34,854 nucleotides of DNA from Nitrososphaerota archaeon. GTDB taxonomy: Archaea > Thermoproteota > Nitrososphaeria_A > Caldarchaeales > JAVZCJ01. Under the pieces are notes generated by a model, which had not been told where the DNA came from, searched no databases, and was given only the letters and a program-made list of their open reading frames with translations. Shown in pieces: positions 1 through 34,854 of this stretch (positions are counted from its first letter, which is position 1; each line of letters starts with the position of its first letter). A program made the translations under genes and the position numbers. Location of the stretch: the NCBI GenBank assembly GCA_038817485.1, contig JAWAZL010000019.1, positions 1 through 34,854 on the forward strand, written 5' to 3'.

Positions 1-2
1 AA

Positions 3-320
3 GATGCTGTGAAATATTTCAATAAGGGCGATAAGGAAAGAATATTTATACGAACAAAAGCTGTTATTGGAAGAAAGGTTCAGCAATGCCATCCACAAAA
101 GAGCATTCACATAGTTAATAGGATTTTAGATGCTTTTAAAAATGGCAAAAAAGATGTGGCAGAATTTTGGATTCAAAAAGATGGAAGAATGGTTCACATT
201 CGATATTTTCCAGTAAGAGATAAAAATGGAGAGTATTTAGGTACTATAGAAGTAACTCAAGATATTACTAACATAAAGAAAATAGAGGGAGAAAAAAGAC
301 TTTTAGATTGGAAGGACTAA
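3..320 (+). CDS. DUF438/PAS-domain protein, C-terminal part (5' truncated by window)
   Basis: The reading frame is open back to the window edge, so the true start lies upstream and only about the last 105 residues are seen. They look like the end of a PAS sensory fold: a VHIRYFPVRD segment followed by GEYLGTIEVTQDIT and a basic/acidic tail. This wording is typical of the C-terminal PAS domain of DUF438 proteins, which are thought to bind a small ligand or cofactor. No catalytic output domain follows. The GTG at position 9 could serve as a start in principle, but it falls in the middle of the domain and is unlikely to be used. The ligand cannot be judged. The next gene begins about 50 bases downstream on the same strand. 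Confidence 0.7.
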   Translation, partial: DAVKYFNKGDKERIFIRTKAVIGRKVQQCHPQKSIHIVNRILDAFKNGKKDVAEFWIQKDGRMVHIRYFPVRDKNGEYLGTIEVTQDITNIKKIEGEKRLLDWKD

Positions 321-371
321 TTTTATATAATTTATTTATATAATTTATTAATCATTAAGTGAAAATATAAA

Positions 372-788
372 ATGGTTAGAAATATAAATTCAGCTGATAA
401 AATAGTTTTATTTGTATGCGTAGAAAATAGTTTTAGAAGCCAAATAGCTGAAGCTTATTTTAATAAATTTGCACCTAAAGGTTGGAAAGCTATTAGTGCT
501 GGCATTAAACCTGCGACTAATATTCATCCTAATGCTATTCTTCTTATGAAAGAAGAAGGTATAGACATAAGCAATAAAAAGCCTAAACTTTTAACAAAAG
601 AAATTCAAGAAATAGCTGAAATAGCAATAATAGTGTGTAGTGGTAACAAATGTCCTTTAGTTTATGCCAAGAAAGTTGAAGATTGGGATATACCCGACCC
701 AGCAAAAATGCCTATAAATGAAGCAAGAAAAATTAGAGATATCATAAAAGCTAAAGTGCTTGAGCTTATAAAAAAACAGCTCCAATAA
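372..788 (+). CDS. Low-molecular-weight phosphatase / ArsC-like protein
   Basis: A 138-residue protein of the LMW protein tyrosine phosphatase fold, the size expected for thioredoxin-type arsenate reductases. The P-loop CX5R is seen as Cys16 to Arg22 (CVENSFRS), followed by the typical QIAEAYFNKF helix and an SAG turn. The general-acid DP motif is present at Asp109-Pro110 in WDIPDPA. A second cysteine pair, Cys89 and Cys94 (VCSGNKCP), sits where thioredoxin-coupled ArsC enzymes carry their two resolving cysteines. That favours arsenate reductase over a plain phosphatase, but the P-loop differs from the usual CTGNSCRS: it has Glu at the third position and lacks the second Cys. No ars genes (arsR, arsB, arsM) are adjacent. 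Function is inferred from the fold and cysteine pattern. Confidence 0.75.
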   Translation: MVRNINSADKIVLFVCVENSFRSQIAEAYFNKFAPKGWKAISAGIKPATNIHPNAILLMKEEGIDISNKKPKLLTKEIQEIAEIAIIVCSGNKCPLVYAKKVEDWDIPDPAKMPINEARKIRDIIKAKVLELIKKQLQ

Positions 789-987
789 CTGTTCTTATAA
801 ACAAATCATTCTTGGCTTATATATCTATTTTAGACTTAAATCCAGTGGAATATTCTTAACAATAGGTTTAACAAATATTATCCTTAGTTTAATTTATAAA
901 TTACTATTACCCTTTAAATCTAAGAAAATAATTTGGGACTGTTGCATTAAAAGATAGATACTTCCCTCACAAATGTGCTCAAGTAGA

Positions 988-1009
988 TTATCAACTGGTT
1001 TTTTGATAA
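988..1009 (+). terminator. Hairpin followed by T-rich run (possible terminator)
   Basis: Perfect 7-bp inverted repeat TTATCAA / TTGATAA with an 8-base loop, followed directly by TTTTATTTTA. It lies between the ArsC-like gene (plus, ends at 788) and the nitroreductase (minus, ends at 1044). It could end plus-strand transcripts, but archaeal termination needs mainly the T-run, so the hairpin may be incidental. Confidence 0.3.
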
Positions 1010-1043
1010 GTTTTATTTTATTATTGTATTTTAATTAAATTTT

Positions 1044-1532
1044 CTAATATTTTTCATAATGTATAAAATCTTTTAATGGTTTTCTATTGCTTTTTCCAAT
1101 TGATGCCGGATACCCTATTGGAAGGACTGTTAGTAGATTTTTTTCTTTTGGTATATTTAATATTTGTTTAACTTTTTCTCTATCCATTGTTCCTATCCAA
1201 CATGTTCCAAGCCCTAATGCCCAAGCTGCTAATTGGATATTTTGTGTTGCAAGTGCTCCATCTATTTCATGCCATCTTGATTTTTCTGGATCTGTTATAA
1301 TTGCTATTGCTAAAGGAGCATCCGCTATAAAATTTCCCCATTTTGTTTCATTAGCGATCTTCTTAAGTGTTTCTTGATTTTTTATTATAATAAATTCCCA
1401 TGGTTGACTATTATGTGAAGATGGTGCCCATATTGCAGCTTCTAAAATTTTAATTATTTTTTCCTCTTCTACTTGCTTTTTCTTAAAGCTTCTAATACTT
1501 CTCCTACTATATATTGCTTCTAGAACATCCAT
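1044..1532 (-). CDS. Nitroreductase family protein (FMN-dependent oxidoreductase)
   Basis: A 162-residue protein, short but normal for the compact archaeal nitroreductase group. It opens with the family's SRRSIRSF segment (residues 9-16), which contacts the FMN phosphate, followed by AAIWAPSSHNSQPWEF, the second FMN-binding signature. The middle has GALATQNIQLAAWALGLGTCWIG, the helix and strand that complete the flavin site, and the C-terminus carries a PIGYPA turn. Members use NAD(P)H to reduce nitroaromatics, quinones or other electron acceptors, usually as homodimers; the natural substrate here cannot be read from sequence. It lies 14 bases downstream of the DUF523-like gene on the same strand, so the two are probably co-transcribed. 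Confidence 0.85.
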   Translation of the reverse strand: MDVLEAIYSRRSIRSFKKKQVEEEKIIKILEAAIWAPSSHNSQPWEFIIIKNQETLKKIANETKWGNFIADAPLAIAIITDPEKSRWHEIDGALATQNIQLAAWALGLGTCWIGTMDREKVKQILNIPKEKNLLTVLPIGYPASIGKSNRKPLKDFIHYEKY

Positions 1533-1546
1533 TTTTTTCTCTCGCC

Positions 1547-2077
1547 CTATTTTTTTATTATTCTTTCTAATTCTTCTATAAATTTTATTCTTTCTTCTCT
1601 TTCAAAATCTATTAATGGAATTTTTATTCTTTTCTCTTCAATTATTTTATTCATTTCTTCTACTAATATCCCCATACCATCTACTTCTATTATTTTATTA
1701 TTCTTTCTTAAATGTACTTTTTTAACACCGCATGTTGGGCTCCCTCTTCTTCCTATAAACGCTACTATTTTAAAATCATTCTTAATATACTGTTCCATAC
1801 TTTTAATTGTTTCTTTGGCTATTTTTTTACATAATTTTCTAAAGCCAGGGTTATCTATATCATTTTTTGCAGCTTCACCTCTTATTAACCCATAATAGAT
1901 TTGCTCAGGACAAGGTAATTGTATAATGCTTACTTTATTTTTTTGAAGACAATCGACTATCTCATCTATTATTGCAGGCCATATATTTGGTGTTTTTGGG
2001 CCAATAGCTATAGCATTTGTGTTTATTATACAATGAGATACAAAAGCTACTTTTTTACTTCTACCATTTTTAATCAT
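1547..2077 (-). CDS. DUF523 / TudS-like cysteine-rich protein
   Basis: About 176 residues with the cysteine layout of the DUF523 family (which includes 2-thiouracil desulfidases): an early VSHCIINTNA, a central QLPCPE followed by YGLIRGEA, and a later GRRGSPTCGV. In characterised relatives three such cysteines bind a [4Fe-4S] cluster used for desulfuration; that role here is inference. An ATG seven codons further upstream (2098) is also in frame. The inner ATG is preferred because the best TATA-like element (near 2108-2115) would place transcription start between the two ATGs. It precedes the nitroreductase gene and is divergent from the copper ATPase across a 284-base intergenic region. Confidence 0.65.
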   Translation of the reverse strand: MIKNGRSKKVAFVSHCIINTNAIAIGPKTPNIWPAIIDEIVDCLQKNKVSIIQLPCPEQIYYGLIRGEAAKNDIDNPGFRKLCKKIAKETIKSMEQYIKNDFKIVAFIGRRGSPTCGVKKVHLRKNNKIIEVDGMGILVEEMNKIIEEKRIKIPLIDFEREERIKFIEELERIIKK

Positions 2078-2321
2078 TTCCCACTCTAAGAATAACATCT
2101 TATTCTTTATAGCTTTTTATTTTTTAAAGATTTCTAGCATTCTACTTATTAATTTGTCTTATAAGAAAATTTTACTTTTTTATTTCAGAAATTTAATCTT
2201 TTTGAATTCTAAGAATAATGAAGTTTTTATCTTTTTTTTAGAAAAAAGAAATTTAAAATGGGATAAAAAGATATTATGAAAAATTATAAAAATGGGGACT
2301 AATATGAAGATTTTATTAAAA

Positions 2322-2366
2322 ACTTTATATAACAGCGTTATAATAAAAATATAATAACAGCGTAAA
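2322..2366 (+). promoter_or_regulatory. TATA-like element and duplicated operator-like site ahead of the copper ATPase
   Basis: AACAGCGT occurs twice, at 2331-2338 and 2356-2363, with starts 25 bases apart. Each copy sits within TAACAGCGTTA or TAACAGCGTAA, and the first is a short dyad (TAAC-AGC-GTTA). The first copy abuts a TATA-like CTTTATAT (about 2323-2330), so the pair would cover the TATA box and the expected transcription start. This is the arrangement expected for a metal-responsive regulator of the downstream copper ATPase gene; the regulator is not in the window. The repeat is seen directly; its function is inferred. Confidence 0.5.
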
Positions 2367-2382
2367 ATATAGTGAGTAGAAA

Positions 2383-4506
2383 ATGGAACAACATCATAAG
2401 CATCATGCTCGCCATATAGAAGAATTTAAGAAAAAATTCTTAATTTCTATAATACTTACGATCCCTATTCTGATTTTCTCTGAAATGATTCGATCCTGGT
2501 TTAACTTAAGTTTGATTATACCCCTTCAAAAATATTTTTTATTCTTTCTATCCTCGATTGTATATATTTATGGCGGATCACCTTTTATAAAAGGTTTATT
2601 TCAAGAAATAAAGAATCGAAAACCAGGAATGATGACACTTATAGGCACAGCTATTTCGTTCGCTTTCTTTTATTCTACTGGAACAGCTTTCTTTATAAAT
2701 GGAAAAGATTTTTTCTGGGAACTTGCAACTCTTATTGATGTAATGCTCCTTGGACATTGGATAGAAGCTAAAAGTGTTTTAGGGGCTTCAAGAGCTTTAG
2801 AAGAAATTATTAAAATAATGCCTACATTTGCCCATCTTTTAAAAAATGGTGAAATTATTGATACTCCAATTTCAAATTTAAAGAAAGGTGATATTGTTCT
2901 TGTTCGTCCAGGTGAAAAAATACCATCAGATGGTATAGTAATTGAAGGTGAATCTTTTGTTAATGAAGCTTTTCTAACCGGAGAATCAAAGCCTATTCAT
3001 AAAGAAAAGGGAGATAATGTTATAGGCGGTTCTATAAATGAGGAAGGAGTATTAAAAGTTAGGATAGAAAAAATAGGGGAAGAAACTTATATATCACAAG
3101 TAATAAAATTGGTTAAGCAAGCTCAGGAAAGTAAATCAAGAATCCAAGATTTAGCAAATAGGGCAGCAGCTCTTCTCTTTTATATTGCTCTTGTAACAGG
3201 AATTGTAACCTATTTAGCATGGTTTTTAATTGGTAATATTGATTTTGCACTTGAAAGATCTGTTACAGTTATGGTTATAGCTTGTCCACATGCTTTAGGT
3301 TTAGCGATACCACTTGTTGTCGCTCTCTCAATTTCTATAACTTCGAAAAGTGGCATTCTTATAAGAGATAGAAAAGCTTTTGAAATGATTAGGAATATAG
3401 ATGCTATCGTTTTTGATAAAACTGGAACATTAACATTAGGTAAATTTGGCGTTAGTGATATTGTTTCTTTTATTAATGAAGAAGATTTTCTAAAATTTTC
3501 TGCAGGTGTTGAACTTAATTCAGAGCATGTAATAGCAAAGGCTATTGTAGAATATGCAAAAGATAAAAAAATAGAAATACCTCAAGTTGAAGAATTTAAA
3601 GCAATACCAGGTAAAGGTGTTTATGGAAAAATCTTTGGTAAGGAAGTTTATGTAGGAGGTCCAAATCTTTTAAAAGAATTTAAAATAGAAATGAAAGATG
3701 AAAGAATAAAAAATCTTCAAGAACAAAGTAAAACTATTATTTTCACTATTATTGATGGGAAACTTGCTGGCGCTTTTGCTCTTTCTGATAAAATAAGAGA
3801 AGAATCTTATGGAGCAATAAAAAAAATAAAAGAAAATGGAATAAAAGTTTACATGCTTACAGGTGATACAAAAGAAGTTGCTAAATGGGTTGCAAAAGAA
3901 CTTAATATCGATGATTATTTCGCTCAAGTTTTACCTCATGAAAAAGTGGAAAAAATTAAATTTCTAAAAGAAAAAGGTTATAGAGTTGCTATGGTTGGAG
4001 ACGGTATTAATGATGCTCCAGCTCTTGTTACAGCAGATGTTGGTATAGCTATAGGTGCTGGAACAGATATAGCAATAGAAAGTGCAGATATAATACTTGT
4101 GAAGAACGATCCTAGGGATGTTATAAAAATTATCGATTTTTCACGAAAAACATATTCAAAAATGGTTCAAAATTTATGGTGGGCAGCAGGATATAATATT
4201 TTTGCAATACCATTAGCAACAGGTATTTTTCACAATCTGGGTATAATTATAAGTCCTGCTATTGGAGCTTTAATAATGTCTTTAAGTACTATTATAGTTG
4301 CTTTTAATAGTCAAACCTTAAGAAAATATGAGCCAAAAATACCTGGATTTATTGAAAAAGAACAAATATTCATAGATCCTGTTTGTGGAATGGAAGTAAG
4401 ACCTGAAGATGCCTATAGTAAAATTGAGTATGAAGGCCATGTTATTTATTTTTGTTCAAAAAAATGTGAAGAAAAATTTAAAATCAATCCAAAGAAATAT
4501 TTATAA
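2383..4506 (+). CDS. copB: Copper-type P1B ATPase (CopB-like, CPH motif) with C-terminal YHS domain
   Basis: A 707-residue P-type ATPase that would export copper or silver across the membrane. The N-terminus is a short His-rich tail (HHKHHARH, residues 4-11) rather than an HMA domain. The actuator TGES is at 199-202, the transmembrane metal motif CPH at 301-303, the phosphorylated Asp345 lies in DKTGT, and the hinge GDGINDAP starts at 539. CPH rather than CPC marks the CopB subgroup (P1B-2 or P1B-3; Cu+, Cu2+ or Ag+). The last ~45 residues form a YHS domain (DPVCGMEV ... YFCSKKC), a small metal-binding module more often found at the N-terminus of these pumps or as a separate protein. It is preceded by a duplicated operator-like element, so expression is probably metal-regulated. 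All catalytic motifs are intact. Confidence 0.93.
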   Translation: MEQHHKHHARHIEEFKKKFLISIILTIPILIFSEMIRSWFNLSLIIPLQKYFLFFLSSIVYIYGGSPFIKGLFQEIKNRKPGMMTLIGTAISFAFFYSTGTAFFINGKDFFWELATLIDVMLLGHWIEAKSVLGASRALEEIIKIMPTFAHLLKNGEIIDTPISNLKKGDIVLVRPGEKIPSDGIVIEGESFVNEAFLTGESKPIHKEKGDNVIGGSINEEGVLKVRIEKIGEETYISQVIKLVKQAQESKSRIQDLANRAAALLFYIALVTGIVTYLAWFLIGNIDFALERSVTVMVIACPHALGLAIPLVVALSISITSKSGILIRDRKAFEMIRNIDAIVFDKTGTLTLGKFGVSDIVSFINEEDFLKFSAGVELNSEHVIAKAIVEYAKDKKIEIPQVEEFKAIPGKGVYGKIFGKEVYVGGPNLLKEFKIEMKDERIKNLQEQSKTIIFTIIDGKLAGAFALSDKIREESYGAIKKIKENGIKVYMLTGDTKEVAKWVAKELNIDDYFAQVLPHEKVEKIKFLKEKGYRVAMVGDGINDAPALVTADVGIAIGAGTDIAIESADIILVKNDPRDVIKIIDFSRKTYSKMVQNLWWAAGYNIFAIPLATGIFHNLGIIISPAIGALIMSLSTIIVAFNSQTLRKYEPKIPGFIEKEQIFIDPVCGMEVRPEDAYSKIEYEGHVIYFCSKKCEEKFKINPKKYL

Positions 4507-4542
4507 TGATACAATACCAATATTAAAGATAAAATTTTTCTT

Positions 4543-4821
4543 TTATAAAATATTAAAAATGGAGAAGGAACCAAAAGTTATGAATAAAATAAAAGTTAAA
4601 ATTTTTAAGTATTTTCTAGGTAATAATCTTAAAATTTTCACTCCAAAAATTATACCGATTCCAGTTATAATTGAAAATGCAAGCATAATGCCTATTAATA
4701 CAATTATAGGAGAACAAAGTTTTGCTGCTAAAATAATTGTAGTTATTTGTGTTTTATCTCCTAATTCTGCTAAAAATATAAAAGTAAAAGCAGTTATTAA
4801 TGAATTTATTTCTGCACTCAC
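4543..4821 (-). CDS. Half-size TMEM165/Gdt1 (UPF0016) family transporter
   Basis: A 92-residue hydrophobic protein with about three membrane segments and the family signature E-L-G-D-K-T at residues 19-24, next to an F-L-A helix. The family moves divalent cations (Ca2+ or Mn2+) across membranes. Full-length members contain two such repeats, while small prokaryotic members carry one and must assemble as homo- or heterodimers. Only one copy is seen here, so either it homodimerises or its partner is encoded elsewhere. It is convergent with the copper ATPase (36 bases apart) and divergent from the ferritin-like gene. It is placed among other metal-handling genes, which fits its family. Confidence 0.8.
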   Translation of the reverse strand: MSAEINSLITAFTFIFLAELGDKTQITTIILAAKLCSPIIVLIGIMLAFSIITGIGIIFGVKILRLLPRKYLKILTFILFITFGSFSIFNIL

Positions 4822-4976
4822 TTTTATTTACTCCTCCTATAGCATTTTTTATAAACTAAGCACATATTTAAAATTATTAAAAATAACCTGTTTTAAGTAT
4901 AAACATTGATAAAATATTTTTTCTTTAATTTAAAAAAATTTAAAAAGCTGAATTTTATATTATATGGTGAAGAGAT

Positions 4977-5408
4977 ATGGGGAGTAGAAAAGTTTCAAAA
5001 GAGTTATTAGAATTATTAAACGAAGCAATAGCAGCAGAATTACAAGTTTCAATACAATATATGTGGCAGCATGTACAATGGAGAGGTGTAAAAGGTTTTG
5101 CAGTGCAAGAAGAATTAAAGAAAATAGCAATAACAGAAATGAAACATGCAGAAGCAATCGCTGAAAGACTTTTTTATCTTGGTGGAATTCCAACAACTCA
5201 ACCAAAACCAATTATTGTTGGAGAAAACCTTAAAGAAATGATAGAAAGAGATAAAAAAGATGAAGAAAGTGCTATTCAATTATATAATAAAATAATAGAA
5301 GTAGCTAAAAAAGAAAACGATGAAGTTACACATAGATTATTTAGAGAGATATTAGCAGATGAAGAAGAACATCACGACTTTTTCTCGAGTCTTTTAGAAG
5401 AGATATAA
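4977..5408 (+). CDS. Ferritin-like di-iron protein (bacterioferritin/Dps type)
   Basis: A 143-residue four-helix protein with the di-iron ligand pattern of bacterioferritins: Glu21 in AAELQVSIQY, Glu54 and His57 in TEMKHAE, Glu97 in DEESAI, and Glu129 with His132 in ADEEEHH. Such proteins form hollow shells that oxidise Fe2+ with O2 or H2O2 and store iron, protecting DNA from Fenton chemistry. The sequence is slightly shorter than a typical bacterioferritin (about 155-160) and lacks an obvious haem-binding Met, so a Dps-like or 'DPSL' role is possible. A GGTGA ribosome binding site lies just before the ATG. The neighbours (copper pump, Gdt1) also deal with metals. Confidence 0.85.
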   Translation: MGSRKVSKELLELLNEAIAAELQVSIQYMWQHVQWRGVKGFAVQEELKKIAITEMKHAEAIAERLFYLGGIPTTQPKPIIVGENLKEMIERDKKDEESAIQLYNKIIEVAKKENDEVTHRLFREILADEEEHHDFFSSLLEEI

Positions 5409-5434
5409 CCCTCCCTCTTTTTTATAAAATTTAT

Positions 5435-5629
5435 TTAAAAAAATACTATTTTACTTTTTTTCTTTATATTATTTATTATATTCACTTTTTCTGGTTTTGA
5501 ATTTATATTTTCCCCACATTTTGGACATTTTCCACCATTTCTCAATATTATTTCTTTTGGTCCTACTAATTCATACCCTTGATAAAGTATATATCCACAA
5601 TTTTTACATGTTATTATTAACATTTTCAA
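5435..5629 (-). CDS. Small zinc-ribbon protein, function unknown
   Basis: A 64-residue protein with two CxxC knuckles, CKNC (residues 8-11) and CPKC (35-38), making a single predicted zinc ribbon, followed by a lysine-rich tail. Such small zinc ribbons are common in archaea and often bind nucleic acid or RNA polymerase-type partners, but nothing here identifies a specific family. It lies between the ferritin-like gene (convergent) and the PiT transporter (same strand, 30 bases upstream), so it may be co-transcribed with the transporter. The gene is supported by the conserved zinc pattern and by lack of overlap with any other gene. Confidence 0.6.
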   Translation of the reverse strand: MKMLIITCKNCGYILYQGYELVGPKEIILRNGGKCPKCGENINSKPEKVNIINNIKKKSKIVFF

Positions 5630-5659
5630 TATTTTATTTATTTTTGCATTTAATAAACT

Positions 5660-6685
5660 TTATAATAATTGTATTAATTGTATTATTAAAAAATAGGCGC
5701 TAACTGAAATAATAGCTGTAGCTGGAAGAGTTAATATCCAAAATGATGCTAATTGTAAAATTGTTATTTTATTCACTGATCTTTTTCCGCCTCTTGCTAA
5801 TCCTGCTCCAATAATTGCTCCAACAGATGCAAGAGAAGTCGATACAGGTATTCCATATCCAATTAACATATATGGAACTACTGAAAATAAATAAACTACT
5901 AATGCATTAGATAACTCAGCTGCAAATCCTGCTGCTAAATTTAATCTAGTTATTTTATATGCAACTGTTTCTATAACTCTAGGTCCTAAAATTATTCCTC
6001 CAGTTAATACCCCTATACTTCCAAATATCGATAATAAAAACATTGCTTGTATATCTGGTACTTTGCCTATTTTTTCAGCAATTGTTACGTACGCTCCTGT
6101 AGCATTTCCTATATCATTTACTCCAAAAGAATATGCTGAAAAACATAATGAAATTATAAGCAATAATCTAAAAATTCTTTCATCTATTTCAATATATTGC
6201 ATAATTATTAATAATACTTTATACAAAAGGAAAGAAATTATAATTGCTATAAAAGGGGAAGTTAACCAACTTATGATAATATTCTGAATAATTGATAAAT
6301 TTAATCCATATAATCCATATTTTATTAATCCATAGCCCATAATAGAACCTATAATTGAATGTGTAACTGAGATTTCCATTCCTATATATGAGCATAATAA
6401 TATCCATATATTGGCTGCTAAAACTATCGTAAACGCTCCTACAATATCTATTTCACCTAAAACAACTCCTTTACCTATAGTTTTCATTACTTTAAATCCT
6501 TCTGTAAGCGCACCTAATGCTGTAAATATTGAAAATAATATTATTGCTTGTTTTACTGTTAAAGCACCTGCATTAACAGCCGTATCAGTTGGGGTAGCAG
6601 CATCATTAGCTCCTAAATTAAATGCAAGGAAAAAGGAAGTTGCAAATCCTGCTCCAAGAAGAATTATTTCTGTATTAATGGTCAT
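5660..6685 (-). CDS. pit: PiT-family inorganic phosphate transporter
   Basis: A 341-residue integral membrane protein with about ten hydrophobic segments and the two inverted PiT signatures: GANDAATPTD at residues 25-34 and FGVNDIGNATG at 187-197. PiT carriers import phosphate (often as a metal-phosphate complex) with H+ or Na+. The second signature is canonical, whereas the first has Thr where most members have Asn (GANDxAN). The gene is divergent from the DUF47/PhoU-like gene at 6837, the usual accessory partner of PiT transporters, and the 150 bases between them must hold both promoters. Length is normal for the compact bacterial/archaeal type. The substrate is inferred from family and neighbour. 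Confidence 0.88.
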   Translation of the reverse strand: MTINTEIILLGAGFATSFFLAFNLGANDAATPTDTAVNAGALTVKQAIILFSIFTALGALTEGFKVMKTIGKGVVLGEIDIVGAFTIVLAANIWILLCSYIGMEISVTHSIIGSIMGYGLIKYGLYGLNLSIIQNIIISWLTSPFIAIIISFLLYKVLLIIMQYIEIDERIFRLLLIISLCFSAYSFGVNDIGNATGAYVTIAEKIGKVPDIQAMFLLSIFGSIGVLTGGIILGPRVIETVAYKITRLNLAAGFAAELSNALVVYLFSVVPYMLIGYGIPVSTSLASVGAIIGAGLARGGKRSVNKITILQLASFWILTLPATAIISVSAYFLIIQLIQLL

Positions 6686-6836
6686 TATAAGTCACCAAAA
6701 TTCATTGAAAATTTAATTAAGGCATTTAAAAAACGTTCTCTTAATACAAAATTGATTGTTAAAAATAAATCGATAAAAATATATTTATTAAGAAAAAATT
6801 AATAAATTCATCCCTATAATTATAAAGCTTAGTAAA
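6686..6836. promoter_or_regulatory. Divergent promoter region between pit and DUF47/PhoU-like gene
   Basis: Very A+T-rich. On the plus strand AAATATATTTATTA (about 6777-6790) is the best TATA-like element for the DUF47 gene. The pit gene must start within the left half. Shared control by phosphate is plausible from the gene pair, but no clear dyad operator is visible. Confidence 0.4.
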
Positions 6837-7529
6837 TTGGTGGATGGATTGTTTAAATATGGACATGCTAGTGTATGGTTTGGAAGAAAAAGAGAAAAAG
6901 CAATATTAACTTTTTGTAAAAAACATTTCGATAAAGTTTTTGAAACAATTATTCATTTTAAGGAATTTATTGAAGCTTTTAAAATAGACGATTTAGAAAA
7001 AATAAAAGCTTCTTTTAAAAATATTTTTGACATAGAAAGAGAAGCTGATGATATTAAAGAAAATATAATAGATGAGCTCTCTAGAGGTCCTTTACATCCA
7101 ATAGATAGAGAAGATATAATTAGAATGGTCATGACCGTGGATGATATTGCTGCAAATATTAAATCGGGTGCTAGAAAACTTACATATGTAAATTCTAAAT
7201 TAGTTCCACTTGATATAAAAAACGGAATGTTAGAAATTGCAGATAAGATTCATGAAGAAGCTAAATTTTTAGGAGAAGCACTAAATATGCTTATAGATAA
7301 TCCTAATGAAGCAATAGAATTATGTGAAAGAGTTGAACGTATTGAAGAAGAAATAGACGATAAAAGAGTTGAATTAATGAATAAAGTATTAGATTGGGCT
7401 AATGAAATAAAAATTATTAAGCAATGGACAATGATTAAAGAAGCAATTGAAAATATTGAAGCAGCTGCTGATTATATAGAAAATAGTGCAGATGTTATTA
7501 GAAGTTTAGTAATTCTTTCATCAATTTAA
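6837..7529 (+). CDS. DUF47 / PhoU-like phosphate transport accessory protein
   Basis: A 230-residue all-helical protein of the DUF47 (Pit accessory, PhoU-like) family. Visible family traits are the FKNIFDIEREADDIKENI helix with its acidic metal-cluster-like residues, SRGPLHPIDREDI, and later CERVERIEEEIDDKRV, the second copy of the E-x-E-x-D type helix. These proteins bind Fe or Mg clusters and are thought to modulate PiT phosphate uptake. Starts available are TTG at 6837 or GTG at 6840; there is no ATG nearby, and either gives the full domain. It is transcribed divergently from pit. The function as transporter regulator is family knowledge; direct evidence in archaea is limited. Confidence 0.85.
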   Translation: MVDGLFKYGHASVWFGRKREKAILTFCKKHFDKVFETIIHFKEFIEAFKIDDLEKIKASFKNIFDIEREADDIKENIIDELSRGPLHPIDREDIIRMVMTVDDIAANIKSGARKLTYVNSKLVPLDIKNGMLEIADKIHEEAKFLGEALNMLIDNPNEAIELCERVERIEEEIDDKRVELMNKVLDWANEIKIIKQWTMIKEAIENIEAAADYIENSADVIRSLVILSSI

Positions 7530-7599
7530 TTCTAATTTAAATATTTAAATCTAAGCCGTTAACATATTAAAAAAGCTTCTAAAATAGGAGATAAAAGAT

Positions 7600-8049
7600 A
7601 TGAAAAAGTTATCAAAAACTAAAAGAGAGTATAAAATTGGAAGTAAGAAAATTTTAAATGGTATATTTAATAAACTTAATTCTTTAATTAATACTATTTA
7701 TAAATCTAAAATAATCCAAGTTTTTACTCAATATGCTTATATAAGTATTATTATTTTACTTACAAGTGGAATTTTATTCATTCTTTTTCAGGAAACTGTT
7801 GCTTTTTGGCAAACTTCAGGGTATATAAAGCTTGTTTTTCCACGTATAGGTCTTCAAACATACTCTGAAGTTATAGCTATTTCAACTTATTACTTCTTTG
7901 GTTTTATTGGCTTTCTTCTATACTATTTTGCACTTACTAAATTTTACGAGGAAAAAACTTTAAAATATATGCTTTTAGCAAGTTCTATACTTATTTTATT
8001 TTCTTTTATAGGTATTAGCTTAGCATTTTTAGATAAAATTTCTGGATAA
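7600..8049 (+). CDS. Unknown membrane protein with three predicted transmembrane helices
   Basis: A 149-residue protein not recognised as a named family. The first ~45 residues are basic (many Lys) and probably cytoplasmic, followed by three hydrophobic segments at about 47-66, 91-112 and 123-144. Between the first two lies an amphipathic stretch with a PRIGLQTYSE turn. A good ribosome binding site (AGGAG, 7586-7590) precedes the ATG by nine bases, which supports translation. It follows the DUF47 gene by 70 bases on the same strand, so it may share its transcript, and is convergent with the RadB-like gene 16 bases away. No signal peptide or catalytic motif is visible. No function is proposed. 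Confidence 0.7.
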   Translation: MKKLSKTKREYKIGSKKILNGIFNKLNSLINTIYKSKIIQVFTQYAYISIIILLTSGILFILFQETVAFWQTSGYIKLVFPRIGLQTYSEVIAISTYYFFGFIGFLLYYFALTKFYEEKTLKYMLLASSILILFSFIGISLAFLDKISG

Positions 8050-8065
8050 TTTTTATGAATTTTAC

Positions 8066-8770
8066 TTAATTTTCATATACTTCTTCAACACCATCTTTAG
8101 TTATTTTAAAAAATACTTCTTTTTTTTCACTTTTCCCTCCTTTTTCTATTATCATTTTCTTAACATTCCTTCCTACTAGATTTTGAAGTTTTATTATTAT
8201 ATCCGCCCAGTATTTTGAAATTCTTGCTGCAACAGGTTCTTCTATCGTCCCCCCTCCAATTAATACTTCATGTACTTGCGCTGTTACTATTAATGGCACT
8301 TCCCATTTAAAAGCTATATTTTTTAAATATGCTATTTGAAAGGATAAATCTTTAAATATTGATAAATCCTTTTTTATATCTCCAAAAATTATTCTATGTA
8401 ATTCATTATAATTTTCAAATATTATTAATTTTATTTTTTCATTCATTAAGAATGGGACTTCTTCTATTATTCTTGTTTGTTCTTCAAAAGTTTTAGGTCT
8501 TAAAAATATTATTAAATCTTTTTCAATATTCCTATTCTCTAATGCTATATTTATTCTTTCAGGATGTAAATGCATTCCGCAATCTATCCATATAGTTTTT
8601 CTATTTTTTAAAGAATTATTTATAGCTGCTTGAAGTGCTAAGCTTGTTTTCCCACTTTTTTCTTCACCATATATTAATGTTAATTTCTTTATTGGATATC
8701 CTCCATTTATTTCATTATCTAAACTTTTTATTCCAGTCTCTATTTTTGAAAACATCTTTATTTTTTCCAT
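8066..8770 (-). CDS. RadB-like RecA-superfamily ATPase
   Basis: A 234-residue single-domain RecA/RadA-fold protein with Walker A GEEKSGKTS (about residues 35-43) after the GIKSLDNEINGGYP lead-in typical of the RadA/RadB/KaiC group, and a hydrophobic Walker B strand (IKLIIFENY). The later VPLIVTAQVHE strand matches the L1-region beta strand of RecA proteins. It lacks the N-terminal DNA-binding domain of RadA, which together with its size points to RadB, a recombinase paralogue that assists homologous recombination. The Walker B acidic residue is shifted (FENYN), so a KaiC-like or other paralogue cannot be excluded. It is divergent from the RNase H-fold gene, starting 34 bases away. Confidence 0.7.
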   Translation of the reverse strand: MEKIKMFSKIETGIKSLDNEINGGYPIKKLTLIYGEEKSGKTSLALQAAINNSLKNRKTIWIDCGMHLHPERINIALENRNIEKDLIIFLRPKTFEEQTRIIEEVPFLMNEKIKLIIFENYNELHRIIFGDIKKDLSIFKDLSFQIAYLKNIAFKWEVPLIVTAQVHEVLIGGGTIEEPVAARISKYWADIIIKLQNLVGRNVKKMIIEKGGKSEKKEVFFKITKDGVEEVYEN

Positions 8771-8804
8771 TCTTTTTATATAGAAAAATATTTAAGCAAA
8801 GTTT

Positions 8805-9461
8805 TTGATTAATTTTTATGTAAATAACTTGTTAGAAAAATACTCTAATGTTTTTATTGGAATAGCTACTAAAGATCTTAAAATAGCTAAGAGAATATCC
8901 AATGAGCTAAAGAAAAGAGGGTTAAAATATATTTTTCTTACTCCAGAAAATGATTTTCCAACTTATTTAAAAGTTTTAATATATGGTTATAGGAATGAAT
9001 TTAAGGGGTCTTCCATAAAAAATGTTTTATTTTATGAAGATTACAATTCTCCTTCAAAAATAGTTGATAGAGCATATGAAATTGCTCTTGGAAAAGAAAA
9101 ATATTCTAATGTAATCGTAGCTATTGATCCTGGAAGTAGAATTGGTGCAGCATTTATATGCGATAATTTAATAATTAAGACTATGCTTTTTCATAGTATT
9201 AGAAATCTTTTAAGTGAAGTAGATTCATTTTTTAAAATGCATTTTAATAGTAAAAAAATTATTTTAATAGGTAAAGGAGCTTACGATATAGGTAATAAAA
9301 TAATTAACGAAATCGATAAAAAATACGGTAAAGAAGTTAAATTAGTTACTATGAATGAAGAATTTTCTAATAAAAATATTTTTGATAGCAATAATAAACA
9401 TATTTCTAAAGATGAAAGATCAGCTATTTCTCTTGCTAAAAAATTTTTAATAAAAATTTAA
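8805..9461 (+). CDS. Predicted RNase H-fold (RuvC/YqgF-like) protein
   Basis: A 218-residue protein. Residues 103-114 (VIVAIDPGSRIG) have the form of the first strand of an RNase H-like nuclease, with Asp108 as the probable metal ligand, and the C-terminus has KHISKDERSAISLA, resembling the last catalytic helix of RuvC/YqgF proteins (Asp203, Glu204). The expected middle acidic residue after the ILIGKG strand is not obvious; Asp161 is a candidate. The first ~100 residues form an unassigned alpha/beta domain. A nuclease acting on branched DNA or on RNA is the inference. The only starts are TTG (8805 or 8829). It sits next to a RadB-like ATPase (divergent) and 19 bases before the Clp1-like kinase. 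Confidence 0.6.
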   Translation: MINFYVNNLLEKYSNVFIGIATKDLKIAKRISNELKKRGLKYIFLTPENDFPTYLKVLIYGYRNEFKGSSIKNVLFYEDYNSPSKIVDRAYEIALGKEKYSNVIVAIDPGSRIGAAFICDNLIIKTMLFHSIRNLLSEVDSFFKMHFNSKKIILIGKGAYDIGNKIINEIDKKYGKEVKLVTMNEEFSNKNIFDSNNKHISKDERSAISLAKKFLIKI

Positions 9462-9480
9462 AAAAAGCGTGTGAAAGAGA

Positions 9481-10659
9481 ATGAATATTACAAATTTGAA
9501 TATTAATAAAGGGTCATCCCTCTTTGTTAAAGGACCCGCATCTATTATACTTAAAAATGGGACGTTGAATGCTTTTGATTATATTGTTCCAATTAAAAAG
9601 AATATACTTATTCGTCCCTACAGAGCAATACCTTTCTATGCAGTAGAAGATAGTTTAGTCGATGTAAGAATTAAAAGTAATGAAGATATTTCTATTTTTA
9701 ATGAAGATTTAATTCCAAAGGATTGGCGAGAAAAAGCTGATGAAATAATTAAAAATAGTAAAAGCACAATCGTTTTTGGTGGAGTAGACTCTGGAAAAAC
9801 TTCTTTCTGTTGTTTATTATTGAATAGATGTTTAAAAAGTAAAAGTAAAGTATTTTTTATGGATATTGATCCTGGTCAATCAAATATTGGACCACCTACA
9901 ATGATAAGTGTCTCTAAAGTTAATGAACCTACTATAGATGTTTTTAGACTAAATGTTTTTAATGCATACCCTATAGGGTATACTAGCCCATCATATTGCA
10001 TCGATTCATGTATTTCGAATATTTCTAAACTTTTAAAAGAGGTTATAGATTACGGTTTTGATTTTTTAGTGATAGATTCTGATGGATGGGTTGATGGAAT
10101 AGATGCTATAAAATATAAATTGAAAATTTTAGAAGTTTGTTCTCCAGATAATACTATTGTTCTAGAAAATACAAGCAATAGTTTTAAAGAAGAATTAAAA
10201 AAAGCCGGAGTAAATTTTCTAGAAATAAGCTCTCCTAAAAATATTTTTGCAAGAAATATGGATGCTAGAAAAAAAATACGTGAATTTTCTTATGGAAAAT
10301 ATTTATTTGGTGGATGCATTAGAACTATTCAATCTTCATGGATTAAAATATCTTTTATTGATAAAAGTAAAGAACAATTAATGGAGGATTATTTATCAAG
10401 TTTACCTAAAACAATAGAACAAATAGAAAAACCAGAAATTGAAAATAAAGTAAGTGATATTAAAAAAGGTTTATTATCCTATCTTTATGATTCTACAAAT
10501 AAATTTATAGGAATAGCTCTTACTTTAGATTTTGATAAAAAGAAAAAATTTTTAAAAATTTATACAAATGTAAAATCTAGTATAGCTAAAATAATCATAG
10601 GGAATATGATTTTAGATAGTGAAGGAAAAGAAATTTATCAAGAAATGACTAAACAATAA
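9481..10659 (+). CDS. Clp1/Grc3-type polynucleotide 5'-hydroxyl kinase
   Basis: A 392-residue protein of the Clp1/Grc3/Nol9 family. Walker A is GGVDSGKT at 100-107, and the family's hallmark DIDPGQSNIGPP is at 128-139. The first ~90 residues are beta-rich, like the N-terminal domain of Clp1, and the C-terminal ~120 residues form a separate domain. Archaeal members phosphorylate 5'-OH ends of RNA or DNA using a nucleoside triphosphate; the physiological role is proposed in RNA repair or processing. It follows the RNase H-fold gene by 19 bases on the same strand, so the pair is probably one transcript, and is convergent with the Sec61-beta gene with only two bases between stops. Confidence 0.85.
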   Translation: MNITNLNINKGSSLFVKGPASIILKNGTLNAFDYIVPIKKNILIRPYRAIPFYAVEDSLVDVRIKSNEDISIFNEDLIPKDWREKADEIIKNSKSTIVFGGVDSGKTSFCCLLLNRCLKSKSKVFFMDIDPGQSNIGPPTMISVSKVNEPTIDVFRLNVFNAYPIGYTSPSYCIDSCISNISKLLKEVIDYGFDFLVIDSDGWVDGIDAIKYKLKILEVCSPDNTIVLENTSNSFKEELKKAGVNFLEISSPKNIFARNMDARKKIREFSYGKYLFGGCIRTIQSSWIKISFIDKSKEQLMEDYLSSLPKTIEQIEKPEIENKVSDIKKGLLSYLYDSTNKFIGIALTLDFDKKKKFLKIYTNVKSSIAKIIIGNMILDSEGKEIYQEMTKQ

Positions 10660-10661
10660 TT

Positions 10662-10832
10662 TTATATTGGCGCAACCCTTTGAAGAATTAAAATTGCTGC
10701 TATTAATGTAAATGAAAGAATTATTATTACTATAGGAGGTATTTTAAATCCTTTTGTTTCCTCCTCAAAAAATCTTAATAATCCTGCTGCTGAAGAAGGT
10801 ATAGGAGCTTCCTTTCTTTTCCTGCGACTCAT
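10662..10832 (-). CDS. secG: Preprotein translocase subunit Sec61-beta (SecG-type)
   Basis: A 56-residue protein, too short for most gene finders. It begins with the archaeal Sec61-beta pattern: a basic MSRRKRKEAP start, then IPSSAAGLLRFFEEE, then a GFKIPP junction leading into one transmembrane helix (about residues 33-51) and a short end. This is a tail-anchored subunit of the SecYE channel that peripherally supports protein export. Every hallmark of the family (S-S-A-G-L-x-R-F-F, K-I-x-P before the helix) is present, and the length is normal for archaea. It is transcribed on the same strand as the MazG-like gene upstream, 52 bases away, and convergent with the Clp1-like kinase. Confidence 0.93.
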   Translation of the reverse strand: MSRRKRKEAPIPSSAAGLLRFFEEETKGFKIPPIVIIILSFTLIAAILILQRVAPI

Positions 10833-10884
10833 AATATTCATGAATAAATAAAAGATTCTTATATTAAAATTTTTATTAAATTCT

Positions 10885-11172
10885 TTATTCTTTACATGAA
10901 CAAGGTTTTAAACCACATTTAGGGCATTTATCATTATATTTTTCTAACGCTGCTTTTTCTAAATCTATATTTAAAAGATTACATAGGCTTGCAAGCCAGG
11001 CTAATACATCCGCAACTTCACTTTTAATATTTTCTACATCTTTTTTAAATATTCCTTCACCTAACTCATTTACTTCTTCAACTAATAGTTTAAATGTCTC
11101 ATTTATTCCTCTTTTATAATCTTTTTCAAAATATATTTCTCTCATTTTTTCTTGAAATTCTTTAATATTCAA
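10885..11172 (-). CDS. MazG-like nucleotide pyrophosphohydrolase with C-terminal zinc motif
   Basis: A 95-residue all-alpha NTP pyrophosphohydrolase-like protein. The metal-binding pattern is EEVNE (32-36) with EVADVLAW (52-59), the ExxE...ExxD arrangement of MazG and dUTPase-like enzymes that hydrolyse nucleoside triphosphates to monophosphates. The C-terminus adds a short cysteine cluster (Cys83, 86, 91, 93 in CPKCGLKPCSC), a probable zinc-binding tail seen in archaeal members. The likely role is house-cleaning of abnormal nucleotides; the substrate is unknown. It is upstream of the Sec61-beta gene on the same strand. Confidence 0.8.
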   Translation of the reverse strand: MNIKEFQEKMREIYFEKDYKRGINETFKLLVEEVNELGEGIFKKDVENIKSEVADVLAWLASLCNLLNIDLEKAALEKYNDKCPKCGLKPCSCKE

Positions 11173-11280
11173 TCTAAATCACCCATCAAATTGCTTTAAA
11201 AATGTAAAATTAAAATTTAAAAATAAAAGGAACATAGTTAATTCCATTACTTAATAAACATTTTAATAAAATAACATTTT

Positions 11281-11553
11281 TTAATATTCCGTTAATTGTT
11301 TTTGTCCAATTCCCGTTAATGAGTATATATTGGTTTTTCCAATCCTATTTTTTGTTATTATCCCTTCTCTTTCTAAATTTCTTAAATGTCTTCTTATTAC
11401 TGTTTTTGATCTTAAAACCATTTCAGATATTTCTTTTATGGTAAGTTTTCTATTTCTTTTTAAAATTTTTATTATTTTTGAACGTGTTCTTATTCCTTTT
11501 TTATTATTTCTAATTTTTTGAAGATAAGCCCTTGGATCTATTTCTTCAAACAT
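11281..11553 (-). CDS. Winged-helix DNA-binding protein
   Basis: A 90-residue winged helix-turn-helix protein: a basic N-terminus (KKGIRTRSKIIKIL), helix 2-turn-recognition helix in LTIKEISEMVLRSKTVIRRHLRNLEREG, and a wing ending in NRIGKTNIYSLTGIG. This resembles the ArsR/MarR-like archaeal regulators that bind DNA as dimers. No metal-binding cysteines are present, so it is not a classic ArsR metal sensor. It is separated by about 110 bases from the MazG-like gene on the same strand, and the G+C-raised island at 11670-11830 lies on its upstream side. The regulated genes are not identifiable. Confidence 0.75.
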   Translation of the reverse strand: MFEEIDPRAYLQKIRNNKKGIRTRSKIIKILKRNRKLTIKEISEMVLRSKTVIRRHLRNLEREGIITKNRIGKTNIYSLTGIGQKQLTEY

Positions 11554-11669
11554 TTTATAATTAATTTATATTATTTATAAGAAGAAAATATATTTTTTCA
11601 CTTAAAATCTTTAAATATTCTCTCTTAATTTTTACTCTATTTTAATTTAAAGGATTATTATAAGAAAAA

Positions 11670-11830
11670 ACAATAGAACATGCCATTCTGAAGGACTTAC
11701 CAGAGAAGCCAAAGCTTCCTACCATAGAAAATCCAGACCCCCTTATGAGTATAAAGTAAGAATATTTATCTCTCAATTATAAATGAGGAGGAAAGCTTTT
11801 GAACTTAGGGAATGGAATAAAGGCTTGAAA
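11670..11830. other. G+C-raised intergenic island; possible structured RNA or gene remnant
   Basis: The 286 bases between the winged-helix gene and the DP2 gene's 3' end contain no ATG-started ORF of useful length. Positions 11676-11755 are roughly 40% G+C by my count, well above the surrounding intergenic DNA; in this A+T-rich window the only comparable island is the tRNA. A GAAGC-CAAA-GCTTC hairpin lies at 11705-11718. AAAGCTTCC (11711-11719) could alternatively pair with GGAAAGCTTT (11790-11799), and AAGCC (11706-11710) with GGCTT (11822-11826). A decayed gene is also possible: short open frames without a start run across it on the plus strand. No known RNA family was recognised. Confidence 0.35.
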
Positions 11831-11839
11831 TATTGACAA

Positions 11840-14800
11840 TTATACGAAATCTTCTAAAGAAATTTGAGTTGTTATTTTTTCCATTTTTGAAATTTTTTCA
11901 TAATCTTCTTTAAAACTTGACTTAATGTTTTCTAATGTAAGTAATACATGATCTTTAACATATTCATTAAGAGTATATTTTTCAAGAAAAGAAGATATTA
12001 TATTAACATATTTTTCAATGCTTTTTCTTGAAACTGTTTGTAATAATTCTTTACCGCATTTTTCACATTTTAATGTAAGCGGTAAGCGTCTATATTTAGT
12101 ATTACATTTACTACATCTAAAACTTTGTGAAAAGAAAGCTCTCGCATTTCCTATGATATCTGGCAACAAATGTGATAAAAGAATTTTTTCAGCTACTTCA
12201 TTTGTTTTTATTGAAGAAAGCATGCTTGTTAAAGCAAGTTGCTGAATAATTTTCTCTTCCATTGAAACAAATTTCTTATATATGGATTCTTTTTCTTCAG
12301 TAATTATTTCATTTTGGGGATGAGTAAAACCATATCCAATATATTTTTCTATAGGATGATTTAATTTATTTTTTATAGTCATTATTATTTTCTGAGCTTC
12401 ATTAATATGACATCCTTCGCTTGCTTTGATATAAAATTCTAATGGATAATTCCAAACTATATCAAGATTATGAGATTGTTCATCCACTTCACTTGGGTCA
12501 ATTATTGGTGTTATTAAGATTGGAGAATCCATTTTTCCTCCTATTTTATCTGGAATATATAAATTTGAATAATTTATTAGAACATCAAGTAGTAGCATTA
12601 TGCTATCCTCGTCTCCATCACAATCTCTTCTTTTTGCTGCATGCCACAATGGATGGGCAAAACATACATTTGATTCTGTAAAGCCAATTATTCTTCCTAT
12701 TACTCCAACATATGTATGTGGTGATAATCCTACAACTAATTTTCCTATAAGATCTTTTGGTTTGCCGCATTTATAGTATGGTGGCATGTTACAAAGTTTT
12801 ACTAAAATTTCATCTATGAACTTTGAAACTTTAACTAAATATTCAGCTGCTTTTAAAGGAAGTATTATATCTTGTATTTTCAATTCACATATTTGATTTT
12901 CTGATATAAGTGGATTACCATTTATATCATACAAATACCCTAATTCAATAAGTTTTTGAATTGGAGTATTTATTTCAGCTGGAGTAAAATGCGTTAAAGG
13001 AGCATTCGTAGAATCAAATCTCGTCGTCCCATCTTTATATACATATAAATCATATTTTGCTCTTAAAATTCCTTTTTCTAAAATTTCTGGACATTTTGTT
13101 TTACTTGTTAAGCCTTGAACTCCTTTAATTCTTGAAGGAATATAATTAATTTTAGAGAAAATATTTTTTAATTCTTCCTCAATATTTATTTGAAATATCT
13201 TAGAAAAAATTATTTTGCTTCCACATTTTATGCAATTCTCTATTTTTTGATCATTATACTCCTCACCACATTTTTCACATGTACCAAAGATAAAAGTAGG
13301 AGAATTACAGATAATACATTTATTCTTCCATGTTATTTCTCCGCATTTTATACATTTTCTTTTAGCAAGTTCAATACTTATTACTTTTCCATTTTTTGCA
13401 GCAGAAAGTATATCTCTTGTAGCTCCCCCCTCTAAACCTATTGGGAAAAGTACATTTGGTGGAGGAGACATTTTTCTAGGACCAGCTTTTTCAGGTCTGC
13501 CCATTCTAGCGCTTATGAAAGAACCTGCTTTCTCTCTAAATTTAAAACCTAATAAAGATGAAATTACATCGTATACATTTTTTTTACATTCAAATGAAAT
13601 GTTTATCTCTCTTAATGGTAAAAGACAAAAAATTAATGATTTAAAATTATCAATTGAAGTTATTATCTTGTCTTCTTTAATATTATGTTCCATTAAAATT
13701 TTTTCAAAAATTTTTTTAATGTTTAAATCAAGCGGCAATTCTACGAATTTTTTTAATATTTTAAATTTTCTTTCTTTAATAATTTTTGAAAACCAACTCC
13801 TTAATTGAATAAATTCTTCGATTGAAATATTTTCCCAAAAAAATAAATAATTGGGATGAAGAGTAATTTTCAATGAATAACTTATTTTTATAGCCTCTTC
13901 TATAGATGGTTTAAAATTAAAAGGATGATTAATCAATGATATTAAACGATTTTTTTGAATTAATAATTTTTTGGATACTTCATCATATGTTTTAAATTCA
14001 TTTTCAATTTTATTTTTAAGTTCCAAAGCCCACCATTCTTCACAATATCCCGGTGGTCTTAAAGTAGCATTATTTTCTATGATATCACCAATAGAAATTA
14101 ATACATCACCTAAGAAAAGTATTTTATCTATTTTTTCAGAATATTCATTAAATTTACTAATCGTATCTAATTTAATTACATCTCCATTATTTGTTAAAAC
14201 TATTGGTGGATGAATTGAAGATACAGGCGATATTGTAGCGCCCTTTCCTGGATAATCAATCTTTATTTGTGTCCCTGTTACTAAATATCCTTTAAGAATT
14301 TTAATTGTTATTGGATGCAAGCCTATAGTAGCCATTCCTGTCCCTCTAGCCCTTCCATACCTAATTCTTAACCCACCAAAAATATTTGATGAACTAAATA
14401 CAGGTCTACCACCTACAACTTCTTCTAAATATTCTTCTATTCCATGCCCCTCATTTGAAGCATTTATTCCCTCTTTTATTAATGTTTCAATCCAATCCCA
14501 TCCAGTTAAATTCATATCTCTAACAATTTTCAAAACTTTTCTAGATCTTCCAATAATTCCATCATTTACAACTCTTAAAGCACCACCTCTAAGATAATTT
14601 GTTTCTATTCTTGGTAAATTTCTAAAAGAGGGAACTAAAATTTTATCTGTTGGAATACCTGTAATTTCTATAGGAACATTTCTTAAAGCTATTTCAATAA
14701 GTTTTTCCATTATTGGAAATTGAAAACGAGAAACTCTTCTACTATATATTCTAAGTTCTTCTATAAAGCGCCATATTTCTTCATTTGTTGGAATATATTT

Positions 14801-15307
14801 CGATAAACCAAATAAACGACGTATGTAATCAGCTAAAACAATCACTACTGCAAGCTCAGTTCCACCAGCAGATCTTATTGGTCCAGCAAAATATACTGCT
14901 AAATAATTTGAACCATCAAGATTCTTTTTTATTTTTACCCCAGCTATACCTTCTGAAGGAGCAGCTGTAATACATGGAGGTGTAAGAACAGCTAAAGCTG
15001 TTGAAAGAGCTTGATGAATAATTTCTTCGTCATTCTTTTTCCCAAGTAAACTATATACAATGTATTCAGCAATCTTAAATGCAAGTAAATCCCTAGTAAT
15101 TTTCTTACTCAATTCTCTTATTTTTTCAGCAATCTTTGGTGGACCTACTAAAAATTCAACTCTTTCAGCAGAATCATAAGCATATTTTACTTCTACTTCA
15201 TTAGTTGGAGAATTAAGAATACTTCTAACTTTATTAGCTATATCATAACATTCTTTAGCTTCCTTTAAAATCATTGAGAAATATTCTTGATACAAAGACA
15301 TTTCCAT
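11840..15307 (-). CDS. polC: DNA polymerase D large subunit DP2
   Basis: A 1155-residue protein, the catalytic subunit of the archaeal family D replicative polymerase. The catalytic aspartates lie in DCDGDED (Asp895, 897, 899, 901), after KRR and within the double-psi beta-barrel region shared with RNA polymerases. Other family blocks are YFAGPIRSAGGTELA near residue 140, GRPVFSSSNIFGGLRIRYGR near 305, and SARMGRPEKAGPRKMSPPPN near 605. A cluster of CxxC knuckles (about 645-695) and another near 1063-1085 are zinc modules. The last eight residues, QISLEDFV, match a PCNA-interacting PIP box. No intein is present. The gene follows GGGP synthase by four bases, so the two are in one operon. The small subunit DP1 is not in the window. 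Confidence 0.97.
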   Translation of the reverse strand: MEMSLYQEYFSMILKEAKECYDIANKVRSILNSPTNEVEVKYAYDSAERVEFLVGPPKIAEKIRELSKKITRDLLAFKIAEYIVYSLLGKKNDEEIIHQALSTALAVLTPPCITAAPSEGIAGVKIKKNLDGSNYLAVYFAGPIRSAGGTELAVVIVLADYIRRLFGLSKYIPTNEEIWRFIEELRIYSRRVSRFQFPIMEKLIEIALRNVPIEITGIPTDKILVPSFRNLPRIETNYLRGGALRVVNDGIIGRSRKVLKIVRDMNLTGWDWIETLIKEGINASNEGHGIEEYLEEVVGGRPVFSSSNIFGGLRIRYGRARGTGMATIGLHPITIKILKGYLVTGTQIKIDYPGKGATISPVSSIHPPIVLTNNGDVIKLDTISKFNEYSEKIDKILFLGDVLISIGDIIENNATLRPPGYCEEWWALELKNKIENEFKTYDEVSKKLLIQKNRLISLINHPFNFKPSIEEAIKISYSLKITLHPNYLFFWENISIEEFIQLRSWFSKIIKERKFKILKKFVELPLDLNIKKIFEKILMEHNIKEDKIITSIDNFKSLIFCLLPLREINISFECKKNVYDVISSLLGFKFREKAGSFISARMGRPEKAGPRKMSPPPNVLFPIGLEGGATRDILSAAKNGKVISIELAKRKCIKCGEITWKNKCIICNSPTFIFGTCEKCGEEYNDQKIENCIKCGSKIIFSKIFQINIEEELKNIFSKINYIPSRIKGVQGLTSKTKCPEILEKGILRAKYDLYVYKDGTTRFDSTNAPLTHFTPAEINTPIQKLIELGYLYDINGNPLISENQICELKIQDIILPLKAAEYLVKVSKFIDEILVKLCNMPPYYKCGKPKDLIGKLVVGLSPHTYVGVIGRIIGFTESNVCFAHPLWHAAKRRDCDGDEDSIMLLLDVLINYSNLYIPDKIGGKMDSPILITPIIDPSEVDEQSHNLDIVWNYPLEFYIKASEGCHINEAQKIIMTIKNKLNHPIEKYIGYGFTHPQNEIITEEKESIYKKFVSMEEKIIQQLALTSMLSSIKTNEVAEKILLSHLLPDIIGNARAFFSQSFRCSKCNTKYRRLPLTLKCEKCGKELLQTVSRKSIEKYVNIISSFLEKYTLNEYVKDHVLLTLENIKSSFKEDYEKISKMEKITTQISLEDFV

Positions 15308-15311
15308 TGTC

Positions 15312-16064
15312 TCATTTAAATTTATTTATTGCTTCGATTATTTTGAAAAGTTTTTCAGGATATTCTTCAGCAATAGTTCCAGTAACTATAGCATTTGCTC
15401 CTGCTTTAACAAGCTCTAAAGCTGTAGCAGAATCTCTTATTCCTCCACCAACGATTATTGGTATTTCTACAGCTTTTTTAACGGTACTAATGGTTTTTGG
15501 TGGAATCGGCTCTCTTGCTCCTGAACCTGCTTCAAGATATACAAATCTCATTCCAAGATATTGAGCTGCTAATGCATATGTAACAGCTACCTCTCCATGA
15601 GATGGTGGAAGAGAAATAACTCTTCCCATTGCAGCAACGGCTGTATCACTATTAAAAACTATGTATCCTAAAGGTATAGGCTCAATATTATACTTTTTAA
15701 CTAATAATGCTCCTTGAGCTTGAGCACCAATTATATAATACCATTCAACAGAATTTAATAAAGACATAAAGAAAATAGCATCAGCATATTTACTTACTGC
15801 ATTAATATTATTTGGAAAAACAATTATTGGAATATTGATATTTTTTTTAATTTCTTTTATAAAGTTATCTATTTCTTCTGTTGAATATATTGTTGATCCT
15901 CCTACCATTATTGCAGAAGAACCGTAATTTTCTACCTCTTTTGCTAATTTGCAAGCAAATTCAATATTAATATTTTCAGGATCCATTAAAGTTAAATGTA
16001 TAGGGCCTTCTCTCATTTTCTCATAAAGATATTTCTCAACTTTCCCGATCTTAATTTCAAACAT
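15312..16064 (-). CDS. Geranylgeranylglyceryl phosphate synthase
   Basis: A 250-residue TIM-barrel enzyme joining geranylgeranyl diphosphate to sn-glycerol-1-phosphate, the first committed step of archaeal ether lipid synthesis. Family motifs seen: LTLMDPEN near the start (metal and phosphate site), VGGSTIYS, the YLEAGSGAREPIP segment, and the C-terminal phosphate-binding VGGGIRDSATA and GANAIVTGT. This is the PcrB/GGGPS group with the long archaeal form. An upstream GTG at 16073 is in frame, but GGAGTGAT sits over it and lies at the right distance (about 8 bases) from the ATG at 16064, which decides the start. It lies between the Elf1-like gene and DP2, all on the minus strand with tight spacing. 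Confidence 0.95.
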   Translation of the reverse strand: MFEIKIGKVEKYLYEKMREGPIHLTLMDPENINIEFACKLAKEVENYGSSAIMVGGSTIYSTEEIDNFIKEIKKNINIPIIVFPNNINAVSKYADAIFFMSLLNSVEWYYIIGAQAQGALLVKKYNIEPIPLGYIVFNSDTAVAAMGRVISLPPSHGEVAVTYALAAQYLGMRFVYLEAGSGAREPIPPKTISTVKKAVEIPIIVGGGIRDSATALELVKAGANAIVTGTIAEEYPEKLFKIIEAINKFK

Positions 16065-16106
16065 TTTTATCACTCCTTTTTAGATATTCTTCATCTTAAT
16101 ATTTTT

Positions 16107-16376
16107 TTAAGTTTTTTCAATATCTATACTAGTAACTTTTTTCGTAACTCTATCATACCACTCACAATAAGCATCTACTGGCAAATAATTTGGATATATT
16201 TTAATTTGTTCTTCTACTCCACATTTCATACATTTAACAATAGCATATTCGTCTCCTTTATTATAGCTTATGCTAACAGATTCTTCATTACATAATGGAC
16301 AAATAAATATTGTTGGAAGAGGTTTTACAACTTTCCTTTTTACAACTTTCCTTCTACGACGCCCCAATCTTAACAC
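16107..16376 (-). CDS. Elf1-type zinc-ribbon transcription elongation factor homologue
   Basis: An 89-residue protein with an arginine/lysine-rich head (GRRRRKVVKRKVVK), a zinc ribbon made of CPLC and CMKC knuckles about 24 residues apart, and a PVDAYCEWYDRV segment. This is the layout of Elf1, a eukaryotic/archaeal elongation factor that binds RNA polymerase near the DNA entry side. The size fits archaeal members. The long frame starts at GTG 16376, but GGTG overlaps that codon. TTG at 16367 is six bases beyond the GGTG and is the likelier start, giving MGRRRRKVV. It is the first gene of the run Elf1-like, GGGPS, DP2, with a spacing of 42 bases to the next. Confidence 0.85.
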   Translation of the reverse strand: MLRLGRRRRKVVKRKVVKPLPTIFICPLCNEESVSISYNKGDEYAIVKCMKCGVEEQIKIYPNYLPVDAYCEWYDRVTKKVTSIDIEKT

Positions 16377-16496
16377 CTTTTCTATTTTAGTAAAAAAGGT
16401 ATTTATACAAATATATAAGTTATAAGTTAAAGTTTTTAAAGTGAATATTTAAAATTTAAATAATCCCCTCATAGAATAATAACTTTAGTTAATAAA

Positions 16497-16613
16497 GCCG
16501 GGGTCGCCTAGTGGTTATTAAAAAACCAAAAATGGCGGGGGCCTCGAGATCGTACATAAGTTAGCCTCTGGCTTTGAAAAAAAGCCTCGTGGGTTCAAAT
16601 CCCACCCCCGGCG
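16497..16613 (+). tRNA. tRNA-Ser(CGA) with anticodon-loop intron and probable D-loop intron
   Basis: Acceptor GCCGGGG (16497-16503) pairs with CCCCGGC (16606-16612), with discriminator G at 16613 and no encoded CCA. T arm: GTGGG-TTCAAAT-CCCAC (16589-16605). Anticodon stem GGGGC (16538-16542) pairs with GCCTC (16564-16568) with one G-T. The loop reads C-T-CGA-G, then about 14 extra bases (16549-16562), then A, which fits the canonical 37/38 intron. A long variable arm GGCTTT-GAAAA-AAAGCC (16570-16586) makes it class II; with anticodon CGA and G73 this is serine, reading UCG. The D stem GCC/GGC (16506-16508, 16534-16536) encloses 25 bases where about 9-10 are normal, so a further intron of roughly 15 bases is likely in the D-loop. 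A TATA-like ATATTTAAAATTTAAA lies about 40 bases upstream. Confidence 0.9.
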
Positions 16614-16750
16614 TTACCTTTGAAAAATAAAAAACAATATCATTAAATAATCTATGAAAATTGTTTTAATAAATTTTAGTTTATTTAATTTACTTAAATG
16701 ACTAATGACTTTTTTTAGTAAATAATTGCTGCATAAAAAACTAATGCTTC

Positions 16751-17611
16751 CTATATTCCCAATTCTCTTTCGAATTTTTGTTTTTGAGATTTATATTCTT
16801 CTTCTTTTATTTCTCCTATTTTATATTTTATTTCTACTTTTTCCATTTGCTTTTTGATTCTTCTATATTCCTCCATTAAACTTCTAACATTTTCAAGTGT
16901 CTCATTTAATTCTTTTAATATTTTATTAATTTTTTGCTTATCTAATCCAAGTGATGGAGCATCCTTTTGGAATTTTTCTATTTTTTCAACAAGTGTTGCC
17001 TCAAATTGAGGTATATCTGCAAGTTTTATTTTAAATGGATTTTGAAGTATGCTTTTCTTAGGTTTAAGACGTGAAATTTCTCTATCTAACTCAAGTTTCA
17101 TTGTAATATAATCCTTATCACGTATTTCTCCAACTTCATGTCTTATTTTTAATTCATCAAGTTTCATTGTTAAATTCTTAAGTTCTTCTTCAACATTTTT
17201 AAGTTCTTTAATTCTTTTTTCCTCTAATTTTTCTAATTTTGTTTGATATTCATTAAATAATTCTAAAAATATATCAGCTCTTGCCTCATTATTAAGAAAT
17301 AAATCTATAAGTTTTAAACGCCAATTATGTATTAAAGCTAATTGGTCTATAAGTTTTTGAACATCTACTTCTTCTAATGGTATAGCTTCTGCTGGAATTA
17401 ATGAAGGAGGTGTTATTTTGGCTTCTTCAAAAGATGGTTTTTCAATTAATTCTTCTTTTCTTTCTTCTAATTCCTCTTCTTTTTCCATAGGTTTTTCAAT
17501 TTCAATTTTTTTAGGTAATTCAGCTCCACAAAACATGCAATATTCTCCAATTATTGTAAGTTGCCCACAATTAGGACATACTATTCTCTCGGGTTTTTCA
17601 CTTTCACTCAT
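16751..17611 (-). CDS. Zinc-ribbon plus coiled-coil protein, function unknown
   Basis: About 286 residues. The N-terminus holds a zinc ribbon with knuckles CPNC and CMFC (within the first 30 residues), then a Glu/Lys-rich low-complexity linker, then about 200 residues of heptad-like, highly charged helix (EKLEEKRIKELKNVEEEL and similar), repeated with two REIGEIRDKDY / KIGEIKEEEY type turns. These turns recall the SHOCT-like or 'short helical' ends that close each coiled-coil hairpin. It may act as a structural adaptor or oligomerisation scaffold; no enzymatic motif is visible. Start: the GTG at 17620 is in frame, but the ATG at 17611 follows a GTGAT ribosome binding sequence and is preferred. 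It stands alone between the tRNA and the EPSP synthase-like gene. Confidence 0.65.
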   Translation of the reverse strand: MSESEKPERIVCPNCGQLTIIGEYCMFCGAELPKKIEIEKPMEKEEELEERKEELIEKPSFEEAKITPPSLIPAEAIPLEEVDVQKLIDQLALIHNWRLKLIDLFLNNEARADIFLELFNEYQTKLEKLEEKRIKELKNVEEELKNLTMKLDELKIRHEVGEIRDKDYITMKLELDREISRLKPKKSILQNPFKIKLADIPQFEATLVEKIEKFQKDAPSLGLDKQKINKILKELNETLENVRSLMEEYRRIKKQMEKVEIKYKIGEIKEEEYKSQKQKFERELGI

Positions 17612-17715
17612 TTTAATCACTTTCTTAATATTATTAGGTAAATAAATGTTTTTTCTTAAAATAATTTTTTATATTATTTTTTGGTATTACTTAAATAATA
17701 TAATTAACATTTTTA

Positions 17716-18987
17716 TTATGAAATGTATATTTCAGCACCTAGGTTTTTCAAAATATTTAATATCTCACCATAACTATTTATAAATAAATTCGCCTCAATT
17801 ATTTCGATTTTAGTTTGAAGTATATAAGCAATTAATAAACATGTAAGTGCTATTCTATAATCTTCATGAGCATTTAATTTAGCTGGAAATAATTTTTCTC
17901 CTTTTAAATAAATCGTTTTTCCATCAAAATGCATTTCCACTCCTATTTTCCTAAGTTCTATTTCTAGTAATTTAATCCAATCTTTATCAATATAAGTGTT
18001 ATCAATATTTTTTATTATACTCCATTTATTTGAGAGGCAACCTAAAGCAATTGCTATTGGTGTTAAACTTGGGGCTTCATAAGAATTAAAGCTTATTGGT
18101 TTAAATTCGCTACTTCTACTATCTACTTCTAAAAAATCTTTTTCTATAATTACTTCAACCCCCTGTTGTTTAAGTAAATCTATTATTATCTTCTCTGGTT
18201 GAAAACTTTCCACTTTTAAAGAGTTAGCTCTAATTAATGAATGTGAAATGGATGCTATAGAGAGTATTATTGAAGATGAAAAATAACTTCCATCAATTGT
18301 CTTTTCTATTGGTTTAAAATTTTCTTGGGGAGGTATAATTAAAGTATTTTTTTCTTCATCTATATTTATCCTTGCTCCTACTTCTTCAATTGTTTTTAAG
18401 GTAAATTTAAAAAGTGGATTTTTAAATAATTCTTTAGATATTTTTAATTCAATGTTATTTTTATTATCTTTTAATAAAGATAAAATTATTCCTGAAACAA
18501 GATATTGATTAATTTTTTCATTAATTTTAATTAATTGTTTTTTATTTATAGGCCCCTCTATTTCTATAAGTTCCTTTTTTCTATATCTTTTTTCTATTTC
18601 AAAAGTTTGCATTAATTGATTTATTAATTTTAGTATAATTTCCTTTTTTCCATTAAAAAAAGTCCTTCCATATGCTAGAGTTGATAAAGGTATTATAAAA
18701 CCAGCAGTAATTTCAGAAAAACCTACATTTATATTTTCTTTTGGCTCTTCAAATCTTTCTTTTCCGATAATTGTTAAACTATTATTTTCTTCAAAAAATT
18801 CTATACCATAATTTTCTAAAGCATTTTCAACAATCTTTACTTCTAAACTTTTTGATGGATTATTTATTTTTGATTTATCGTTTATAAATGAAGATAAAAT
18901 AATATATTCTATAGTATCAATTTCTGAGGGAGGCGCATTAAAAGAACCTGTTATTGTCTTTTCACCATCTATAACTAATGTTCTCAT
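17716..18987 (-). CDS. EPSP synthase-family protein lacking most expected active-site residues
   Basis: A 423-residue protein with the two-domain enolpyruvyl-transferase layout and length of 5-enolpyruvylshikimate-3-phosphate synthase (AroA). Recognisable blocks: INQYLVSGIILSLL (the S-x-Q-[FY]-x-S-[GA] region), a DGSYFSSSIILS strand (canonical DxSSAxxFLAAA), YEAPSLTPIAIALGCLS (canonical PDLxPxLAxxA), and AHEDYRIALTCL (canonical HxDHRIAM). However, the N-terminal KSxSxR motif is replaced by FNAPPSEIDT, the GNSGTxxR motif by GFSEITAGFI, the PD aspartate by Ser, and KESDR by YIDKDW. The catalytic Lys, Arg and Asp residues are therefore missing. It may be a pseudo-enzyme, a changed activity, or a very divergent enzyme. 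No other shikimate gene is adjacent. Confidence 0.7.
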   Translation of the reverse strand: MRTLVIDGEKTITGSFNAPPSEIDTIEYIILSSFINDKSKINNPSKSLEVKIVENALENYGIEFFEENNSLTIIGKERFEEPKENINVGFSEITAGFIIPLSTLAYGRTFFNGKKEIILKLINQLMQTFEIEKRYRKKELIEIEGPINKKQLIKINEKINQYLVSGIILSLLKDNKNNIELKISKELFKNPLFKFTLKTIEEVGARINIDEEKNTLIIPPQENFKPIEKTIDGSYFSSSIILSIASISHSLIRANSLKVESFQPEKIIIDLLKQQGVEVIIEKDFLEVDSRSSEFKPISFNSYEAPSLTPIAIALGCLSNKWSIIKNIDNTYIDKDWIKLLEIELRKIGVEMHFDGKTIYLKGEKLFPAKLNAHEDYRIALTCLLIAYILQTKIEIIEANLFINSYGEILNILKNLGAEIYIS

Positions 18988-19127
18988 TTTCTACTATTTT
19001 ATATTTTTCAGAAATAAAAATTTTTTAACTATTTTACTAAATAGGATTGTCTCTAGTAAGTAGAAACTTTTTAAACTAGTCAAATTATTCTAAAGAAAAG
19101 TTTAAGAATATTTTATGGTTGTATAAA

Positions 19128-19907
19128 ATGCTTAAAAAAAGTCTTACAAAAGAAGAATTCATTAGAATAATAAACTTATGTGAAAATATAGAGAAAAGTG
19201 GTATTGATCCTTTTTCAATTAAAGTTTCAGATTTACTTTCTCATCTGAGAAAAATATTAGAAAAATCAAAAGATATCGAGGAAATAGTGTTGGATGCTGA
19301 GACACTTTATAAAATTTCTCTTCTTATTGCTTATCAAAGTAAATGGTTAAAACAAAAAGTTTCTTCTTTATTTATTGATTATCAACTTTTAGCAATTAAA
19401 ATTTCTACTTCAAGTATTGAAGATATAACTTTAGCTTTTTTAAAAGCTTGGAATCCTATAATATCTTTAGAACAAATTACTCCGTATAGATTAAGACAAG
19501 GAATAGAATATTTTATAAGTTTACCAAGTAGAGAAAAGAAAGCGATTTTTTCAGAAAAATTAAGTGAAAAAGAATTAAGTGAAGCTATTAAAAAACAATT
19601 AATTGATGAAAAACTTTTTGAAGAGAATCTTGAAAAAATTTATCAAGAACTTTTAGAAAAAGCCTCTAAAAAAGAAGAAATAAATTATTGGAATTTTATT
19701 ATAGGAAAAGATTTTAAAGAAACAATAGAAAGAGCATATTTACTAAGTTTTCTTATATCTACTGGAAGGGTAAAAGTAAAAATAGATCCATTAAGTGAAA
19801 AAATAATTATTAAACCATTAGAGAAAAAAATTGAAAATAAAATAACTTCTTCATTGCCAATAGTTATTAATAAAGAGATTTTAAAAAAGAGAGTTAAGTA
19901 TTCTTAA
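19128..19907 (+). CDS. scpA: Kleisin ScpA (segregation and condensation protein A)
   Basis: About 259 residues with the ScpA layout: an N-terminal helical region (including FSIKVSDLLSHL and the YKISLLIAYQSKWL helix) expected to bind the SMC neck, a charged middle that bridges ScpB, and a C-terminal winged helix (FLISTGRVKVKIDPLSEKIIIKPL) expected to cap the SMC head. This is the chromosome-condensing kleisin; its partner ScpB is at 21805, separated by two pilin-like genes. A TTG start at 19119 is in frame; the ATG at 19128 is chosen. No full-length SMC is present in the window, so the ATPase subunit must be elsewhere. The sequence is divergent from bacterial ScpA but the domain order is right. 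Confidence 0.75.
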   Translation: MLKKSLTKEEFIRIINLCENIEKSGIDPFSIKVSDLLSHLRKILEKSKDIEEIVLDAETLYKISLLIAYQSKWLKQKVSSLFIDYQLLAIKISTSSIEDITLAFLKAWNPIISLEQITPYRLRQGIEYFISLPSREKKAIFSEKLSEKELSEAIKKQLIDEKLFEENLEKIYQELLEKASKKEEINYWNFIIGKDFKETIERAYLLSFLISTGRVKVKIDPLSEKIIIKPLEKKIENKITSSLPIVINKEILKKRVKYS

Positions 19908-19947
19908 AAATTTAAAAATAGAATATTTAAATGAAAAATTTTAGGAA

Positions 19948-20015
19948 ATAGTTTATTATTGTTTCATATTGTTCATAATAGTTTATTTTTTAAAAAATAG
20001 CAATAAACGTTGCTT
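19948..20015 (+). promoter_or_regulatory. Direct repeats and short dyad upstream of the pilin-like operon
   Basis: ATAGTTTATT is present at 19948-19957 and again at 19978-19987, exactly 30 bases apart, with related TTGTTTCATA/TTGTTCATAA sequence between. A further dyad, GCAA-TAAACG-TTGC, is at about 20000-20013. The region lies 50-110 bases before the first pilin-like gene and is a candidate regulator-binding area. Function is inferred only from the repetition. Confidence 0.35.
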
Positions 20016-20063
20016 AAACGAAATATTTAAATATAATAAAATGCAATAAAATATAGATAAATA

Positions 20064-20624
20064 ATGAATATTTTCTATATATTTTCTAAAAAAATTATTG
20101 AAATATTTAAGATAAGTAAAAAAAACAAATCAAGAATTGGAACAAGTCCAGTAGTAAGTAACGTAATACTTGCCTCTACCACTCTTTTAATAGGATTCAT
20201 TATGATAGGATCCACAATGAATTGGTCTGTAACAACTAGTATGGAATATAAAATTGCTACAGAAAAAGCTATTGCAAGTCAAAAATCCAATATGATTATA
20301 GAACATGTTCAAATAATTAATAATAAAGCATACATTTATTTATACAATATAGGTAAAATTCCTTTAAGAATAGTATGCGTTAATATTTATAAGTTAGGAG
20401 AAGCACCCCCTCCTCCAAATTATGAATTAAAAACATTTACGGATGGAAAAACTTTACTGGATATAAATGAATTTAAATGCTTAATTGAAGATATAGATTC
20501 CTCACTTATAGGCAATAGTTTGGTTATTAGAGTATATGCTATAGCACTCACTCTTTTCGATCCTAATAATCCTGGAAAAAATATTGAATGGGGTATAAAA
20601 ATTGATTATTTCTATAATGTGTAA
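20064..20624 (+). CDS. Pilin/archaellin-like protein with class III signal peptide
   Basis: A 186-residue protein. A basic leader (to about residue 24) ends in SRIG and is followed by TSPVV and a ~20-residue hydrophobic helix (about 29-49), the pattern cut by archaeal prepilin peptidase (PibD/FlaK). The rest is a beta-rich exterior domain. Such proteins form type IV pili or other surface filaments, or act as minor pilins. The C-terminus lacks an archaellin family signature, so adhesion pilus is likelier than archaellum. It overlaps the next gene by 8 bases (ATG at 20617 inside its end), which points to translational coupling. It is flanked by ScpA and, after the second pilin-like gene, ScpB. 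Confidence 0.75.
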   Translation: MNIFYIFSKKIIEIFKISKKNKSRIGTSPVVSNVILASTTLLIGFIMIGSTMNWSVTTSMEYKIATEKAIASQKSNMIIEHVQIINNKAYIYLYNIGKIPLRIVCVNIYKLGEAPPPPNYELKTFTDGKTLLDINEFKCLIEDIDSSLIGNSLVIRVYAIALTLFDPNNPGKNIEWGIKIDYFYNV

Positions 20625-21690
20625 AAAGAAAAGGGCAATATCAAATATTATTGCTGCTATAATAATGTTTGCTATCCTATTTTCTATTATCATACCTTTA
20701 ATTTTTTATATCCAAAGTGAGAATGTTTTATACAATTCTGCTGTTATCGAAAGAAGAGAATTAGATTATTATAGATCAAAAGAAGATCTGGAAGTTCATG
20801 CTTATGAAGATTTAAAAGATAAAAATAAAATAAAAGTTGAAGCATATAATAGGGGGGATATTTCTGTAATTATTGAACGTATATGGGTTATTGATAGAAA
20901 TTTAGGTTTAGATGGAATATATGTTTTTGAAAATAATAGTGATTGCACGCCAGATCTACCCTATTTATTAAATCCTAGAGAAAAAGTTGTGACTTTTGAT
21001 ACTGGTGTAAGAGCACAAGTAGATCATTTTTATGATATTAAAATAGTTACAAAAAGAGGAAACATATATATTCCAAAAGAAAGTCCATTACATGGTGGAC
21101 ATGGTGGAAATCCAGCAACCTATGCTTATTCTCTCATAGTTACAATTGTTAATATGCATCCTGGTACTACTTATAATTTCACATTAGTGGGAAATGTGCC
21201 TTATTCTCCTTATACTTTAATTTACAAAGCAACAGCTAGTGTGAAAGATATTTCTATGAGCTTTGGTGTTAATGCAGGAGAATACACTTTATACATGTCT
21301 GATGGAGCTGGTTGGGAAATTACAAAAAATATCTTAGTTCCACAAACATTAGCTGTTGTAATGGATTGTTCTTCTTCCCATATAATGTATGGTTTAGAGG
21401 TTACAATATATTCTTATCCTAAAAATCCACTTAAGCTTGATTCTATATTTACTATTAGAGCAAAAATAAAAAATACAGGATATTCAACTCTTGATGTAAT
21501 TGCTACCTTAAAAACTAATTCCACATGGGAGATTATTTCAGAAAAAGAACAATATGTAGAAGATCTTAAAAGCATGGAAGAAGCAATTATTTCTTGGGAT
21601 GTAAAAGTTACAACTCTTGGGAAATATGGTTTTTGGGTTGTAGCCGATAGCATAGAATCAAATGCTGTTATTATCGAAGCTAAAAAATAA
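20617..21690 (+). CDS. Large pilin-like protein with C-terminal immunoglobulin-like (CARDB-type) domain
   Basis: About 357 residues. After MCKKKRA comes ISNIIAAIIMFAILFSIIIP, a class III signal peptide and filament helix. The outer part contains several beta-rich stretches; the last ~110 residues (from about TIYSYPKNPLKLDSIF) resemble a CARDB/Ig-like domain common in archaeal surface proteins. The ATG at 20617 overlaps the end of the preceding pilin gene (its TAA is 20622-20624), giving coupled translation. It probably forms a filament tip or adhesive minor pilin with the smaller pilin. The gene is followed after 114 bases by scpB. No ATPase or membrane platform gene for pilus assembly is in the window. 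Confidence 0.7.
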   Translation: MCKKKRAISNIIAAIIMFAILFSIIIPLIFYIQSENVLYNSAVIERRELDYYRSKEDLEVHAYEDLKDKNKIKVEAYNRGDISVIIERIWVIDRNLGLDGIYVFENNSDCTPDLPYLLNPREKVVTFDTGVRAQVDHFYDIKIVTKRGNIYIPKESPLHGGHGGNPATYAYSLIVTIVNMHPGTTYNFTLVGNVPYSPYTLIYKATASVKDISMSFGVNAGEYTLYMSDGAGWEITKNILVPQTLAVVMDCSSSHIMYGLEVTIYSYPKNPLKLDSIFTIRAKIKNTGYSTLDVIATLKTNSTWEIISEKEQYVEDLKSMEEAIISWDVKVTTLGKYGFWVVADSIESNAVIIEAKK

Positions 21691-21804
21691 TTCTAATAGA
21701 TTTAATAAAAAGAAAATTATTTTAAAAACGCTAAATATTTTCTTAGATTCTAAAAACGAAGAAGTTAAATAGTAGCATAAATTAAATATTTTAAAAGATG
21801 ATTA

Positions 21805-22413
21805 ATGAGCAAAAAGGAAATTAAAAAAGAAGATTTGAGAAGAAAACTTTCAATAGCTACAGCTATGTTACTTTTTTCATCTCATAGATTGCCAGGAGTA
21901 AGAGGTTGGGAATTAAAAAAGAGATTAGGAAAAAAGTATATGAAAATAATAGAAGTACTTAATAATTATTTAAATAATATTGGTTTACAAGTAAAAATTG
22001 TTTTTGAGGATGAAGAAAAATTTGTTTTAAATGAAGAAAATCTTGAAAAAGCAAGATTTTATATTACTTTAGCTAAACCATTAACTATTTCTGAAGTTAA
22101 AGGTTCAGGATGGAGAATAGAAGATGTAGCAACATTAGCAATAATAATAACAATAATATCTAGTAAGGGGGGGAAGGCATCTTTAAGTGAAATAAAAGAT
22201 GTTTTATCAACAAAATTGCCAAAATGGAAAATTGAGTCTGCAATTGAAAAATTTATTAGAAAAGGTTATATTCAAATATCTGAAGAAAATATTGTTTATT
22301 TAGGATGGAGAGCTAAAGCTGAAATAGATCAAAAAGAATTATTGAAATCTATGCTTAATTTAGAAATAAAACAATTAAATGAAGGTAAAAATGAAGATGA
22401 AAAATTTACTTAA
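21805..22413 (+). CDS. scpB: ScpB (kleisin partner, segregation and condensation protein B)
   Basis: A 202-residue protein made of two winged-helix domains, the ScpB fold. In the first part come a charged helix (RKLSIATAMLLFSSH) and a helix-turn-helix; in the second, a repeat of winged-helix form includes LATLAIIITIISSKGG and LSEIKDVLSTKLPKWKIESAIEKFIRKGY, close to the ScpB 'LAIIAYKQPI' domain. It would bind ScpA and the SMC head and regulate the ATPase. It is encoded on the same strand as scpA, 1.9 kb away, with two pilin-like genes between them, and overlaps the convergent lhr gene by 8 bases. Divergent from bacterial ScpB, so the domain assignment is moderately sure. Confidence 0.7.
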   Translation: MSKKEIKKEDLRRKLSIATAMLLFSSHRLPGVRGWELKKRLGKKYMKIIEVLNNYLNNIGLQVKIVFEDEEKFVLNEENLEKARFYITLAKPLTISEVKGSGWRIEDVATLAIIITIISSKGGKASLSEIKDVLSTKLPKWKIESAIEKFIRKGYIQISEENIVYLGWRAKAEIDQKELLKSMLNLEIKQLNEGKNEDEKFT

Positions 22414-25258
22414 ACATTCTTTTTAAAGCTTTTCTCTCAGCCTCAATTATTAATTCTATAAGTTTATCACTAAATTTATTTTCTTTTTTAAGTATTTCAA
22501 TAATATCTTTTATTTCAAGATTTTTACCACAAAGTGCAATAGCAGCTGCTTTACCATATTTTTCAATTAATAAAGATATTTTCTTAATTTTTTTAATCAA
22601 TCTTTTTTCATTATTGTTTATTGGTTTTCCTTTTCTTGAAATTAAACCATATAATTCTTCAATTTCAATATTATTAAGACAAGCGATTTTTTTTGAACCA
22701 CAATTTGGACAATTTATAATATCTTCAATATCTTTTAAATATCTTCTTTCATAATATTTCCAACAATTAGAACATATTAAAAGCGTCGATTCACTTAAAA
22801 GCCTAGCTTTTACAGCTTTTAATATTAATCCTTGCATTCTTTCTGAAGTAGAAAATTCGAATTCTTTTTTATATTTATTCAACGTTAATGATGCTAATGG
22901 TGAAGGAGAATCAAGTTTTACAATTTTTATATCAAATTTTCTATCTGCAATATCTTTTAAAAATTCACTTGCTCCATTTATATCCATATCATAATTTGCA
23001 ACACTTCTTAAAGCTTCTTCATAAATTGGCGTATCTTTTACAGCTTTAACAATTTTAGATATAGGTATATCTAATAAGCTTGCCTCTTTTAAAATAACAC
23101 CCATTTTTCTAGCAATATGTACAACTCTTTTTCTAAAGAAACCTGAAGAAACTATCGCAGGAATTATTATTTCTGGAATATTTTCCATTGCAACCTCTTT
23201 AATTATCTCTAAAATATCTTCTGGCTCTATATTTGGAGAATGAAAAATAATTCTATAAGGGTCTTGCTGAGAAGCTACTGGAGCTGATATTTTTTCTGAT
23301 ATATAGTATGCTATAAGTCTAGAGATTGCTCTATTTATTCTTAATCCTCCATGAATGTGAAGCACAATATTTTCTTTAAATTTTTCTAAAACAATTGTTT
23401 TATCAGATGGAACTGGAATATTAAGCTTTACATGTTTCAAAACTTCTTTTAATCCTCTGAAAATTGTTTTAAAATTAATGTTATATCTTTTTGATATATC
23501 TAAGCAAATATCTTTATATTTTTCTCCACTCAATAATCTTTCTTCAACCTCTCTTCTTATTTTTCCAACTTCCTGAGCAACTTCTTTTGGAACAGGAATT
23601 TCTTCACCAACCCAAAAAGGTATTGCTCCTTCGAAATCTTCTTCAGGTAGTACATAAATTTTCTCACCAGAAGCATCTACTATTCTCCATGCTTTACTTG
23701 CTAAAATAAATTTTGTATTTATATCGCCATACTCAGATATGAATTCCTCATCTAATATTCCTATTGGTTCATTATTTACTTCATTTATAACTAAGTATTG
23801 TTTTACTTCAGGTATCATTGAAAGAGTATCAAAATAATATTTATACAATTGTTTAGCATCAATAGGTTTACTTAGGGTTTTTCCATCCGAGTATGCTATT
23901 CCTAAACTAACCATATGATTAATAACTTTGATTAAATGCTCTTTTGAAAGATTTCTAAATGGATATGCTCTTCTAAAAATTTTCAAAAGGTTATCTATGT
24001 CATATTTTGAGTATTCAATTAAAATCCCTGCTATTTGATTCATTAAAACATCGCTACAATCCTCTGGAATGATTGGGTCTTCTAATTCTTCATTTAAAGC
24101 TTTTCTTGAAATAACCATTGCTTCTAATGCATCATCTCCATCTATTACAATTATTATTCCTTTAGAAAATCTTCCAATGGAATGACCACTTCTTCCAACT
24201 CTTTGCATAAGTCTAGTTACTTCTCTTGGAGAATTATATTGAATACATAAATCTATTTTTCCTATATCTATTCCAAGTTCAAGAGAAGAGGTACATACTA
24301 TTCCAATAAGTTTTCCATACTTTAGGCCCTGCTCAGCTGCTACGCGTGAAATTTTTGCAAGAGAACCATGATGTATTCCGATTGGAAAATTTAAATCCCA
24401 TACTTTAAATCTATTTGCTAAAATTTCAGCCAATGGTCTGGTATTAGTAAAAATAAGAGTACTTTCATGGCTTTCTATAAGTTTACGTATTAATGATAAC
24501 CTTGCTGCTACTGAAGGGAAAGTTAGAAGTTTTTCAGCTAAAATTTTATCTTCCTTACTTGGATAAGGATAAAATATATTCAATATCATTTCTTTAGCTA
24601 TAGAAACTTTAACTATTTCGCATTTATTATTCATACCTACAAGAAATTTAGCTATTTTTTCAGGGTTGCCAATAGTAGCTGATAATCCTATTCTTTGAAA
24701 GTTTCTTCCAGTGATTTCAACAAGTCTTTCTAAAGCAACTGAAAGTTGTGTTCCACGCTTATCTGTTGCTAATTCATGTATTTCATCTATAACAACCCAT
24801 CTTATATTTTTAAGATGTTTTCTTAAAACTTTTCCTGTTAAAACTGCTTGAAGAGTTTCAGGTGTAAGTATTAATATATCTGGAGGGCTAATAGCTTGTA
24901 TTCTTCTTTCTTTTTGAGCGGTATCTCCATGCCGTACTGAAACTGTAAAATCAAGTTTTCTACACCACCAATCAATCCTTTCAAGAAGATCTCTATTTAA
25001 AGCTCTTAAAGGAGTAATATAAATAAGCTTTATACCTGGAATATTTCTTAAAAGAAGCATCTCATTGAATATTGGAAGAAGAGCCGCTTCAGTTTTCCCT
25101 GTTCCAGCTGGAGCCACTAAAAGTAAGTTTTTTCCTTGAAGTATTAAAGGAATACTTTTTATTTGAGGAATAGTTAATTCACTAAATTTTTCTTTAAAAG
25201 CTTCAACAATTGGCTTTAAGAGTAATTTTAAAACTTCTTCGCTTTGATTATTTTCCAT
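22406..25258 (-). CDS. lhr: Lhr-family (long helicase-related) superfamily 2 helicase
   Basis: A 950-residue SF2 helicase. Motif I is VAPAGTGKT near residue 50, motif II is DEIH (VVIDEIHELAT), and the Lhr-specific PREVTRLMQRVGRSGHS motif VI region follows. Beyond the two RecA domains come the winged helix and Lhr-core beta region, including HIHGGLRINRAISRL and QDPYRIIFHSP. A C-terminal zinc motif (CSNC ... CPNC) is present. Archaeal Lhr-type helicases unwind 3'-tailed DNA and RNA-DNA hybrids and are linked to repair. It is longer than the Lhr core and lacks the giant C-terminal extension of E. coli Lhr. Start chosen at ATG 25258; TTG two codons before is also in frame. It converges with scpB, overlapping by 8 bases. 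Confidence 0.9.
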   Translation of the reverse strand: MENNQSEEVLKLLLKPIVEAFKEKFSELTIPQIKSIPLILQGKNLLLVAPAGTGKTEAALLPIFNEMLLLRNIPGIKLIYITPLRALNRDLLERIDWWCRKLDFTVSVRHGDTAQKERRIQAISPPDILILTPETLQAVLTGKVLRKHLKNIRWVVIDEIHELATDKRGTQLSVALERLVEITGRNFQRIGLSATIGNPEKIAKFLVGMNNKCEIVKVSIAKEMILNIFYPYPSKEDKILAEKLLTFPSVAARLSLIRKLIESHESTLIFTNTRPLAEILANRFKVWDLNFPIGIHHGSLAKISRVAAEQGLKYGKLIGIVCTSSLELGIDIGKIDLCIQYNSPREVTRLMQRVGRSGHSIGRFSKGIIIVIDGDDALEAMVISRKALNEELEDPIIPEDCSDVLMNQIAGILIEYSKYDIDNLLKIFRRAYPFRNLSKEHLIKVINHMVSLGIAYSDGKTLSKPIDAKQLYKYYFDTLSMIPEVKQYLVINEVNNEPIGILDEEFISEYGDINTKFILASKAWRIVDASGEKIYVLPEEDFEGAIPFWVGEEIPVPKEVAQEVGKIRREVEERLLSGEKYKDICLDISKRYNINFKTIFRGLKEVLKHVKLNIPVPSDKTIVLEKFKENIVLHIHGGLRINRAISRLIAYYISEKISAPVASQQDPYRIIFHSPNIEPEDILEIIKEVAMENIPEIIIPAIVSSGFFRKRVVHIARKMGVILKEASLLDIPISKIVKAVKDTPIYEEALRSVANYDMDINGASEFLKDIADRKFDIKIVKLDSPSPLASLTLNKYKKEFEFSTSERMQGLILKAVKARLLSESTLLICSNCWKYYERRYLKDIEDIINCPNCGSKKIACLNNIEIEELYGLISRKGKPINNNEKRLIKKIKKISLLIEKYGKAAAIALCGKNLEIKDIIEILKKENKFSDKLIELIIEAERKALKRMFK

Positions 25259-25409
25259 AATCAATCAATATTAAATAAATTATTAAAATGCTTGTTTTTA
25301 AATAATTATTTATTTTTAAGAAATACTTAAAAATAAATTTTAATTATTTTTCATTTTTTTAATATATAAAAAATAAATAGAAGTTTTTATTCACTTTTAG
25401 GAAGATTGA

Positions 25410-25823
25410 ATGAGTATGTCCATTAATGAGTATGAAATAAGGGAAGATTGTTTATATACTGGAAAACATATATGGGTTAAAGTTGAAAAAGGGATTGCTA
25501 CAATAGGAATAAGTGATTATGCTCAAAAGAAAATGCAAGAAATATTAACTGTCGAACTTCCTCATTTAAATGAAAGAATTGAAGCTGGAGAAATAATAGG
25601 CTCTGTAGGTTCTATAGATAGTGCTTTAGATATTATAAGTCCAGTAAGTGGAAAAATAATAGATGTTAATGAAGAATTATTAGATAATCCTGAATTAATA
25701 AACGAATCGCCATATGATAGAGGATGGATAGTGAAAATAGAAATGAAAAATGAAGAAGAATTATATGGTTTAATGGACCATGAAGATTATAGAAAATATA
25801 TCGAAGAAATAGCTGAAGAATAA
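25410..25823 (+). CDS. GcvH-like protein with Asp in place of the lipoyl lysine
   Basis: A 137-residue protein with the fold of glycine cleavage H proteins: TGKHIWVKVE, ATIGISDYAQ, the lipoyl hairpin, SPVSGKIIDVN, and LINESPYDRGWIVKI. In H proteins the hairpin is E-S-V-K-A with the lipoylated Lys seven residues before the SP of SPVSG. Here the matching residue is Asp70 (GSIDSALDIISPVSG), so lipoylation at this site is not possible. The other fold residues, including the DNPxLINxSPY segment, are intact, so it is not decayed. The gene is only four bases before the SerRS gene, suggesting co-expression. It may be a structural or ligand-binding relative; the role is unknown. A second H-like protein with an intact Lys is at 30291. 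Confidence 0.85.
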   Translation: MSMSINEYEIREDCLYTGKHIWVKVEKGIATIGISDYAQKKMQEILTVELPHLNERIEAGEIIGSVGSIDSALDIISPVSGKIIDVNEELLDNPELINESPYDRGWIVKIEMKNEEELYGLMDHEDYRKYIEEIAEE

Positions 25824-25827
25824 AGGT

Positions 25828-27372
25828 GTGAAATTTTTGAAATTTAATATTGAAGCATATATTCTTTTTACCTCCTCTCCGGAAAAAAAGGATATAGAAA
25901 TAGCCATTGAAGAAATATATAAAAAAATATCTGCTAAGAAAAATGGAGAAGAAACAAAAATAATTGATATGAAATTTTTAAATGATAAAATATTTTTAAA
26001 AATTATTAGTGGAAAAAAGTATAGAGCTCATTCTTTTCTTTTGATGTTAAGAAATAAAATTGCTAAAGAATTAGAAAAAAGGAAAATAGGAATCAGAGAA
26101 ATAAAAATAGAGAAAGCTGAAGCATGGATTGAAATTAAACAAAAACCATTAGAGGAAGTAAATCTACCCTTCGTAAAAAAAATAGATTTTAATGAAAATA
26201 TTGCACATATAGTTTTTTCAAATATAGATGAAAAAGCTTTAGAAAAAAATTATATCGATAGAATAGTTCAATTATTAGAGAAGAAAATTTTAGCTCAATA
26301 TATTACTGGAAAAACAGCACTTTCAAAAACAATTAAAGAATCTTCAAAAAAATTAGATAAATATTATTTTAAAAAAGATTTTACTGAAGAACTTATTAAA
26401 ATAGGATGGATTAAAGAATTTCCTGCTAGAGGAATATGGCAGTATATGCCACCTTATACTGCTCTCATAAGAGCTATTGAAGCAGCTTTTATAGAAAACA
26501 TAGTTAAAAAGATGGGATTCAAAGAAATGCTTTTTCCAAGATTAATTCCACTTGAAGTGCATATGAGAAAAGGACAATTAACAGGAACACCAAATGAAAT
26601 GTTTTGGGTTTGCCCACCTAAATCTAGAGAGAAAAAATTTTTTGAATATTTTTCAGATTATGTAGAAATAACGAGAGAAATACCTAAAGAAGAGTTAATG
26701 AAATATTTGGACACACCTATAGCTGCATTAGCTTATGCTCAATGTGAACCATGGTATGAAATATTCAGAGGAGAAATAATGGACATAGATAATGGTCCAT
26801 GGCTTTTTTTTGATAGATTTGGCCCTACATGGAGATATGAAGCAGGTGGATTAAAAGGGATTGAAAGATTAACAGAATTTTATAGAATGGAATTAACATG
26901 GGTTGGAAAACCGGAGGATGTTTCAAAAATAAGAGATGAATTGCTTAATAGAGCAGAAAAATTTGTAGATGATATAATGGATATTGAATATAGAATAGAA
27001 GCAACTACTCCAGTATATTTAGAGCATTCACTTGAATTGGAAGAAGAAAGAAAAGAAATCGTTAAAACATATGAAATCGTAGGAGTATTACCATACGGAA
27101 CATTAAGTAGACCTGAAGAAAAAGAATTAGAATTAAGTAATTTTAGCATTCATCTAGATTTTTACGCAAAAAGATATAATTGGAAAGAGAGGAAAAACAG
27201 AGAGATATGGTCTGGCTGCTCTGGAATCGGTTTATCAAGATTTGTATATATGTTTATAGCTCGATGGGGCACAAATTTTGAAGATTGGCCATATGAAATT
27301 AAAAAATATATTGGTGAGAAACTTCCCGAAACAATTTTTATGATAACTTGGCCTAAATATAAAAAAGTATGA
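25828..27372 (+). CDS. serS: Seryl-tRNA synthetase, methanogen-type (type 2, zinc-dependent)
   Basis: A 514-residue class II synthetase that charges tRNA-Ser. It belongs to the rare type 2 SerRS known mainly from methanogens. The active-site zinc ligands are placed as in that group: Cys306 in AQCEPWY, Glu355 in FYRMELTW, and Cys464 in GCSGIGLSR. Motif 2 is seen in TWRYEAGGLKGIERLTEF, and motif 3 in GIGLSRFVY. The N-terminal ~165 residues form the type-specific mixed alpha/beta tRNA-binding domain. Start: GTG at 25828; an AGGTG site overlaps it and lies eight bases before a TTG at 25837 (MKFNIEAY...), which may be the real start. It is four bases after the GcvH-like gene. Presence of a conventional type 1 SerRS elsewhere cannot be judged. 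Confidence 0.92.
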   Translation: MKFLKFNIEAYILFTSSPEKKDIEIAIEEIYKKISAKKNGEETKIIDMKFLNDKIFLKIISGKKYRAHSFLLMLRNKIAKELEKRKIGIREIKIEKAEAWIEIKQKPLEEVNLPFVKKIDFNENIAHIVFSNIDEKALEKNYIDRIVQLLEKKILAQYITGKTALSKTIKESSKKLDKYYFKKDFTEELIKIGWIKEFPARGIWQYMPPYTALIRAIEAAFIENIVKKMGFKEMLFPRLIPLEVHMRKGQLTGTPNEMFWVCPPKSREKKFFEYFSDYVEITREIPKEELMKYLDTPIAALAYAQCEPWYEIFRGEIMDIDNGPWLFFDRFGPTWRYEAGGLKGIERLTEFYRMELTWVGKPEDVSKIRDELLNRAEKFVDDIMDIEYRIEATTPVYLEHSLELEEERKEIVKTYEIVGVLPYGTLSRPEEKELELSNFSIHLDFYAKRYNWKERKNREIWSGCSGIGLSRFVYMFIARWGTNFEDWPYEIKKYIGEKLPETIFMITWPKYKKV

Positions 27373-27514
27373 TAAAGAAATATTCTTAGCTTACTTCAAA
27401 ACTTCAATATATAAATATTTAAGGTTTTAAAATAAAAATTAAAAATATAGTAAATGTAATTCTTTAAGCTTCAAGCCTATTGTAAATATTCCTTAAAAAA
27501 TGCTCATAAAGTAT

Positions 27515-27536
27515 TATTTCTTTTAAAAAAAGAATA
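27515..27536. terminator. Imperfect A/T hairpin between convergent serS and Smc5-like genes
   Basis: TATTTCTTTT pairs imperfectly with the AAAAGAATA that follows (one bulge). It lies between two convergent genes and carries T-runs in both directions, as expected of a bidirectional archaeal terminator. Sequence support is weak because the whole spacer is A+T-rich. Confidence 0.3.
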
Positions 27537-27553
27537 ACTCCATTAGCGCATTT

Positions 27554-29374
27554 TTATGGAGATTTTAAAATAAGAGATTTTCCCTCTATATTTTGAACGA
27601 TTATCACATTAACATTTTCTTCAACAAATACTTTACCTGGAGTAATAATTATGTATTGTGTGTTAGGGTCTTCATATGCGATTGATAATAACATTTTTAA
27701 CATCTTCTCTCTATATAAAGGATCCATATGAACATCGAATTCATCAATAGCTCTAAATGGTGACATCATATATTTTTGTAATGAAAGTAAAAAAGCCATC
27801 GTAGATACTGTTCTTTCCCCCCCACTTTGTGTATGAGAATTTAATAAAGTTAATTCGGCGCCTTTAAAACCAACATATATTTCTAAAGCCGCACTTCTAA
27901 TATCCTCTAAATTTCTTAAAACTATTTTTCCAGAAGCATCAATTGAAGATAATATTCCATTAAATATAGGATTAACATTTTCTATTAATTTTCTAATAAA
28001 ATCTCTCCATACTTTTTTCCTATATTCAATCTCTTCAAGAGTTTTCTTAATATTTTCATTCAATTCCTTTGCTTTTAATTCTGTTTCTCTATATTTTGAA
28101 TCTGCTAAAATATACATTTCTTCAGCTTCTTGATTAACTGTTCCAAGAGATGCTATGTTTATATTTATATGCTGTATATCTGAAAATATTTCCATTGGTT
28201 TTCTTAATGTTTTTACTCTTTCTCCTTTTTTATTAGCCTCAATAATTTTCTCTTCTAAATTTTTATTAATTTCTTCATAATTTTTTTCATTTTTTCTAAG
28301 CTCATGCTCAATTTCTTTCTTCTTATATTTTGTAATAGCTAATTCAGTATTTTTATTAATTAAGTTCTCAACAGATTTTATTAATTTTTCTTCGCATGTA
28401 GATATTTCTATTAATAATTTTTCTTTTTCATTTTCGCTATTTTCCATTAATTCAGCTAATTTGAAATATAATGCTCTTAAATTAATTAAATAAGAATTAA
28501 AATTATTTCTTTCATTTTTAATTTCTTCTTCTAAAAATATTATTTTTTCATTCATTTCTTTTAAATCTTCTTTATATAATTCTATCCTTTTTGCTATTCT
28601 TTCTAAATTATTTTCCAATTCTATAACAATAGACCAAGCATATTCTCTTTCCAATTCTTCCCTTTGTCTTTGTAAATTCTTTAATTTCATTAATTTCTCA
28701 TACTCATTCCTCCAATAATCTGTTGCCATTTTAGCTTCTTCAAGAATTTTTTCTATAGCTTTTTGTTCACTTACTAATTCTGTTAATTTTCTTTCTGCTT
28801 CTATTATTCTTTCTCTTAATGTTTTTGCACCAACAGCATCTTCTACCATTAATAATTTTTCCTCATCAGATTTTGAAGCAAATTGTTCAACCATATTTTG
28901 ATGCATAATTATTAAAGCATTATTTGGATTAATTCCTGCTTGTTTTAATAAATGTTCAACTTCTGCTTTAGCCATATATCTATTATTTACTAAATGCCAA
29001 TAATCTCCATTTTTCTTTAAGTATCTTGTTATAGTAATTTTATCAGTATTAATATTTTGAAATGGCCTTTTTCCATTAATTTTTGAATTATTTAAAATAA
29101 CAGTTACTCTTGCTGCTTCAGCTCCCCTCCTAATTAATTGACTAAGTTTTTCTCCCCTCTCTGTATATGTTTGACCTAATGCAACGGATATTCCTAAAAG
29201 TATAGAAGATTTTCCAGCTCCATTTGGTCCTAGAATTAAATTTAATCCAGGTTTAAGGATTATTCTAGAATATTCATGACTCATAAAATTTTCTAATATT
29301 ACTTCCTCTATGAATGTTTTAGCAATCGCATATTTTTCTTCTATTTCTTGCATTGTTTCTTCTTTCTTTTTCAT
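27554..29374 (-). CDS. Smc5-like SMC-family ATPase without a hinge domain
   Basis: A 606-residue SMC-superfamily ATPase. Walker A is GPNGAGKSS (49-57); the Q-loop segment HQNMVEQFA (158-166) is followed by EEKLLMVEDAVG, as in Smc5. The ABC signature is SGGERTVSTM (517-526), and Walker B is in SPFRAIDEFDVHMD (Asp544-Glu545). The C-terminal head block LGTVNQEAEEMY, FNGILSSIDASGKIVL and TQYIIITPGKV also read like Smc5, while SPFRAIDEFDVHMD reads like Smc6. The coiled coil spans about 185-480 without a globular hinge and without a CxxC zinc hook, so it is about half the length of normal SMCs. It may form dimers by another surface. Transcribed after the unknown gene at 29515. Confidence 0.85.
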   Translation of the reverse strand: MKKKEETMQEIEEKYAIAKTFIEEVILENFMSHEYSRIILKPGLNLILGPNGAGKSSILLGISVALGQTYTERGEKLSQLIRRGAEAARVTVILNNSKINGKRPFQNINTDKITITRYLKKNGDYWHLVNNRYMAKAEVEHLLKQAGINPNNALIIMHQNMVEQFASKSDEEKLLMVEDAVGAKTLRERIIEAERKLTELVSEQKAIEKILEEAKMATDYWRNEYEKLMKLKNLQRQREELEREYAWSIVIELENNLERIAKRIELYKEDLKEMNEKIIFLEEEIKNERNNFNSYLINLRALYFKLAELMENSENEKEKLLIEISTCEEKLIKSVENLINKNTELAITKYKKKEIEHELRKNEKNYEEINKNLEEKIIEANKKGERVKTLRKPMEIFSDIQHININIASLGTVNQEAEEMYILADSKYRETELKAKELNENIKKTLEEIEYRKKVWRDFIRKLIENVNPIFNGILSSIDASGKIVLRNLEDIRSAALEIYVGFKGAELTLLNSHTQSGGERTVSTMAFLLSLQKYMMSPFRAIDEFDVHMDPLYREKMLKMLLSIAYEDPNTQYIIITPGKVFVEENVNVIIVQNIEGKSLILKSP

Positions 29375-29514
29375 TGCTTATTTACTCTTATTATAAAATT
29401 TCTCACTAATATATATGTATATAAATTTAGTTTTTAGTTAAATATATTAACTCAGATTCTGAATTTTCTAGTAATACTTTAAGATCATGATTTATAAAAA
29501 TATCATTTTTAATA

Positions 29515-30201
29515 TTATTTAGAAATTAAAGGATATATTTCGTCTCTTACATAATCGATTAAATCCTTCTCTTCTATTTTACTAAAAGCAGTAACTACGC
29601 AATTATAAGTTAAACCAAATACCCATCCCTTTGTAGTAGAAGTATAAACAATATATAAAATTTTTCCATGTCTTAAATACTCTTCATATAATGAAGTATT
29701 TTTTAATGCTTCACCATATAATGAAAGTTTTTTTATACCAGGTATATCTAAATCATGGAAAAAAATTACTTTTGTTCCATCAGGATTTTTTTCATGAAAA
29801 TCTTTAAGTTTTTCTGAAGAAATTCTAGCCTCAACTATTGATTCATAATTCATGAATAATATTTGACTTAATATTGAAGCAATAGTATTTGCTTGATGTT
29901 TTTCTTGTAAAACAAATAATAGAATTTTATTATCATATTCATCAAATATAATTGGCGTTTCGATTGTTTTTATCATAGGTATCCTTTTCCCTCTTTGAGA
30001 AATTATTATTGGTTTATCTCTATTAAATAAAGCTGACAAACTTTTTTCTTTAAGAGAAATATTTTTTATCTCTATTAATATTTCTAATTCTTCATTATTT
30101 ATTTTAAAAATTTCTGTATGAGAATAATTTTTTAATTTTAAAGCAATTTCTTCAAGAGATATTTCTTCTTTTATTTCAAAAATTTTTCCTGCAAGAACCA
30201 T
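29515..30201 (-). CDS. Unknown protein upstream of the Smc5-like gene
   Basis: A 228-residue protein I do not recognise. It is mixed alpha/beta, with no membrane segment, no zinc motif and no Walker A. Notable parts are an N-terminal region rich in alternating acidic and lysine residues, a central strand KVIFFHDLDIPGIKKL with the acidic DLD, and a hydrophobic, aromatic C-terminal stretch (YTSTTKGWVFGLTYNCVVTAFSK). An ATG start follows AGTGATC, a good archaeal ribosome binding site. It is on the same strand as the Smc5-like gene, 140 bases upstream, so a functional link such as a regulatory or nuclease-like partner is possible but unproven. It is divergent from the second GcvH-like gene. Confidence 0.6.
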   Translation of the reverse strand: MVLAGKIFEIKEEISLEEIALKLKNYSHTEIFKINNEELEILIEIKNISLKEKSLSALFNRDKPIIISQRGKRIPMIKTIETPIIFDEYDNKILLFVLQEKHQANTIASILSQILFMNYESIVEARISSEKLKDFHEKNPDGTKVIFFHDLDIPGIKKLSLYGEALKNTSLYEEYLRHGKILYIVYTSTTKGWVFGLTYNCVVTAFSKIEEKDLIDYVRDEIYPLISK

Positions 30202-30290
30202 CTATGATCACTTTTTTATTAAATTTTTATGAATATCGATTCTATTTAAAAGCTTTAATTAAAGCTTTTTTTAAAAAATTTTGATAAAAA

Positions 30291-30710
30291 ATGATAGAAG
30301 TTAATGGATATAAAATTCTTGAAAATTTGCTTTATAGCAAAGATCATACATGGGCTAAAATTGAAGATGATAAAGCAAGGGTAGGAATTACTGATTATGG
30401 TCAAAAATCAGCTGGTAAAATAATGTTTGTTAGATTCAGACCAAAGGGAACAATCTCTCAATCACAAGGACTTGGTACTATTGAAACTGCAAAATGGGTT
30501 GGCGTTGTAAAATCTCCTGTTTCAGGAGAAATAATTGAAATAAATCCTAAATTAAGAGATAATCCAAGCTTAATAAATGAAAGTCCATATGAAGATGGAT
30601 GGATAGCAATAATAAAATTATCAAAATTTGAAGAAGATAAAAAGAATTTAATGACCGCAGAAGAAGCAGCTAAATGGTTAAAAGAGGAAATATTAAAATC
30701 TAAAAAGTAA
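30291..30710 (+). CDS. gcvH: GcvH-like lipoyl carrier protein
   Basis: A 139-residue H-type lipoyl protein. The segment ETAKWVGVVKSPVSG holds Lys68 exactly seven residues before SP, at the lipoylation position. Other family blocks (SKDHTWAKIE, RVGITDYGQ, DNPSLINESPYEDGWIA) are intact. Canonical H proteins read ESVKA around the lysine; ETAKW with the following VG is an alternative seen in other lipoate-binding relatives. The protein could serve glycine cleavage or another lipoate-based pathway, but none of gcvT, gcvP or lpd is in the window. The next gene, a thioredoxin-fold protein, begins 24 bases later and probably shares its transcript. Confidence 0.9.
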   Translation: MIEVNGYKILENLLYSKDHTWAKIEDDKARVGITDYGQKSAGKIMFVRFRPKGTISQSQGLGTIETAKWVGVVKSPVSGEIIEINPKLRDNPSLINESPYEDGWIAIIKLSKFEEDKKNLMTAEEAAKWLKEEILKSKK

Positions 30711-30734
30711 TTTTAAGAGTTTTGTGATTTTAAA

Positions 30735-31364
30735 TTGAAAGAAAAAATTCCTATTTCAAAAATTGGTATTTCAGCAGGATTATTTTCAACTCTTTTTTTA
30801 TTATTTTTAATTTTAGTTATTATAGGATTATCGATTTATCAAGAATTATTTGTTACTTCACCAAAAACTTCAATAATATCTGAAACTATTACAAATTCTA
30901 CATCTTTAATAACTACTTCTCCAACTACTTTAGTTTCTGAAAAAACTACTAGGCTAAAAGCTTCAGATGCTTATCTAGTAAGCATAGATGGAAAATCATT
31001 TAAAATAAGTGATTATAAAGGAAAAATAATTATTATCGATATTATGTCGATCGAAGTTGAAGAATGTAAAATTCAACATTCTTATTTTAAAGAAATTCTT
31101 AAGGAATATAATGATAAAATAGCTATAATATCTTTAGATTATAGTAGAGAAGATAATGAAGAAAAATTAAGTACTTATATTTCCCAAAATGATATTAAAT
31201 GGACAATTGTTTACTCTAAAAATGTTATAACTCCTTATGAAGATAAAGGTGGTTTGCCAACAATTTATATAATTGATAGAGATTTTAATATTGCATATGA
31301 AAGACTTGGTGTAGCGAGTTTAAGCGATTTAAAAAAAATAATCAACTCGTTACTATCAGAATGA
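30735..31364 (+). CDS. Membrane-anchored thioredoxin-fold (TlpA-like) protein with one active-site Cys
   Basis: A 209-residue protein. A TTG start gives a short basic head, one transmembrane anchor (about residues 13-36), a Ser/Thr-rich linker (about 41-72) and an outward-facing thioredoxin fold. The fold is supported by SFKISDYKGKIIIID, KLSTYISQNDIKWTIV, the cis-proline GGLPTIYIIDRDF and a closing helix. In TlpA/ResA proteins the WCxxC motif follows the first strand; here the aligned residues are VEEC, so the first Cys is Val108 and only Cys111 remains. Disulfide exchange would therefore need a partner thiol. It is 24 bases behind the lipoyl-carrier gene. The role (thiol transfer, assembly factor) is not determined. 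Confidence 0.7.
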   Translation: MKEKIPISKIGISAGLFSTLFLLFLILVIIGLSIYQELFVTSPKTSIISETITNSTSLITTSPTTLVSEKTTRLKASDAYLVSIDGKSFKISDYKGKIIIIDIMSIEVEECKIQHSYFKEILKEYNDKIAIISLDYSREDNEEKLSTYISQNDIKWTIVYSKNVITPYEDKGGLPTIYIIDRDFNIAYERLGVASLSDLKKIINSLLSE

Positions 31365-31665
31365 TTTTTTTAATTTAATAAAACAATTTGTTACTCTTTT
31401 TACTCATTTTTCATTTAATAGCAAACTTGAAAAATTATTTCCATTTTCTTTTTTAAAAAACATAAGTAAACGTTAAATGTTTAAATAATTATTAGAGATA
31501 TAGAAATAATTGTTTATGTAGCTTCTATAATAGAAACTATAGTATTACAATGACTGAAACACTCATAAATGTAAAATATCGATCTTTCTATTCCATTATA
31601 TTATTTATTGCTTTTAATATGGTTAAAAAATCTCTTGAAAATTTTTAAGAAGGGTTTTAAACTTT
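31365..31665. other. Intergenic region without recognised gene; two adjacent palindromes
   Basis: About 300 bases between the thioredoxin-fold gene and the MscS gene (convergent ends). No conserved coding or RNA gene is seen. At 31523-31535 lies TTCTAT-A-ATAGAA, immediately followed by ACTATAGT (31536-31543), both exact palindromes. A 32-codon ORF from 31550 is hydrophobic and unsupported. Confidence 0.35.
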
Positions 31666-32454
31666 CTATCTCTTTATAGATTCTATTTTTTGGTAAATTT
31701 TATCTTTTAAGAGCGCCTCAATCGCCTCTTTCTTAGCTGGATTAAGAATGTATACTCTCAGTTCAAGAATTACTTTATCACTTGATATTTTTAAAACTCT
31801 AACTTCTGGAACTTTTTCAGGAGCTAAATCACTTTTAGCAACTTCAGAGCTTTTTAACATTATTAATTTAGCTTCATTTATATCTATTTTACTTGGATCT
31901 ATTTCAATTGGAATTGAAATTAAAAGTATTCCAGGCCTACTTTCATTTTCTATAATACTATGTAAAAGCATATTATTTGGAATATTTACTATTACATAGT
32001 CATGTGTTATTATTGTAGTATATAATGAGTTTATTTTTATAACTTTTCCATTATATTCATTGATTCTTATAACTTCTCCAACTCTAATAATGTCTGATGA
32101 ATTTATCATAAAATAAGCAAATATGTTAGATAAAACATCTCTTAAAGATATAATTAATCCAAGTATTAAAGCAGAATAAATGATCATACTTGATGGGAAA
32201 TCTATACCAAATTCTTTAAATAATATTGTAAAGCTAATAATCCATATAATTATACTTCCTATTAAATCAATTTTATAAGCAATAGATTTATTTATTATTG
32301 CTATACTTTTTATAATAACTTTTCTAAAAAATAAGTATACTATAAGTGTTATTAAAACAATTATTGATGAAGTTATAATTATAGGTAAATAATCCATTAT
32401 GGAAAATGAGAAAATTATTGAAATTAATTTTTCAAAAATATTATAATTAAACAA
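31666..32454 (-). CDS. MscS-family mechanosensitive ion channel
   Basis: A 262-residue protein with the MscS layout: three membrane helices at about 22-43, 63-80 and 88-118, the last being the pore-lining helix with small residues (SALILGLIISLRDVLSNIFAYFM). The cytoplasmic beta domain begins with IRVGEVIRINEYNGKVIKINSLYTTI and continues with VIVNIPNNMLL, the usual MscS signature. Such channels release solutes in osmotic downshock. The start is TTG (32454), preceded by GGGAG. The length is normal for archaeal small MscS proteins. The neighbouring Rpo12 gene, 64 bases upstream on the same strand, is unlikely to be functionally linked. Confidence 0.9.
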   Translation of the reverse strand: MFNYNIFEKLISIIFSFSIMDYLPIIITSSIIVLITLIVYLFFRKVIIKSIAIINKSIAYKIDLIGSIIIWIISFTILFKEFGIDFPSSMIIYSALILGLIISLRDVLSNIFAYFMINSSDIIRVGEVIRINEYNGKVIKINSLYTTIITHDYVIVNIPNNMLLHSIIENESRPGILLISIPIEIDPSKIDINEAKLIMLKSSEVAKSDLAPEKVPEVRVLKISSDKVILELRVYILNPAKKEAIEALLKDKIYQKIESIKR

Positions 32455-32518
32455 TACTCCCTACTCTCCTTAAATATAAAAATATACAATGAAATTATAT
32501 AAAAACTATTTTTAAAAA

Positions 32519-32710
32519 TTATATTAATTTTTCTTCTTCCTCAAGTTTTGAAGTCGTAATTATTTTTGCAGTTTTTCCTCTAATTTTTCTTATTACATAA
32601 TATCCACAAGAAGGGCATCTTGTATCGCTTATTCTTTTAGAAACTTTTTCTTCTTCAAAAGTAAATCCGCATCTTAAGCATTGATATAATATTTTTCTTT
32701 CTCCACTCAT
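32519..32710 (-). CDS. rpo12: RNA polymerase subunit Rpo12 (RpoP/Rpb12-type)
   Basis: A 63-residue zinc protein with CLRC (Cys11, Cys14) and CPSC (Cys32, Cys35), followed by GYYVIRKIRGKTAKIITTS. This matches archaeal Rpo12, the small subunit bridging Rpo3 and Rpo2 in RNA polymerase; the basic RKxRxxxAK tail after the second knuckle is typical. Normal archaeal length is 45-60, here extended at both ends by about ten residues. It lies alone between the glycerate kinase and MscS genes on the same strand. Other zinc ribbons of this size exist, but the tail makes Rpo12 the best call. Confidence 0.85.
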   Translation of the reverse strand: MSGERKILYQCLRCGFTFEEEKVSKRISDTRCPSCGYYVIRKIRGKTAKIITTSKLEEEEKLI

Positions 32711-32811
32711 ACTTTATTAAAAATATTAGCTTCTACTTATTCCTTTCTTTTAATCTATAAAGAATCAGTTCTAGGAAGGAATTTTCTTCTTTTTTAAGAA
32801 ACTGAAAAACA

Positions 32812-34185
32812 TTAAGCATAAACTAAAATAGCTATATCTCCAACATTGGTTCCTGTTGGACCTGTATGTATCGCATCTCCAATTTCTTTAAAGAAGCTAT
32901 ATGAATCATTATTATCTAAAAATTCGTTTATATTTAATCCTTTTGATATTGCTTTTTCGAAATTTTCACCATCAGTAATAGCTCCAGCAGCATCGGTTAT
33001 TCCATCTATTCCATCTGTTCCTAATGATGCAAACGCAATCCCCTTTAATCCAGAAAGTCCAATAGTAGTTGATAAAACACATTCTTGATTCCTTCCACCT
33101 TTTCCAAATCCTTTTACAGTAACTGTCGTTTCTCCCCCAATAATTATTGCAGATTTTTTCTTTAATGGAAAATTATTTTTATAAAGATCTTTGGCAATCG
33201 AAGAAATTACTATGCCTACTTCTCTAGCTTCCCCCTCTAAATGTGTTGTTAATATCATGCTTTTAAAACCATTTTTTATAGCTTCATTATAAGCTGCTTT
33301 ACATGCATCTTTATTGCTTCCTATAATAAAATTGTATACTTTTCTAAAAACTTTATCTCCAGGTTTAGGAGTTTCTTCAATTTCATGATTTTTACCTTTT
33401 AAAAGGATTTTTCTAACATTTTCAGGAACTTTATCCCATAAATTTCTTCTATTAAGCACATTTATTGCATCTTCATATGTTGTAGGGTCTGGTGCAGTAG
33501 GCCCTGAAGCAATAAAATGAATAGGGTCTCCAACTATATCCGAGATTATTAAACTTACTAAGTTTTTACTCTTTGAATTTTTTGCAATCCATCCTCCTTT
33601 TACAGCTGATAAATGCTTTCTAACAATATTCATTTCATTTATAGTTGCTCCAGACTTAAGTAATAATTTAGTTGTTTCAATTTTATCTTCAAGAGTTATG
33701 CCTTCTTTAGGTAAAGGCATTAATGCTGAACCTCCTCCAGAAACTAAGAAAATTGTTAAAGAATTTTTATCAACACTCTTTGCTAATTCAAGAAGTTTTC
33801 TTGCAGCTTCTTCACCTTTTTTATCAGGTATTGGATGCCCAGCTCCTAAAACTTCTATTCTTGAATCTATTTTCTTAACTTGTTCATGTTTAGTAATTAA
33901 TAAACCTCTAGAAATTTTATCCGGTAATATTTCTAATAATGCTTCACACATTTCAACACATGCTTTTCCTATACCAAGAACAATCACTTCACTATAATTA
34001 TTTAAATTGTATTTTCTTTTTCCAAAAATAATAATATTTTTCTTTCTTAAGACCTTTCCATGTATAAGATTTTTAGGTAATACTGCTGATATGGCTTTAT
34101 CAAGAGATATTAATGCTATTTTTCTAGCTTTTCTATATTCTCTAGATGTATTTTCAATAAGTTCATTAAAATTTTTTATAATCAT
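32812..34185 (-). CDS. gckA: Glycerate 2-kinase (GckA/MOFRL family)
   Basis: A 457-residue protein of the glycerate kinase type 2 (MOFRL) family, which converts D-glycerate to 2-phosphoglycerate with ATP. Family blocks are GIGKACVEMCEAL (71-83), VLGAGHPIPDKKGEEAA (about 112-128), LVSGGGSALMPLP (147-159), MNIVRKHLSAVKGG, SDIVGDPIHFIASGPTAPDP, and the C-terminal GGETTVTVKGFGKGGRNQE and ASLGTDGIDGITDAAGA stretches. Length is normal. It is divergent from a glyoxylate/hydroxypyruvate reductase gene (start 34287). Together they would feed glyoxylate- or serine-derived carbon into lower glycolysis. The start is ATG at 34185, with GAGGGG upstream as ribosome binding site. Confidence 0.93.
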   Translation of the reverse strand: MIIKNFNELIENTSREYRKARKIALISLDKAISAVLPKNLIHGKVLRKKNIIIFGKRKYNLNNYSEVIVLGIGKACVEMCEALLEILPDKISRGLLITKHEQVKKIDSRIEVLGAGHPIPDKKGEEAARKLLELAKSVDKNSLTIFLVSGGGSALMPLPKEGITLEDKIETTKLLLKSGATINEMNIVRKHLSAVKGGWIAKNSKSKNLVSLIISDIVGDPIHFIASGPTAPDPTTYEDAINVLNRRNLWDKVPENVRKILLKGKNHEIEETPKPGDKVFRKVYNFIIGSNKDACKAAYNEAIKNGFKSMILTTHLEGEAREVGIVISSIAKDLYKNNFPLKKKSAIIIGGETTVTVKGFGKGGRNQECVLSTTIGLSGLKGIAFASLGTDGIDGITDAAGAITDGENFEKAISKGLNINEFLDNNDSYSFFKEIGDAIHTGPTGTNVGDIAILVYA

Positions 34186-34286
34186 TTTTTGCCCCTCAAA
34201 ATACTACTTTTTTATTTAATCGATCATATTTAAAATCTTAAATAATAGATATTAAAAAATATTTTTTGATAAAGAGGTTATTTATT
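34186..34286. promoter_or_regulatory. Divergent promoter region of glycerate kinase and glyoxylate reductase genes
   Basis: 101 bases, very A+T-rich. The plus-strand gene has AGAGGTT (about 34271-34278) as ribosome binding site and TTAAATAATA (about 34239-34248) as TATA-like element. The minus-strand gene has GAGGGG close to its ATG. Shared regulation of the two pathway genes is plausible from the arrangement; no dyad operator is clear. Confidence 0.4.
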
Positions 34287-34854
34287 ATGAAACCAAAAAT
34301 ATTTATTTCAAGAAAAATACCTGATAGAGGTCTTAATAAAATAAAAGAATACTTTGATATTGATCTATGGCCAAAATATGCTCCTCCAACTAAAAAGCAA
34401 ATTATTAGAAGAATTAAAAATGTTGATGGAATGGTTTCTCTTCTTTCAGATAAAATAGATGCTGAAGTAATGGATGCAGCTCCATACTTATCTATTATAG
34501 CTCAATTAGCTGTTGGTTATGATAATATAGATATTAATGAAGCTACAAAGAGGGGGATCTACGTTACAAACACTCCTGAAGTATTAACTGAAACAACAGC
34601 TGATTTTGCATGGGCATTAATGATGGCTGTTGCACGTAGAGTTGTTGAAGCTGATAATTATGTACGAAAAGGAAAGTGGAAAGTTGGATGGCATCCTGAA
34701 ATGTTTCTTGGATATGATATATATGGTTCAACTCTTGGAATTATTGGATTAGGAAGAATTGGATCTGCTATTGCAAGAAGAGCAAAAGGTTTCAATATGA
34801 GAATATTATACTATGATACAATAAGAAGAGAAGATATTGAAAAAGAATTAGGAA
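34287..34854 (+). CDS. gyaR: Glyoxylate/hydroxypyruvate reductase, N-terminal part (3' truncated by window)
   Basis: The first 189 residues of a D-isomer-specific 2-hydroxyacid dehydrogenase. The catalytic-domain part starts [24 protein letters not shown] is at 75-82 (the GYDNID turn of the substrate site), [16 protein letters not shown] at 94-109, and the Rossmann fingerprint GLGRIG at 154-159. This block order and the close similarity to thermococcal-type sequences point to glyoxylate reductase or hydroxypyruvate reductase, reducing glyoxylate to glycolate or hydroxypyruvate to D-glycerate. The C-terminal catalytic Glu and His are beyond the window. A strong AGAGGTT ribosome binding site precedes the ATG. 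The neighbouring divergent glycerate kinase makes the hydroxypyruvate role likely. Confidence 0.9.

What the first reader, a model, noticed from the sequence alone, without database searches (positions are those of the whole stretch)
27554..29374. Hinge-less Smc5-like ATPase in an archaeon
The 606-residue protein has SMC head motifs that read like eukaryotic Smc5 (HQNMVEQFA, SGGERTVSTM, TQYIIITPGKV) and Smc6 (SPFRAIDEFDVHMD). It has a short coiled coil with no room for a hinge and no zinc-hook CxxC. SMC5/6-related proteins have been discussed in archaea, but a hinge-less Smc5-like form next to an unknown gene and close to kleisin/ScpB genes could be an ancestral or simplified Smc5/6-type machine.
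Basis: partly seen in the sequence, partly recalled or inferred. Interest (0 to 1): 0.75.

Follow-up and report, generated by a model that had tools for sequence, protein, structure and literature searches.

The report
Hinge-less archaeal Smc5/6-type complex
Many archaea carry a short DNA-handling ATPase related to the eukaryotic Smc5/6 genome-guardian but without its 'hinge', encoded with its own linker (Nse4-like) and clamp (Nse1/Nse3-like) genes and in some lineages as the only detectable SMC-type machine, which suggests the Smc5/6 core is older than eukaryotes and may work without a hinge.

Summary
The ORF (minus strand, 606 aa) is an intact SMC-type ATPase: catalytic residues invariant, about 128-residue coiled-coil arm, no hinge, no CxxC. 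It is not a truncation: 128 of 300 Thermoproteota genomes carry a 570-760 aa ortholog. Head trees put it with eukaryotic SMC5+SMC6 (support 100/99; grouping with canonical SMC rejected, p=0.007). In 103 loci it is followed on the same strand by two genes, usually overlapping: a kleisin closest to Nse4, and a kite whose predicted fold best matches Nse3/MAGE and Nse1. The three co-occur (122 of 125-128 genomes). In this genus they are scattered over 10 kb of the window. The same genome also encodes a canonical smc-scpA-scpB operon; in 41 genomes (28 at least 90% complete) no canonical SMC was found. Proposed function: a homodimeric, ATP-driven DNA clamp resembling the Smc5/6 head/Nse1-3-4 module. 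'SMC5/6-related' archaeal SMCs are already published (Yoshinaga & Inagaki 2021, seen only as cited); I found no report of the missing hinge, the Nse4/kite operon or the sole-SMC lineages. Asgard archaea could not be searched.

The parts
27554..29374 (-). Hinge-less Smc5/6-like ATPase, 606 aa. Walker A GPNGAGKS (49-56), Q-loop Gln159, signature SGGE (517-520), Walker B DEFD with catalytic Glu545. Antiparallel coiled coil about 184-476, tip about 312
19119..19907 (+). Nse4-like kleisin, 262 aa (TTG start); C-terminal winged-helix region about 165-240
   Evidence: Pfam Nse4_C 1.8e-6, above its cutoff; family profile vs PDB: Nse4 1.6e-5, human EID3/NSE4B 2.3e-4, ScpA 0.07; 18 of 29 members hit Nse4_C; one of only two kleisins found in the genome; gene following the hinge-less SMC in about 100 loci
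21805..22413 (+). Kite (tandem winged helix), Nse1/Nse3-MAGE-like, 202 aa
   Evidence: AlphaFold2 pLDDT 91.7; top PDB fold matches Nse3, MAGE-G1, Nse1; Pfam MAGE and SMC_Nse1 weak hits in members, no ScpB; operon and co-occurrence
29515..30201 (-). 228-aa orphan protein, directly upstream and co-directional here. Candidate accessory, not shown to belong
   Evidence: 45 of 80 loci have it near the hinge-less SMC, mostly divergent; in 112 of 128 hinge-less-SMC genomes but also 13 without; no Pfam or PDB relative

Best explanation
Three genes of the window, 27554-29374 (-), 19119-19907 (+) and 21805-22413 (+), encode a dedicated SMC complex of the Smc5/6 lineage: two copies of a hinge-less SMC ATPase, one Nse4-like kleisin and a kite, probably a homodimer. 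Shown by computation: the ATPase is intact and hinge-less, its head groups with SMC5/SMC6, and the three genes form a conserved, co-inherited operon in related archaea. Inferred: ATP engages two identical heads; the kleisin bridges the neck of one and the cap of the other; the kite, bound to the kleisin, closes the top of a clamp around duplex DNA, as Nse3/Nse4 do over the Smc5/6 heads. Without a hinge the arm tips hold no stable dimer interface, so the two ATPases are held together by ATP, kleisin and kite, and DNA is gripped in the head-kleisin compartment rather than in a large SMC ring. Likely role: chromosome organisation or DNA-junction maintenance, as the only SMC complex in some lineages and beside canonical Smc-ScpAB here.
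For: Head tree: hinge-less + SMC5 + SMC6 supported 100 (LG+F+I+R4) and 100/99 (mixture model); 100/98-99 when SMC5 or SMC6 is left out; grouping with canonical + SMC2/3 rejected, p=0.007, 0.010 and 0.016. Operon: in the 103 loci with a near-full-length SMC and both partners, all three lie on one strand and mostly overlap or abut. Co-occurrence 122 of 128/126/125 genomes, p 1e-72 to 1e-82. Kleisin: Nse4_C, Nse4 best in PDB, and a true kleisin by profile match to ScpA, E 2e-8. Kite: fold matches Nse3/MAGE/Nse1. Within-genome contrast: the canonical operon has SMC_ScpB (5e-35) and a kleisin with only a weak Rad21_Rec8 hit. No hinge, no hook, tip least conserved. Catalytic residues invariant. Sole SMC complex: 41 genomes without detected canonical SMC; 15 of these rechecked with all candidates scored gave only the hinge-less gene and weak partial hits. 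Mechanistic precedent: yeast Smc5/6 clamps DNA with heads and Nse1-3-4 (PMC9191643), and hinge-less yeast Smc5/Smc6 sub-complexes engage with ATP (PMC8327961).
Against: No physical interaction or biochemistry. Shared-residue counts are equivocal: 5 columns shared only with SMC5/6 against 4 shared only with canonical SMC; profile bit scores to canonical archaeal SMC (146-255) overlap those to SMC5 (226), so placement rests on the tree, with only two species per eukaryotic SMC5/SMC6 and long branches. Nse4 and MAGE sequence matches are weak individually. One SMC gene and one kite gene, against Smc5+Smc6 and Nse1+Nse3; the Nse2 search is uninformative. In this genome the three genes are not one operon.
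Confidence: 0.78

Rival explanations
1. An independent early-branching archaeal SMC whose kleisin and kite resemble Nse4 and Nse1/3 because those keep ancestral kleisin/kite features; the affinity to SMC5/6 is not special descent.
For: Shared-residue counts are equivocal; profile scores to canonical archaeal SMC and to SMC5/6 overlap; eukaryotic sampling is thin and branches long.
Against: 100/99 support, AU rejection of the canonical grouping, both robust to leaving out SMC5 or SMC6. Long-branch pull should draw SMC5/6 toward Rad50, yet that is what the data reject. The kleisin prefers Nse4 over ScpA and the kite Nse3/Nse1 over ScpB in fold ranking.
Confidence: 0.17
2. The hinge-less protein is a regulator or alternative partner of the canonical SMC (for example a heterodimer or loader) and uses the kleisin/kite only through it.
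For: 87 genomes encode both, and canonical Smc-ScpA(B) is present in this genome.
Against: 41 genomes, 28 of them at least 90% complete, have the hinge-less set and no detected canonical SMC; 15 of these rechecked exhaustively. The canonical SMC has its own adjacent ScpA and ScpB.
Confidence: 0.06
3. A Rad50- or Lamassu (LmuB)-like short-armed ATPase acting in repair or defence with a nuclease/effector.
For: Similar size to LmuB (about 650 aa, about 20 nm arms, PMC10586767); PADLOC LmuB 77 bits along the full length.
Against: No CxxC; Walker B Glu invariant, whereas LmuB generally carries Glu to Gln (PMC10586767); partners are kleisin and kite, with no PADLOC hits for them; single-copy and near-universal within the order; no viral orthologs in the IMG/VR scan; head tree excludes Rad50.
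Confidence: 0.04
4. A truncated or frameshifted canonical SMC.
For: Shares SMC head motifs and is about half the length.
Against: Intact orthologs of 570-760 aa in 128 genomes; monophyletic, 98/93; a full canonical SMC exists separately in the genome.
Confidence: 0.01

Closest known systems
Eukaryotic Smc5/6 core complex (Smc5, Smc6, Nse4 kleisin, Nse1/Nse3 kites)
   Same: Head lineage, Nse4-type kleisin, Nse1/Nse3-type kite; an SMC complex with kites rather than HAWKs
   Different: No hinge, short arms, one SMC gene, one kite gene without a RING-length extension; Nse2 and Nse5/6 not established
'SMC5/6-related' archaeal SMC (Yoshinaga & Inagaki 2021, as described in PMC9389158)
   Same: Archaeal SMC sister to SMC5+SMC6 in published trees; very likely the same family or its hinge-bearing relatives
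   Different: The 2021 paper was not available here; the later paper's description says nothing of a missing hinge, a dedicated kleisin/kite operon or sole-SMC genomes
Canonical prokaryotic Smc-ScpA(-ScpB)
   Same: SMC + kleisin + kite composition; about 30% head identity
   Different: Hinge (SMC_hinge 8 of 12 vs 0 of 29), about 1170 aa, ScpB kite; in this genome a separate smc-scpA-scpB operon
ASRP / coalescin ClsN / Sph (PMC9389158)
   Same: Short (about 600 aa) archaeal SMC-superfamily proteins
   Different: ASRPs mostly carry a zinc hook and form their own clade; here no CxxC and NCBIfam ASRP score 47 against cutoff 300
Lamassu LmuB
   Same: About 600-650 aa, short arms, hinge-less
   Different: Rad50-like, often zinc-hooked, Walker B Glu to Gln, effector partners (PMC10586767)
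'Hinge-less SMC' of marine Actinomycetes metagenomes (PMC12153180)
   Same: SMC homologues without hinge or zinc hook
   Different: Bacterial, known from ocean gene catalogues; no kleisin/kite operon described in the passages read; not found in tandem with regular SMC there

Membership tests
Smc5/6 complex | SMC head in the SMC5/SMC6 clade | tested here: met
   100/99; sister to SMC5+SMC6, not inside either
Smc5/6 complex | Nse4-type kleisin | tested here: met
   modest scores (1.8e-6, 1.6e-5), preferred over ScpA
Smc5/6 complex | Nse1/Nse3-type kite | tested here: met
   fold search top hits Nse3, MAGE-G1, Nse1; but one gene, not an Nse1+Nse3 pair
Smc5/6 complex | Two different SMC subunits (Smc5 and Smc6) | tested here: not met
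   one hinge-less SMC gene in this genome; one per genome in the listed matches
Smc5/6 complex | Hinge domain dimerising the SMC arms | tested here: not met
Smc5/6 complex | Nse2 SUMO ligase (zf-Nse) | tested here: inconclusive
   no hit in own genome, but nothing rang in the controls either
Canonical SMC | Hinge domain and about 1100-1200 aa | tested here: not met
   NCBIfam SMC_prok_A 183 vs cutoff 729
Canonical SMC | Head inside the canonical SMC clade | tested here: not met
   AU p=0.007, 0.010 and 0.016
Rad50 | Zinc hook CxxC at the coiled-coil tip | tested here: not met
   the extracted Rad50-clade proteins mostly lacked CxxC too, so this alone is not decisive
Rad50 | Head inside the Rad50 clade | tested here: not met
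ASRP/coalescin | Curated family score, zinc hook | tested here: not met
   NCBIfam 47 vs 300, no CxxC
Lamassu | LmuB with LmuA/LmuC partners; Walker B Glu to Gln | tested here: not met
   features from PMC10586767
SMC-kleisin-kite complex (general) | Physical assembly of the three products | not testable with these tools
   operon and co-occurrence only

The most novel reading that the evidence does not exclude
The Smc5/6 core (head ATPase + Nse4 kleisin + Nse1/3 kite) existed in archaea before eukaryotes, and its archaeal form is a functional SMC complex with no hinge at all, serving as the only SMC complex of whole archaeal lineages. If so, a hinge is not required for the essential chromosomal work of an SMC complex, and the eukaryotic Smc5/6 hinge is either a retained ancestral trait lost here or was regained by fusion.
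Probability: 0.5. Interest if true: 0.92.

Novelty: new variant of a known kind. Interest (0 to 1): 0.82.

Why it matters
Smc5/6 is the eukaryotic SMC complex with kite subunits, and its origin is unsettled. Published work held that archaeal Smc-ScpA generally lacks a kite (PMC7055376). Here archaea carry a second, separate SMC set with an Nse4-type kleisin and an Nse1/Nse3-type kite, which gives Smc5/6 a plausible prokaryotic counterpart for the SMC, kleisin and kite together. The missing hinge matters to the SMC mechanism field: ring and loop-extrusion models give the hinge a central part, and these archaea offer a natural system, with short proteins, to ask what an SMC complex can do without one. 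Lineages with no detected canonical SMC make the question directly testable.

Tried and rejected
Truncation/frameshift: rejected by intact orthologs in 128 genomes. Rad50/ASRP/Lamassu: rejected by tree, hook and Walker B. ScpA/ScpB identity of the partners: the kite family gave no ScpB hit and the kleisin family no ScpA Pfam hit, while the canonical operon's kite hits SMC_ScpB. Profile bit scores as a placement argument: dropped, since canonical archaeal SMCs score 146-255 against SMC5's 226. Shared-residue count: 5 vs 4, not informative. Viral origin: IMG/VR scan gave only head-motif-level matches. 228-aa neighbour as an obligate subunit: co-occurs in 112 of 128 but also in 13 genomes without the SMC, so left as a candidate. 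Asgard and other phyla: the genome search accepts only genome handles as centre and 'relatives' stayed inside the phylum. Yoshinaga & Inagaki 2021 is not in the library. Nse2 search uninformative.

Full report
Observation. The ORF at 27554-29374 lies on the minus strand and encodes 606 aa. It is an SMC-superfamily ATPase (SMC_N 1.5e-32) whose closest solved-structure relatives by sequence are SMC5 and SMC6.

It is a family, not a fragment. The first relatives search found matches in 59 of 61 genomes, including full-length orthologs in nearly all of the same order; the genome-contig search kept 80 named loci from Methanomethylicia, Bathyarchaeia, Nitrososphaerales-labelled, Hecatellales, Thermofilales, Conexivisphaerales and others. 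In an even draw of 300 genomes of the phylum, 128 carry it at E below 1e-60. Open frames are mostly 570-760 aa. In 29 diverse members the key Walker A, Q-loop, signature and Walker B residues including the catalytic glutamate are invariant.

No hinge. Pfam SMC_hinge matches 8 of 12 canonical SMCs from related genomes and none of 29 family members. The AlphaFold2 model has one long helix (184-311), a two-residue turn and a returning helix (314-383) with breaks near 384-392 and 410-416 that resemble the SMC joint. The tip is the least conserved part and where lengths vary, and no member has a CxxC. So no conserved dimerisation element is visible at the tip.

Phylogeny. Head domains were taken from human and yeast SMC5, SMC6 and SMC2 and human SMC3 (PDB sequences), 11 canonical archaeal SMCs, 5 Rad50-clade proteins and the 29 hinge-less proteins. 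Under LG+F+I+R4 and a C20 mixture the hinge-less proteins form one group (99; 98/93) that joins SMC5+SMC6 with 100 and 100/99. Holding them instead with canonical SMC and SMC2/3 is rejected (p=0.007; 0.010 without SMC5, 0.016 without SMC6). Caveats: two species per eukaryotic SMC5/SMC6, long branches, and neither shared-residue counts nor profile bit scores discriminate by themselves.

Partners. In the 103 loci with a near-full-length hinge-less SMC and both partners, the two partner genes follow on the same strand, usually overlapping or a few bases away. The first is a kleisin: Pfam Nse4_C 1.8e-6 for the window copy, 18 of 29 members matching, Nse4 and human EID3 the best PDB sequences, ScpA weaker; profile comparison with the canonical ScpA set confirms kleisin homology (E 2e-8). 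The second is a tandem winged-helix kite: model pLDDT 91.7, top PDB folds Nse3, MAGE-G1 and Nse1, with a ScpB-like entry (1t6s, identified as ScpB from memory) only at rank 25. Among 300 genomes, SMC, kleisin and kite occur in 128, 126 and 125, all three in 122 (Fisher 1e-72 to 1e-82). These p-values ignore shared ancestry, but the exceptions are few and several are incomplete genomes.

This genome. Here, and in the sister species G001, the set is scattered: kleisin at 19119 (+), kite at 21805 (+), SMC at 27554 (-). Elsewhere in the same genome a canonical SMC (1167 aa) sits in an operon with a ScpA-type kleisin and a clear ScpB (5e-35). These are the only two kleisins the profile finds. Two SMC systems therefore appear to run in parallel, each with its own kleisin and kite.

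Distribution against canonical SMC. Of the 300 genomes, 87 have both, 68 only canonical, 41 only the hinge-less set (28 of them at least 90% complete; the 41 spread over 12 families), 104 neither. For 15 of the 41, all at least 90% complete, a canonical SMC query with every candidate scored found only the hinge-less gene plus weak partial hits. In those lineages the hinge-less complex looks like the only SMC complex.

Mechanism (inferred). [quoted passage not shown] Counterparts of each of these elements are present here. The most likely reading is a homodimeric ATP-driven DNA clamp held together by head engagement, kleisin and kite. Whether it translocates or extrudes loops without a hinge is open.

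What is known. [quoted passage not shown] the 2021 paper was not readable here, so whether it noted the missing hinge is unknown to me. Archaeal Smc-ScpA is reported to lack a kite, and six tested archaeal ScpA-ScpB pairs did not bind (PMC7055376). My searches of the held library found no paper describing an archaeal Nse4/kite operon; the library omits most subscription papers. Hence 'new variant of a known kind', not 'categorically new'.

Limits. No binding or activity data; complexes were not modelled; Asgard archaea and other phyla could not be searched; taxon names apply to the loci, while the genomes are unnamed.

Noticed in passing
window 29515-30201 (-): Orphan 228-aa family without Pfam or PDB relatives; near the hinge-less SMC in 45 of 80 loci and in 112 of 128 genomes with it, but also in 13 without.
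   Followed up: partly
window 25410-25823 (+) and 30291-30710 (+): Two glycine-cleavage-H-like genes flank the hinge-less SMC region (the second is GCV_H 2.1e-38; the first by sequence resemblance, not scanned).
   Followed up: no
window 25828-27372 (+): Class II aminoacyl-tRNA synthetase with the PF18490 tRNA-binding domain, which I recall as the rare methanogen-type SerRS N-domain.
   Followed up: no
window 20064-21690 (+): Two ORFs with hydrophobic N-termini, archaellin/pilin-like by eye, lie between kleisin and kite in this genome, interrupting the operon seen elsewhere.
   Followed up: no
window 22406-25264 (-): Lhr-type helicase next to the kite; an Lhr homologue lies near the operon in 23-26 other loci.
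   Followed up: partly
window 27480-27560 (-): Hairpin just downstream of the hinge-less SMC gene, more stable than shuffles (z -3.4), possibly a terminator.
   Followed up: no
L147:4525-9254: Canonical smc-scpA-scpB operon in this archaeon, with a strong ScpB match (5e-35), although archaeal Smc-ScpA is reported to work without ScpB (PMC7055376).
   Followed up: partly
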